45,720 bases of DNA. It comes from a virus. A program made the position numbers and the translations under genes. Under the pieces are notes generated by a model. The model worked only from the letters and a program-made list of their open reading frames with translations, ran no database searches and was not told the DNA's origin. How positions within the stretch are numbered: position 1 is the first letter of the stretch; every line of letters begins with the position of its first letter. The stretch spans positions 1-45,720 of IMG/VR virus record IMGVR_UViG_3300046653_000037. The stretch is one strand, 5' to 3'. Shown here piece after piece: positions 1 to 45,720 of the stretch.

Positions 1-252
1 ATAAAAGGGAACCCGTTGAAAGGCTTGCGATGTGAATGGAATGATGGTAAAGCCAGAAAGATAGATTTTATACCCGCTGAGGATTTTTGCGGTATGAGTG
101 TATATGTCTATACCGATGACTTATGCACTGCAAAAATGGGACTGTCAATTAAAGCGGCGATTTCACTTTCTGAAGGTATTATGAAAATGATTCGAGATAA
201 TAAAGAGTTTTTAGTAAAGTTAAAAGAAACAAGTAAAGAGTTATATGTATGA
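1..252 (+). CDS. Hypothetical early protein, 3' part (junction-spanning)
   Basis: The frame is open from base 1 and joins, after removal of the 27-base terminal duplication, to the ATG at 45613, giving one protein of about 110 aa. This part contains the segments MKGLRCEWNDGKARKIDF and KAAISLSEGIMKMIRD. I do not recognise the family. No membrane span or signal peptide is visible. It overlaps the next gene by four bases (ATGA), so it belongs to the early small-gene operon. A TTG at position 16 could start a shorter form, but the upstream ATG preceded by GGAGAGC at the far end of the window is a much better start. Confidence 0.75.
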   Translation: MKGNPLKGLRCEWNDGKARKIDFIPAEDFCGMSVYVYTDDLCTAKMGLSIKAAISLSEGIMKMIRDNKEFLVKLKETSKELYV

Positions 253-461
253 GCATTCAAAACATAGCCGTCGCCTACGGACTTGCTCGCTACGGTCGAT
301 CCTGTGCGAGTTGTAACTATGTTGATAAAAACATTATGTCAACTATATGCGGACTTCACGGATTACCAACTGGATTAGGGAATTGTTGCGGTAGTTGGTG
401 CAATGATAAAAGACCGGAACCAATAGAAAATCAGATAGATTTATTCGAGGGTATAAAATGA
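249..461 (+). CDS. Small Cys-rich protein, probable zinc binder
   Basis: A 70-aa protein with cysteines arranged as CASC, then single C, then GNCCGSWC, suggesting one zinc or a disulfide-free metal site. The ATG overlaps the stop of the upstream gene (ATGA) and its own stop overlaps the next start, so it is translationally coupled. Similar short phage proteins with a C-x2-C...C-C-x2-C pattern are common in early regions and mostly uncharacterised. No specific function can be given. Confidence 0.7.
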   Translation: MSIQNIAVAYGLARYGRSCASCNYVDKNIMSTICGLHGLPTGLGNCCGSWCNDKRPEPIENQIDLFEGIK

Positions 462-667
462 TTCAATCAACTGACGATACGGCTATAGTCGAGTATAAAG
501 CCAGAAACAACGGCGCGAAGGTCGAGGGCGTTAAACTTATTCACTGCATTGCCGGCGATGAGGTGAAATGCCTTGAAAGCGACCCGCGAATACAACGGGC
601 AGAAATAGTAAAAATCGACAGAAAAAAGGTGATAAGTGCTATACAAAAAATAAATTACAGATTATAA
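458..667 (+). CDS. Hypothetical small early protein
   Basis: A 69-aa protein starting at an ATG that overlaps the preceding stop. It has mixed charged and hydrophobic character with VEGVKLIHCIAGDEVKCLESD near the middle and a basic C-terminus (KIDRKKVISAIQKINYRL). Family not recognised. It sits in the same operon as the Cys-rich protein before it and is followed by a 25-base gap with a GGAGAAAGG ribosome site for the repeat protein. Confidence 0.65.
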   Translation: MIQSTDDTAIVEYKARNNGAKVEGVKLIHCIAGDEVKCLESDPRIQRAEIVKIDRKKVISAIQKINYRL

Positions 668-692
668 TTATAGAAATCAAGGAGAAAGGTAA

Positions 693-1739
693 ATGAAAGC
701 ATACAAAGGGTTTGACAAGGATTTGAAGTGCCGTGATTTCCAGTATGAAGTTGGAAAGACTTATGAAGAACCAGAAGCAAAACTATGCAATAAGGGATTC
801 CATGCTTGTGAATATCCGCTTGCCGTTTTTGGCTATTATAATCCGGCTGATAGCAGATACGGGATTGTAGATGTTGAAGGCGATACCGGAGAGCGCGAAG
901 AAGACACAAAGCTGTGTGGAACAAAGATAACGGTAAAGGCAGAGATTGATTTACCGGGAATTATTAAAGCATCGGTCGAGTTTATCCATTCCAAAATAGA
1001 TTGGAAAAATGATAAAAACTCCAACACTGGATTCCAAAGCGCGGCTACCAACACTGGAGACCGAAGCGCGGCTACCAACACTGGAGACCGAAGCGCGGCT
1101 ACCAACACTGGATTCCAAAGCACGGCTACCAACACTGGAGACCGAAGCGCGGCTACCAACACTGGATTCCAAAGCGCGGCTACCAACACTGGATTCCAAA
1201 GCGCGGCTACCAACACTGGAGACCGAAGCGCGGCTACCAACACTGGAATCCGAAGCGCGGCTACCAACACTGGATTCCAAAGCGCGGCTACCAACACTGG
1301 ATTCCAAAGCGCGGCTACCAACACTGGATTCCAAAGCACGGCTACCAACACTGGAGACCGAAGCGCGGCTACCAACACTGGAATCCGAAGCGCGGCTACC
1401 AACACTGGAATCCAAAGCACGGCTACCAACACTGGAATCCAAAGCACGGCTACCAACACTGGAGACCGAAGCGCGGCTACCAACACTGGAGACCGAAGCG
1501 CGGCTACCAACACTGGATTCCAAAGCGCGGCTAGTGCAGACGGTAAAGAGTCAGTCGCTATTACAACGGGATATGAAGGGAAAGCAAAGGGGGCTTTAGG
1601 CTGTTGGGTAGTAGTAACCGAAAGAAACGATGAAGGTAAAATACTCTGTATAAAAACTCACAAGGTTGATGGTAAGACTATAAAAGAAAACGTTTTTTAT
1701 CAGGTAAGAGGTGGAAAGTTTTTTGAGGTAAAAGAATAA
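693..1739 (+). CDS. Repeat protein with DUF7666-like N-terminus and 19 nonapeptide repeats
   Basis: A 348-aa protein. Residues 1-100 (MKAYKGFDKDLKCRDFQYEVGK, then NKGFHACEYPL) resemble the DUF7666 family found in phages and mobile elements. Residues 111-281 are 19 tandem copies of a nine-residue unit of the form NTG-(FQ/DR/IR/IQ)-S-(A/T)-AT. Residues 282-348 form a C-terminal cap ending in GGKFFEVKE. The periodic small residues suggest a beta-solenoid, but this is inferred. The start is supported by GGAGAAAGG eight bases upstream. Function unknown; possibilities include a host-interaction or DNA-mimic protein. Repeat number is likely to vary between isolates. Confidence 0.8.
   Translation: MKAYKGFDKDLKCRDFQYEVGKTYEEPEAKLCNKGFHACEYPLAVFGYYNPADSRYGIVDVEGDTGEREEDTKLCGTKITVKAEIDLPGIIKASVEFIHSKIDWKNDKNSNTGFQSAATNTGDRSAATNTGDRSAATNTGFQSTATNTGDRSAATNTGFQSAATNTGFQSAATNTGDRSAATNTGIRSAATNTGFQSAATNTGFQSAATNTGFQSTATNTGDRSAATNTGIRSAATNTGIQSTATNTGIQSTATNTGDRSAATNTGDRSAATNTGFQSAASADGKESVAITTGYEGKAKGALGCWVVVTERNDEGKILCIKTHKVDGKTIKENVFYQVRGGKFFEVKE
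1023..1535 (+). repeat. 19 tandem 27-bp repeats
   Basis: Nineteen in-frame 27-bp units encode the nonapeptides of the repeat protein. Variation is concentrated in the codons for residues 4-5 (TTCCAA, GACCGA, ATCCGA, ATCCAA classes) and one G/A change that swaps Ala for Thr. The unit contains no stop in several other frames, so long spurious open frames appear on both strands over it. Confidence 0.95.
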
Positions 1740-1958
1740 ATGGCAAAGAATAAATCAGAAGACTTTTCTAATCATGAGTTTGTAACTATTGGCGGTATAG
1801 TAATAACCGGAACAGATTACGAAACGATACGCAAAGAATTAAACATGATCCACAATGATAAAACAAATCGGGCTATGTCGTTTTCGTCATATGGGTCACA
1901 AATGTTTACACAGTTAGCGGCTGACATTCGCGCCGGAAAGAGGATGAGAAAATATTAA
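1740..1958 (+). CDS. Hypothetical small early protein
   Basis: A 72-aa protein whose ATG directly follows the TAA of the repeat protein; GAGGTAAAAG lies upstream. It contains VTIGGIVITGTDYETIRKEL and a basic C-terminus (RAGKRMRKY). No recognised domain, signal or membrane span. Neighbouring genes suggest an early, possibly host-takeover role, but nothing in the sequence shows it. Confidence 0.65.
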   Translation: MAKNKSEDFSNHEFVTIGGIVITGTDYETIRKELNMIHNDKTNRAMSFSSYGSQMFTQLAADIRAGKRMRKY

Positions 1959-1968
1959 GGAGCAATGA

Positions 1969-2247
1969 ATGAAGGAAACTGCATCGGCAATTGAGTTTGT
2001 ATCAGAGTACAAGTTCATGGGAACTATCGAAAAGCTCGAAACGTTCAATTCAAAGGGCGGCGGTCTCGCACTGAAAGTACAGACGGGTGAAACTGAAAAG
2101 GCCGTGGATATTCTGACAAGCAAAGGAAATGTGCTTGAGTTTACCGTCAGGGTGTCAAAACAAAAAGCATCGTCAAGCGAACCGGATGAAGATGAAGGGC
2201 AACTCGACCTATCCGATTCCATTCCAGAACCACAGGGAGACGACTAA
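1969..2247 (+). CDS. Hypothetical acidic-tailed protein
   Basis: A 92-aa protein with a compact beta-rich N-terminal part (YKFMGTIEKLETFNSKGGGL, then EKAVDILTSKGNVLEFTV) and an acidic C-terminal tail (EPDEDEGQLDLSDSIPEPQGDD). An acidic tail after a small beta domain is typical of single-strand-binding or DNA-metabolism accessory proteins, and the next gene is a RuvC-like resolvase, but this is a contextual guess. Start supported by AAGGAGC upstream. Confidence 0.6.
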   Translation: MKETASAIEFVSEYKFMGTIEKLETFNSKGGGLALKVQTGETEKAVDILTSKGNVLEFTVRVSKQKASSSEPDEDEGQLDLSDSIPEPQGDD

Positions 2248-2250
2248 GCC

Positions 2251-2817
2251 ATGATAATCAAGCCGCCGGAAACATTGAACTTTGTCATCGTTGATCCTTC
2301 TCTTCGTGCATCCGGCGTCTTGATTTGTCGGGATGGTAAGTTTACAAAAGATTCAGCATATACAATACAAAAAAAAGACCCTGAAAAATATCCGCGCTTA
2401 TGGATGTTAGGATATTATATCAAGCATTTTGCCAAACTCGCGAAAGAAAGAAAATGGGATTTTCTTTTAATAGAAAACTACTCTTTCGGAAGCCAGTCGC
2501 GTTCCGTAACTGTTCAAGGTGAGATAGGCGGCATTATTCGTGCTTGTTTCGCGTCTTGGGATATACCGATAATAGAAATGGAAAACGCTATCTGGAAAAG
2601 CATTACTGGGATAAGGTTAAAGAAAAACTCTGTTCAAGAAAAACGTGAGTATCTAAATGCTGTAGTTGAAAAGTTTAATATGGAGCTTGGGACAACTGAC
2701 GAGTGCGATGCATATCTCATGTTCTATTCCCTTGCTATGATTAGTCGGGGTGAAGTAAAGAAAGGCATCGGGTCAAACATTCGCGAACGACTTGAGAAAA
2801 TGAAAATCAGAATATGA
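2251..2817 (+). CDS. RuvC-like Holliday junction resolvase
   Basis: A 188-aa protein with the RNase H/RuvC catalytic pattern: VIVDPSLRASGV (Asp15), FLLIENYSFGSQSRS (Glu75) and TTDECDAYLMF (Asp150 and Asp153). These four acidic residues match the metal-binding set of RuvC-type nucleases, and the length is normal for that family. Expected role is cleavage of branched DNA before packaging or during recombination in the cytoplasm. It overlaps the next gene by four bases. The exact subfamily cannot be fixed from sequence reading alone. Confidence 0.8.
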   Translation: MIIKPPETLNFVIVDPSLRASGVLICRDGKFTKDSAYTIQKKDPEKYPRLWMLGYYIKHFAKLAKERKWDFLLIENYSFGSQSRSVTVQGEIGGIIRACFASWDIPIIEMENAIWKSITGIRLKKNSVQEKREYLNAVVEKFNMELGTTDECDAYLMFYSLAMISRGEVKKGIGSNIRERLEKMKIRI

Positions 2818-2999
2818 ATTGCCCTTCTTGTGGTAGAGAACTTAAATCAATAAAAAGTCTTATAAGAGGGCGCGGATATCGCTGTTCATGCAAACGAAAA
2901 GAAGTTGATAAAGAACAAATAAAGCTAAACTTTGAAGAAGGGAAAGATGACGGAAAGGGAAAGTTACCGGATATCAGAAACAAAGAAAGCGGTATTTGA
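2814..2999 (+). CDS. Small zinc-finger protein
   Basis: A 61-aa protein with MNCPSCGREL and RGYRCSCKRK, a two-pair cysteine zinc ribbon, followed by a charged tail. It starts at an ATG overlapping the stop of the RuvC-like gene and overlaps the start of the HNH gene in another frame. Likely a DNA- or protein-binding accessory; no specific function is visible. Confidence 0.65.
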   Translation: MNCPSCGRELKSIKSLIRGRGYRCSCKRKEVDKEQIKLNFEEGKDDGKGKLPDIRNKESGI

Positions 3000-3246
3000 G
3001 CGAGACGGGTATATATGCGGAAATTGTGGCCAATCAATCTATAAAAACGGTACGCCTCAATGTGCCCACAGGATCGCGTCAAGTGAAGCAAATAAAAAAA
3101 AGTATGGTGAAAGCGTGATTCATCATATCGGTAACTTAGTCGCAACGTGTTCGCTTAAATGTAACTCAAAATGCAACCTCGGTTTTAGAACAGCGGAAGC
3201 GGAAGAGCTTGCCGATAAAATACGCGATGAACTGTTGAAGGAATAA
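2947..3246 (+). CDS. HNH endonuclease
   Basis: A 99-aa HNH protein. It shows VFERDGYICGNCGQ, QCAHRIA, HHIGNLVATCSLKCNSKCN, i.e. a zinc-knuckle HNH core with cysteine pairs. A start at the ATG at 2947 is preferred over the TTG at 2932 because AAGGG lies just upstream of the ATG. The gene is not next to the terminase, as packaging-associated HNH proteins often are, but in the early recombination cluster beside a RuvC-like gene. It could be a structure-specific nuclease, a host-DNA-degrading nuclease or a small homing enzyme. Confidence 0.8.
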   Translation: MTERESYRISETKKAVFERDGYICGNCGQSIYKNGTPQCAHRIASSEANKKKYGESVIHHIGNLVATCSLKCNSKCNLGFRTAEAEELADKIRDELLKE

Positions 3247-3249
3247 AAA

Positions 3250-4188
3250 GTGAAGTTGCCAGAAAAACTTGAAAAAAGCATAGACGTAATTGGTTTACTT
3301 ATTGCCCTTATAGTTGACTTGATAGTTATACCAATATGTATGATGACAATAGCTCCCGATTTACTTACAAAAATAGCTTTTATATCTATAGGCGTTACCA
3401 TTGTTTTATTTGTGTTTCGATCATGGGCAAAGGGACAAAAAACGGCATGGGTTATTTTTGCATCGGTAGTTTTCTTTTTTGACTTTTCATTTTCGCTTGT
3501 AGTAACTCAAGCACAAAGTGAAAAGATAGAAATATCGCAAGATAGCGAACTTGTAAGGATAGATTACCAAATTAGTAATTCTCAGGTACAGATTCAAAAG
3601 TTGCAGGATGAGCGGACAATATCAACGCGCCCGGAAACGATTGCCAGTATATCGAGCGACATACAGACAGAGAATAATAAAATAAACGGCTTGAGTTTAG
3701 ACAGAAAGGCGCGTGAAAAGGTGTTGAAGCAAACGGGCGGGGTTTATATCACGGCTGATTCTGTATTCACTTCAATACCGGACGCATGGGGAAAGAAACG
3801 ATATATACCTCTATGCGTTTTTGGCTTGATATTTTTAGGGTTACAAATGGTGATAGTTACAAGTATCGATGCTCCGAATAAAAAGATAAAACCAATTGAG
3901 GAAATACCAGAACAGACACTAGAAATAAAACCTTATAACGGAAAGATGAATGTTGACGATTGGATACGGTTAGTGTGGCGCGGAACTGAACCTGATATAA
4001 ACAAGCCGTACATTCCTTCACCCGAAATAATGCGTAAATACTGCGAAATAGCCAATATTCCATGGGATGATGACGCAAAAAGGCTACATGAGGAATGTTT
4101 GACAAAATGCAGGGTAGCCGGATTTTTCACTGATAAAAATGAAATTGTAGGAACGAAAGAAAGGGCGAAAATAACGCTTTACAAATAA
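3250..4188 (+). CDS. Multi-span membrane protein with coiled coil
   Basis: A 312-aa protein starting at GTG (AAGGA upstream). Hydrophobic segments lie at roughly residues 12-35, 40-58, 64-85 and 180-202, with a long Gln/Ser/Lys-rich coiled-coil segment between the third and fourth. The C-terminal 100 residues are soluble and resemble a small DNA- or protein-binding module (KYCEIANIPWDDDAKRL and RVAGFFTDKNEIVG). The topology is similar to ion-transport or signalling membrane proteins encoded on mobile elements, but no family is recognised. The last codons contain the -35 box of the next promoter. Confidence 0.7.
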   Translation: MKLPEKLEKSIDVIGLLIALIVDLIVIPICMMTIAPDLLTKIAFISIGVTIVLFVFRSWAKGQKTAWVIFASVVFFFDFSFSLVVTQAQSEKIEISQDSELVRIDYQISNSQVQIQKLQDERTISTRPETIASISSDIQTENNKINGLSLDRKAREKVLKQTGGVYITADSVFTSIPDAWGKKRYIPLCVFGLIFLGLQMVIVTSIDAPNKKIKPIEEIPEQTLEIKPYNGKMNVDDWIRLVWRGTEPDINKPYIPSPEIMRKYCEIANIPWDDDAKRLHEECLTKCRVAGFFTDKNEIVGTKERAKITLYK

Positions 4189-4206
4189 TAAATAGTAGTA
4201 TATTAT
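4178..4206 (+). promoter_or_regulatory. Sigma70-type promoter (TTTACA-17-TATTAT)
   Basis: TTTACA at 4178-4183 and TATTAT at 4201-4206 are separated by exactly 17 bp. The -35 box lies in the final codons of the membrane-protein gene. Transcription would start about 4213 and drive the gene at 4238. The CGCTTTACAAAT context is shared with the promoters near 7162 and 8189. Confidence 0.8.
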
Positions 4207-4237
4207 AAGTAGAACGATAAGGATCAAAGGGGTTAAT

Positions 4238-5089
4238 ATGAATGAGAAAATAACAGGGATGAAAGATGTTTTTTATCAGGCACATAACGGTACAAGCTTC
4301 AGCCCTGATATTAGAGCGACTCAGTGCGTGAATGAATATTCAGCGTTATTGTCGGAAGACCTTTCGGAACTAGGTGAAAAAGCTGGAGATTATGAAGCAA
4401 AATATATAAAGCATCTAAAAGATTGGATGTCAAAAAAATCGCGTTGTATGTCTTCTATGATAGCGGGTCCAGCTAATTTCCCTTTTGAAAAGAACAGGAA
4501 AGCCTTTATGGCTGAACAAAAAGCATATGAAGATTTTCAGGCATGGCGTGAACGATATATCAAGTCGGTAAATCGTGTCCCGGTAAAATCTCCAGAGGAA
4601 GAAATTGACGATGCTTTGTTGAAGCTGGAAAAAGAACGAAATGCACACACGCTCATGGTAGAGGTAAACAAAGTATTCAGGAAAAAAATAAGCGACGATG
4701 ACAAAAGAAAGTTGTTTTCAGAAGAACTTGAGATATCAGAAAAAATGATAGAGCATATTATGACGCCAGACTGCTATGGCAAATTTGGATTTGCCAGTTG
4801 GGCACTCACAAACTCAAACGCCCGAATAAAAAATCTGGAACAAAAAGTATTGATAATGAAAAACAGAATAGTAAGACGTGAAACGTTCGAGCCTATTCAA
4901 ATAAGCGGTGGGGTGATTGATATAAAAGACGATCATGTTGTTATCATTCATGAGGTACGCCCGGACGCTGAAATTATATCAGCATTGAAAGCGAGAGGGT
5001 TTCATTGGTCAGGTAAAAATAAATACTGGTGCAGGAAACATACAGCAAACGCTCTGAGAGATGCTAGATATATCTTTGGTATTAAATGA
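4238..5089 (+). CDS. Polyvalent-protein-type domain protein
   Basis: A 283-aa protein. Around residues 68-92 it has SRCMSSMIAGPANFPFEKNRK, close to the (S/C)-x-MI-x-GPANFP-x-x-(R/K)N-x-K signature seen in large mobile-element polyvalent proteins. Its C-terminus (IISALKARGFHWSGKNKYWCRK) matches the short domain that often closes such proteins, where a GF-x-WS-x(4)-K-x-W pattern recurs. Middle part is helical and coiled-coil-like. The function of these modules is not settled; they travel with anti-restriction and conjugation or phage entry proteins. Start has AAGGGG seven bases upstream and its own promoter. Confidence 0.65.
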   Translation: MNEKITGMKDVFYQAHNGTSFSPDIRATQCVNEYSALLSEDLSELGEKAGDYEAKYIKHLKDWMSKKSRCMSSMIAGPANFPFEKNRKAFMAEQKAYEDFQAWRERYIKSVNRVPVKSPEEEIDDALLKLEKERNAHTLMVEVNKVFRKKISDDDKRKLFSEELEISEKMIEHIMTPDCYGKFGFASWALTNSNARIKNLEQKVLIMKNRIVRRETFEPIQISGGVIDIKDDHVVIIHEVRPDAEIISALKARGFHWSGKNKYWCRKHTANALRDARYIFGIK

Positions 5090-5277
5090 CCCACGAACTA
5101 TACGATTGTCTTTCCGATTTCACTATCTTCACTGGTACAGAATATGAATGTACCGAACTTAAAAAGTTAAAAGGTGAAAACAACGGTTATCTGGTAAGGC
5201 AGAAAGAAGTAAAAGCAGTTGAAAAGCCAGTGATAATAGTGCAAGAAAATAAACCGAAAAATGGTTTTTTATTCTGA
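5086..5277 (+). CDS. Hypothetical small protein
   Basis: A 63-aa protein overlapping the previous stop by four bases. It contains LSDFTIFTGTEYECTELKKLKG and a Lys/Pro-rich tail. No recognisable domain. It is the last gene before the promoter at 5286. Confidence 0.55.
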   Translation: MTHELYDCLSDFTIFTGTEYECTELKKLKGENNGYLVRQKEVKAVEKPVIIVQENKPKNGFLF

Positions 5278-5285
5278 TAAACAGC

Positions 5286-5314
5286 TTTACAATATAAGCC
5301 AGTAGGATTATAAT
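5286..5314 (+). promoter_or_regulatory. Sigma70-type promoter (TTTACA-17-TATAAT)
   Basis: TTTACA at 5286-5291 and a perfect TATAAT at 5309-5314 are separated by 17 bp. The start would fall near 5321, just ahead of AAGGGG and the ATG at 5338. Confidence 0.85.
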
Positions 5315-5337
5315 TCAAGATATCAAGGGGTGTGAAA

Positions 5338-5577
5338 ATGAGAATATCGAATGACCAAATAAAAAGCGCATTAAAAGCTGACCACATAACAGGCAATACA
5401 ACGAACATAATTAAAGAATATGGAAAAGACCTTTTAGAGGCCAGGGAAACTATAAAAGATTTTATGATGATAATAGAAATCATGATTCCTTTGGTTGATC
5501 GTTCTTCCCTTAAAGGTGAAGTTGCAACTATAGATGCAAAATATCAGCTAGAAAAAGCAAAGGACTATGCAGTATGA
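5338..5577 (+). CDS. Hypothetical helical protein
   Basis: A 79-aa, mostly helical protein (MRISNDQIKSALKADHITGN; LLEARETIKDFMMIIEIMIPL). The ATG at 5338 is chosen over the GTG at 5332 because AAGGGG at 5325 is correctly spaced from it. First gene after a strong promoter. The family is not recognised; short helical proteins of this type are often anti-host factors, but no evidence supports that here. Confidence 0.6.
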   Translation: MRISNDQIKSALKADHITGNTTNIIKEYGKDLLEARETIKDFMMIIEIMIPLVDRSSLKGEVATIDAKYQLEKAKDYAV

Positions 5578-5756
5578 AAACTATCTTTTCCGGTAACATA
5601 ACAATAACAACCAGCAAAGAAGACGGGGAATATACCGCTACGGCAGAATGGAACGGTAAGGGTATAACCTCATCAAAAACCAATCGTGAATACGCGTCAA
5701 TTGGGGAACTATTCGGAGAGTTGAAAAAGTTAGCGATAAAGGAAGGGGAGAAATGA
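5574..5756 (+). CDS. Hypothetical small beta-rich protein
   Basis: A 60-aa protein with alternating polar/hydrophobic strands (TIFSGNITITTSKEDGEYTA) and a short C-terminal helix. It overlaps its neighbours on both sides by ATGA. The layout resembles small double-stranded-beta phage proteins of the HicB-like or DUF-type kind, but the motif evidence is too thin to assign. Confidence 0.55.
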   Translation: MKTIFSGNITITTSKEDGEYTATAEWNGKGITSSKTNREYASIGELFGELKKLAIKEGEK

Positions 5757-5887
5757 TATCCATTCGACTTGATGACCTTATAATTATAGCAGTATGTTCT
5801 TTTGCTTTAGGTTGCGCCTTTACTGCATTTATCTGGTTATGGTCGAATGAAATAGCAAACAGAAAGAAGGGTAAAGAAAATGGCTAG
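5753..5887 (+). CDS. Single-span membrane miniprotein
   Basis: A 44-aa frame (MISIRLDDLIIIAVCSFALG...) whose ATG overlaps the previous TGA and whose end overlaps the next ATG. Residues 9-30 form one hydrophobic span followed by a basic cytoplasmic-type tail (NRKKGKENG). The tight coupling on both sides supports it as a real gene. Confidence 0.6.
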   Translation: MISIRLDDLIIIAVCSFALGCAFTAFIWLWSNEIANRKKGKENG

Positions 5888-6299
5888 AATTAAAAAGAAT
5901 AAAACAAAGATACCTGAAAGATGGTTAATAGCTGTTGATTATTTGACTCAGTACAGAACAGTGGAAGAAATAAGAACACAAATTGGCAGTTATTCTAATT
6001 ATGTATACAACTTAATGGGAAAGCTTCAATCATGCGGAATAGAAATAAAAATGCAAAAAGATAAGGGTGGATTCAAAAAGTATGTTATACTATCAAGTAA
6101 GGAAACGGTAGCAAAATGTTTAGAACTTGATAAAGAAGAGTCAAACGTAAAAAGAAGTGAAACTATGCTGGCTATAAGTGAACTAAAAGAAATGTATAGA
6201 AAGTACAATCAGGGCATACCGTGGTATATTGTATCTGATGAAGGTAAAGCGATATTTAAGTCAACAGTTTTACCGGATAGACAAATAAAAGTAGTTTGA
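5880..6299 (+). CDS. Putative winged-helix DNA-binding protein
   Basis: A 139-aa basic protein. Residues 15-65 (WLIAVDYLTQYRTVEEIRTQIG, SNYVYNLMGKLQSCGIEIKMQKDKGG) read like a winged helix: three helices followed by a short beta wing. It is the last gene before the 390-base gap at 6300-6688 and could be an early regulator. Not confidently assigned to a family; DNA binding is inferred from the pattern only. Confidence 0.5.
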   Translation: MARIKKNKTKIPERWLIAVDYLTQYRTVEEIRTQIGSYSNYVYNLMGKLQSCGIEIKMQKDKGGFKKYVILSSKETVAKCLELDKEESNVKRSETMLAISELKEMYRKYNQGIPWYIVSDEGKAIFKSTVLPDRQIKVV

Positions 6300-6317
6300 A
6301 AAAACGGAGGTAACGGT

Positions 6318-6545
6318 ATTTACTTCATGATTCTATTTCTATAGTTTCTAGTACCTGACGCAATCGCCAGTACATCTGTAGAAGTGCCATATCTCGAAAC
6401 GATGGAACGGATATCTACCGTAAGCGCCTACGCAATCGCAGGACATACGGCAAACGTGAATAAACCGCTCATTGGTGGGATGCGGTCGGGCATTCTTAAC
6501 CAGCTGAAATCAATCCGTAATAACAGCGGTAGTACAGGCAAGTAG
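6318..6545 (+). other. Amber-interrupted open frame in the 6300-6688 gap
   Basis: This gap has no clear gene. One frame is open except for a single TAG at 6342: it starts near GGAGG (6306-6310), reads a hydrophobic stretch (YFMILFL, amber, FLVPDAIASTS) and continues for 66 codons to a TAG at 6543. The last 47 codons could start at the ATG at 6402 (MERISTVSAYAIAG...), but no ribosome site precedes it. The segment could be a decayed gene, an amber-read-through gene or a structured RNA. Between 6546 and 6635 I see nothing assignable. Confidence 0.3.
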
Positions 6546-6635
6546 CATAGATATAGGCGCACCGGATCGCAACCTGTCTTTGGACTCCGGGAAATAAAAT
6601 TAAACTTTATACCCTCTTTTTAGCGGGTAACATTA

Positions 6636-6674
6636 GCCGGTTGATAACCTACGTGGAAACAACCGGCGTTTTTT
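6636..6674 (+). terminator. Intrinsic terminator
   Basis: GCCGGTTG at 6636-6643 pairs with CAACCGGC at 6660-6667 and is followed by a T-rich tract (GTTTTTTAT). It lies directly before the ribosome site of the gene at 6689, so it could also work as an attenuator for that gene. Confidence 0.75.
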
Positions 6675-6688
6675 ATAAAGGAGTAACA

Positions 6689-7054
6689 ATGAACTTGGTA
6701 AAAATAAGCGGTTCTTTTAGAAGCACTGACGGCCTTTTGTCTGTTAATGTTCATACAGCTCCAGATTGCAAAGAAACAAAGTGTAGTTATGTGCGTGAAG
6801 GGGAAAGAATAGCCAAGTCAAAAATAAATGTTATTCAAACAATAACATACAACCATACACTTGATTATGTTAATTTTTATGTTTTATCTCTTGATGATAA
6901 AACAAAGATTGAAGAAAACAAAAAACAGTTAAAAGAATATATGATTAAAATAATGGGCGGTATGATTGAACGAAATAAAACATTGAACACTATTGCTGAA
7001 AAAGCAATTAACTTACAGGAATGGAAAGAAAAAGAGTCAAGGTATGATGATTAA
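6689..7054 (+). CDS. Hypothetical protein
   Basis: A 121-aa protein. The ATG at 6689 is preferred to an upstream TTG at 6641, because AAAGGAG lies six bases before it and the TTG falls inside a terminator stem. The protein begins MNLVKISGSFRSTDGLLSVN, has a beta-rich first half and a helical second half (EENKKQLKEYMIKIMGGMIERNK). Family not recognised. It is a single-gene unit enclosed by terminators at 6636 and 7118. Confidence 0.65.
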   Translation: MNLVKISGSFRSTDGLLSVNVHTAPDCKETKCSYVREGERIAKSKINVIQTITYNHTLDYVNFYVLSLDDKTKIEENKKQLKEYMIKIMGGMIERNKTLNTIAEKAINLQEWKEKESRYDD

Positions 7055-7117
7055 AAACATTGACAGCAAAGCAATGGCATGTTATAAATACCTATCGTTC
7101 AGACTTCCTTGATATTG

Positions 7118-7152
7118 CCCTGCTGGTTTACCCTTTACCAGTGGGGTTTTTT
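7118..7152 (+). terminator. Intrinsic terminator
   Basis: CTGGT at 7123-7127 pairs with ACCAG at 7137-7141; an outer CCC/GGG pair extends the stem, and six T follow. It separates the gene at 6689 from the next promoter. Confidence 0.85.
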
Positions 7153-7161
7153 ATTTGACGC

Positions 7162-7190
7162 TTTACAAATAATCTTTAATATGTTATTAT
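7162..7190 (+). promoter_or_regulatory. Sigma70-type promoter (TTTACA-17-TATTAT)
   Basis: TTTACA at 7162-7167 and TATTAT at 7185-7190 have 17 bp between them, in the same CGCTTTACAAATAAT context as the promoter at 4178. The start would be near 7197. The leader contains ACCGC/GCGGT pairing at 7206-7225 before the 56-aa gene. Confidence 0.85.
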
Positions 7191-7245
7191 TCTAGTGGAA
7201 GTTAGACCGCAAGGCGAAAGGCGGTAATAGGATTGGAAAGTCGAT

Positions 7246-7416
7246 ATGCAAAGTACAAGCAAAATTGACGATTACGTAAAAAGGTTCCCCCGGGTCAACG
7301 CCGGATACTTCTATGTTTCTGTACAGAGAGAAACGCGAGAATCATTGCATACAGCGAGGATCGGCGCGAGTCAACCGGTGGAACTCCGGGGAGAGGTGGA
7401 ATCCCTCTATTTGTAA
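7246..7416 (+). CDS. Small basic protein
   Basis: A 56-aa frame (MQSTSKIDDYVKRFPRVNAG..., ending VESLYL) with GGAAAG upstream, placed between the promoter at 7162 and the XRE-type gene. It fills the gap that would otherwise be an unusually long leader. No recognised domain. Good coding character, but the short length limits certainty. Confidence 0.5.
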   Translation: MQSTSKIDDYVKRFPRVNAGYFYVSVQRETRESLHTARIGASQPVELRGEVESLYL

Positions 7417-7429
7417 TAACGGAGAGTAC

Positions 7430-7705
7430 ATGAAAACAGTAGGAGAAATACTATCAAAAGCGCGATGGGACAAAGGGTTAACCGTTCGACAGGTAGCCGG
7501 TCAAATGGGCGTATCTGCCATGACTATCTGCTTTGCAGAAAAGATGAACGCAACCCGTAAAATGGTATCGAATGACGTAATTGTAAAGATAGCAGAGTTT
7601 TACGGGCTTGACCCTGATCCAATCGTTGCTCAATATCAGAAAGAACAAGCAACCATAAAGGCAAAAAACAAAGCTGATAGAACAGCAAGGAAGGTAGAGG
7701 GATGA
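7430..7705 (+). CDS. XRE/Cro-type HTH regulator
   Basis: A 91-aa protein. The ATG at 7430 is chosen because GGAGAG precedes it by four bases; an ATG at 7313 would run through the gene before. Residues 2-65 (VGEILSKARWDKGLTVRQVAGQMGVSAMTICFAEKM, then LDPDPIVAQYQ) fit an XRE helix-turn-helix in which the recognition helix is MTICFAEKMNA. The basic C-terminus (KAKNKADRTARKVEG) may also contact DNA. Probably an early transcription regulator. No partner repressor or integrase is visible, so it need not be a lysogeny switch. Confidence 0.75.
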   Translation: MKTVGEILSKARWDKGLTVRQVAGQMGVSAMTICFAEKMNATRKMVSNDVIVKIAEFYGLDPDPIVAQYQKEQATIKAKNKADRTARKVEG

Positions 7706-8025
7706 TAAACCCAATTCTACGTAAAGCAATTGCCGTGTATGGCGTAGAAAACCAGACTATCAAAGCTATTGAGGAAATGTCAGAGCTGACTAAAGAACTG
7801 TCTAAGGCACTTCTAGGCAAGGCAGATAATGACCATATTCGGGAAGAGATAGCAGACAGTGAAATCATGCTTGAACAACTTCGGAGTATTTATGATACTG
7901 ATAACGGTAATCGGATAGACTTTTTTAAACAAGCAAAGATAAAACGGCTTGATGAACGCGTCAAGGAAACGCTTGAAAACCATGATAAAGAGTTGGTACG
8001 GCTTGATGAGGATGAGGCGATATGA
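7702..8025 (+). CDS. MazG-like nucleotide pyrophosphohydrolase
   Basis: A 107-aa all-helical protein with EEMSELTKELSKAL and HIREEIADSEIMLEQL, i.e. the EExxE...ExxD metal-binding pattern of the MazG/all-alpha NTP pyrophosphohydrolase superfamily, and a length typical for single-domain phage versions. It would hydrolyse (d)NTPs or alarmone-linked nucleotides. It overlaps the HTH gene by ATGA and its own stop overlaps a membrane miniprotein. Confidence 0.75.
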   Translation: MINPILRKAIAVYGVENQTIKAIEEMSELTKELSKALLGKADNDHIREEIADSEIMLEQLRSIYDTDNGNRIDFFKQAKIKRLDERVKETLENHDKELVRLDEDEAI

Positions 8026-8081
8026 CGATTATATTTGTTTTATCCTTGCTCATTGCTATTATCGTAATAATTGTTGCTTAA
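8022..8081 (+). CDS. 19-aa hydrophobic miniprotein
   Basis: MTIIFVLSLLIAIIVIIVA is a nearly pure membrane span. Its ATG overlaps the TGA of the MazG-like gene. Length and composition match small phage membrane peptides, but a frame this short can occur by chance. Confidence 0.4.
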   Translation: MTIIFVLSLLIAIIVIIVA

Positions 8082-8122
8082 TACATAAAGGCATGCTACT
8101 ATCCAGGCATACACCTTTCTTT

Positions 8123-8164
8123 GGGCTTCGGAGGTTAACCCTTTTACTCTGGAGTCCTTTTTTT
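8123..8164 (+). terminator. Intrinsic terminator
   Basis: GGGCTTCGGAG at 8123-8133 pairs with CTCTGGAGTCC at 8147-8157 over eleven positions including G-U pairs, followed by seven T. It ends the XRE/MazG unit. Confidence 0.8.
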
Positions 8165-8188
8165 ATGCCTATTTATGTAAATAAACGC

Positions 8189-8217
8189 TTTACAAATTAA
8201 CCAATATAAGCGATACT
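8189..8217 (+). promoter_or_regulatory. Sigma70-type promoter (TTTACA-17-GATACT)
   Basis: TTTACA at 8189-8194 and GATACT at 8212-8217 are 17 bp apart. The CGCTTTACAAAT context is the same as at 4178 and 7162. Start near 8224; it drives the gene at 8240. Confidence 0.75.
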
Positions 8218-8239
8218 ATAGGTAAAGGAAGGTGACAAG

Positions 8240-8668
8240 ATGATAAGTTCAGCAAGAATGAGAGAACGCAAGGCAGAATTAGACAAAAGGTATAACGAAA
8301 ATAGACCTGGAGAAGATAGAAAAGAAATTCTAAATATTACGAATGAGCTGCTTGACGAAATAGCGCAGCTGGATTCTACCAATTGGTTTATAGAATCTCA
8401 TAACATTAATGGAAGTGGATGCCAAATTGCAGAGGGTGAAAACTCGCAGCATGATGGCCCAGCAAGAATTATAGGCAAAATCACCGAACAGAAAGACGCT
8501 GACAGGGTGGTAATTTTGCAGAATGAGGCAATTCTAGCAATTGAGATGCTTCGGTATGATCTTGCGGATGCAGCCATGTGCCTAAATGGCAAAGTAAAAC
8601 AAAGTCTTATGGACTCTTTTGATGCGTCAATTGCTAATGCGGACGATGTTCTTTCGAGGTTAAAGTAA
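8240..8668 (+). CDS. Hypothetical protein
   Basis: A 142-aa, mainly helical, acidic protein. It contains ERKAELDKRYNENRPGEDRKE and, near the C-terminus, AILAIEMLRYDLADAAMCLNGKVKQSL. GGAAGGTG lies seven bases upstream. No family is recognised. It is the first gene of a unit that continues through several small Cys-containing proteins toward the terminase. Confidence 0.6.
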   Translation: MISSARMRERKAELDKRYNENRPGEDRKEILNITNELLDEIAQLDSTNWFIESHNINGSGCQIAEGENSQHDGPARIIGKITEQKDADRVVILQNEAILAIEMLRYDLADAAMCLNGKVKQSLMDSFDASIANADDVLSRLK

Positions 8669-8684
8669 ATACTATGAATCGTAT

Positions 8685-8843
8685 ATGTTCGTTCCAGTCA
8701 ATGAATATATAGGCATTAATGGGTTTGCGTTGTCAGGAAAAGTATTAATATTCCTGACAACAATTAAGACGATTGCATCGGTAACATTCACGAAGTTTGA
8801 CATGCTTGCCAAACTAAAGGAAGGCATATATGTGGGGTACTAA
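8685..8843 (+). CDS. Possible 52-aa protein across an inverted repeat
   Basis: An open frame (MFVPVNEYIGINGFALSGKV..., ending EGIYVGY) fills the 160-base gap and overlaps the start of the gene at 8830. It has no clear ribosome site and passes through the perfect inverted repeat at 8729-8761, so it may be non-coding. Listed because the amino-acid composition looks protein-like. Confidence 0.3.
   Translation: MFVPVNEYIGINGFALSGKVLIFLTTIKTIASVTFTKFDMLAKLKEGIYVGY
8729..8761. promoter_or_regulatory. 11-bp perfect inverted repeat (operator or hairpin)
   Basis: GTTGTCAGGAA at 8729-8739 is the exact reverse complement of TTCCTGACAAC at 8751-8761, with an 11-base AT-rich centre. No T-run follows, so it is not an intrinsic terminator. 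It could be a regulator operator, an RNA hairpin or an mRNA-processing site. Confidence 0.6.
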
Positions 8844-9051
8844 ATTACCAAAGAAGGAAGGCGGTCGATATCTGGTTACTCTGGTAACTGGCTCATACGG
8901 CGGTACGCAAGTCAGGCAAGCTGATTGTGTAAAATCATTATCGGGTACAATAGGTTGGTGCATTCTTCCTGAATGTTCTAATCATTACGGTGATGATGTA
9001 ATCGCATGGATGAAACAACCGAAACCTTACGACCCTAAGAAAGGAAAATAA
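8830..9051 (+). CDS. DUF551-like protein
   Basis: A 73-aa protein with the DUF551 pattern: an N-terminal W followed by LPKKEGGRYLVT, a central GWCILPEC, and a C-terminal VIAWMKQPKPYDP (V-x-AWM-x-x-P-x-PY). DUF551 proteins are common, short and functionally unknown in phages. AAGGAAGG lies six bases upstream. Confidence 0.75.
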   Translation: MWGTKLPKKEGGRYLVTLVTGSYGGTQVRQADCVKSLSGTIGWCILPECSNHYGDDVIAWMKQPKPYDPKKGK

Positions 9052-9052
9052 C

Positions 9053-9202
9053 ATGACCAGTTTATTTGAGACATTGGCACAAGCGATGAAACCGGACGTA
9101 CATTGCGGTATGTTCTCCAGTTGTCCAGAAGCCGTACCAGACTGCAAGGAATGTTGCAGGATCGCGAATCAATCGAATGATGAAGAGGAAGGTGCAAAAT
9201 GA
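9053..9202 (+). CDS. Small Cys-rich protein
   Basis: A 49-aa protein (MTSLFETLAQAMKPDVHCGM...) with cysteines C-x5-C-x7-C-x3-CC and an acidic tail. It begins just after the DUF551-like gene and its TGA overlaps the next ATG. Probably a zinc-binding miniprotein. Confidence 0.55.
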   Translation: MTSLFETLAQAMKPDVHCGMFSSCPEAVPDCKECCRIANQSNDEEEGAK

Positions 9203-9843
9203 ACGATAAAACACTTGAAGGCATAAGTAAGGGGACGCCAATTAATGACAAAGATTACAAGCGGATAACCGCAAAAGAAATCGTGAAACAAGGTGGGAAA
9301 TGCAGTCTGATATCTTGCACGATAAAGGGATTCGACTGTGTATGCAAAAATAAACACTCAGATGATTTATCTTGTCAAGAACAGTGGGCTGAAAGCCTTA
9401 AAAATGCAAGGCAATGGCTTGAAGAAAATCCAGAACCTAAACCAGTAATGCTTGATAATATGAGCATGAACGAAGTAACCATCACGCCTGAGATGAAAGA
9501 GGATGCGAAGAAATGCCTAGGCAAAGATTGCCATAACTGCGAAATGTACCCGATAAACAAAGGCTGCGCTATTTCGATATGCGTCGAAGCCATTGCCTCA
9601 CTACCGGGAGTATTCGATAGTGCGCCGGAAATTGCTGATAATGTTCAATTGTGGTTTTATAAAGGTCGTGAGCAAATAGGTAAAATGATTCCTTACACCC
9701 GTACCCTTCCGAAGTCGCTCGAAGATGAGATAGCGGAAAAGTATGCAAAAGAAATTGATACTGAACCGTTGCTCGTCAAACTTGTGAAAAACAAGCTTGT
9801 CGAGATGCTCAAAGAATACAACGAAAGGCAGGGTGGTAAATGA
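9199..9843 (+). CDS. Cys-containing hypothetical protein
   Basis: A 214-aa protein with two cysteine-bearing regions: KCSLISCTIKGFDCVC near residues 34-50 and KKCLGKDCHNCEMYPINKGCAISICVE near 94-120, plus a helical C-terminus. The second block resembles small phage metal-binding modules (C-x4-C-x2-C-x9-C). No enzyme signature. Coupled by ATGA overlaps to the genes on both sides. Confidence 0.6.
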   Translation: MNDKTLEGISKGTPINDKDYKRITAKEIVKQGGKCSLISCTIKGFDCVCKNKHSDDLSCQEQWAESLKNARQWLEENPEPKPVMLDNMSMNEVTITPEMKEDAKKCLGKDCHNCEMYPINKGCAISICVEAIASLPGVFDSAPEIADNVQLWFYKGREQIGKMIPYTRTLPKSLEDEIAEKYAKEIDTEPLLVKLVKNKLVEMLKEYNERQGGK

Positions 9844-10028
9844 GTAAATGCCGATATTGCAAGGTTGACCTTCCCGGAGATTGGAGGGATACAGAACACA
9901 GAAAACTGTGTAAAAATGCCGATCCAGAAACAAGGTATATTCACAGCGGAATAAAACAGAAAGAGTATCCTCCAAAAGAAGGATATAGATACAATAGAAA
10001 AACCGGCAAATCCGAAAAGGCAGGGTAA
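9840..10028 (+). CDS. Small zinc-finger-like basic protein
   Basis: A 62-aa, strongly basic protein. MSKCRYCKVDLP and HRKLCKN provide a C-x2-C...H-x3-C zinc-finger-like set. The tail (YRYNRKTGKSEKAG) is positively charged, suggesting nucleic-acid contact. It overlaps the previous stop. Confidence 0.55.
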   Translation: MSKCRYCKVDLPGDWRDTEHRKLCKNADPETRYIHSGIKQKEYPPKEGYRYNRKTGKSEKAG

Positions 10029-10033
10029 ATAAA

Positions 10034-10297
10034 ATGGATGATGCAAAGATCAGGGAAGAGTTCGACAAATGGATTAGAAAAGACATATCATTTGAAGACG
10101 AACGTTTTATGAAAGAAAACGAATCAAAAGGGAATGTTATGACTTCCTGTTCTTTTTTTGCTGGATATCGGCTGGCAGAAAGACTATGCAAAATAGAAGT
10201 TCTAGAGGAATTAAAAGGCAAAATTACTAAATCTGGTAATTGGGTTTCCAAGGAAATTGATACAATTATTTCCGAACTCAAGGCAGGTCAGCCATGA
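10034..10297 (+). CDS. Hypothetical helical protein
   Basis: An 87-aa protein (MDDAKIREEFDKWIRKDISF..., then CSFFAGYRLAERLCKIEVLEEL). The pattern EEFDKW-x(n)-W/F-x-AGY-x-L-A is typical of short phage proteins of unknown function that are found next to the DUF551 type. Its TGA overlaps the ATG of the frameshifted gene that follows. Confidence 0.55.
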   Translation: MDDAKIREEFDKWIRKDISFEDERFMKENESKGNVMTSCSFFAGYRLAERLCKIEVLEELKGKITKSGNWVSKEIDTIISELKAGQP

Positions 10298-10492
10298 AAA
10301 TCAAGGATAACGGGAGAACGCTGGTACTCAAGCGAGTTAACGATAAAGACGAGTTTTACAAGTGAATGTCATTGTTGCTACTTTAGGTATAAAAAATGCC
10401 CAGAATCAATAATCTGCGATCCTGACAGACACTGGCGTGAAACTCTTCCCTCGAAACTCTCAAGGCTCATTAAAAGGATGGTAAGAAAATGA
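10294..10492 (+). pseudogene. Frameshifted small zinc-binding protein
   Basis: The ATG at 10294 starts 23 codons (MKIKDNGRTLVLKRVNDKDEFYK) ending in TGA at 10363. The +1 frame, entered at the TTTT run 10354-10357, continues in clearly coding style: SECHCCYFRYKKCPESIICD, then a basic C-terminus, ending at TGA 10490-10492. Removing one T restores a single ~65-aa protein with a C-x-CC...C...C metal site. The break may be a real mutation, an assembly indel or a programmed +1 shift. Confidence 0.55.
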
Positions 10493-10666
10493 CACGTAAA
10501 AATCTTGATACATTTTTAGGCTATGAAGTTCGTGTTACCTGTACGGACGGCAGGGATACTGTTCAAGGGAGAGCGTTTCGAGAAAGGGCTATACCAGTGC
10601 AATGATGGTGTATTCTTTCGAGCGTCTCATGTAAAGAAAGTAGAACATATTTTAACTAGAGGGTAA
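10489..10666 (+). pseudogene. Frameshifted small beta-barrel-like protein
   Basis: ATG at 10489 overlaps the preceding TGA and starts MTRKNLDTFLGYEVRVTCTDGRDTVQG; the frame ends at TGA 10603 after 38 codons. The +1 frame from the GGG at about 10567 continues ERFEKGLYQCNDGVFFRASH and ends at TAA 10664. Loss of one base gives a plausible ~58-aa protein (V-R-V-T-x-x-DGR start of an SH3/Sm-like fold). It is the second +1 break within 250 bases. Confidence 0.5.
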
Positions 10667-10689
10667 CACTTGCTAGCTAAACTAAAAGT

Positions 10690-10715
10690 TTGCAATTACT
10701 TGCAACAACTTGCAA
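10690..10715 (+). repeat. Three TTGCAA hexamers at 10-bp spacing
   Basis: TTGCAA occurs at 10690, 10700 and 10710, exactly one helical turn apart, with a related TTGC at 10735. The copies lie between the last early gene and the terminase promoter. This phasing suggests a protein-binding site: a late-gene activator, an early/late switch operator, or a terminase recognition (pac/cos) element. Confidence 0.6.
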
Positions 10716-10755
10716 TCCTTCCAAAGACTCCCACTTGCGGAGGTATTTTCAATTC

Positions 10756-10785
10756 TTGACAGAACAATGTTATATGTCATATACT
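10756..10785 (+). promoter_or_regulatory. Late promoter, giving a leaderless or near-leaderless mRNA
   Basis: TTGACA at 10756-10761 and TATACT at 10780-10785, spacer 18 bp. The -10 box ends seven bases before the terminase ATG at 10793, so the transcript would begin at or within a base or two of the start codon. There is no Shine-Dalgarno upstream of that ATG. Confidence 0.75.
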
Positions 10786-10792
10786 ATGGGAT

Positions 10793-12937
10793 ATGGTAAA
10801 GAAACCCGGAAGAGTAGAGAATCTAACGCCAATAGTTCCTTTAACCCATGATAAAGCCGTGGAACAAGGAAGAATTGGCGGTAAAAAGTCCGTAGAGGTT
10901 CGCCGTGAGAAAAAACGTATGGCGACTATCTATGCCGAAATCCTTGCGGATAAATACAAAGTACAAAAAGATGGTAAAGAGATAGAGCTTGAGGGTATGG
11001 ATTACGTCAAAGACATTGTAGTAACCATTCTCCAGAAGAAAGACAATTCCAGTGTTTCCATTATCAAAGAGATGGGCGACAAACTTGACGGTAATAAGAT
11101 GCTGGTTGAAGCAGAAGTATCGGCTGCTGTTGATGTTCAGAACGTTCCCATCGTAAACAAGATTAAAAACAATGTAATGGAGTTCTTTAGCAAGGCAGGG
11201 AAAATATGCCCTTTGTTTGTAAAGAACTTCATAACCCTTCTTGAAGGAGGACGCAATGGCGGTAAGTCCTATCAAATAGCCGATATGATACTTATCCTTG
11301 TGTGGGAGCGCAACGATTCGGGAACCTGTGTATGCGGTCGCGAAATACAGAAAAGCCTCAAAGATTCATCTTATGCTCTATTGAAAGACAGAATAACATA
11401 TTACCATCTTGAAGAAGAGTTTGATTGTCTAGACGATCAGATACGATGCCGTCGCAATGGGGTTGTTATAATTTTTGTGGGTATGCGTGAGGCAACCCGA
11501 AGCGACGGGGTAAAATCCATACATAAGCTTTTCTTGTTCTGGGGTGAAGAGGCGCAAGGGTTTAGTCAAGCAACTCTTGATGTGTTGATCCCTACACTAA
11601 TTCGCGTTGAAGGGTGCCGTATGTTTTTTAGCATGAATAGACGGTATGAAAGCGATCCTGTATATAACGAATGCAAGGCACGCGAAAACGTTTTAATCAT
11701 AACTATTAATTATTGGGATAATCCCTTCTGTACGCAACAGGCACGGGACGAAGCCGAAGCCATGAAGATAACCAACTATCCAAAATGGGAGCATATTTAC
11801 GGTGGAAAGCCGCAAACGGTCTTTGAAGATTCTCTCTGGCCGGGTGATTTACTCAAGAAAATAGTTTCAGCGGTATCATTCCAACGTGATAACTATTGCC
11901 GTGTTGTGGTGTGCGGTGACCCTGCTCAAAGTAATACAGAGTTTTCAAACGAATACGGGCTACACGTAGTCGGTAAGACATACGGAGGCGAGGGGCATCA
12001 TATATCTGACTTGTCAGGCAAATACTCTCCAAACGATTATAGCACCAAAGCAATCGCCGCATATTACGAGTATCATGCCGACGCTATTGTGGTAGAGACA
12101 AATGCCGGAGGGGATTATATCAAGTCGGCAATACTCAGCATTGACCCGACAGTTATAGTCAAAGAGGTAAAGGCAAAGTCTGGGCAGAACAAGGTATTAC
12201 GTGCTGGCCCTGTGGCAAACCTTGCGCAAATGGGAAAGATAAAGCATATCTGTGGAGGGTCAACAAGGCTTGAGAATCAGATGAGCCGTATGACAACAGC
12301 GGGATTTATAGGCGCACCCGGGGAATCCCCTGATAGAGTGGATGCATACGTGTGGGGCTTTATAGATCTTTTTGGTCTGGACAATCTTAATACTTCGGAT
12401 ATGTTTTTCAAGGCGTCCATGTTTAAGCAACCCCCTGAAAAGTTTAATATCATTTATCCTGACGTTTGTTACTTCAACTTTCAAGACGATCTTTTTGGCG
12501 CTGTTATGTTTGATATCATCGAAGTACCGGGACAGAAACTCCTTATGCATATTAAGGACTACTGGAAAGGAAAGAAGGAAGACACTGCCGAAACTTGTAA
12601 AGAAATACTAAAGGCTGGGTGTAGGGACTTGCACATACCTGAGGACTCAAGTGGAACCCCATTAATTGATATATTGTCTGAAGGATATGTCGGCATAAAA
12701 GGCATTGATATTGAGAATTATATAAGCAAAAAGTTACCGGAAAGGGTTATGCAGATACTTCCCGTTATCAACGACGGATTTATAGTGATTGACAAACTCG
12801 GTGCAAAGAAGTTCAATGCAGAATCAGGCGACCTGTTTACATGGGAAGTTACCGGATACACGCCAGAGGATAAGACTGCAAGGCCGATACTCGGGGCGCT
12901 CTGTAATGCAATCTTTGTTGAGAAGGGGCTATCATGA
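10793..12937 (+). CDS. Terminase: large subunit with small-subunit-like N-terminal extension
   Basis: A 714-aa protein, much longer than usual TerL (roughly 420-550 aa). Residues 1-120 (DKAVEQGRIGGKKSVEVRRE, then a DG-containing helical part) resemble stand-alone phage small terminases of the GG-x(8)-RREKK type. ATPase: Walker A GGRNGGKS at 152-159 and Walker B LFLFWGEE at 246-253. RNase H-like nuclease: VVVCGDPAQ (Asp376), VVETNAGG (Glu435), DRVDAYVWG (Asp517). Residues ~545-714 are an extra C-terminal domain without a clear motif. It would cut and pump concatemeric DNA into proheads. No separate terS gene is seen. Confidence 0.9.
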   Translation: MVKKPGRVENLTPIVPLTHDKAVEQGRIGGKKSVEVRREKKRMATIYAEILADKYKVQKDGKEIELEGMDYVKDIVVTILQKKDNSSVSIIKEMGDKLDGNKMLVEAEVSAAVDVQNVPIVNKIKNNVMEFFSKAGKICPLFVKNFITLLEGGRNGGKSYQIADMILILVWERNDSGTCVCGREIQKSLKDSSYALLKDRITYYHLEEEFDCLDDQIRCRRNGVVIIFVGMREATRSDGVKSIHKLFLFWGEEAQGFSQATLDVLIPTLIRVEGCRMFFSMNRRYESDPVYNECKARENVLIITINYWDNPFCTQQARDEAEAMKITNYPKWEHIYGGKPQTVFEDSLWPGDLLKKIVSAVSFQRDNYCRVVVCGDPAQSNTEFSNEYGLHVVGKTYGGEGHHISDLSGKYSPNDYSTKAIAAYYEYHADAIVVETNAGGDYIKSAILSIDPTVIVKEVKAKSGQNKVLRAGPVANLAQMGKIKHICGGSTRLENQMSRMTTAGFIGAPGESPDRVDAYVWGFIDLFGLDNLNTSDMFFKASMFKQPPEKFNIIYPDVCYFNFQDDLFGAVMFDIIEVPGQKLLMHIKDYWKGKKEDTAETCKEILKAGCRDLHIPEDSSGTPLIDILSEGYVGIKGIDIENYISKKLPERVMQILPVINDGFIVIDKLGAKKFNAESGDLFTWEVTGYTPEDKTARPILGALCNAIFVEKGLS

Positions 12938-14268
12938 CCGATTCAAACACAAATGACGGGATATCAGGAATTGAAAGAATGCTACTTAAACTCGATGAGG
13001 ATAACACACTTTCACGCGATGAGTGCGTATCAATCTTTACTTATTGGGGATTAGGTAAGCGTATCATAAAGGCGTTGCCCCGGTTTGCCTTTTCAGTACC
13101 CCGAGAGATAACCGTCAAAGAAGCACCTCCCGATGCCGTGGAAAGATTTAATAAAATGTCAAAGAAAATGCGACAAGACATGATCGTTCGTCGCGCCGTA
13201 ACTTATGCGCGTATTTTTGGAATGGGGGGCATTGCTCTTAACCATGAAAAAATACCAATAGAGAAAGACCTCACGTATAAAACCCTTCATTCGGGAGAAT
13301 GTGCATTCGTTGCTCTTGACCCCTTGAATCTGTCGGGAACCTATATCAATCAGTTGCCGTATTCGTTACGTTTCATGAGACCCGATGGCATACATATTAC
13401 CGGTCATGTGTGCGGGTCAAGACGCGCAACAATCATACAGAATGGAGACCTTGTATATCTCAAGTTTAATCCGTCAACCTTTACTTTTGGTGGTGTGTCT
13501 GTTTACCAGAATATGATTCCACTTATTAAATCGTGGGTACGTGGTACAATTTCTCTTCGTCGTATGGCAACTAAAGCAAGCTCTATTGTGTTCAGCGGAA
13601 AAGATGATGACCGCATGAATGGACTAAAGATGACTGCCGCACAGATTGCCCTGCAAAAAATTGTGGACATGGAAAACACCGGAGCAACGCAGATAGGGAA
13701 AGACTCCAATGTACAATTTTTCAACCTTACCGGCGTTGCCGAAGTTGATACGATACTAAAAGCTATTGAGCGTGAAATTATGATGGCTCTTGAAGATACT
13801 CCCGCTCCATTATTACTCGATACTGCATTGAGTACGGGAATGGCCGAAGGATCGAGCGATCTCAAGACTATAATTATGGCAGTTAACAACTTTCGTGAGG
13901 AAATGGTCTCTCCTCTTTATTCTTTTACTGATCCGTACATTATGAAGCTTGCATGGACTGACGAATATATAAAGTCGGTTGTGCAGGCAGACCCCAAGAA
14001 ATACCGTGGCATGGTGCCAGAATCAATTCGCGATATGTGGGAAAAATCTTTTAGTTATGAATGGGGTAACCTTTACCCCGAACCTGAAAAAGAAATACAA
14101 GAAACAAATGGGCTTAAACTGGATAATTTAATTAAAGCGCAGTCTCTTGGAGCAAACCCGGAAGATATTCAGGCTGAGGTACATGAGGCTGGTATTTTCA
14201 AGAATAGGATAGACTTAGACCAGCCAGTTAAGCCGCCTGAAGAAATTACACCAACGGAAACCGTATGA
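12934..14268 (+). CDS. Portal protein (DUF1073-type)
   Basis: A 444-aa protein placed directly after the terminase with a four-base overlap. Features of DUF1073/HI1409-type portals include the N-terminal YWGLGKRIIKALPRFAF, RRAVTYARIFGMGGIAL, and the central LIKSWVRGTISLRRMATKAS and PAPLLLDTALSTGMAEGSSD segments. It forms the dodecameric DNA gate at the capsid vertex. Length and gene order fit the family well. Confidence 0.85.
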   Translation: MTDSNTNDGISGIERMLLKLDEDNTLSRDECVSIFTYWGLGKRIIKALPRFAFSVPREITVKEAPPDAVERFNKMSKKMRQDMIVRRAVTYARIFGMGGIALNHEKIPIEKDLTYKTLHSGECAFVALDPLNLSGTYINQLPYSLRFMRPDGIHITGHVCGSRRATIIQNGDLVYLKFNPSTFTFGGVSVYQNMIPLIKSWVRGTISLRRMATKASSIVFSGKDDDRMNGLKMTAAQIALQKIVDMENTGATQIGKDSNVQFFNLTGVAEVDTILKAIEREIMMALEDTPAPLLLDTALSTGMAEGSSDLKTIIMAVNNFREEMVSPLYSFTDPYIMKLAWTDEYIKSVVQADPKKYRGMVPESIRDMWEKSFSYEWGNLYPEPEKEIQETNGLKLDNLIKAQSLGANPEDIQAEVHEAGIFKNRIDLDQPVKPPEEITPTETV

Positions 14269-15152
14269 CCGGGGGTGAGCAGATTCTTTTTGAGTTTGCC
14301 GAAAATCTCACAAAAAAAGGGCGTCTTAATACTGCAACAGGTAAGCAGGTTGAGCGCCTTTTAGCGTCATATCGAAATGTGACTGAACAGGAACTTACCA
14401 ACTTCATAAACGCTCTTGAGCCAGAACTAAGAAGCGAATATAAAAAGGCTTATTATAATTACATAAATGGCGGGTATACAAAGTATCATTCTGGAATAAA
14501 AGCATATCGAATAGAGGATATGAAACCGGCGTATCGTAAAGAGGTGGAGAACGCCGTTACTAATTCCCTTTCACTTATCAAGACACAGAACAAAGAATAC
14601 ATGAACCAATTGCAGAACAGATTTATTAATTGGTCTTCTATCCCTAGTAATGATATGCGCGGGAATAGTGATAATCCTGAAAAGATAAAATCATATTTAA
14701 ATAAAGAAATATTGCAGATACCAGAGAATGGATATCAAACAGAAGCACATAAGCAATTTATAATCACAGATCAAACTCGTAAACTTATAGGATCTATGAA
14801 CGATATAACCGCAAAGAACTCAGGCGCATTTGCTTTTATCTGGCATAACCGAAGAGACAAGAAAGTGGTAGGCAGACCGGGAGGGGAATATCCTATCGGG
14901 ACACCTTCGCACGATGACCACTGGGATAGAGAGGGAAAACTTTATTTAATCAAAGGGTCATGGGCAGTTACCAAGGGACTAGTAAAGAAAGCTGATGGTG
15001 TGATATACGATGATGACATAAACGATGGAATGCCAAGTGTTCCACCAGGATGCCGATGTTACGCGGAATACTTTCACGACCTTGAGTTGTTGCCAAAGAA
15101 GTACGAAGGCATCATAACAGCCAAAGGGCGCGAATATATGGGAGGTGAATAA
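14265..15152 (+). CDS. MuF-like head morphogenesis protein
   Basis: A 295-aa protein between portal and protease. Its C-terminal half carries the MuF pattern: FAFIWHNRRDKKVVGRPGG, HDDHWDREGKLYLIKGSW, and the closing PPGCRCYAEY motif. The N-terminal half is helical. Such proteins are minor capsid components bound near the portal and may be ejected with DNA. Overlaps both neighbours. Confidence 0.8.
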   Translation: MTGGEQILFEFAENLTKKGRLNTATGKQVERLLASYRNVTEQELTNFINALEPELRSEYKKAYYNYINGGYTKYHSGIKAYRIEDMKPAYRKEVENAVTNSLSLIKTQNKEYMNQLQNRFINWSSIPSNDMRGNSDNPEKIKSYLNKEILQIPENGYQTEAHKQFIITDQTRKLIGSMNDITAKNSGAFAFIWHNRRDKKVVGRPGGEYPIGTPSHDDHWDREGKLYLIKGSWAVTKGLVKKADGVIYDDDINDGMPSVPPGCRCYAEYFHDLELLPKKYEGIITAKGREYMGGE

Positions 15153-16411
15153 TGTCAGACGAAGTAAATACAACGGGCATATTAGATAAATCTCCCATAG
15201 ACGGAACATTAAGTGATCTTGCCATATCAGAAAAGATAGCAAATGGTGAGATAAATACCATAATTGCAACTGACGGACACCTTCTTGTTCCCATGAGAAT
15301 AACCGGAACAGGCATCACAAAACGGAATTATGTTGACAAAACAGGCAAACAGGTGGAATTCTTCATAGATAGGCCGAAGGAAGATTTTCTTTCGGATAGG
15401 TTTTTACAATGTTGCAATGGTCTTCCTGTCTGTTTCTTTCACGCTACCGATGGGTTGACATACGACAACTGGAAAGACTATATAGTTGGAGACATCTTCT
15501 ATCCGTATATAAAAGGCGACCAAGTGTGGGGAGTTGCCAAAATATGGGATATATCAATGTTAGATGCATTCAAAGACGGATATGATAGTACTTCACCTTT
15601 TGTCACATCAAAAAATACACTGGGCGAAGACAATATACTTCGAGAATCTTTTGAAGACATAGACCATGTTGCTATTGTGGAAGCCGGACATTGGGATAAT
15701 GGTGAACCGGCAATCACTCAAGATACAATTTTGACTAAGGAGGATTTAATGGACGAAACCAAAAAGCCGGAACCTAAGATAGACGATGCATCAAACATCG
15801 CACAACTTAACCCGGATCAAAAAAAAGATGCCGAACCGGCAGTGCCAGCCGTTGCCGATCCAACCGCGGTACCAGCAGAACAGCAAGAGAACGCAAAGAT
15901 TACGGCGCTTGAAGCTAAGGTGGATAAACTCATATCCATCGTTGAAGCTCTTGTCCAGAGCGATAAAGCTGTACACGCAGAGGTAAAGCCCGAAGCAACA
16001 CCTGCTGTAGAAGACAAGAAAGACGTAATCGCTCCGGTGGCTACTGGGGAAGAAACCCCTGAATTATCGGGCGATGATGAGGAAGAGAAAGGGGAACTGG
16101 TTAATGCAGTTTCTGAAATGGTTGATTCGGCTCATACCGAAGTCAAGATCAAAAAACCTGCTGACAAACCCAACCTTTCGAGTTCTGAATATCTGCGACG
16201 TGTACTTTCGTACAACAAGGAATATGTTGACCCGAAGTATCACTGCCTATTCCAGAAAATCGATTCGGCTAACAAGAAGCTTGCGCTTGATGCGTTAGAT
16301 GACATGAAGAAAAAGGTCGCCGCAAAATCAGTAGGACTGTATACCTCTGCAAAAGCGGACGGGACTTATATCCCTACCGGCAAGGGCACTTTTACTCGGA
16401 TGAACTTCTAA
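15152..16411 (+). CDS. Prohead protease-scaffold fusion (DUF2213-type)
   Basis: A 419-aa protein. Residues 40-190 are a DUF2213-like prohead protease: RITGTGITKRNYVDKTGKQV, PVCFFHATDG and the segment FEDIDHVAIVEAGHWDNGEP, where the VAIVE-x-G-x(4)-G motif is typical. Residues 200-330 are Ala/Pro/Glu-rich coiled-coil scaffold, and residues 340-419 are a helical C-terminus that probably binds the capsid protein. It cleaves and helps assemble the head. A strong internal start at 15749 may produce the scaffold alone. Confidence 0.8.
   Translation: MSDEVNTTGILDKSPIDGTLSDLAISEKIANGEINTIIATDGHLLVPMRITGTGITKRNYVDKTGKQVEFFIDRPKEDFLSDRFLQCCNGLPVCFFHATDGLTYDNWKDYIVGDIFYPYIKGDQVWGVAKIWDISMLDAFKDGYDSTSPFVTSKNTLGEDNILRESFEDIDHVAIVEAGHWDNGEPAITQDTILTKEDLMDETKKPEPKIDDASNIAQLNPDQKKDAEPAVPAVADPTAVPAEQQENAKITALEAKVDKLISIVEALVQSDKAVHAEVKPEATPAVEDKKDVIAPVATGEETPELSGDDEEEKGELVNAVSEMVDSAHTEVKIKKPADKPNLSSSEYLRRVLSYNKEYVDPKYHCLFQKIDSANKKLALDALDDMKKKVAAKSVGLYTSAKADGTYIPTGKGTFTRMNF
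15749..16411 (+). CDS. Scaffold protein from an internal start in the protease gene
   Basis: In frame with the protease, the ATG at 15749 (MDETKKPEPKIDDASNIAQL) is preceded by a near-perfect AAGGAGGA at 15737-15744 with a five-base gap. The product would be the 220-aa scaffold part alone, as lambda makes Nu3 from inside C. The site falls at the domain boundary, which makes chance unlikely. Confidence 0.6.
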   Translation: MDETKKPEPKIDDASNIAQLNPDQKKDAEPAVPAVADPTAVPAEQQENAKITALEAKVDKLISIVEALVQSDKAVHAEVKPEATPAVEDKKDVIAPVATGEETPELSGDDEEEKGELVNAVSEMVDSAHTEVKIKKPADKPNLSSSEYLRRVLSYNKEYVDPKYHCLFQKIDSANKKLALDALDDMKKKVAAKSVGLYTSAKADGTYIPTGKGTFTRMNF

Positions 16412-16424
16412 AGGAGGTTGAAAA

Positions 16425-17012
16425 ATGATTACAGATAATGGACAGTTTACGAATGCGTTCATTGGAGCGTCAAGCTCCGCGCCTCTTTGTGGAAGGGCTA
16501 TAAACCTTTTTGCACGTGGCGACAAAATGAAACAGGCAAAGATAGCCAACGGAATAACTGACAAGGTTATTCTTGCTGGACTTCCCGCACAGGTCGATAA
16601 CCGCGTCGGAGCCCCCGGTACCAACCAGATAGCCGGATTCAATGCCGACGTTCTTGAGATTACCGCGCTTGGCACTCTTACTGCTAACATCGCCGGTTTT
16701 GTTCTCGCAGGTGCTGAGGACATGATCAACACTGACGGGGGCATCGGTTATCCGCATGTTGGTATGATGGCAAATCTCGCTTTGCTTGGTTCTGGTGTCG
16801 AGACATGGCTTCCGTGTGATGCGGCACTTGCCAATGTTTCCGTACTTACCCCGGTGTGTTGGGCATCTGGCGTTCTTACCGCAACGCTCGGTACTGACAC
16901 TGCTCTTTCTATTCATCTTCTGTCGTCCGTCGTAGACGGTTACTATCAGAAAGTCGATACTAATGGCTACGTAAACTGGACGGCTTGCAAATGCATCCGT
17001 GTCCAACTCTAA
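16425..17012 (+). CDS. Head decoration/cement protein
   Basis: A 195-aa Ala/Gly-rich, beta-rich protein between the protease-scaffold and the major capsid gene, with AAAGGAGGT upstream. It begins MITDNGQFTNAFIGASSSAP and includes RAINLFARGDKMKQAK and DVLEITALGTLTANIAGFVL. In DUF2213/DUF2184 phages this slot holds a structural cement protein (DUF2190-like). It also contains an internal LPAQVDNRVGAPGTNQIAGF segment. Assignment is by position and composition. Confidence 0.65.
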   Translation: MITDNGQFTNAFIGASSSAPLCGRAINLFARGDKMKQAKIANGITDKVILAGLPAQVDNRVGAPGTNQIAGFNADVLEITALGTLTANIAGFVLAGAEDMINTDGGIGYPHVGMMANLALLGSGVETWLPCDAALANVSVLTPVCWASGVLTATLGTDTALSIHLLSSVVDGYYQKVDTNGYVNWTACKCIRVQL

Positions 17013-17024
17013 AGGAGGTAACAA

Positions 17025-18047
17025 ATGGGATCAATAAGTAATCTTAGCCGTTTTGTTGGCTCTTCGGTCATGCCGGGATATGTTGCCCCGGTTGTACAGG
17101 ATACCAACTTCAAAGAGTGCCTTGCCGATATTACCCACTTTGGTGAACTCGGCGCTCCGTCTCTTTACCTTCCGTCTCTGTCAAACATCCATACTCCAAC
17201 TACCATCGGGCAGCAATGGAGAGCAGACGCGGACAGCGTAGGATTTGACAACAATCAACTTGCGTTTTGGTATTACACCATACATGCACGTTTCGAGTAC
17301 ACTGATCAGGACGCTGCGAAAATGTCGAAAGTCATGCCGTCGATCAGTCTTGAGGCATTAAACACAAAACTGTGTGAAATGGCTGTTAACCAGCGAAGAC
17401 ACTACGGTATGTGGTTTGGATTCGATCCGACTTCTACTGCTCAAGGACTTATCGCACAGGGAACTACCTACTCATTCGCAAACGACTCTGCGGCACACTC
17501 AACATTGTTGACGTACAATCCCGCCGAACTCGTTGCCCTCCTTGCCGCCGTAGCTCGCGAGACCATGAACGCGACTTATGGAATGGCAAAGCCGGTTGTA
17601 GTTGTTTCGTCTCCGCGAACTATCAATTACCTCCAGAGCACCATTGTGGCTGTTACCAGTTCACAGCTTCCCGGATCGGGCGTCGACTCTGTCGGCGGTA
17701 CTTTCGGTCGAGTGGTTGGTGACTGGCTCGGAGTTGGTAAGGTAAAGTTTATTCAGGATAAACTTCTTGAAGGAACCGGAGGAAGCGCGTTGACTGACCC
17801 TGTGGTATTTATTGCCCCGGGACTTGGTGAAGCAGAAGCCGTACCGGAAGATATCAGCCAGTATAAACTCATGGACAACAACATCAACCGGATGAACACG
17901 TTCATGGATAATGCCGGCGGTCTCCAGTACATGAAGAATCCAACCATCAACTGGACGCAACAGGGACTGTTCAAACTTCAGACCACTTCGGGTGCTGTTA
18001 TCCGCAAAGATGCAGTACGTACCATCAATATTCCGTACTCAACGTAA
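17025..18047 (+). CDS. Major capsid protein (DUF2184-type)
   Basis: A 340-aa protein with AAAGGAGGT upstream. It reads as a DUF2184 capsid protein: GAPSLYLPSLSNIHTPTTIG, DQDAAKMSKVMPSISLEALN, the glycine-rich KLCEMAVNQRRHYGMWFGFD, and a C-terminus with GLQYMKNPTINWTQQGL. It should adopt an HK97-type fold and build the icosahedral shell. G+C of this gene and of the cement gene is visibly higher than that of the surrounding genes, consistent with high expression. Confidence 0.8.
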   Translation: MGSISNLSRFVGSSVMPGYVAPVVQDTNFKECLADITHFGELGAPSLYLPSLSNIHTPTTIGQQWRADADSVGFDNNQLAFWYYTIHARFEYTDQDAAKMSKVMPSISLEALNTKLCEMAVNQRRHYGMWFGFDPTSTAQGLIAQGTTYSFANDSAAHSTLLTYNPAELVALLAAVARETMNATYGMAKPVVVVSSPRTINYLQSTIVAVTSSQLPGSGVDSVGGTFGRVVGDWLGVGKVKFIQDKLLEGTGGSALTDPVVFIAPGLGEAEAVPEDISQYKLMDNNINRMNTFMDNAGGLQYMKNPTINWTQQGLFKLQTTSGAVIRKDAVRTINIPYST

Positions 18048-18062
18048 GGGGACAACCGGAAA

Positions 18063-18452
18063 ATGAAAGTAATACTGACTTCTACCGAAGCAAAGCACAT
18101 GATTTTCGCGTATCGGGTGCCTAACACAAATTACGTCTGTCATGATATTGATATGCCTCCTTACACTTTGAATCAGGAATACAACTTTCCGAATGAAGAG
18201 TGTTTTGAGGCGTTCAAGAAACAGAACCAGCCGTATCTTGTCGGAGACCATCCTAAACTTATCATCGGTAAAACTACCGGCGGTAAGGCAGAGAAAATCT
18301 TTAAGGCAAACACTGCGGAAGAAACGAAAGTAATCAACGACCGGCTTGCAACCGAAACCGGATCAACGCTTGATGACGCGGGACAAGCTGGAATCAAGCT
18401 TGAGCTTGAAGTTGAAAAGAACGCCAAAGAAACCGGACGGACAAAGAAATGA
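18063..18452 (+). CDS. Head-region hypothetical protein
   Basis: A 129-aa protein following the capsid gene. N-terminal part (VCHDIDMPPYTLNQEYNFPN) is beta-rich; the C-terminal third is Lys/Glu/Thr-rich and disordered or helical. The position fits a minor head or head-completion protein, but no family motif is seen. Overlaps the next gene by four bases. Confidence 0.6.
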   Translation: MKVILTSTEAKHMIFAYRVPNTNYVCHDIDMPPYTLNQEYNFPNEECFEAFKKQNQPYLVGDHPKLIIGKTTGGKAEKIFKANTAEETKVINDRLATETGSTLDDAGQAGIKLELEVEKNAKETGRTKK

Positions 18453-18877
18453 GCGTAAGCTATTCGGATTGGACTACATGGGCGGCACGATATGAGCCGA
18501 CGGCGTTTGCTGGATTTACCACAAGCCCCGTTGCTCAAGATGCTTATGATGAGGCATATGTTATGCTACTGCCAATGATCGATTATCTTGATACGGTTAT
18601 TTATCGTCTCGGAATGTATCGGTTAGCAATGCATAATCTCATTATAAGTTCTGTCGTTTGTGCAAGTCCATTGAATAGCTTATACACAAAATACGAAATG
18701 GAAGAGAACACCGGATTACTTGTATCCGCGTCGGACTCAACCAGCGCGGCTACAAAGTTTATCCCGGACGTAACACAGAAAGGGGACGCTTCAACTATGC
18801 TTTTGTGGGCAACTCCATACGGACAGCAAGTCGAAGCTCTCTTTGAACAACTACGGAATATATCGGTAACGATATGA
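18449..18877 (+). CDS. Head-tail connector (DUF4054-type)
   Basis: A 142-aa protein starting MSVSYSDWTTWAARYEPTAF and with AQDAYDEAYVMLLPMIDYL and YRLAMHNLIISSVV, a pattern of DUF4054 adaptor proteins that dock under the portal. Its slot, length and helical content agree. Overlaps the genes on both sides by four bases. Confidence 0.75.
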   Translation: MSVSYSDWTTWAARYEPTAFAGFTTSPVAQDAYDEAYVMLLPMIDYLDTVIYRLGMYRLAMHNLIISSVVCASPLNSLYTKYEMEENTGLLVSASDSTSAATKFIPDVTQKGDASTMLLWATPYGQQVEALFEQLRNISVTI

Positions 18878-19248
18878 TAACAGCGCCGAAAAAAATAGAT
18901 TTCATTGAGCCGGGTATCCAACATCCTAATAGCGAAAATGAAACTATCTTTGATGTAGCAGAGAAGCTTGAACAGCGTTATAGCTTATTACAGATTTTTA
19001 TAGCGTTACATAAAAAAGATTTAGAACAGATTATTATAAGTGAAATGGCGTTAGCAATAAAGCATGATAAAAGTAACGATGAAATGGACGGATCAATAAA
19101 TGATAGAATAACTCCAATATGGAGAGCATATATACTTAATGAAGAACATGGAATTATAACAATGGCATCTGAACAGCGCGGATCAGCATCTTTTGTAGAC
19201 ACAGGGTCTTATTTTACTGGGCTATCAATCGGGGTAAGTCATGAATGA
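18874..19248 (+). CDS. Putative head-tail completion/neck protein
   Basis: A 124-aa protein in the neck slot between the DUF4054 adaptor and the tail-terminator candidate. It contains FDVAEKLEQRYSLLQIFIAL and a C-terminal beta part (ASFVDTGSYFTGLSIGVSHE). The length fits HK97 gp10-like or stopper proteins, but the assignment rests on synteny. Confidence 0.5.
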   Translation: MITAPKKIDFIEPGIQHPNSENETIFDVAEKLEQRYSLLQIFIALHKKDLEQIIISEMALAIKHDKSNDEMDGSINDRITPIWRAYILNEEHGIITMASEQRGSASFVDTGSYFTGLSIGVSHE

Positions 19249-20128
19249 AGCAAAGAAACTTTTACAGGGATCAATCAAAGAGTTTCAGGACAAAATCAAT
19301 AATGCTTCGGCTACTCCATGCACATATCTTTTAGGCGCGAATGGTCTTTCATATATTCTTCCCGGAGAAACCAGTACGGATATTTCCTGTGCTTTTCATG
19401 TATCAACTGATCAAGTGCAAAGACCTGATGGTATTTACGATGTTTCTGTTGTTGAAGTAAATACACAAGTTGAATTATTTTCTCTATTTCAGACCGACAG
19501 TGTTTCAATGATTATTATTACTTACAATGGGTTAAAGATTGGCGTAAACAAAAGCGCGGTATACAATGGTCAGATGCAGACCTATCACTATTTTGGGGAA
19601 ATCTTACAGAACAAAAACAGCGGATACATAATTACCGATGACGCGGTTGCTACTGAATTATTTCTTTCTAACTCAACTACAAAATGGATTGAGTTTGGAA
19701 CCCATAGCGGCGTATCGGTCTATCCTTCCTTCTTGACGCCGTTCAACAAATCAACAATACACGCAATAGTAGAAGTCAAATCAAGCAAAGCATTTTCACA
19801 ACCGATACAAACAACCGACACAACCATCTTGCAATATATTTCCGATGACTGTACTATCCATTTGATTAATGCAACTTTGAATGAGGCGCAAAAGTTTTTA
19901 ATGGCGCTTGATACACAGGCGAGAGAAAAAGGGTTTTTTGGGTTAATGACAATCCCGGGGTGGGTACAGGTTCAGGATGATACACAATCGAGTTTTGGCA
20001 TTAAGGCAAACAAGCGGACAATGACAATAAAGATAAATTATGTTCTTGAATCGGCGGCTGATACCGCACTAAAATATATTACGAAAGCGACCGCAAATAT
20101 AGCGGTTACAACCCTTGGAGGTAATTAA
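19241..20128 (+). CDS. Putative tail terminator / neck protein
   Basis: A 295-aa protein directly before the sheath gene. Its C-terminal half (LMALDTQAREKGFFGLMTIP, then RTMTIKINYVLESAADTALK) follows the pattern of LIC_12616-like neck terminator proteins, which have a G-x(n)-P turn and an alternating strand before a final helix. The N-terminal half (ATPCTYLLGANGLSYILPGE) is unlike the usual 150-aa terminator, so this may be an enlarged or fused version. Confidence 0.5.
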   Translation: MNEAKKLLQGSIKEFQDKINNASATPCTYLLGANGLSYILPGETSTDISCAFHVSTDQVQRPDGIYDVSVVEVNTQVELFSLFQTDSVSMIIITYNGLKIGVNKSAVYNGQMQTYHYFGEILQNKNSGYIITDDAVATELFLSNSTTKWIEFGTHSGVSVYPSFLTPFNKSTIHAIVEVKSSKAFSQPIQTTDTTILQYISDDCTIHLINATLNEAQKFLMALDTQAREKGFFGLMTIPGWVQVQDDTQSSFGIKANKRTMTIKINYVLESAADTALKYITKATANIAVTTLGGN

Positions 20129-21271
20129 ATGGCGTTTACAAATCCTGATCCCGGAAATCCGGTAGTATTGAATGTCTCCGTGCTTGCGGCTAATGTGCCG
20201 TCAGATTATACACGGAGATTCTGTAAAGTTTCGACGGGGGATACGAATATAACCACCGGACATCTTACAAGCGTTATTGCTAGTGAGATTGATTCTATAT
20301 TTGTAACCACTACCGATGCATACAAATCAACGGAAACTTACATTTGGCTTGAATCGTTCTTCGGAAGAAATGCAAATGGAACGGCATATATCTTTGAAAC
20401 AGGAACGGTGACGACCATAGCAACAAACATCGCGGCACTTGCCACATTTCTTTCTGACGGAGTTGGACTGTGTTATCATTATGCAGTACCTTCTACCTTT
20501 TACGGTGAAGCGACTTTCAAGACTCTTGCGGCTCTTTATGCTACTGATATATCGGCAACATATTTTGACGTTGAGGTAACACATGGAACTGATCCGGCTG
20601 TTGATGCAAAGTTCGTCGCGTTGGCTGGCCTCAAATCAATATTTGCTATTTATCCATCAGCGGTGGCCGGGGAAAGTGCCTCGGGGGCAATGGCTGGAAT
20701 AATGGCATCAACCATTTACGACCTATCATCGACAAACAAAAATACAATGTTTCAGTATAAGTACTGTCCCGGGGTAACCGTAGAAGATCTTTTGTCATCA
20801 TTCAAAACTTCATTGAATAACAGCGCGGTAAATTACATAGGTAGATTGATATCGCGCAACGTTGTATTCAACGGAAGGTTCCTTGACAATTCTTCTTGGG
20901 ATTATTGGTACGCATGGGACACTATTATGGTAAGTCTTCAGATTGCGTTATCAACTGCATTGTATAACGGGTCAAATAGCCCATCGGCTGTTATTCAATA
21001 CAATCAGACTGGCATAGACAAACTTCTTTCCGTTATTAACGGAGAGGGCATTGCGGGAAAAGCAAACGGAACTATTAATGAGTTTGCCGAGTCTATGGCA
21101 GATGATGGAACCACGATGAACAATACGGGTACATTTTATGCAGTGCCGTTCTATACCTACATTGCCGATAATCCAACAAAATATGCGGCAGAGATTTATG
21201 ACGGGCTTTCAGGTATTATCCAGATTGGCCGATTCTACAGAAAAGTCGTATTTAACGTCACATTGGCGTAA
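20129..21271 (+). CDS. Contractile tail sheath protein (DUF3383-type)
   Basis: A 380-aa protein fitting DUF3383. The early segment EIDSIFVTTTDAYKSTETYIW, the GLKSIFAIYPSAVAGESASG core, KYCPGVTVEDLLSSFKTSLN, and the C-terminal RNVVFNGRFLDNSSWDYWYA and IQIGRFYRKVVFNVTLA are the expected landmarks. DUF3383 proteins form the contractile sheath of a group of myophages. The following tube gene and a baseplate J gene downstream agree. Confidence 0.85.
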   Translation: MAFTNPDPGNPVVLNVSVLAANVPSDYTRRFCKVSTGDTNITTGHLTSVIASEIDSIFVTTTDAYKSTETYIWLESFFGRNANGTAYIFETGTVTTIATNIAALATFLSDGVGLCYHYAVPSTFYGEATFKTLAALYATDISATYFDVEVTHGTDPAVDAKFVALAGLKSIFAIYPSAVAGESASGAMAGIMASTIYDLSSTNKNTMFQYKYCPGVTVEDLLSSFKTSLNNSAVNYIGRLISRNVVFNGRFLDNSSWDYWYAWDTIMVSLQIALSTALYNGSNSPSAVIQYNQTGIDKLLSVINGEGIAGKANGTINEFAESMADDGTTMNNTGTFYAVPFYTYIADNPTKYAAEIYDGLSGIIQIGRFYRKVVFNVTLA

Positions 21272-21281
21272 GGAGTAAAAG

Positions 21282-21713
21282 ATGGCAAGTACTTATTCAT
21301 TCATACACAAAGGGTTTGTTAAGGCGGTTTTTTCAAACGTTACGGCTCTCAACATCATTCCCACTGATCTTGGTGAAGATATGATACAAATTACAGTTGA
21401 TGAGGAATCAGTCACAAGACTCCCAACTGCGACCGGGACAGTGGCAAGTGGTAATATGTTTGTTCCCGTAACAATTACTCTTCCAATTCTTAAGACTTCG
21501 GGGGCAGACTTGCTTTATAAAAAAAAGTGGATGTCGAATGGTGTTATATCAGGTAGCGTTGATATCTATGATGATGTTAATAAAGCATGGACTGTTACCA
21601 GCCTTTCAATGTCCCTTGGCCAGTTCAATGCAAACGGAAAGGAAGCATTCCGTATTTATACGATCAAAGGAAACATGGAAGTTAATACTAATCTTATGGT
21701 GGAGCTTTCATGA
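21282..21713 (+). CDS. Tail tube protein
   Basis: A 143-aa protein directly after the sheath gene, the standard place for the tube subunit. It has YSFIHKGFVKAVFSNVTALN, the PTATGTVASGNMFVPVTITL strand region and an ending SLGQFNANGKEAFRIYTIKG. This is compatible with the DUF3277-type tube fold. Overlaps the chaperone gene start by four bases. Confidence 0.75.
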   Translation: MASTYSFIHKGFVKAVFSNVTALNIIPTDLGEDMIQITVDEESVTRLPTATGTVASGNMFVPVTITLPILKTSGADLLYKKKWMSNGVISGSVDIYDDVNKAWTVTSLSMSLGQFNANGKEAFRIYTIKGNMEVNTNLMVELS

Positions 21714-22273
21714 TAAGCAGAAAAGATTTATCTATACTTATTCCTGTTGACTCTGAAGAAGGCATAGTCCAAATTGCAGTGCCAGACGTACCGATAGAAC
21801 GTGTAAACAACGCCCTGCCGGTACTCGGGCATATATTTTCTGAAAGCCAGAAATGCAATTATGCTCCTATTGTGTTTATTCGGGATTATGATTTTTACGT
21901 GCATCAGGCGTGTAAGTTTAATGCAGTGAAATGGTCAAGCGATCCTAAAGAACAAAAAGCAATAGAAACAAAACTGTATGAAGATTTTTCAGCCTTTGTA
22001 CAGGTTGCTTTTGTGGGAGCGACCGTCATAAACAGCAAATTGGAAAGGCTAACATATCCTGAGTTTATGGCTAAGATTCCTGAAGAACAAAGAAGCGAGG
22101 CTGAGGGGTATTTTGTTTTTTTCTATGCGAGGCTTCGTTATTCTTTAGCGAAGACCGAAGAACTCGCGAAAGAGGACTGGATCGTATCATGTCCGATTAC
22201 GGAATATATCAAGCGTTTAATGATATCTTCCTCAAAAGAAAAGACTTCATCAAAGACGGAAGAGGCTTTATAG
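21710..22273 (+). CDS. Tail assembly chaperone, upstream frame
   Basis: A 187-aa protein between tube and tape measure, the slot of gpG-like chaperones. The C-terminus (SSSKEKTSSKTEEAL) is polar. An overlapping -1 frame begins inside its last 30 codons and runs on, the usual gpG/gpGT arrangement. A-rich TCA-AAA and TCA-AAG codon pairs in the overlap could host the slip, although no textbook XXXYYYZ heptamer is present. It should coat the tape measure during tail assembly. Confidence 0.7.
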   Translation: MISRKDLSILIPVDSEEGIVQIAVPDVPIERVNNALPVLGHIFSESQKCNYAPIVFIRDYDFYVHQACKFNAVKWSSDPKEQKAIETKLYEDFSAFVQVAFVGATVINSKLERLTYPEFMAKIPEEQRSEAEGYFVFFYARLRYSLAKTEELAKEDWIVSCPITEYIKRLMISSSKEKTSSKTEEAL

Positions 22274-22383
22274 AAAATATTCTTGACGGAATACTTTTAT
22301 CTGATTGGAAGTATATCCAGAAAACTTTTGGGCTTAAAGATTTTGATAGTGCGTTTGAATTATTCTATAGGGGGTTAATGTGA
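22189..22383 (+). CDS. Tail assembly chaperone, downstream -1 frame
   Basis: A 64-aa frame (MSDYGIYQAFNDIFLKRKDF..., ending DSAFELFYRGLM) overlapping the end of the first chaperone frame in the -1 register and ending on the tape-measure start. There is no Shine-Dalgarno in good position for its ATG, so it is more likely expressed as the C-terminal part of a -1 frameshift fusion (gpGT type) than alone. Confidence 0.65.
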   Translation: MSDYGIYQAFNDIFLKRKDFIKDGRGFIENILDGILLSDWKYIQKTFGLKDFDSAFELFYRGLM

Positions 22384-24074
22384 GCGACGTAGTTTTATCA
22401 GTACCAGTCGACGCGGGAGACGTTAACCCTCTTCTTGAATCACTCCAGAAAATAAATGAAACTTTAACTCAAATTAATTCCACAAGCTCATCGGCATTTT
22501 CTCAGTTATCTAAAGGGCTGGATAAGCCTACAAAAGACCTTGACAAAACAAATAAGAAGCTTAAAGAAACTCACAAGACTATTGGCGGAATATTGGATAA
22601 AATAAAAGTATCTGGCCTCATGAAAATGGGAGCCAAAGTACTTGGAGCAGGCGCGGGACTTCTTGGGATATCTGCCGGAGCAATGATGTTCGGAGCGGTA
22701 ATGAATGCCGACAAAAATGTCCAACAGGGATATGAGGGTAAAGGCGTTGGACTGTCTGTTGGCGAGATGAAAGCCTTATCCGTGACCAGCGAGAAGATGT
22801 ACGGGGATCAAGGTAAGTTGTCCACGGCACTAAGCGCATTAACAAAAGTAATGCAAAGTGCCGGAGGTTCCGAAACACTTGCTACTCTAGGATTAAATCA
22901 ACAACAGTTACAAGCAATGAACCCCGCCGAAGCTCTTGCCTCGGTAATGGATGCAATAAAAAATGCACCAACAGATATATCGTCTGAGTATTTGCAAAAA
23001 GCTTTTTCTCAAGCAACCGGAGGGGTAATAGATTTTAATGCAACTGTTAAAGAAGGATCAGGGGATTTAATGTCTTTCTTCAACACCTTCCAGCAAAAAT
23101 ATTCCGGTGTTGATTTTGATGCCTTGCAAAAAAGTTCACAAGCATTAATAGATTTCAAAGCTCAGCTTGATATTGCTTCACAAAAAATAGGCAGTAAACT
23201 GGCAATTCCAATATCCGAACTATTGGATAAGCTTTCTCCTTCGATTGATAAGTTTGCAGGATATATAGGTAAAATAATAGATTCAATATCTCAGGAAGAT
23301 GTTGATAATTTTGTAAATGGTATTGAAAAACTTTTTTCAATTATCGGTAAGGTAGCTGGTATTGCATGGAATGCCGGAACAGGTGTAGCTGGATTTGTAG
23401 AGAGTGCAGTAAAAGATGATGGTCAGAAAGAATTAAATGAACGTAATGAAAAATTAAAAACCGGAGACGTAGCAGGGGCTATAGGTAGCGATTTAGTAGG
23501 AGGCTCGAAGCAATTAGTTGGAGGAGTAATTAAGGAGGCAGGGAATCTGCTTGATTTGTTTGGAGGAACCCCCGAAGAAAGTAAAAAGGCCAAAGAAAAT
23601 CTATCTGCTCCTTTTAAATCTGCTGGGGAAAATATATCTAACGCCGGTAAAAAGCTTACCGTCCCGCTTGACCCTATAACGCTAAAACCTGTTAATAATA
23701 CAAAAACAACACCAGACAAGCCTAAAACTGATTTAGCTAAACCTATGGTACCAGACAAGCCTAAAACTGATTTAGCTAAACCTATGGTACCAGACAAGCC
23801 TAAAACTGATTTAGCTAAACCTATGGTACCAGACAAGCCTAAAAATAGTACTGATAATCAAAATATCCCATATGGCATTAAGCCTAAGAATACATCAGAA
23901 TTAACGACAGGCGTTAATAATCCTAAAAGTTATTACGGATCAAATGCGCCTGTAGGGGAAAGTAAAAAAATAGATTACCATCCCACTTTTATAGTTAAAG
24001 ACTCAAAGGAAGCCGCTAGTACAAACAATGCAAGTCTTGATAAGATAATCCAATTACAGGGTATAGGTAAATAA
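22380..24074 (+). CDS. Tape measure protein
   Basis: A 564-aa protein. The N-terminal half is helical (ESLQKINETLTQINSTSSSA) with a hydrophobic Gly/Ala stretch around residues 82-108 (MGAKVLGAGAGLLGISAGAM), typical of tape measures. Residues 445-490 contain three full copies and a fragment of PDKPKTDLAKPMV. At about 1.5 A per residue, the length suggests a tail under 100 nm. It sets tail length and is ejected during infection. Confidence 0.8.
   Translation: MSDVVLSVPVDAGDVNPLLESLQKINETLTQINSTSSSAFSQLSKGLDKPTKDLDKTNKKLKETHKTIGGILDKIKVSGLMKMGAKVLGAGAGLLGISAGAMMFGAVMNADKNVQQGYEGKGVGLSVGEMKALSVTSEKMYGDQGKLSTALSALTKVMQSAGGSETLATLGLNQQQLQAMNPAEALASVMDAIKNAPTDISSEYLQKAFSQATGGVIDFNATVKEGSGDLMSFFNTFQQKYSGVDFDALQKSSQALIDFKAQLDIASQKIGSKLAIPISELLDKLSPSIDKFAGYIGKIIDSISQEDVDNFVNGIEKLFSIIGKVAGIAWNAGTGVAGFVESAVKDDGQKELNERNEKLKTGDVAGAIGSDLVGGSKQLVGGVIKEAGNLLDLFGGTPEESKKAKENLSAPFKSAGENISNAGKKLTVPLDPITLKPVNNTKTTPDKPKTDLAKPMVPDKPKTDLAKPMVPDKPKTDLAKPMVPDKPKNSTDNQNIPYGIKPKNTSELTTGVNNPKSYYGSNAPVGESKKIDYHPTFIVKDSKEAASTNNASLDKIIQLQGIGK
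23712..23844 (+). repeat. 39-bp tandem repeat in the tape measure gene
   Basis: Three identical 39-bp units start at 23712, 23751 and 23790, followed by a 16-base partial copy. They encode the 13-residue unit PDKPKTDLAKPMV. Perfect identity at third positions shows recent slippage. Confidence 0.95.
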
Positions 24075-24076
24075 CT

Positions 24077-24667
24077 ATGGCAATGACTGATTTACTTGGA
24101 AAAGCTTCGCAAGCAACACAAGTCACAAATTATCAAATATTAGATACTATTTATAGTAAAGGGGCGGTTATACTTAATAATGCAACCGAAATATTATTAG
24201 GCAAAACGGCAGGGTCTTCTTTAAACTTCCCTGTTCCTCTTATTGGATTTAGTTATAAACCAATGGGCACTATTGAGCTAATAAAATATGAATATTCTGA
24301 ATATCCTTATTTAAGTAAGAAAATGATTTCTAACTCTGGAGTGAAGCAATCTACTAGATTTACAGTTCAGGTGCTTGATCCAATAACCAGCTCGAACAGT
24401 GTCGCTTTAGCTGTTGTTAAAAGGAAATTACTTCAAAACCTTCTTGACAAATATGCGGCTGGCGGTGGACTATTCACCATATTAACTTTATGGGGTTCGA
24501 TTACAAACTGTCTTCTTGAAGGGCTTGAAGCTGTTGAAGGTCAATCAAATGGTTCCGATGGTGTTAATTTTGTGCTTAGGTTTTATAAACCTAATTTTGA
24601 CACATCTTCAGTACAAAAAAAATTATCATCAACTTTGTCTTCTTTATCTTCCGGGGGGGTTGGATGA
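24077..24667 (+). CDS. Baseplate/tail-tip protein
   Basis: A 196-aa protein after the tape measure. It contains LIGFSYKPMGTIELIKYEYS and a C-terminal GQSNGSDGVNFVLRFYKPNF, and resembles the tail-tip protein (gp53/DUF-type) found in this slot in DUF3383 myophages. Family not confirmed. Overlaps the next gene by four bases. Confidence 0.55.
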   Translation: MAMTDLLGKASQATQVTNYQILDTIYSKGAVILNNATEILLGKTAGSSLNFPVPLIGFSYKPMGTIELIKYEYSEYPYLSKKMISNSGVKQSTRFTVQVLDPITSSNSVALAVVKRKLLQNLLDKYAAGGGLFTILTLWGSITNCLLEGLEAVEGQSNGSDGVNFVLRFYKPNFDTSSVQKKLSSTLSSLSSGGVG

Positions 24668-24993
24668 TGACTCTATTAAATAAGTTTTCTTTTGCTTTTA
24701 ATAAAGATGAAACTGAAAATGCTTTAAGATTTCCAGACATGGCAAGTTCTGCTTATATATTTTCTTTTTCAGCCGGAGAAACATATGTTGTTACCGTAAC
24801 GTGGGATACTTACACGAACAGTCCTTTAGTGTCTGTTCGAACTCAAGACAATACAAACATAAATATATATATGCCTTTAAGTCCTAGAATAAACGATACC
24901 AGTCCTAACTTTTTAAACTCTTTGTCATTGACAGGATATTATTTATTTTGGGAACCAATAGCGAGCATGTTTACTCTGTATAAGGATTCTTAA
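24664..24993 (+). CDS. Small baseplate protein (plug/hub cap-like)
   Basis: A 109-aa beta-rich protein (AYIFSFSAGETYVVTVTWDT, SLTGYYLFWEPIASMFTLYK). In related contractile phages a protein of this size between the tail tip and hub forms the baseplate plug. Assignment is by size, fold-like pattern and order. It overlaps the hub gene by a single base. Confidence 0.5.
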   Translation: MMTLLNKFSFAFNKDETENALRFPDMASSAYIFSFSAGETYVVTVTWDTYTNSPLVSVRTQDNTNINIYMPLSPRINDTSPNFLNSLSLTGYYLFWEPIASMFTLYKDS

Positions 24994-25940
24994 TGAGGTA
25001 TTATAAGTTATCCATTGGCGATGATGTTGTATTTACACAAAATGTTGATAATCCCACAGGACCAGCTATTGAGTTTAATATGCAATATTACACAGCATCG
25101 CAAGGGATTAACCAAGAGATAACTTTATACAATGCGCCGCTATTTATGTTTGGTGAATTTCAAAACTACTATGATAAAAAAATAGAACTCAAGGCAGGAT
25201 TTACACAAAGCCCTTTAACTAGACTTATTGGCACTTCTATTTCAACCAATGATTTATTAAGCTCAGGATATGTTGCAGGAATTATATCGGATTATAACGG
25301 CATTGATACACAAGTAACTTTTATAGTTCAGGCGTTCCCGACAACCGGAACGGCTTTTCAGTTTTCCGTTGACAAAGGCGTTGACCCTACCGACCAAATA
25401 AGTAATGCAATAAAGCAAATAACAGGGAATATATTAAAAAACAATACGACGAATGTAACAGCCTCGTCCCCTGATTATTCGGCAATAAAAACGGTTTCCG
25501 AAGTTGACAACATTGTTAGGAAATGGGGATTAACAATATATCAGAACGCAGAAGGATTCTTTCTTGATTATTCAAAGCCGACAAATTATAGAAATAGAAT
25601 TGAAATAAAAGCCGGTGATTTTATTATACAACCGACAGCTATGACAATATCTTCAATGGCTGTTACTCTTAATCTACGAGGGGATGTAAGATTGCTTGAC
25701 TTAATAACTTTGCCAAAAGGTGTTTTCATAGGAGTTGCCGCGCTTGCAAATCCTGATGGCCAAAGGGATTGGCGTTCAACTTCTGATTCTATATTAAGGC
25801 AAGGAAGAAAAAGTTTATATTTATTGTATTCTGGAGAGTTTCAGATAACAAAAATCTGGCATGTTGGGAATTCTCGTAACCTCGATGTACAATCATGGGC
25901 AACGCATATAGAAGCGGTAAAATATACAGGGGCAAGTTAA
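24993..25940 (+). CDS. Baseplate hub protein (gp27/gpD-like)
   Basis: A 315-aa protein with the hub pattern: a start MRYYKLSIGDDVVF, the strand-rich FMFGEFQNYYDKKIELKAGF, and a central VSEVDNIVRKWGLTIYQNAE. The C-terminal LLYSGEFQITKIWHVGNSRN corresponds to the final beta-domain. It would form the trimeric hub that accepts the spike. Its TAA shares a base with the ATG of the spike gene. Confidence 0.7.
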   Translation: MRYYKLSIGDDVVFTQNVDNPTGPAIEFNMQYYTASQGINQEITLYNAPLFMFGEFQNYYDKKIELKAGFTQSPLTRLIGTSISTNDLLSSGYVAGIISDYNGIDTQVTFIVQAFPTTGTAFQFSVDKGVDPTDQISNAIKQITGNILKNNTTNVTASSPDYSAIKTVSEVDNIVRKWGLTIYQNAEGFFLDYSKPTNYRNRIEIKAGDFIIQPTAMTISSMAVTLNLRGDVRLLDLITLPKGVFIGVAALANPDGQRDWRSTSDSILRQGRKSLYLLYSGEFQITKIWHVGNSRNLDVQSWATHIEAVKYTGAS

Positions 25941-26611
25941 TGAAAAGAAATATACAAAAAAACCCTATGGAATCATTGCGTTCCTTTACTCGACAGCAGA
26001 TAGAAGAGCTTATGGGGGCATTGCCCATAAGCATCCCTGCAAAAGTTGTATCTAACGAGGGGGTAACTGTCACTGTTATCCCTATGATAACATTCTATGA
26101 TTTACCGGCTGTTAATATTCCTAACATCCCCATAATTAAATCTAAGTATCTAAATCTTCCTTTGCAAGAAGGTGATTACGGATTGATTGTGTCAGCATCC
26201 TATTACTTTCAAAATATAGTAATAGATGATGCAACGGAAATATCAGATGTTATTGAAAGTACAAAATTGAATAATCTTTATTTCATTCCTCTTGTCCAAA
26301 AAGGTTCTGAACCTTCGAATGGTGAAGAAACCATGCTGTTGTCAAAGTCTTTGGAGAAAACTATAACAATTAAAGATGATGGAATAGAATTAAATGGAAA
26401 TACAGGGTTTGTTACGGAATGGACAAACTTAAATATAAAACTACAATCGTTTATAACAAAATACAATTCTGATATGGCTCTAGTTCTTGCAGGGGCAACA
26501 GCGGCCATAGGAGCAAGCGGATTATGGACTTCTCCATTAACGGGGTTAGGGGCAACATCTCTTGATATATCTTCGGCAAAAACATCCGACGTAAAGGTGG
26601 TTAAAAATTGA
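25940..26611 (+). CDS. Membrane-puncturing spike (Gp138-type)
   Basis: A 223-aa protein. The ATG at 25940 overlaps the preceding TAA and is preferred over an upstream in-frame ATG at 25895. An N-terminal OB-like part (GALPISIPAKVVSNEGVTVTVIP, LPLQEGDYGLIVSASYYFQN) matches Gp138-N-type spikes. A middle part with TITIKDDGIELNG repeats the strand pattern of a triple-stranded helix. The C-terminal segment TAAIGASGLWTSPLTG caps it. It should pierce the outer membrane. Confidence 0.7.
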   Translation: MKRNIQKNPMESLRSFTRQQIEELMGALPISIPAKVVSNEGVTVTVIPMITFYDLPAVNIPNIPIIKSKYLNLPLQEGDYGLIVSASYYFQNIVIDDATEISDVIESTKLNNLYFIPLVQKGSEPSNGEETMLLSKSLEKTITIKDDGIELNGNTGFVTEWTNLNIKLQSFITKYNSDMALVLAGATAAIGASGLWTSPLTGLGATSLDISSAKTSDVKVVKN

Positions 26612-26949
26612 GTAATGTATTAACCGCGTGGTATCTCGATGAAACAGGAACATGGAAATCTACTACAAACTCAACCCTGATGAAGATAGAAGAAATGCTT
26701 CAAAGGATTCAAACATGGAAAGGGGAAAAGCCTTACGACGCAGATGATGGAGTTGATTATGAAGCAGTTTTTAATAAACAAGAGTTTCTTATACCTCAAC
26801 TTGAAACAATATCTCAAGACTATTTATCATATTTCAACAGTATCACGTTTACTGATATAACTACTGACAAAAATACAATCACAATAAATGTAAGTATTAT
26901 ATTATTGACAGGCAATACACTAACACGTAGTATCCCCATAAGCGCATAA
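26608..26949 (+). CDS. Baseplate wedge protein (gp25/gpW-like slot)
   Basis: A 113-aa protein between the spike and baseplate J. It shows IQTWKGEKPYDADDGVDYEA and a C-terminal strand pair (TITINVSIILLTGNTLTRSI). This is the slot and length of the small wedge/LysM-adjacent protein of contractile baseplates (DUF2634 or gp25-like). Overlaps the spike gene by four bases. Confidence 0.6.
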   Translation: MSNVLTAWYLDETGTWKSTTNSTLMKIEEMLQRIQTWKGEKPYDADDGVDYEAVFNKQEFLIPQLETISQDYLSYFNSITFTDITTDKNTITINVSIILLTGNTLTRSIPISA

Positions 26950-26961
26950 GGAGATTAAAAG

Positions 26962-28158
26962 ATGGGAACTTTAACAGCCGCCGGATATATACCTGATTCG
27001 GTTGAAACAATTAAGGATAATCTCGAAACGGAAGCTGTTGCTAATGTTTCTGGATATGCCCAACTTCCTTCAGGGCTTCAAGAAAATATGATTCAGGAAT
27101 CGGCTATAACAGAAATACATATACAAGACATGGTAACTGATTTACTTAATGGTGTCGGAATAGGTTATGCCAATGATTTTATGTTCAAGCAATTGGGAGC
27201 GTCATTTGGGATTTTTATAAAAGACTTCCAGTATGGTCAAGTCTCTCTTGTGTTTTCAGGAACAGCAGGTAAATTAATACCAAAAGGAACGCGTGTTAAA
27301 AATGCCGATGGTTCTATTATTGTTGCAACTACGGAATTAGGCACAATAAGTAGTACCGGAATAATAACTATACTTGCAGAAACAACAATGCAATTATTAA
27401 CATCTATTCCGGTTTCATCTATGACAATTATGGTTGACGTTATTACAGGGGTAACTGTTACAAATCCATTGGTTGGGACTGGCGGAATATCGGCTGAAAC
27501 AATAGAGGCGTTTAAGGCTCGTGTTTATACTGAAATACAATCAGCCCGAAGTGGTAATATTGCAAGGGCAAGCTCAGAGCTTAATAAGTTGGATGGAGTA
27601 AATTCGAGGCTGATAAAGTTTAAGCCTCAATTTATTTTATCAGGAACAAATTATTACAGAGGAATAGAATGTATCGTCGGAGGCGGTGACGATGCACAAG
27701 TAGCAGGGGCTATTCTGTCAGCATTTTTACAAACTCAAAATCTTATATCAAATCCTTCTAATAGCGAAACGGCCAGAACGATAACCAAAACAATCAATCT
27801 TTATAATTCTTCTTTCTCTGTGTCTTTTACAAGGCCAAAACAGATAGTAGTTGGATTGACAGTCACGGTTACGTTTAATGGGTATAGCTCAGCACAACCG
27901 ATAATATTGGGTATTTTAAGTCCCGTTTTTACAAGTACTTTTTCAAATATTGAAGTTGGGAGTACTGTAAACACTAAATACCTCGACTCTCTTGTTATAG
28001 AAACATTTAAGGATAATAATATCGATCCTGAGTATGTGCAAGATATTGCTTATTCAGTGACATTTGCGGGGAGTCCGGTATCATTTACTAACAATTATCT
28101 TCCTATTCAAGACGATTGGTATTTAGATTTAACAAATTTTACGGTGGCGTTAACATGA
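26962..28158 (+). CDS. Baseplate J-like protein
   Basis: A 398-aa protein with the baseplate J signature. It has SVETIKDNLETEAVANVSGY, the barrel region FSGTAGKLIPKGTRVKNADG, and GGISAETIEAFKARVYTEIQ followed by SARSGNIARASSELNKLDGV. It forms the wedge ring that triggers sheath contraction. AAGGAGA lies upstream. Together with the sheath gene it establishes myovirus morphology. Confidence 0.85.
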   Translation: MGTLTAAGYIPDSVETIKDNLETEAVANVSGYAQLPSGLQENMIQESAITEIHIQDMVTDLLNGVGIGYANDFMFKQLGASFGIFIKDFQYGQVSLVFSGTAGKLIPKGTRVKNADGSIIVATTELGTISSTGIITILAETTMQLLTSIPVSSMTIMVDVITGVTVTNPLVGTGGISAETIEAFKARVYTEIQSARSGNIARASSELNKLDGVNSRLIKFKPQFILSGTNYYRGIECIVGGGDDAQVAGAILSAFLQTQNLISNPSNSETARTITKTINLYNSSFSVSFTRPKQIVVGLTVTVTFNGYSSAQPIILGILSPVFTSTFSNIEVGSTVNTKYLDSLVIETFKDNNIDPEYVQDIAYSVTFAGSPVSFTNNYLPIQDDWYLDLTNFTVALT

Positions 28159-28742
28159 GTGATTATGTTGTAATCGATTCTAAATGTCCCGATTGGACTC
28201 TGTGGCAACAATATCAAACAAGCGAACCTGTGAAGAATTATTTCACTTGGTTTAAGTCTTATTTACAGGAAAAATATTTTGATGCTATTGAATCTAGTTA
28301 TATGCCCGCTTTAGGAATATATAATAATACAACAGAGTTTTTAGAATATTTTTCTAAATACTTTATTGGTGTTTTACGGCCTCTTGATATAATCGGAACC
28401 ACTCGCTGGGATTCGGGATATGATTGGGATAATAATAACGAATGGGATAAACTAGAAATAGCAGGGAAAATACCTATATCTATTTTTAGAAAACTTATTT
28501 TTTGTGTTATTGATTGGTCTTATCATGATTGGAGCCTTATCTATTTATTTAAGGTTGTTCATGATTTTACAGGGGAAGATTTTAATAATATCAATATTGT
28601 ACAAAGTTCTGTTAATTTAGATTTATTCACGATAACACTACCATCCACTAATACTAGCTTGCTGTTTAAATCCCTTGTAGAGAATTACAAAGACATATGG
28701 GGATTCCCATATAACATATCGTTTACTATAACACTTACCTAA
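28155..28742 (+). CDS. Tail protein I-like / DUF2612-type baseplate protein
   Basis: A 195-aa protein. The ATG at 28155 overlaps the stop of the J gene and is preferred over 28116. Features include SKYFIGVLRPLDIIGTTRWD, WDNNNEWDKLEIAGKIPISI and the late PYNISFTITLT strand. This fits the wedge protein that follows baseplate J and anchors the tail fibres. Confidence 0.65.
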   Translation: MSDYVVIDSKCPDWTLWQQYQTSEPVKNYFTWFKSYLQEKYFDAIESSYMPALGIYNNTTEFLEYFSKYFIGVLRPLDIIGTTRWDSGYDWDNNNEWDKLEIAGKIPISIFRKLIFCVIDWSYHDWSLIYLFKVVHDFTGEDFNNINIVQSSVNLDLFTITLPSTNTSLLFKSLVENYKDIWGFPYNISFTITLT

Positions 28743-28756
28743 TGGAGAATTAATTT

Positions 28757-30856
28757 ATGGAACAAGTACCAGTATTAAAGGCATGGGCAGAAGATACCGC
28801 GAACAAAACGGCACCAACGCAAACAGATATAGGAACAGGCATAGTATATTCGTCTGAAACAAAGTCAAATGAAGTGAATGGAGCCCTGTTTCTTGTCTTC
28901 GAAGCTTTAAGATTTTTACAGCGAGCGGGCGGTATGTATTCAGCCACAATACCTTATACATATCCAATGAGTTGTTTTTTGATTCATACCGATACGGTTA
29001 TGATGACAACAAAAATAGAAAACTTTATTCGTTTGTCCGCAAATCCCTCAGATACAACTGGTTTTCCTCCAATTACAGGCGCAACTGTTACCGATGTGTC
29101 GGGAATAAAAGTGTATAGTGGTGGATCGTATGATGCTACAAGGTGGAGCAGAGCAGATGATGCAAATACGTTGAGTAGGGTAACCCCCGGTTCTGGTGGT
29201 CTTGCAGCTCTTGCGAAATCGGCGACTATTTGGGCAAGCGATAACGATGGTTCAGGCTCAGGTCTTGATTCAGATTTATGGGATGGCCTAGATCGTCCTT
29301 CCGGGTTTGCCGAACTAGGAGATGGAGGGATTCCTTCTTATTCGTCTGATGTTGTTACTACTTTGACAAAAGTTGGGCAGTGTGGTTTATTTAGTGGGGC
29401 GGTTAATATTCCTGCCCTAGGTTATATTTGGCATATTACCGTAATAGGCGGTGGTATAAGCTCGAATCAGACACGTTATTTAGCTTTTGCGCTAGATTCA
29501 TTTTTAGTTTATGTAGGTCGTAAAACATCCTCAACGAATATTGCATGGGATAAACTTTGGGGAGCTTCCACTGATGGTTCAGGCTCCGGTATGGACACTG
29601 ACTATGTTCGAGGCATAGCTATTTTGAACACTCTTTCAGCACAAGCAACTAATGTAGGAGACCCAACAAAAACCACTACTGTATATTTTTCAAAAGATGC
29701 TTTGTGGTTGTGCACCAACTGTATTTTTGACGGAATTAATTTCTTTCGTATAAACGAAATTTATGGTGCAAGTGCTATAGTTATTACACCTTTAGGTGTA
29801 TTGACAAGAAAACAGGTAACTGCTGGCACTGGTGCAATTACGTGGTCTTCTTATACTATATGGGATTCTGGGACAGACGGCACTGGCTCAGGTCTTGATT
29901 CAGATTTATGGGATGGCCTAGATCGTCCTTCCGGGTTTGCCGAACTAGGAGATGGAGGGATTCCTTCTTATTCGTCTGATGTTGTTACTACTTTGACAAA
30001 AGTTGGGCAGTGTGGTTTATTTAGTGGGGCGGTTAATATTCCTGCCCTAGGTTATATTTGGCATATTACCGTAATAGGCGGTGGATCGGCGAGCAATCAG
30101 ACACGCTATCTGGCTTTTGCGCTAGATTCATCGCTTATTTATTCAGGAAGAAAAACGTCGAGTTCTGTTATTGCTTGGGATAAAATGTGGAGTGCTGGAT
30201 CAGACGGAGTTGGTTCCGGAATGGATACTGATTTTTTCCGAGGTGTCGGAATAGGGAGTTTTTTATCTGATAAAGGGTTCATAACTACCGATGACTATAA
30301 TGTAACTTTTACGGAAGGTATTTATGGTGTATCAAAGGACGGCACAGTATTATCTATGCTTATGGTGTTTGGCTCAGTTTTGGGTGGGGGTACATCTACA
30401 GTGCAGCTAGAGTTTGCCGCTCCGGGCGTGGGAAGTTTATATGGAACTGCCTTTCCTCGGTGGAGAAACTGCACAAATAGCGCAACATGGTCTCCTTGGC
30501 ATATTTTATGGGGAACAGACACCGACGGTGTAGGTTCTGGTCTTGATGCAGGTCTTCTTTGTGGTGTTGACCCACGAGTGGGAACAGCGGGGACATATGG
30601 GACACTAACATCTACCTCTGGAGCGTCATTACTCATACCCGCAGGAGAATATGTATTTGCTACCCCGAATGCGTCTGGGGGTTCTGGTACACAACGAGTC
30701 CTTCTTCTGGTGTGGGATGGTAGCGAGTGGCGTACAGGAGACAATGGGATACAAAGTTTCGCAGGAGGATACGTTAAATCTGATGGTGTAAATTTTATGT
30801 TTGGTTTTAGCAATGCCACAAAGGACACTACATTTTATTACAGAAAAATATATTAA
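28757..30856 (+). CDS. Tail fibre protein with internal duplication
   Basis: A 699-aa protein. It carries repeats of the fibre motif DG-x-GSG-(L/M)-D-x-D-x(2)-(D/R)G (SDNDGSGSGLDSDLWDGLDR, TDGSGSGMDTDYVRG, SDGVGSGMDTDFFRG, TDGVGSGLDAGLLCG), which precede exchangeable receptor-binding segments in many phages. Two 200-bp segments inside are identical. The C-terminus (FMFGFSNATKDTTFYYRKIY) forms a final beta-strand tip. It would bind the host surface. Confidence 0.8.
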   Translation: MEQVPVLKAWAEDTANKTAPTQTDIGTGIVYSSETKSNEVNGALFLVFEALRFLQRAGGMYSATIPYTYPMSCFLIHTDTVMMTTKIENFIRLSANPSDTTGFPPITGATVTDVSGIKVYSGGSYDATRWSRADDANTLSRVTPGSGGLAALAKSATIWASDNDGSGSGLDSDLWDGLDRPSGFAELGDGGIPSYSSDVVTTLTKVGQCGLFSGAVNIPALGYIWHITVIGGGISSNQTRYLAFALDSFLVYVGRKTSSTNIAWDKLWGASTDGSGSGMDTDYVRGIAILNTLSAQATNVGDPTKTTTVYFSKDALWLCTNCIFDGINFFRINEIYGASAIVITPLGVLTRKQVTAGTGAITWSSYTIWDSGTDGTGSGLDSDLWDGLDRPSGFAELGDGGIPSYSSDVVTTLTKVGQCGLFSGAVNIPALGYIWHITVIGGGSASNQTRYLAFALDSSLIYSGRKTSSSVIAWDKMWSAGSDGVGSGMDTDFFRGVGIGSFLSDKGFITTDDYNVTFTEGIYGVSKDGTVLSMLMVFGSVLGGGTSTVQLEFAAPGVGSLYGTAFPRWRNCTNSATWSPWHILWGTDTDGVGSGLDAGLLCGVDPRVGTAGTYGTLTSTSGASLLIPAGEYVFATPNASGGSGTQRVLLLVWDGSEWRTGDNGIQSFAGGYVKSDGVNFMFGFSNATKDTTFYYRKIY
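29255..29454 (+). repeat. 200-bp perfect direct repeat in the fibre gene, copy 1
   Basis: Identical base for base to 29885-30084, offset 630 bp, so the reading frame is preserved. Encodes a segment from GSGLDSDLWDG to YIWHITVIGGG. Confidence 0.97.
29885..30084 (+). repeat. 200-bp perfect direct repeat in the fibre gene, copy 2
   Basis: Second copy of the segment at 29255-29454. The flanks then diverge quickly (ISSNQTRYLAFALDSFLVY against SASNQTRYLAFALDSSLIY), showing an older, larger duplication partly homogenised by conversion. Confidence 0.97.
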
Positions 30857-30954
30857 TATAATAAAACAGATATTTGAAAGAGTTATAATATACATAGGAT
30901 TGATGCAATAAATAGTCAGAATGGGTTATTATAATTTTTTATAAGGAGATATAT

Positions 30955-31155
30955 ATGAGTAAAGAAACAACAAAAGAAACGGTACAGTGGGTACCAACAT
31001 TAAAAGAGGTTTGTGTATTTGCGCCTCAAAACGGTCAAGGAAAAGAAGACGTCACGATTGTTGCTTTACCCGAAGAGGGAAAGACAAAGTACTCGTGTCT
31101 TTTTGCCGGTGGAGTAACATTACCAGTTAATGCATGTTATCTGGAAAAAAAGTAA
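30955..31155 (+). CDS. Small hypothetical tail-region protein
   Basis: A 66-aa protein with AAGGAGA seven bases upstream. It contains VQWVPTLKEVCVFAPQNGQG and a beta-rich remainder, possibly a small beta-barrel. It lies between the fibre and the beta-helix appendage and may be an assembly or trimerisation accessory. The 98 bases before it hold only AT-rich sequence with no clear promoter. Confidence 0.55.
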   Translation: MSKETTKETVQWVPTLKEVCVFAPQNGQGKEDVTIVALPEEGKTKYSCLFAGGVTLPVNACYLEKK

Positions 31156-31166
31156 AGGGGAACATA

Positions 31167-32651
31167 ATGGCATATACTAATTTATACCCAACACCTGATA
31201 AGATACTTTCATCTGATGGATCAATTAGGACGATGGGCGGCGTTATCGTTTCGGGGCCAACAAGTGAAGGTGCGGCAATGTATCAAAAGCTTTCTCCGTT
31301 TGCCTTAAAGTTCCTGAAGGCTGATGGGTCTATAACAGACTCTTTGACATACGATGGCATTGAACTTGTTGGAAACGTAACTAGTGCAAGTAGTGCATTC
31401 CCAACGACTCGACCCGCTGGTGGCGCGCTTGTAGCCGGTGATTATGTTATTGCCATTGGTTCAGTCTTTCCCTTTACTTTATCCGGTGTCGTTTTCAAAG
31501 CATTCGGGGACGCGGCTATTTATTCAGGTTCTGGATGGCTTTACGATCCAATCAAAGCACAGGTAACGAGCACCGTTCCAGTTAATTCTCCTGCTACGGA
31601 GTCTCCTGCCGGAACTTCAACGTCTCAGTCTGCAATCAATGTCGAAACAAAAACACTTCTTGCGACTCTCACAGGTATACACGTAAAGCCGACAAATATT
31701 TGTTATGTTTCCAAAAGTGGAAATGACACAACGGGCGATGGTAGCGCTGTTTATCCATACCTGACAATACAAGCCGCAATCAATGCAAGCTCTGCCGGTG
31801 TTACTATTTATGTATATCCGGGAACGTATACAGAGTCCTTGACGTTCAAGGCAGGGGTTAATATATGTGCTCCTTCTAATTTTTCTGTCTATGTTACCGG
31901 AAACCACATATCATCATTTACGGGTACGGTTGTTCTTAATAATATTATTCTTCAATCGACAACAGGCGTAACTCTTACAACTTCTGGAAGCGGTGCGCAA
32001 AACTTACAAATAGTGTCCGGTTCGGTAAACTCAGGAACAGGTGATTCAATTGTTATGGGAAATACCAATGCGTCCAGCAAGATAAGTATCACAGATGCTA
32101 CCGTGAACGTATCAACATCCGGGGCTACGGCTCGGTGTGTATATGCAGGATCATCTGCAAAAGGTGGAATGATAGCAAACAGAACTTCTTTCAAGTTGAA
32201 CAATCCTGTAAATGTTGCGATCAGTTTATCTGGTTCAGTTTCCTTTACACACACGGCTGATACTATTTATGGAACTGTTTCTCTTTCAGGGACTTCTTCG
32301 GCGACAATAGCTCTTGTGTCTTTAACCGGAGGCACGGTGGCTTGTATTGCTATTGGAGCAACAGCTTCGTGTATCCTTTCGTCTTGCATCCTGACAACGA
32401 CCGCAAACCCTGCAATCACTGGCTCTGGATATCTATATTATGCGGCTATTATTTACGGGTCAACAGGAACAGGCGGACAAGCAACACTGAACGGAGGAGC
32501 AGGCGCGCAACCATTGCAATTTGCACCTATATGTATTCGTACAGGAGCGTTAATTGCAACTCCCCCTACAGGAATGTTAGAAACAGATGGAACAGAACTT
32601 TATTTCACGACAAGTACTGGCAGGAAAAAAGTTACTCTAACGAGCGTATAA
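31167..32651 (+). CDS. Tail appendage with beta-helix (DUF1565/pectate-lyase-like)
   Basis: A 494-aa protein starting at the ATG at 31167 (GGGGAA upstream). Residues ~175-240 match the DUF1565 start of right-handed beta-helices (CYVSKSGNDTTGDGSAVYPY, LTIQAAINASSAGVTIYVYP, GTYTESLTFKAGVNI). Repeated Ser/Thr-rich strand turns follow to about residue 440. The C-terminal tail GMLETDGTELYFTTSTGRKK is a typical attachment or chaperone-like end. Likely a tailspike or second receptor-binding appendage; catalytic residues cannot be judged. Confidence 0.75.
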   Translation: MAYTNLYPTPDKILSSDGSIRTMGGVIVSGPTSEGAAMYQKLSPFALKFLKADGSITDSLTYDGIELVGNVTSASSAFPTTRPAGGALVAGDYVIAIGSVFPFTLSGVVFKAFGDAAIYSGSGWLYDPIKAQVTSTVPVNSPATESPAGTSTSQSAINVETKTLLATLTGIHVKPTNICYVSKSGNDTTGDGSAVYPYLTIQAAINASSAGVTIYVYPGTYTESLTFKAGVNICAPSNFSVYVTGNHISSFTGTVVLNNIILQSTTGVTLTTSGSGAQNLQIVSGSVNSGTGDSIVMGNTNASSKISITDATVNVSTSGATARCVYAGSSAKGGMIANRTSFKLNNPVNVAISLSGSVSFTHTADTIYGTVSLSGTSSATIALVSLTGGTVACIAIGATASCILSSCILTTTANPAITGSGYLYYAAIIYGSTGTGGQATLNGGAGAQPLQFAPICIRTGALIATPPTGMLETDGTELYFTTSTGRKKVTLTSV

Positions 32652-32691
32652 AAGTATTCAAGATTGCAATTAGGTTTTTATGGAGGCATAT

Positions 32692-33078
32692 ATGAATGTA
32701 AGAGAGTTTGTTGTACAGATTCCGTTTCTCTGCGATGCAAAGAACGCGGAACGTCATGCAAAGAAAAACGAATTGATTTTTGACTTTGAACTAAAGGACG
32801 AGAAATCACCTTTTGCCAGAACAGAATACGACAAGAAAGAACCGTACAATCGTATGGAAGTTTTATTTGGATTTCAGGGTGACCCCGGGAAGATTTCACA
32901 GTGCAAGCGGTTGTTTCGAATTATGGAATTATCTCATTACAAAGCAAAACACGAAGAAGATGTTTCCAAAGAACTTAATCCTCTTATAGACGAAGCGATT
33001 CTATATGAATCGGATTATCTCGAAATATCGTCGGCTTTATCGGTTGATTCGGCAATTGATATGTCTATGTGGAACTGA
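32692..33078 (+). CDS. Hypothetical protein
   Basis: A 128-aa protein starting at the ATG at 32692, six bases after TGGAGGC; an upstream ATG at 32680 lacks that spacing. It contains MNVREFVVQIPFLCDAKNAE and ECKR-like basic parts in the middle. Family not recognised. Located between the tail appendage genes and the lysis module. Confidence 0.6.
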   Translation: MNVREFVVQIPFLCDAKNAERHAKKNELIFDFELKDEKSPFARTEYDKKEPYNRMEVLFGFQGDPGKISQCKRLFRIMELSHYKAKHEEDVSKELNPLIDEAILYESDYLEISSALSVDSAIDMSMWN

Positions 33079-33082
33079 TGAT

Positions 33083-33643
33083 ATGAAGCATCAAAAAGTA
33101 ACAAGCATTGTTTATCTAGCATTCTCATTGCTTGTTGCTTTTTATAATATTTTCTTAAATCATCCATGGATAGCTTTCTTTGCTATACCTTTTATTATAG
33201 CCTCACTTGTAAATGGAAAAAAAGCAAAAGTATTTGAGTTTATAGGATTAGGAATCACCGATATAAGTATTTTATTTGTTATGAATATTTATGTTGGTGT
33301 TGTAGTTTCTTTATTATTAGCTGTTCTGTTTTATACATTTACAGTGAAAAAAAAGGCTTGCTATTTGTATTTACTAATTATGACTATTATTGTTTTTATT
33401 GCGTCGTATGTTAATATAGAAACAGCCAAAAGCGATGTACTCCATTCTATAATTGATAGCGGACTTTATTTTGTTTCAGCTTTTACCCTTTATATATATG
33501 TATTAGAAATTAAAAAACAAGACCAAGAGATTTTACCTTACGATCCTTTAGTCATGAAAGCATTGGACGAAGCAATGGTTTTATTACACGAGTCCGTTGA
33601 TATAGCAAAACAAACACAGGATGACGAAAATGGAAGAAAATAG
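33083..33643 (+). CDS. Multi-span membrane protein
   Basis: A 186-aa protein with about five hydrophobic segments (VYLAFSLLVAFYNIFLN, FFAIPFIIASLV, ISILFVMNIYVGVVVSLLLA, CYLYLLIMTIIVFIASYV, and LYFVSAFTLYIYVL), then a charged C-terminus. The start at 33083 avoids a basic upstream extension that overlaps the previous gene. Its place just before the lysis genes suggests a role in lysis timing, membrane stress or superinfection exclusion, but this is not shown by the sequence. Confidence 0.65.
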   Translation: MKHQKVTSIVYLAFSLLVAFYNIFLNHPWIAFFAIPFIIASLVNGKKAKVFEFIGLGITDISILFVMNIYVGVVVSLLLAVLFYTFTVKKKACYLYLLIMTIIVFIASYVNIETAKSDVLHSIIDSGLYFVSAFTLYIYVLEIKKQDQEILPYDPLVMKALDEAMVLLHESVDIAKQTQDDENGRK

Positions 33644-33995
33644 ATCACCGACAGGGGAACGATTATCGGCTCTTGAAACACAAGTTAGGAATCTTGACTC
33701 TCTATACAAAGATTTGAAACTTATACAAAACGAACAAAGTAAAAGGTTGGAGGAAATGAGTGGAGAAAATATTTCTATATCAGGGAAACTCGACACACTT
33801 CTTGTTTTTTCTCAGGATCACATAAAGTTTCATGAAAAACAAGGAGAGAAAAAAGTAAACTGGGGCAATCTTGTAGCTAACTTATTAATAGCGGCGTGTG
33901 CTATTTATGCACTAATTAATACTCAACAGAAATCACCCGAAGTACGATATATAGAAAGACCTGCATATACTCAAGGAGTTGAAAATGAGCATTAA
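33630..33995 (+). CDS. Coiled-coil protein with one membrane span (XhlA-like)
   Basis: A 121-aa protein: a coiled-coil N-terminal half (ERLSALETQVRNLDSLYKDL) followed near residues 88-106 by one membrane span (NLVANLLIAACAIYALINTQ) and a short polar end. This topology and the position before the endolysin recall haemolysin XhlA-like phage proteins, which assist holins. The ATG at 33630 has AGGA at better distance than the ATG at 33621. It overlaps the endolysin start. Confidence 0.6.
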   Translation: MEENRSPTGERLSALETQVRNLDSLYKDLKLIQNEQSKRLEEMSGENISISGKLDTLLVFSQDHIKFHEKQGEKKVNWGNLVANLLIAACAIYALINTQQKSPEVRYIERPAYTQGVENEH

Positions 33996-34440
33996 ACTAA
34001 CAGACCTTCAAGAAGACGTTCGATTCAAGGCTTCAAAAGCAATAGCAATATTACTAAAAGCAAATATACCGTATGTTGTTACATATACGCTCAGGACGAA
34101 GCAAGAACAATATGCTTTGTGGTGTCAGGGAAGAAAAACTTTATCAGAAGTAAATATAGAACGGAAAAAAGCTGGACTTTACTTACTTATAGATCGCGAG
34201 AACAAACAAACAGTAACAAATTGTAATGGTACAACAAAGGCAGATGGAGGCACGGGTATAAGCGCACACCAAACAGGGAGGGCGCTTGACGTTGTCCCAC
34301 TGGAAAACGGAAGAGCAATATGGCCAGCACTAACAGATCTTAGGTGGGAGTTAATAGCAAAAGCATTTCGAGAACAGGGTTTTGAATGTGGTAAAGACTG
34401 GAAGGATTTTCCAGACTATCCTCATTATCAGCTAGCATAG
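33985..34440 (+). CDS. Endolysin, M15 family L-Ala-D-Glu/D-Ala peptidase
   Basis: A 151-aa protein with the M15 (VanY/T5 Lys-like) zinc peptidase motifs: SAHQTGRALDVVP (zinc His and Asp) and a C-terminal DYPHYQL (zinc His), plus the family segment LRTKQEQYALWCQGRKT. AAGGAG at 33973 supports the ATG at 33985. It has no signal peptide, so release through the holin is expected. It would cut peptide cross-links or stems in peptidoglycan. Confidence 0.88.
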   Translation: MSIKLTDLQEDVRFKASKAIAILLKANIPYVVTYTLRTKQEQYALWCQGRKTLSEVNIERKKAGLYLLIDRENKQTVTNCNGTTKADGGTGISAHQTGRALDVVPLENGRAIWPALTDLRWELIAKAFREQGFECGKDWKDFPDYPHYQLA

Positions 34441-34470
34441 CTCGACCGGCTTAATGGCAAGGAGTATTTT

Positions 34471-34692
34471 ATGATAGATTTTCTTAACAAGTTGAAAGAG
34501 TTTTTTGATCAGCAATGGGTACAGGTAGTTCAGGTGGTTGTTGCAATAGCCGGATTGATTACCGCTATTACCGGGCAAGTAATTGACCTCGGTCAAGTAA
34601 CAACCGTTGTAACTCAGATCGGCGTAGCCTGTTTGGGCTTGATATGGTTGATTGAAACAATCGCGGCGGCTTTTGGTAAAAAGAAAGTATAA
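34471..34692 (+). CDS. Holin
   Basis: A 73-aa protein directly after the endolysin with AAGGAG five bases upstream. Two hydrophobic segments, VVQVVVAIAGLITAITGQVI and QIGVACLGLIWLIETIAAAF, end in the basic FGKKKV, a class II-like holin. It happens to be in the same frame as the endolysin, ten codons after its TAG. Expected to permeabilise the inner membrane and release the endolysin. Confidence 0.75.
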   Translation: MIDFLNKLKEFFDQQWVQVVQVVVAIAGLITAITGQVIDLGQVTTVVTQIGVACLGLIWLIETIAAAFGKKKV

Positions 34693-34726
34693 GGATAACG
34701 CCGGGGAAACCCGGCAAAGGTCTAAA

Positions 34727-35266
34727 ATGAATGGACGAAATGAAAAGAGTTTTCTGGTTGTTTTGTGCCTTATGTGTATTATTGTTTTTAGTGCTTGCCA
34801 AACAACCTCTCATGTGATAACGGTAGACACACCAAAAACTGATGGAATAATTGCAGATATCCAAACGGCACAAACGGACGTTGCAAAAACTGCTCAAGGT
34901 GCATCGGATAGTGCGGACGTGATAAAAGAAACCGTCAAGGAAATTGCTGATACAAAAGTGATAACCGAAACGCAAATAAAAACACTGACTGTCTATACGG
35001 ACAAGGAATCAGGGCAAAGAAAAATACTTTCAGATAAAATTGACGAAGTTACCGGATTACTTAATGAGGCAACAAAAAGCCATATTCAAGACAATCAGGA
35101 TAATTCTGTAAAAATTGGAACTATTCAAACAGAACTCGACAAGGTTAAAGTTTCCCGTGACTGGTATAAATCATTGTCATTCAAGTTAATTGTAATATGT
35201 TCTGTACTGATTCTTTCAATAGCGGGATATGTAGTTTTACGGATTAAAAAGATAATAGGAATATAA
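34727..35266 (+). CDS. Unimolecular spanin (u-spanin) lipoprotein
   Basis: A 179-aa protein starting at the ATG at 34727 (AAAGG upstream). N-terminus KSFLVVLCLMCIIVFSAC forms a lipoprotein signal with the lipobox cysteine at residue 24. A coiled-coil, Lys/Asp/Thr-rich periplasmic part follows, and the C-terminus has one membrane span (KLIVICSVLILSIAGYVVL) with a basic end. A lipid-anchored N-terminus plus C-terminal span is the u-spanin topology of phage T1 gp11. It would fuse inner and outer membranes as the last lysis step. A 28-aa frame (34731-34817) is nested in +1. Confidence 0.7.
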   Translation: MNGRNEKSFLVVLCLMCIIVFSACQTTSHVITVDTPKTDGIIADIQTAQTDVAKTAQGASDSADVIKETVKEIADTKVITETQIKTLTVYTDKESGQRKILSDKIDEVTGLLNEATKSHIQDNQDNSVKIGTIQTELDKVKVSRDWYKSLSFKLIVICSVLILSIAGYVVLRIKKIIGI

Positions 35267-35285
35267 AAAACCTTACGAAGGTTTT
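35267..35285. terminator. Short hairpin terminator
   Basis: AAAACCTT at 35267-35274 and AAGGTTTT at 35278-35285 form a perfect 8-bp stem with a three-base loop and A/T tracts on both sides, so it can act on both strands. Directly follows the spanin stop. Confidence 0.7.
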
Positions 35286-35326
35286 CCCCTTGCCGTGTCC
35301 ATAACTCCTCACGTCAAGGGGGTTTT
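35286..35326 (+). terminator. Strong intrinsic terminator closing the late operon
   Basis: CCCCTTG (35286-35292) plus CCGTG pairs with CACG plus CAAGGGG (35310-35321), followed by GGTTTTA. Together with the hairpin before it this closes the rightward late transcript and faces the leftward operon that ends at 35350. Confidence 0.85.
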
Positions 35327-35355
35327 ATCTAGTCAGGTTGAAGCAGTTGTTAGAT
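35325..35355 (-). other. Half attC site (3' end of cassette 3)
   Basis: On the minus strand ATCTAAC (35355-35349) followed by AACTGCTTCAACCTGAC matches the left arm of the attC at 36114-36173 (TCTAACAACTG, then TCAACxTGAC). The right arm is missing; phage terminator sequence begins instead. The methylase TAA lies in the ATCTAAC core, which is perfectly complementary to the start of its own cassette (GTTAGAT at 36120-36114). Confidence 0.75.
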
Positions 35356-36042
35356 GCCATTATACATAAACAGCTTTTCAGCCCGTTTAGGTCTTTCATT
35401 TCCGGTAGTCATCCCCATTTGAGAACTAAACTCCGCTACACACTTAAAGTCATCAGGCGCATTGTATTCTGAAATAACGACTGTATTGTTTTTTGACCAT
35501 TCTCGCACTGTCTGCCAGAACAGTTCGTGGTCAAAACCTGAAAAAGCTCCATACTGTGTAGTTCCTTGATATGGTGGATCACAATAAACCAGCATATCTT
35601 TAGAATTATGCTCTGGAAACAAGCCGTCAATAAAATGAACATCTTTTATTTTCGGGAGTTGTTTCATAAGTGAATTGTGGCTTGTTTGTGCGTAACAAGT
35701 TTTGCCCTCTGGACGTGCGTAACCGCCCCACAGTTTTCCAGCAAAAGAACAACCAATACCGCAAAAAATAGTCATTGGGTCTGTTTGGTTGTTTGTTTTC
35801 CGAACCGATTGGTATTCTTCCTCGCTAACAAAAGTAGGTGGAACCCACCCGTTTTGTAATGCCGTATACATAGCAATCAAGGCTTTATTGCCATCGCTTG
35901 CAATCCTTTTCCCACTAATTTCCTGTAATACCCACGCACCGCCAACAAACGGCTCAAAATATGTTTGATCCAGTTTTCTTACAGATTCAAGAAACGCCGA
36001 TATTTGTTTTCGTGTTTTGCTTTTCCCACCAAGATAATGCAT
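35350..36042 (-). CDS. DNA adenine methylase (Dam, D12 class)
   Basis: A 230-aa protein read leftward; start at 36042 with GGAGGTG four bases upstream. SAM site YFEPFVGGAW at residues 28-37, catalytic DPPY at 155-158 (LVYCDPPYQG), N-terminal MHYLGGKSKTRK in the expected place for target-side contacts, and LFMYN near the end. It would methylate N6 of adenine, probably to protect phage DNA from restriction or nick-based defence. The length is slightly short for Dam. It is the gene of an integron-type cassette, and its stop is inside the attC core. Confidence 0.88.
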   Translation of the reverse strand: MHYLGGKSKTRKQISAFLESVRKLDQTYFEPFVGGAWVLQEISGKRIASDGNKALIAMYTALQNGWVPPTFVSEEEYQSVRKTNNQTDPMTIFCGIGCSFAGKLWGGYARPEGKTCYAQTSHNSLMKQLPKIKDVHFIDGLFPEHNSKDMLVYCDPPYQGTTQYGAFSGFDHELFWQTVREWSKNNTVVISEYNAPDDFKCVAEFSSQMGMTTGNERPKRAEKLFMYNGI

Positions 36043-36074
36043 TTCACCTCCTATAATCTGGTTTAGTTGACTAT

Positions 36075-36103
36075 CCGTGTAACAAGCTACTGCGGTTACA
36101 CGG
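36075..36103 (-). promoter_or_regulatory. Leader hairpin of cassette 3
   Basis: CCGTGTAAC (36075-36083) pairs perfectly with GTTACACGG (36095-36103). It lies 16 bases inside the cassette and 33 bases before the methylase ATG, the same layout as in cassettes 1 and 2. Confidence 0.7.
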
Positions 36104-36113
36104 TTGGCAATCC

Positions 36114-36173
36114 ATCTAACATTTGGATAACTTGCAACGCGCAAGCGTTGTCAAGTTGATCCAGTTGTTAGAA
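36114..36173 (-). other. attC recombination site 2 (cassette 2 / cassette 3 boundary)
   Basis: Sixty bases, read on the minus strand: core TTCTAAC (36173-36167), left arm GGAT-C-AACTTG, AACGC, loop TTGC, GCGTT, right arm CAAGTT-ATCC, core GTTAGAT (36120-36114). The arms pair except for one extrahelical C, and the cores are in RYYYAAC/GTTRRRY arrangement. This is the folded architecture recognised by integron integrases. Confidence 0.88.
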
Positions 36174-36177
36174 ACTC

Positions 36178-36555
36178 TTATTCCATCAATTCAAAATCGA
36201 CAGATTCAGAATAATACCCGTTTGAAGTTCCATACCAGCGAATATCAACCCACCCTTTTATGGTTGCCAGCTTGTAGAACGTCCAAGTATACGAACCATA
36301 TTCAGCGTCTGACGGGTCTTTAGGCGGATGGTCTTCGCTTGACGGATTATCCGCAAACGTAATAGGCGATCCGATGAGGTCATCGAGATTACCACAGATA
36401 TCATCGATTGAAACTGACTCACAACAATCTTGCGAATGATACATTTTATATGTGGTTCCGTCATCGCAATAGAAAATCAGCTCGTCACCGTTGTTGTCGA
36501 TTTTGGTAAGCGTCTTACCAACCAATTCAGAAAAAGGTTTTTCTTTTCCCCACAT
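36178..36555 (-). CDS. DUF7448 protein (cassette gene)
   Basis: A 125-aa protein read leftward, start preceded by GGGGAGGAAAG. It matches DUF7448: [54 protein letters not shown], and the closing [20 protein letters not shown]. The family occurs in phages and mobile elements and has no known function. Its TAA lies five bases before the attC core. Confidence 0.85.
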
Positions 36556-36577
36556 TTCTTTCCTCCCCGCAAATTGT

Positions 36578-36606
36578 CAGGATAGTGCGCGAAGCGCGGT
36601 ATCCTG
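36578..36606 (-). promoter_or_regulatory. Leader hairpin of cassette 2
   Basis: CAGGATA (36578-36584) pairs with TATCCTG (36600-36606), with inner GCGC-GAA-GCGC. It starts 16 bases inside the cassette and ends 23 bases before the ATG. Confidence 0.75.
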
Positions 36607-36616
36607 CTGTTTGTCG

Positions 36617-36672
36617 TTCTAACATTTTGTTCACCTGCAACTACTGTTGTCAGGTGGAACATGTTGTTGGAT
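36617..36672 (-). other. attC recombination site 1 (cassette 1 / cassette 2 boundary)
   Basis: Fifty-six bases, minus strand: core ATCCAAC (36672-36666), arm GTT-C-CACCTG, inner AAC-AGTA-GTT hairpin, arm CAGGTG-AAC, core GTTAGAA (36623-36617). Again one extrahelical C interrupts the left arm. The stop codon of the Zn-ribbon gene (36631-36633) lies inside the site, as is common for cassette genes. Confidence 0.85.
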
Positions 36673-36864
36673 GATGGCGCGATCTTCTATGCGTATGGTG
36701 TACTTTTTAGCACACTCCTTGCATAAGATAACCATTCTGCCAACATTTCCGTCCGGAAGCTCGTCTCCGGTTTCTACGTCAATGTTTCCGTCTTCTTCGC
36801 TTCCGTCTGTATAAACGGTCTTGCGATCACATTTTGCACAATAAAAATAATTGCTACCAGACAT
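36631..36864 (-). CDS. Zn-ribbon protein (cassette gene)
   Basis: A 77-aa protein read leftward with GGAGGAAG before the ATG. Cysteine pairs YCAKCDRKT and LCKECAKKY form a zinc ribbon around an acidic insert (YTDGSEEDGNIDVETGDELP). The last 14 codons are inside the attC, so the C-terminus (VPPDNSSCR) is dictated by the recombination site. Function unknown. Confidence 0.75.
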   Translation of the reverse strand: MSGSNYFYCAKCDRKTVYTDGSEEDGNIDVETGDELPDGNVGRMVILCKECAKKYTIRIEDRAIIQQHVPPDNSSCR

Positions 36865-36888
36865 ATCTTCCTCCTCGCGCCATCTTGG

Positions 36889-36931
36889 TCGAGCGTCAGT
36901 CTAGTGCCGCAGGCGGTAGACTGCGCCTCGA
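36889..36931 (-). promoter_or_regulatory. Leader hairpin of cassette 1
   Basis: TCGAG-CG-CAGTCTA pairs with TAGACTG-CG-CTCGA, with one unpaired base on each side and a GC-rich inner stem. Starts nine bases inside the cassette and ends 25 bases before the ATG. Confidence 0.75.
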
Positions 36932-36934
36932 TCC

Positions 36935-36991
36935 ATCCAACATCTCTTATGCGGTTCTGCATAAGATCCCATACAAATTGTTCAGCCTAAC
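36935..36991 (-). other. 5' boundary site of the cassette array (attI/attG-like or diverged attC)
   Basis: Minus strand: GTTAGGC and GCTGAAC near 36991-36980, a TCTTATGC/GCATAAGA hairpin (36966-36945), then GTTGGAT (36941-36935), the core of cassette 1. The left core does not pair with GTTGGAT, so this is either a diverged attC of an older cassette or the secondary site into which the first cassette inserted. Confidence 0.5.
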
Positions 36992-37029
36992 TTCCCGACT
37001 TCTGTCTATCTGCCCTTTCATTAGCTGAT

Positions 37030-37671
37030 TTACCTCTCCCCTTTCTTTTGACGGTCAGCCCTTTCTTTGGCTTTCAATCTTCTCTTTTCATTTTTTTCTT
37101 TATTTTCTACCCATCGTTCTAGTATTCTTTTTATATAATATGGCCGTAACTCATATGTTGTAAAATTATTTTTGTTCAATATATCATCGGAAATAGTAAA
37201 TGAAACATAATGTCTTTTAGGCTTGTCTTTTATAAGGATCGGGTTTTCTACAATTTCTACAACACCATCAAGATAAACGAATTTTTTTTTCTGTTTTAAG
37301 TAGAAACCATTAATAGTGGAAGGTTTTGACATCCGTTTACTGTCTAGCTCATTCTGTTCTTCATAGGTTTTATATGTTCCATGGTTTTTGTTATAACCAT
37401 GTTCTTTTTTATCTGAATTATAAAAAGCTATATAAAAGCGTTCTCTTTCGTTAAGAAGCTGTTTATCATATTTTGATAATACTTCAAGAGTGGAACATGA
37501 AAAGCAACCAAGTCCATAGATTTCTAAATCATTTATAAAATCCCGGTTAATCATCTTCCTTATTAGCTCTTGTCTATTACGTTTTTCTATATGCTTACTC
37601 TGCCCAACATACACACGGCCAGTAGTATTGTTTCTTATTAAATATATCCCGACCGTGCGTTTTCTTCTCAT
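37030..37671 (-). CDS. GIY-YIG endonuclease
   Basis: A 213-aa protein read leftward. VGIYLIRNNTTGRVYVGQS provides the GIY and YVG elements, followed by IEKRNRQ and ERERFYIAFYNSDKKEHGYN, the latter holding the metal-binding Glu region. The basic C-terminus (RRLKAKERADRQKKGER) could bind DNA. Likely a free-standing homing-type nuclease or a site-specific recombination helper. It overlaps the RHH gene by four bases and directly precedes the cassette array. Confidence 0.82.
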   Translation of the reverse strand: MRRKRTVGIYLIRNNTTGRVYVGQSKHIEKRNRQELIRKMINRDFINDLEIYGLGCFSCSTLEVLSKYDKQLLNERERFYIAFYNSDKKEHGYNKNHGTYKTYEEQNELDSKRMSKPSTINGFYLKQKKKFVYLDGVVEIVENPILIKDKPKRHYVSFTISDDILNKNNFTTYELRPYYIKRILERWVENKEKNEKRRLKAKERADRQKKGER

Positions 37672-37889
37672 TTGCCAGACTTCTCTTTTTCTTTCAGTAC
37701 ACGATTAACAACATCTTCAATCTGCTTTTCGTTCTGTTCAGTTGCTCGAACATTACGTGCATCGCGCCTGTTTACGTATTCCTCGAATGCAGTTTGAGCT
37801 ACAAAGCCAATGTTTTTTTCAGCTTTAGCATACTTCAAAGCCCTTGCAAGAAGGTCATCATCAACATCAAAAACAATCCTTTTAGGCAT
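37668..37889 (-). CDS. Ribbon-helix-helix-like DNA-binding protein
   Basis: A 73-aa protein read leftward: MPKRIVFDVDDDLLARALKYAKAEKN fits a beta-strand plus two helices of the RHH fold, followed by a charged coiled coil. First gene after the promoter at 37968-37996, so it may regulate its own operon, including the GIY-YIG gene and the cassettes. An antitoxin-type role is possible, but no toxin partner is evident. Confidence 0.6.
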   Translation of the reverse strand: MPKRIVFDVDDDLLARALKYAKAEKNIGFVAQTAFEEYVNRRDARNVRATEQNEKQIEDVVNRVLKEKEKSGK

Positions 37890-37967
37890 CTTTTAACACT
37901 CCAATATATCCGAGCAGGTAAATTACCGTAAAGTTAGAATAACGTACAGCCCTGCTGGTGTGCCTAT

Positions 37968-37996
37968 ACCATAGTACTATACGTCAGCTCTGTCAA
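37968..37996 (-). promoter_or_regulatory. Leftward promoter (TTGACA-17-TATGGT)
   Basis: On the minus strand TTGACA (37996-37991) and TATGGT (37973-37968) with a 17-bp spacer. It serves the RHH and GIY-YIG genes and is the nearest recognisable promoter upstream of the cassette array, thus a candidate for the Pc-like role. Confidence 0.8.
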
Positions 37997-37999
37997 GTG

Positions 38000-38656
38000 T
38001 TAAATCTTCCCTTTATCTTTCATATGCGTGTGAAAGTCATCAATGATAGCCTTTACATATCCATCATTCCATCGTGTCCGGCCCATGTCTTCCAGTTCGT
38101 CTATCTTTGCTTTTATCAGGTCGGAGAACTTTACCGTATCCCAAAATGACGATGACTCTAGGAAAACTAGATGATGCGTACCGTCTCCGTTGTCTATATT
38201 CTTGATAACGTGCCCTTTGATTTTATCATCTCCCATATCAGCGACAAGGATAAAAGCAGATACAAGGTTGTCGGGTACGTCTATTTCATGGATAGGCGCG
38301 TAATCTTCCATATCTTTATCGTAAAGGTCTTGAGGAGTAAGGTGTAGGCGCGGGTTTTCATGTTTGAGGATATCGCAGAGATTGGTATACAGTTTCCATA
38401 AAAGGGCGTTTTCGGATACGGTACGATCATCGTAATACGCTTTGATAGTTATTTCCAGTTCACAAGGCTCTTTCCCTTTCGAGACTCTTTTATCATTAAC
38501 GTCAAAAGTGTTTCGTAGCCATTCCCTGAAAATCTGCTTGTATCCGATATCGTAACGGGCTATAAAAACGTTCTTTGCCAGCCCTTGCGCGTTGGTAGAG
38601 ACGAAACGCTTATAGTCTGCTATATCAACTGTTCCACGGAAAAAGAGTTTTTTCAT
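38000..38656 (-). CDS. Hypothetical recombination/nuclease-accessory protein
   Basis: A 218-aa protein read leftward. The middle (RTVSENALLWKLYTNLCDIL) resembles the helix found in NinB/HNHc-type phage recombination accessory proteins, and it follows SSB-like and ERF genes, but the family is not certain. Remaining parts: ELEITIKAYYDDRTV, HEIDVPDNLVSAFILVADMG and a C-terminal helix. No zinc or HNH residues are obvious. Confidence 0.5.
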   Translation of the reverse strand: MKKLFFRGTVDIADYKRFVSTNAQGLAKNVFIARYDIGYKQIFREWLRNTFDVNDKRVSKGKEPCELEITIKAYYDDRTVSENALLWKLYTNLCDILKHENPRLHLTPQDLYDKDMEDYAPIHEIDVPDNLVSAFILVADMGDDKIKGHVIKNIDNGDGTHHLVFLESSSFWDTVKFSDLIKAKIDELEDMGRTRWNDGYVKAIIDDFHTHMKDKGKI

Positions 38657-38833
38657 TTAGTTATTTCCCCAATCAGAATCACAATATCCGTAACTATCTT
38701 GTTCCTCATTTTTTGCCATTTGGTTTTCAACCATTTTCAATATATTTAATAACCACAAGTTTGTTAAAGGTTTTTCTCCATTCTTTTCAACTGACCTTTC
38801 TAATATTTCCATTAATACGATTAGGTCTATCAT
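38657..38833 (-). CDS. Small helical protein
   Basis: A 58-aa protein read leftward; ATG at 38833 is preferred to a TTG at 38845 because AAGGA is well spaced only from the ATG. It contains MIDLIVLMEILERSVEKNGE and a polar C-terminus (SYGYCDSDWGNN). No recognised family. Confidence 0.5.
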   Translation of the reverse strand: MIDLIVLMEILERSVEKNGEKPLTNLWLLNILKMVENQMAKNEEQDSYGYCDSDWGNN

Positions 38834-38849
38834 TTTAGATTTCAATCCT

Positions 38850-38880
38850 TAAAAACAAACCCGCCATATTTCAGACGGGT
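38850..38880 (-). terminator. Possible leftward terminator
   Basis: ACCCG/CGGGT (38876-38880 with 38859-38863) followed, on the minus strand, by TTTGTTTTT. A short stem with a 12-base loop, so it is probably partial; it separates the SSB-like gene from the next two genes. Confidence 0.45.
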
Positions 38881-38895
38881 AAAAGTCGGGTTAGA

Positions 38896-39408
38896 TTAAT
38901 AGTTCGGCGGTGCGTCATCCGGCGCGCTACCGGAATAATCGTCAGGATTGGAACCGTCGGAGAATCCGCTATTTGATTTTGAGGGCGCACCGTTCTGTGC
39001 TTTTTTCCATTCGTCAAACTCGATTTCTGCTTTTGATTTCGGTTCGAGGTAATGTTTTCCATTTTTTGGATTAACCTTTTCGGTTTCAACAAACTCAAAA
39101 ACCCCATGTCTGCCAGGAATCTTTGAAAGTATCCAATCGTCACCCTCGCCGTTTTTGCAGGCTTGCTCAAGGTCGCTCGGCTTCAATTCAAGTCCAACGA
39201 TCCAGCTTGTCAAAAATCTGTTAAACATTTTCGACTGCCAGAGGGTAACGTTAACCGGATGATCGGTTGATTGTCCTAGGCAATAGGTGATATTTAACCC
39301 TTGTGTTCCGGTGTTGGAACCAGTTATATACTTTACCGCAAGTACGGTAAGCTCATGAGTCCCCGGCCCGAAAGAACTTTCATTCTTGTAGTTGTCAGTC
39401 ATTCCCAT
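38896..39408 (-). CDS. Single-stranded DNA-binding protein-like
   Basis: A 170-aa protein read leftward. An OB-like N-terminal part (GTHELTVLAVKYITGSNTGT, LNITYCLGQSTDHPVNVTLW) and a KIPGRHGVFEFVETEKVNPK strand pair, with an acidic, Asp/Ser/Pro-rich C-terminal tail (NPDDYSGSAPDDAPPNY) as in SSBs. In the same operon as an ERF annealing protein, which commonly travels with an SSB. Confidence 0.6.
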   Translation of the reverse strand: MGMTDNYKNESSFGPGTHELTVLAVKYITGSNTGTQGLNITYCLGQSTDHPVNVTLWQSKMFNRFLTSWIVGLELKPSDLEQACKNGEGDDWILSKIPGRHGVFEFVETEKVNPKNGKHYLEPKSKAEIEFDEWKKAQNGAPSKSNSGFSDGSNPDDYSGSAPDDAPPNY

Positions 39409-39412
39409 TCTG

Positions 39413-40294
39413 TTACTCCTCTATCTTTTCATAAGTGATATTGTTGTCAATCATGTACTGACGCAACGCGAGCAATACAGATTTTTTACCTTTGAAGCGC
39501 ATTAAATAAGTTATTTCAGGATCGTTGTCAAAAGCCTCTCCCATTGCTTGCGCGGCAATACTGGCAATTGGTTCGTTTTTTTGTTCCTGAATAGACTCGC
39601 TGTCAAGTTCTTTTTGGGCAACTTGTTTAGCCTTTAATGATTCACGTTCTTTGCGTTCAGCCTCTTCTTTTGCGAGACGTTCGCGATTTTCTCGGAGTCG
39701 GTTGCCTTGCTGAATTGTTGCGCCAATGTCGAGAGTTTCAAGAAAAATAGGCTTAAGCGTATCAACGTCAACCCCAAAAGCCTCAATGGTTTTAATCCCG
39801 TCATAAATATCGGATATCTTCTTTTCGATTTCCTCGAAGATGTCTTTATTCTTTGCGGTTTTATTTAACCATTTCTGGTCAAAAATCTTGTCAAGTTTTA
39901 CAAGATCAAAGTTTTGAACAGACCAGAACTGTTCAATTTGTGCGCGCTTGATTGACTTCTCTTCATCTTCTTTTACCTTTACAATCGCATCAAGCGCAAG
40001 AGACGCGGAATCGATTTTCTTTTCAACTCGCTTGCATTTTTCTTCAAAGGTATCAATACCGAAGCGTGCAAAGGCGCGCTTGATAATATCGATACGTTTG
40101 GCTGATACGGTTTTTTTGGAAGCGTTTAAGGTAGCGCGGTCTTTTTTTGCCGAGTCCGCGTCTCCCTTGTAATTTTCAGGGGTATACTCAAGAAGTTTTT
40201 CGTCAACAAATATTTCAAGTTCATCAACGTTTGTTTCTAGTTTTCCCGTGTCAACCGCTTTTTCAATTAAAGCGATTTCCCTTGATTCACTCAT
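39413..40294 (-). CDS. DUF1351 protein
   Basis: A 293-aa helical protein read leftward. ALIEKAVDTGKLETNVDELE, YTPENYKGDADSAKKDRATL, NASKKTVSAKRIDIIKRAF and FEEKCKRVEKKIDSASLALD match DUF1351, common between the SSB and recombinase genes of phages. A long coiled coil and a short C-terminal helical domain (YLMRFKGKKSVLLALRQYMI) follow. Probably a recombination accessory. Overlaps the ERF stop by four bases. Confidence 0.75.
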   Translation of the reverse strand: MSESREIALIEKAVDTGKLETNVDELEIFVDEKLLEYTPENYKGDADSAKKDRATLNASKKTVSAKRIDIIKRAFARFGIDTFEEKCKRVEKKIDSASLALDAIVKVKEDEEKSIKRAQIEQFWSVQNFDLVKLDKIFDQKWLNKTAKNKDIFEEIEKKISDIYDGIKTIEAFGVDVDTLKPIFLETLDIGATIQQGNRLRENRERLAKEEAERKERESLKAKQVAQKELDSESIQEQKNEPIASIAAQAMGEAFDNDPEITYLMRFKGKKSVLLALRQYMIDNNITYEKIEE

Positions 40295-40890
40295 TTACCA
40301 GCCTCCTGTTTTTTTGCCCATTCATTCCATTTGACAATGTTCTCAAGATTTTTTGCAGTGATTGCATTTTTAGCCTTTACGGCATTCTCTCCTGCTACAA
40401 TACCGCTTGCAATAAATGACTCAAGTGTTACTGTCTGTTTTTCAAGTTCTGCCTTAGCATCTTTTTCAAGTATGGTATCAGGTTTTTTTGTATCGTAAAG
40501 TTTCCCCGATGACCCGTTACCATCGTCATCCTCTTGCGCAATATTAAAAAGCGCGGCGAGTTGGTAACGCCTTGCATAAGTGATAGCGGAACCGGCTTGC
40601 TGAGGATCGTTCTTTGATAACGGCAAAGTAATTGTTCCTTCAATCCATTGTCCTGATTCATGGATGATTCTACAATTAACCGATGCAGTATTTCCGCTAC
40701 CTTCAGGCGATTGAATGATAGCCATTTTGTTGGTAAATAAAACTTCTTTCGTAACGTCGATTAGCTCCGAAAGATCAGCGTACTTGCTTTTGTAAAACGG
40801 ATTAGCGCAGGTTTTTTTTGCATTACCCATTTCAGACTGTGCCTTGATTAAAGCAGGAAAAATCAAGTCTACCTTTTCGGATGTTAACAT
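40291..40890 (-). CDS. ERF-family single-strand annealing protein
   Basis: A 199-aa protein read leftward, AAGGAGA upstream. ERF landmarks: ANPFYKSKYADLSELIDVTK, IIHESGQWIEGTITLPLSKN, DPQQAGSAITYARRYQLAAL. It would anneal complementary single strands during phage recombination. The length is typical of short ERF proteins. Confidence 0.85.
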   Translation of the reverse strand: MLTSEKVDLIFPALIKAQSEMGNAKKTCANPFYKSKYADLSELIDVTKEVLFTNKMAIIQSPEGSGNTASVNCRIIHESGQWIEGTITLPLSKNDPQQAGSAITYARRYQLAALFNIAQEDDDGNGSSGKLYDTKKPDTILEKDAKAELEKQTVTLESFIASGIVAGENAVKAKNAITAKNLENIVKWNEWAKKQEAGK

Positions 40891-40899
40891 TTTATCTCC

Positions 40900-41013
40900 T
40901 TAAAAAAATATATGTACGCCCTTACATTGAGCGTAAACCGCAAGCATTAACCCGATAGTAACCGTGAAGAAAAACACGCCGAATGCAATTTCTAGTTTTG
41001 ATGGTTTTCTCAC
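40900..41013 (-). CDS. Single-span membrane miniprotein
   Basis: A 37-aa frame read leftward, starting at GTG that overlaps the preceding TGA. It is mostly one hydrophobic span (EIAFGVFFFTVTIGLMLAVY) with a short C-terminus. Coupling to the neighbour supports it. Confidence 0.5.
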   Translation of the reverse strand: MRKPSKLEIAFGVFFFTVTIGLMLAVYAQCKGVHIFF

Positions 41014-41282
41014 ATTACTGTCCTTTCGAGAATTGCAAAGCTTTTGAACATTCGCAGTTCTTCGATTTCAGCGTCGATTCGCTTTAATAGCTTTTCTTTG
41101 TCATCGGGGAATCGATAGAGATGATCGGCTATTGTGATATCGCTTTCACCTTTTACCATTCCGCTACCAAAAGTAAATCGATATCCTAAGTCCATCTTTT
41201 CTGTGATCGTTACGATATACAAAAGGCCATGCCTAAACAGCCAGCATTTATCCCCTGATACCAGTTCTTTCCTTTCGTCCAT
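41010..41282 (-). CDS. Hypothetical first gene of the leftward operon
   Basis: A 90-aa protein read leftward with GGAGGTAAGG upstream of its ATG. It contains GDKCWLFRHGLLYIVTITEK and YRFTFGSGMVKGESDITIAD, a small beta-barrel pattern, then a charged helix. The first gene after the promoter at 41303-41331, so it may be an early regulator, but no DNA-binding motif is evident. Confidence 0.6.
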   Translation of the reverse strand: MDERKELVSGDKCWLFRHGLLYIVTITEKMDLGYRFTFGSGMVKGESDITIADHLYRFPDDKEKLLKRIDAEIEELRMFKSFAILERTVM

Positions 41283-41302
41283 TCCTTACCTCCATGTAAA
41301 CA

Positions 41303-41331
41303 AATATAACCGATCATCGCAATATTGTAAA
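41303..41331 (-). promoter_or_regulatory. Leftward early promoter (TTTACA-17-TATATT)
   Basis: Minus strand TTTACA (41331-41326) and TATATT (41308-41303), spacer 17 bp; the same box family as the rightward early promoters. It faces away from the promoter at 41462, so the two early operons diverge here. Confidence 0.85.
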
Positions 41332-41461
41332 GCATAATTATCACTAAATAGTATATATTTATTAAAATAAGTGTATTGCTTATTTATAAAGGTAACTCAC
41401 TATTATATAGAAGATATATGCAAAAATCGTCATAAATCGTTCTAAATAGTGAAAATAAAGC
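41332..41461. other. AT-rich divergent control region, possible origin
   Basis: About 130 bases of extremely AT-rich sequence between divergent early promoters. It has CTAAATAGT twice (near 41344 and 41444) and a tandem pair AAATCGTCAT / AAATCGTTCT near 41424-41445. These could be operator sites or replication iterons. There is no gene. Confidence 0.5.
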
Positions 41462-41490
41462 TTTACATATAAAATACTTTCGTATATACT
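41462..41490 (+). promoter_or_regulatory. Rightward early promoter (TTTACA-17-TATACT)
   Basis: TTTACA at 41462-41467 and TATACT at 41485-41490, spacer 17 bp. It starts the chain of small early genes from 41535. AAGGGG at about 41512 is followed by a three-codon frame (ATG AGC GGT TAA, 41523-41534). Confidence 0.85.
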
Positions 41491-41534
41491 AATATTATCA
41501 AGTGAGAGACAAGGGGTGCAAAATGAGCGGTTAA

Positions 41535-41708
41535 ATGATAGCGATCAAAATAATGTCGAGGCGTTTCGGGGTTAAAACCCTACCGGTTCACTTCGATATT
41601 GATACCCTGAAAATCTGCAAGAAGGTAATCAAGTTTACTTTTATTGATTTGGTATCCGGTGAAGTTTTTCATGGGTGGTATAAAAAATCACTTTTGGGAA
41701 TCGCGTAA
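41535..41708 (+). CDS. Small basic protein
   Basis: A 57-aa protein (MIAIKIMSRRFGVKTLPVHF..., ending KKSLLGIA). Its ATG comes directly after the three-codon MSG frame that has the ribosome site, so translation is probably coupled or restarted. It is basic, beta-rich and of unknown family. First gene of the rightward early operon. Confidence 0.5.
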   Translation: MIAIKIMSRRFGVKTLPVHFDIDTLKICKKVIKFTFIDLVSGEVFHGWYKKSLLGIA

Positions 41709-41786
41709 ATAACAAACCGCCCTTTCGAGGGCAACAGGGCGCAAAGGAAGGACGGGATGAAAGAACAAAAAGAAAGGACATAACCG

Positions 41787-41939
41787 ATGCAATGTATCAG
41801 CGAGAAAGAAGCTATAACAAAATGGCTAGAAGATGGATTTGACGATGTTTTCGAGTTTGAAGATTACGTCAAGTTCCTGGAACGAACGCATATATTCGTT
41901 ATCAGGGAATCAATGGTAACAAAGGAAGGGGAGAAATGA
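41787..41939 (+). CDS. Small acidic protein
   Basis: A 50-aa protein (MQCISEKEAITKWLEDGFDD..., then YVKFLERTHIFVIRES). It is preceded by an eight-codon frame (41758-41784) that could act as a leader peptide. TGA overlaps the next ATG. Family unknown. Confidence 0.5.
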   Translation: MQCISEKEAITKWLEDGFDDVFEFEDYVKFLERTHIFVIRESMVTKEGEK

Positions 41940-42100
41940 AAGACGAAATGACGCTACCTGAAAATAAAACATGTGGAGATTGTAGCCATATAGCAAGATG
42001 CAAGGCTATTTTTGGGCATGTTGAAAGTGACACGTATTGTGATTGGTTTCCTATAAGATTCATAGGAAAAACAATAGAACAAAAGGAACCAACAAAATGA
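41936..42100 (+). CDS. Small zinc-binding protein
   Basis: A 54-aa protein with CGDCSHIARCKAIFG and a later YCDWFPIRF, a C-x2-C-x5-C...C set typical of tiny phage metal-binding proteins. Overlaps both neighbours by four bases. Confidence 0.6.
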   Translation: MKDEMTLPENKTCGDCSHIARCKAIFGHVESDTYCDWFPIRFIGKTIEQKEPTK

Positions 42101-42219
42101 AACGTATCCACGGTGTTTGGAGTGTCTACATTTTCGGTACATGGATAGAATCAGGAACGCTTGATGATGCTTTCGATATGTACCGCAATTACAAGGGTAA
42201 TAACTATGGCAGAAAATAA
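42097..42219 (+). CDS. 40-aa hypothetical protein
   Basis: MKRIHGVWSVYIFGTWIESG..., overlapping the genes on both sides. It contains SGTLDDAFDMYRNYKG, which looks like a short strand-helix unit. No known domain. Confidence 0.45.
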   Translation: MKRIHGVWSVYIFGTWIESGTLDDAFDMYRNYKGNNYGRK

Positions 42220-42364
42220 ACTTTGCATATACTACGAAAACCATGTATGTACGAATCCTTTCCCTTGTGCAAATAAGGTAAGATTTAATGGTGTTCCCTG
42301 TTGCAAAACAAAAGGAAAACTTGATTGGGACAAGCTGAAAGAAACCGAAAAGAGAGGACGGTAA
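42206..42364 (+). CDS. Small Cys-rich protein
   Basis: A 52-aa protein starting at the ATG at 42206 (not 42161). Cysteines at LCIYYENHVCTNPFPCANKV and VPCCKTKG form a likely zinc site. Overlaps the previous gene by 14 bases and shares an A with the next start. Confidence 0.55.
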   Translation: MAENKLCIYYENHVCTNPFPCANKVRFNGVPCCKTKGKLDWDKLKETEKRGR

Positions 42365-42528
42365 TGGAAAAGAAGATTGGCCGTCCTCTCAAAAACTCTG
42401 ATACAGTTTATCATAAAAAGCTAATATCGTTTCCCGAACCTATTCTAAAAATGATTAATGGAAACTTGACGGCTTTTGTAGTACAAGCGACGCTAGAAAA
42501 GTTAGTGCGCGAACAGAACATCAAATAA
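42364..42528 (+). CDS. Small DNA-binding-like protein
   Basis: A 54-aa basic protein starting at 42364. It begins MEKKIGRPLKNSD, in which the GRP core in a Lys context resembles an AT-hook, followed by a strand and helices (KKLISFPEPILKMINGNLTA, QATLEKLVREQN) reminiscent of RHH proteins. A regulatory role is plausible. Confidence 0.5.
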   Translation: MEKKIGRPLKNSDTVYHKKLISFPEPILKMINGNLTAFVVQATLEKLVREQNIK

Positions 42529-42540
42529 AGGCGGTAACCC

Positions 42541-42615
42541 ATGAAATCACTTTTCACCCGTATCATTTCAGTTATTCGATACTTACTAGTAGGTGAGCAT
42601 GATCGGTACAAATAA
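42541..42615 (+). CDS. Possible 24-aa basic peptide
   Basis: MKSLFTRIISVIRYLLVGEH plus four residues; AAGGCGG lies before it. It could be an amphipathic membrane peptide or chance. It precedes the promoter of the structured RNA. Confidence 0.3.
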   Translation: MKSLFTRIISVIRYLLVGEHDRYK

Positions 42616-42616
42616 C

Positions 42617-42645
42617 TTTACATTAACGGTTTTATGTGCTAAAGT
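42617..42645 (+). promoter_or_regulatory. Promoter of the structured RNA (TTTACA-17-TAAAGT)
   Basis: TTTACA at 42617-42622 and TAAAGT at 42640-42645, spacer 17 bp. The start would be about 42652. Confidence 0.7.
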
Positions 42646-42651
42646 GATTAG

Positions 42652-42781
42652 GTATTAAATGGTTTGAACCGTGGAGAAGCATCACTACCTTCTCGACTGC
42701 TCAAGTCGACGTCTAGCAGGACTTTGTAAGTAATCCCGTAGTGAACCCGAAAGGGTGGGATTGCTTGCGAAGTCTTTTTTT
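42652..42781 (+). ncRNA. Candidate structured small RNA or leader of the replication operon
   Basis: About 130 nt between a promoter and a terminator, without a reading frame. Stems: GGTT/AACC near 42661, GAGAAG/CTTCTC (42673-42694), CGACT/AGTCG (42694-42708) and the terminator hairpin below. It could be a free regulatory RNA, an attenuator controlling the replication genes at 42798-45180, or a put-like antitermination RNA. The alternatives cannot be separated by reading. Confidence 0.55.
42720..42781 (+). terminator. Long-stem intrinsic terminator/attenuator
   Basis: GACTTTGTAAG-T-AATCCC (42720-42737) pairs with GGGATT-G-CTTGCGAAGTC (42757-42774) with two G-U pairs. Inside it, ACCC-GAAA-GGGT forms a second stem with a GNRA-type tetraloop. 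Seven T follow. Its ~17-bp length is unusual for a simple terminator. Confidence 0.85.
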
Positions 42782-42797
42782 ATTCTAGGAGAACGAA

Positions 42798-43001
42798 ATG
42801 ATTAGATTAATGGATTTTGTTAGAGCTGATTATGATGAAACAAACGGGACAATAACTCTTGATACCTCGATTGATATGGAAGATGTTTATCCTACGGTAA
42901 CACTTTCGGTAAAGCAATTTTTAGCTATAGCGGACTCATTAAAAAATGAACTATCAAAAAAAGAGATTGAGCAGATTGGAAAGGTAATGAATAAGAAATG
43001 A
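42798..43001 (+). CDS. Hypothetical protein before the replication genes
   Basis: A 67-aa protein with TAGGAG before the ATG. It shows FVRADYDETNGTITLDTSID and a C-terminal helix (QFLAIADSLKNELSKKEIEQ). It overlaps the replisome-organizer start by four bases. Not recognised. Confidence 0.6.
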   Translation: MIRLMDFVRADYDETNGTITLDTSIDMEDVYPTVTLSVKQFLAIADSLKNELSKKEIEQIGKVMNKK

Positions 43002-43870
43002 GCGATACAAAAAAATACTATTGGCTTAAATTAAAACGCGATTTCTTCAAACGGCATGATATAAAGATCATAGAATCACAAGACAACGGAAAAGACTATG
43101 TACTTTTTTATCTAAAACTTTTATTAGAAAGTGTTGACCATAACGGAGAATTAAGGTTTTCAGAAACCGTTCCCTATAATGACAAGATGCTTGCAACGAT
43201 AACAGATACAAACATCGATATAGTAAGATCGGCGGTGAAAATCTTTTCTGAGCTTGGCATGATGGATAGGTTTGATGATGGAACTTTGTATATGGAACAG
43301 GTAAATACAATGCTAGGTTTTGAAACAAGCGATGCTATAAGAATGAGGGAATTGAGAGAAAAGAAAACTCAATTACTTATAGAGCATGGAGATGGTGAAC
43401 AATGTTCAAAAGTGTTCAAAAATCGTTCACCAGAGTTAGAGTTAGATAAAGAGTTAGATAAAGAGATAAAGAAAGAAGATACGCCGGAAATACCGGCTAT
43501 TCCTTCAAAACCTAAAAAAGAAAAAAAACAATTTATACCTCCAACACAAGAAGAGGTTATAAATTATGTACTTGAAAAGCAGTTGGTCATAAGTCCTTAC
43601 GAGTTTTTTTCATACTATTCAAAATTAGACTGGAAAGATGTACAAGGAAATCAGGTAAAAAGCTGGAAGGGCAAAGCAGTAACATGGGATAGCAGGGATA
43701 AAAACAATAATCCTGATAAGTTACCTTATTCAGAAACTCTTAATCCGGATATTAAGACGAGCACCGCGCCGACTTTCCGCGCCGATTGTTGCGGTACGGA
43801 AGTTGACTTGCTTTTAGGATTCTGTAAAGTATGCGGGAAACAATTCAAAAAGGATGGTACTCCAAAATGA
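42998..43870 (+). CDS. Phage replisome organizer (initiator/helicase loader)
   Basis: A 290-aa protein. The N-terminus (KKYYWLKLKRDFFKRHDIKI, YVLFYLKLLLESVDHNGELR, ARSAVKIF-type helix and LGMMDRFDDGTLYMEQV) matches the Phage_rep_org_N winged-helix domain. A Lys-rich linker leads to a C-terminal helical part (WKDVQGNQVKSWKGKAVTWD) and a zinc ribbon CCGTEVDLLLGFCKVCGKQ. It would bind the origin and load the helicase encoded next to it. Confidence 0.82.
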   Translation: MSDTKKYYWLKLKRDFFKRHDIKIIESQDNGKDYVLFYLKLLLESVDHNGELRFSETVPYNDKMLATITDTNIDIVRSAVKIFSELGMMDRFDDGTLYMEQVNTMLGFETSDAIRMRELREKKTQLLIEHGDGEQCSKVFKNRSPELELDKELDKEIKKEDTPEIPAIPSKPKKEKKQFIPPTQEEVINYVLEKQLVISPYEFFSYYSKLDWKDVQGNQVKSWKGKAVTWDSRDKNNNPDKLPYSETLNPDIKTSTAPTFRADCCGTEVDLLLGFCKVCGKQFKKDGTPK

Positions 43871-45180
43871 TGATAGAAGGTGACGCGGAAAGATATGTCT
43901 TAGGTGCGATGCTTATGAATAATGGTTTAATTCTCGATGTTCAAAAAGAATTAAAACCGGATGATTTTACCAGCGATGCAAACAGGCGCATATATGATGC
44001 TATTATAAAGCTTAATGCAAAAAATGTTCATGCCGATATCCAGACTGTTTGGCTGGAAGTAAAGGATACAATTTCACCCGGATATGTTGCAACCCTTACG
44101 GATATAGAAACGGCTTCAACATGGAAACACAATACCGAAAAGGTTAAAAGCGCCGCTTTACGACGAATATACACAGGACTTGCCGCGAATCTTTTAGAGG
44201 CTTGCAAAAAAGATATAGACAATGGGTTTGAAATAACTCGAATCGTTTCAGAAATAAGCGGGGTACATGATAGATCGGCTCGACGTGGTAGCCGGAATCT
44301 TGCGGAAGTGTGCGGAAACGTAATCAATAGAATTGAGGAAGCTAAGAACAATAAAAATAAAGGATTACGCGGTATTGATACAGGATATGACGCATTGAAC
44401 AGAATAACGGATGGATTTTATCCGGAATATATTTTGCTTGCCGCAAGAACTGGAAAAGGAAAATCGGCGATTGCCTTAAACATGGCATATAATATGATTT
44501 TACGTGGAAAGAAACCGGCATACTTTTCCCTTGAGATGACAGCCGAGGAATGCGTCGAGCGAATGCTTTCAACCGGAACCGATATTGGAACGCGACAATT
44601 TTCATATGGTAATATTCAAAACGATCAGTATAAAACAATTGTTGATTCAATGGCAAAAATATTTGATTCTGGAATTATGTTTGATGATATCATGGGACAA
44701 AATATATTTGAGATTGAAGCAAAGATAAAAGCTTTTGTCAGGGTAGAAAAATGTGATGCTATTTTTATAGATCATTTTGCATTGATTCAATCAACAGAAA
44801 TAAGAATTCCGCGTACAGAACAATGCTCTATGATATCAAAACGGATTATGAAGTTGGTTAAAGAATTGCGCGTTCCTATAATTGTGGTCTGCCAGCTTAA
44901 TCGTATTGCAGAGGAAGATCCGCCTAAAGTTTCTCACCTTGCAGAGTCTGGATACCTTGAACAAGACGCTCAATTAATCATACTTATGGATCGTGATAGA
45001 TCAGCGGAAGAAGGCAAAGATTATATTGAAACTAAACTGTACATTGATAAAAACAGACATGGGCCAAGCGGTGTAGTAGAACTAGATTTCTATCCTGATA
45101 TTGTTACTTTTAAGGCAAGTGACAGAAATCCAGTTGATACAAGATTCCCTAAAAAAGAGAAAAAGGATGGTAAGAAATGA
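43867..45180 (+). CDS. DnaB-type replicative helicase
   Basis: A 437-aa protein; the ATG at 43867 overlaps the previous TGA and is chosen over an in-frame ATG at 43831. The N-terminal helical domain is DnaB-like (GDAERYVLGAMLMNNGLILD). The RecA-like domain has Walker A AARTGKGKS at about 193-201, YFSLEMTAEECVERML, AIFIDHFALI (Walker B) and VVCQLNRIAEEDPPKVSHLA. Drives fork unwinding. Confidence 0.88.
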   Translation: MMIEGDAERYVLGAMLMNNGLILDVQKELKPDDFTSDANRRIYDAIIKLNAKNVHADIQTVWLEVKDTISPGYVATLTDIETASTWKHNTEKVKSAALRRIYTGLAANLLEACKKDIDNGFEITRIVSEISGVHDRSARRGSRNLAEVCGNVINRIEEAKNNKNKGLRGIDTGYDALNRITDGFYPEYILLAARTGKGKSAIALNMAYNMILRGKKPAYFSLEMTAEECVERMLSTGTDIGTRQFSYGNIQNDQYKTIVDSMAKIFDSGIMFDDIMGQNIFEIEAKIKAFVRVEKCDAIFIDHFALIQSTEIRIPRTEQCSMISKRIMKLVKELRVPIIVVCQLNRIAEEDPPKVSHLAESGYLEQDAQLIILMDRDRSAEEGKDYIETKLYIDKNRHGPSGVVELDFYPDIVTFKASDRNPVDTRFPKKEKKDGKK

Positions 45181-45431
45181 AAACAAAAGAGATTGACGCA
45201 ATCGTTCGCCCGTTTACGATGGAAGAGGCAAGAACAAAAATTGGTAAATATATTATAAAGCGTCCGGGTGTATTTTTGGAAGACGACGGAAGCGTTTATC
45301 AAATATTGGATGTCAAAGACGATGGATTTACTTTTTTTGAAAAAGATTATTTTCATGAAAGTTATAGGTTTGTAAATATTATTTATGATTATTTATTCGA
45401 AGATGGTTCGTTTATTGGAGTGTATAAATGA
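45177..45431 (+). CDS. Hypothetical protein
   Basis: An 84-aa protein overlapping the helicase stop by four bases. It contains PFTMEEARTKIGKYIIKRPG and a beta-rich centre (SVYQILDVKDDGFTFFEKDY). No known family. Part of the replication operon. Confidence 0.6.
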   Translation: MKTKEIDAIVRPFTMEEARTKIGKYIIKRPGVFLEDDGSVYQILDVKDDGFTFFEKDYFHESYRFVNIIYDYLFEDGSFIGVYK

Positions 45432-45616
45432 TATTTAAAAATGTTTATATAAAAGACGAAGACATAACACGAACAGAATATTTAGATTCTTATAATTCAG
45501 TAAGGTTTCACCGCGTTCATCATTCTGCTGGATGTGAAAGCATAACAATAAAATGTATAAAAGAAGAATATGAAAATGAAATAATGTTTCTACAAAGACG
45601 GATGGAGAGCAAATGA
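45428..45616 (+). CDS. Hypothetical protein
   Basis: A 62-aa protein overlapping both neighbours by four bases. It includes VYIKDEDITRTEYLDSYNSV and a C-terminal amphipathic helix. No recognised domain. Confidence 0.55.
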   Translation: MIFKNVYIKDEDITRTEYLDSYNSVRFHRVHHSAGCESITIKCIKEEYENEIMFLQRRMESK

Positions 45617-45720
45617 AAACAAATGACGAACGAATAGTAGAAGCTATTAAGATTCAAGAAAATCTAAATAAAGTTAATGAAGATCAAAAACCAATAAAAG
45701 GGAACCCGTTGAAAGGCTTG
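45613..45720 (+). CDS. Hypothetical early protein, 5' part (junction-spanning)
   Basis: Starts at the ATG at 45613 (GGAGAGC upstream) and overlaps the preceding TGA by four bases. Thirty-six codons (MKTNDERIVEAIKIQENLNK...) reach the end of the window in frame. The last nine codons are the same 27 bases as positions 1-27, where the frame continues to 252. Full length about 110 aa. Confidence 0.75.
   Translation, partial: MKTNDERIVEAIKIQENLNKVNEDQKPIKGNPLKGL
45694..45720 (+). repeat. 27-bp terminal duplication of the window
   Basis: Positions 45694-45720 are identical to 1-27. Because a reading frame is intact across the joint when one copy is removed, this is best read as the overlap of a circularly closed assembly, not a biological end repeat. 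Confidence 0.9.

Follow-up and report, generated by a model that had tools for sequence, protein, structure and literature searches.

The minus strand of a myophage genome carries, between 36.97 and 35.33 kb, three integron-type gene cassettes headed by an attI-like site. The genome is IMG/VR virus record IMGVR_UViG_3300046653_000037, analyzed whole (45,720 bases, hereafter the window). We consider it likely that the feature is an integrase-less integron platform whose cassettes are exchanged by an integrase acting in trans. We observed the structure and boundaries of the array, its membership of a wider family, the absence of a recombinase gene and cassettes common to unrelated phages. Integrase-less arrays (CALINs) in phages, including phage TJE1, are described by Qi et al. 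2023 (PMC9892861), and the idea of phage integron cassettes is therefore not wholly new; new here are the phage attI, a phage-wide cassette family and a hairpin in the cassette leader.

The window encodes terminase, portal, head morphogenesis, tail sheath, baseplate, endolysin, DnaB helicase, Erf and NinB-like proteins, and the tail sheath (phrog_205), baseplate wedge (phrog_6) and terminase genes bear out its identification as a myophage in the first-pass annotation. The array lies on the minus strand between recombination genes (38.0-40.9 kb) and the end of the late genes; homologues of these recombination genes flank the arrays of two other viral contigs, G005 and G018. A GIY-YIG homing-type endonuclease gene (37030-37671) separates array and recombination genes in the window. 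Close relatives were few or none with terminase, tail sheath and cassette 3 as queries, and a nucleotide search of INPHARED with window positions 25.0-45.7 kb gave no match. A window phage protein had no match in 385 Spirochaetia genomes, in a search run without a positive control. Virus contig collections can include misassigned contigs, and the array-bearing contigs might on that account be bacterial integrons miscalled as viral. We regard this as highly improbable, given portal, terminase, tape measure, sheath and baseplate genes on the same contigs, the presence of the same elements in TJE1, a cultured lytic phage, and an intact-looking prophage in G037. The contigs are mainly fragmentary.

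Table 1. Features of the cassette array and its neighbourhood in the window
Feature	Position	Strand	Basis or detail
attI-like array start	36935..36970	-	leave-one-out matrix score 14.2
Parts of attI-like site	palindrome CTTATGC (36965-36959)..GCATAAG (36952-36946), AGAT, core G/TTGGAT (36941-36935)	-	sequence
Cassette 1 (TT of own core to G before next core)	36623..36940	-	GTTGGAT/ATCCAAC complementarity
Cassette 1 cores	GTTGGAT 36941-36935, ATCCAAC 36672-36666	-	sequence
Cassette 1 leader hairpin	36884..36941	-	model R1 47.7 bits, E=1.2e-9; in training set A1
Cassette 1 gene, 77 aa, without Pfam family, runs into own attC	36631..36864	-	ORF
attC 1, 56 nt	36617..36672	-	scanner, fold, attC model 39.9 bits, E=2.5e-8
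Cassette 2	36120..36622	-	own core GTTAGAA/TTCTAAC
Cassette 2 cores	GTTAGAA 36623-36617, TTCTAAC 36173-36167	-	7/7 complementary
Cassette 2 leader hairpin	36563..36623	-	model R1 50.9 bits, E=1.7e-10; in training set
Cassette 2 gene, 125 aa, DUF7448 (PF24240)	36178..36555	-	Pfam E=6.7e-33; PHROG 2650 E=1.3e-51
attC 2, 60 nt	36114..36173	-	scanner, fold, attC model 53 bits, E=3.1e-12
Cassette 3, 3' end truncated	35332..36119	-	own core GTTAGAT/ATCTAAC
Cassette 3 cores	GTTAGAT 36120-36114, ATCTAAC 35355-35349	-	7/7 complementary
Cassette 3 leader hairpin	36060..36120	-	model R1 56 bits, E=7.3e-12; in training set
Cassette 3 gene, 230 aa, D12-class N6-adenine DNA methyltransferase	35350..36042	-	PF02086 E=6.7e-15
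Terminal half attC, R''-L''-GAC, right half missing	35332..35355	-	sequence
Two terminator-like hairpins past half attC	35258..35325	-	fold of 35356-35255, z=-4.7
Recombination genes upstream of array, same strand	38000..40890	-	NinB/Orf-like, PHROG 674, Erf
NinB/Orf-like gene	38000-38656	-	upstream recombination gene
PHROG 674 gene	39413-40294	-	upstream recombination gene
Erf gene	40291-40890	-	upstream recombination gene

A structure scanner, set to demand cores and spacers plus a stem in which one base is extrahelical, picked out exactly two sites in the 45.7-kb window (36672-36617 and 36173-36114), the expectation for a shuffled genome being 0.1. Folded as single-stranded DNA, the bottom strands of attC 1 and attC 2 were much more stable than shuffled sequence (z-scores of -4.6 and -7.9), which, together with the scanner, confirms the two complete folding sites of 56 and 60 nt proposed in the first-pass annotation. 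Both were also recovered by a covariance model trained solely on sites from bacterial genome records (mostly spirochaete, middles removed), which over 238 kb found nothing else convincing except the TJE1 sites. The sites follow the attC consensus RYYYAAC/GTTRRRY with L stems bearing one extrahelical base, except that GTTAGAA deviates at the last Y. Rfam gave no match for the attC sites or the leader hairpin.

Beyond the window, a pattern built from attC 2 and the half site matched 29 stretches in viral contigs and 52 in bacterial genomes, the latter largely in MAGs of Treponema and other Spirochaetales, and a second pattern (the attC right arm) added nine viral stretches. The attC type is closest to that of spirochaetes. 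Relaxing the scanner yielded 155 sites in the window and the pattern-matched loci (1.03 Mb, with some stretches present twice) and none in shuffled sequence. Sites in viral contigs were short (median 59 nt; 44/47 at most 70 nt), whereas those in bacterial genomes were mostly long (median 111 nt). A rule that phage attC are short and chromosomal attC long was nevertheless rejected: six intI loci in complete-looking genomes of the Treponema RGIG7872 family have sites of 63-66 nt, so the difference in length is a property of the sample. Sites of 63-68 nt are also known from T. denticola (PMC3607928). In the GC-rich contigs G021 (L205-L206) and L088 (GC 0.62), an attC of the window family comes without a leader and may belong to a coding frame.

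In all three window cassettes, the start core is complementary to the cassette's own end core, as a mobile circle requires, and these perfect complementarities stand in the sequence just as first described. With two complete attC sites and one half site within 1.4 kb and no PF00589 domain in the window, the array qualifies as a CALIN. The first-pass annotation described it as a gene cassette array without integrase and placed it at 35325-36991. The cassettes, the genuine attC sites and the lack of an integrase all hold; description and limits, however, need revision, because an attI-like site stands upstream of cassette 1 and opens the array. The array is therefore more than an attC cluster, and its functional unit extends from 36970 to 35332.

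This start site is common to 17 array starts, those of the window and other viral contigs, where it lies directly upstream of the first cassette; it opens arrays in at least a dozen viral contigs besides the window. It is built of a palindrome, TTAGGCTGAACAGTCTAA, whose variants are changed on both arms, followed by a few bases and then G/TT. Scoring 2,243 GTTRRR sites in viral contigs with an array-start matrix separated 16 sites at ≥9.6 from the next best at 4.2. In a scan of 2.9 million viral contigs, the partial motif occurred in eight stretches, all of them in contigs already known to bear arrays. Spirochaete intI loci have a related sequence between intI and the first cassette (for example, GGAACAGTCCAATCAAT before GTTAGGG, compared with CTGAACAGTCTAATATAT before GTT in phages), and in 11 such loci the phage-site matrix put the chromosomal attI at the top of the candidate sites ten times and in second place once. 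By similarity, the start of the window array thus qualifies as a putative attI site.

Several lines of evidence point to cassette movement. For 34 cassettes, the preceding attC gave an independent definition of the start; the own end core matched perfectly in 23 of them, against 2.9 expected and a maximum of 10 in 10,000 permutations, while the two cores within one attC, which belong to different cassettes, matched in 2/47. Since own cores match and cores within an attC mostly do not, the cassettes appear to travel as circles. One cassette is 97% identical over 383 nt between contigs G010 and G018, which have almost no similarity elsewhere; it lies behind attI in one and behind an attC in the other, the two flanks have no homology in common, and identity begins at GTT. 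Another is shared by G002 and G012 (98.9% over 352 nt). The arrays of the window, G005 and G018 occupy the same place beside homologous recombination genes with differing contents, so that related phages present the same locus differently filled. G003 and G020 are colinear, and at the position of the attI-cassette-half attC unit of G020, G003 has an unrelated small gene. In G024, the cassette adjoining the phage attI has the long attC and the short leader of chromosomal cassettes, and a phage-type cassette comes after it; judged by these elements, the first of the two is a bacterial-type cassette within a phage array. One TJE1 attC differs from a G024 attC solely in the core of the next cassette. 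The chromosomal-type cassette behind the phage attI in G024 (L200, about 1756-3980) encodes a 729-aa protein that is subtilase-like by eye.

These exchanges could have another driver. The repeated leaders and attC sites could swap cassettes by homologous recombination through the phage's Erf-type protein, and homologous or relaxed annealing recombination (Erf, NinB) at such repeats might be what moves cassettes, any role of an integrase being long past. Array phages can indeed encode Erf-type proteins (the window, G005 and TJE1), and leaders of 63-74 nt are 93-97% identical across cassettes with different genes. We nonetheless think this unlikely: the G010/G018 cassette begins exactly at GTT between non-homologous flanks, own cores stay with their cassette, and G024 holds a chromosomal-type cassette at a phage attI. 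Less likely still is an inert relic, copied once from a host integron and now consisting of genes with old repeats. Although the truncated last attC and a phage without an integrase would suit a relic, neither stems nor cores have decayed, the corresponding place in related phages is filled with other cassettes, and nearly identical cassettes turn up in unrelated phages. The original suggestion that the phage picked up its cassettes in one host is likewise too simple, as the cassette form, a short attC plus a two-stem leader, is common to many unrelated phages, the cultured Tetrasphaera phage TJE1 included.

Exchange by an integrase in trans calls for a source of the enzyme. As the first-pass annotation states, the window encodes none: PF00589 (tyrosine recombinase) was absent from the window and 20 related viral records, with a positive PF00589 control, and TIGR02249 (integron integrase) from 25 related viral contigs, a list outside which the window falls. 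The intI gene of a complete integron is thus missing from the window. Of 24 genomes carrying the window attC type, 11 have a full-length IntI gene, as do 36/118 genomes of the family of Treponema RGIG7872. One Spirochaetales genome combines a phage-type array in a prophage (with terminase, portal, major head protein and tape measure genes) with IntI on another contig. Qi et al. 2023 (PMC9892861) showed IntI1-mediated recombination with attI1 for five of six phage attC sites; these include the two TJE1 sites tested, TJE1_attC1 and TJE1_attC2, which recombined in E. coli. The result indicates that attC sites of the window family work with an integrase supplied in trans. The natural enzyme would be a host IntI acting in trans. 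In the mechanism we propose, a phage copy of attI would head the three cassettes, and a host or co-resident element would supply the integron integrase. This enzyme would recombine a folded attC strand, with either the phage attI or a second attC as partner, resulting in capture, swap or loss of cassettes. Such turnover would let the phage try out small accessory genes, frequently for DNA methyltransferases or other kinds of DNA modification, which would blunt host restriction. On this model the window array may be active now.

The product of cassette 1 has a counterpart in L100, which carries a homologous C-terminal segment and a near-identical attC. DUF7448, encoded by cassette 2, is common in phages, and attC occurs at almost none of its loci. 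Cassette 3 encodes a DNA methyltransferase, and other arrays carry Mom (two), N6/N4 methyltransferase (two), Dam (two) and RtcB genes; DNA modification is frequent among the larger cassettes. Such cargo fits an anti-restriction function, which we infer for the window as well, and Qi et al. (PMC9892861) make the same point for phage cassettes.

In all window cassettes, and in most of those from related phages, a two-stem hairpin with a bulged A starts one base past the core, an element missing from the first description of the cassettes. The leader of cassette 3 shares ~94% identity with leaders that stand before different genes in G007 and G011. Across 46 sequences, 87.3% of cells pair (62.0 when shuffled), 12/13 pairs show changes in both partners, and covariation scores 0.591, compared with 0.167 (sd 0.015) for shuffled alignments and ≤0.133 for slid pairings. 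A leader model gave 69 matches (E ≤ 2.4e-6), in the window, in viral loci, in L118 (the same contig as viral G006) and in two small MAG contigs (L137 and L164), with no comparable match on the chromosomal cassettes searched. Because this model was trained on the leaders of the window and on most of the viral ones, its independent support comes from specificity, TJE1 and the prophage; TJE1, outside the training set, has three matches (E ≤ 1.2e-7). Under a strict setting, 395 Spirochaetia genomes gave no match in a search without a positive control, and a laxer search with controls, covering 23 genomes and records, located leaders in three bacterial genomes. Leaders thus occur in phages, in the cultured lytic phage TJE1 and in one spirochaete prophage. 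L164, a small contig filed under an Oscillospiraceae MAG, contains six tRNA genes and three phage-type leaders and is probably a phage fragment.

We regard the leader hairpin as a candidate for a new functional element of integron cassettes; under the broader hypothesis given below, it would represent a previously undescribed part of their recombination or expression machinery. Whether it is instead an mRNA element that controls translation or transcription, unconnected to recombination, is nearly a matter of balance, and we lean slightly against it. The leader lies in the 5' UTR: the start codon is 50-78 nt past GTT in nearly all cassettes, and 46/50 have a ribosome site. RNA under selection is expected to show more G-U pairs than the ~2% of paired cells in the leader alignment, which favors, though not decisively, selection on DNA over RNA. 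The immediate proximity of the hairpin to the recombination core also speaks against a pure mRNA role, as does the lower stem with its bulged A, which is common to phage and chromosomal cassettes, the latter usually retaining this stem only (GACGCCTTCGGCGC).

The 3' end of the array is also recurrent. About ten arrays, that of the window among them, end in an attC broken off in the loop beyond its left arm, and a ribosome site and a phage gene often begin only a few bases further on. With half of its attC lost, the terminal cassette should not be excisable. Partial attC loss is known from fused cassettes of class 1 integrons (PMC4670013, available portion); the phage loss differs in recurring at the 3' end with the cut in the hairpin loop. 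The stop codon of the cassette gene is the TAA of R'' in 22/50 cassettes and falls at the L'' position in 8/50. Retention of the half attC solely for its stop codon was considered and rejected, because many stops lie already in R'' and the retained L'' part would be left unexplained. Cassette proteins in G007 (L099), G011 (L167), G001 (L203) and G012 (L174) end in TTAST or TTGST because the reading frame enters the attC, which provides the stop codon. Past the half attC of the window, the two hairpins read CCCCCTTG..CAAGGGG and AACCTTCGTAAGGTT plus a T run, with a 9-codon ORF inside. In L194 (G008 80001-91440), a stretch resembling a tRNA T-arm and 3' end follows the half attC near contig position 84466.

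Among known systems, the closest comparison is TJE1, a lytic phage listed from the actinobacterium Tetrasphaera jenkinsii with three attC sites and three leaders of the window family. Its CALIN resembles the window array in attC family, in the two-stem leader on all three cassettes, in a palindromic start site ahead of cassette 1, in a methyltransferase gene and in having no integrase reported; it differs in phage and annotated host and in that all three attC sites are complete. In the available portion of PMC9892861, the start site is read as a terminator with inverted cores and the leader hairpin is not described. Spirochaete chromosomal integrons (such as those of Treponema) share with the window the attC arms, the attI sequence upstream of GTT and the bulged-A hairpin at the cassette start; their cassettes lie on the intI strand. 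Unlike the window, they encode IntI, have a leader consisting of the lower stem only and, in our sample, mostly longer attC sites (medians above). The CALINs of Polaribacter phage P12002L and Myoviridae MW202573 are likewise attC clusters without an integrase and with methyltransferase or Mom-like genes, and they contained no leader-model match and no attC of the window type.

Phage integrons were previously described as sporadic; our evidence points to a recurrent platform, in that many unrelated phages have attI, cassette form and type of cargo in common, with direct traces of exchange both between phages and between phages and bacterial integrons. The presence of the same integrase-less arrangement with a docking site in many unrelated phages suggests a bacterial enzyme, borrowed by the phages, as the means by which they trade useful genes. 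A broader hypothesis, which we hold to be evenly poised, is that diverse phages keep a platform of their own (attI and a private pool of short-attC, hairpin-bearing cassettes), borrow the integrase of the infected cell and trade counter-restriction genes with other phages and bacterial integrons. How phages without a recombinase could acquire anti-restriction genes becomes testable, and the attI matrix and leader model together provide a sequence signature for finding more arrays.

Elsewhere in the window, a 61-nt stretch upstream of the terminase gene (10433-10493) is 95% identical to the otherwise mostly unrelated phage G018 and has no stable RNA fold. The tape-measure gene contains a perfect 39-nt tandem repeat of 3.4 copies (23711-23844), and a DUF7666 gene (693-1739) contains 19 tandem copies of a 27-nt unit (1021-1533), to which a repeat in G019 is related.
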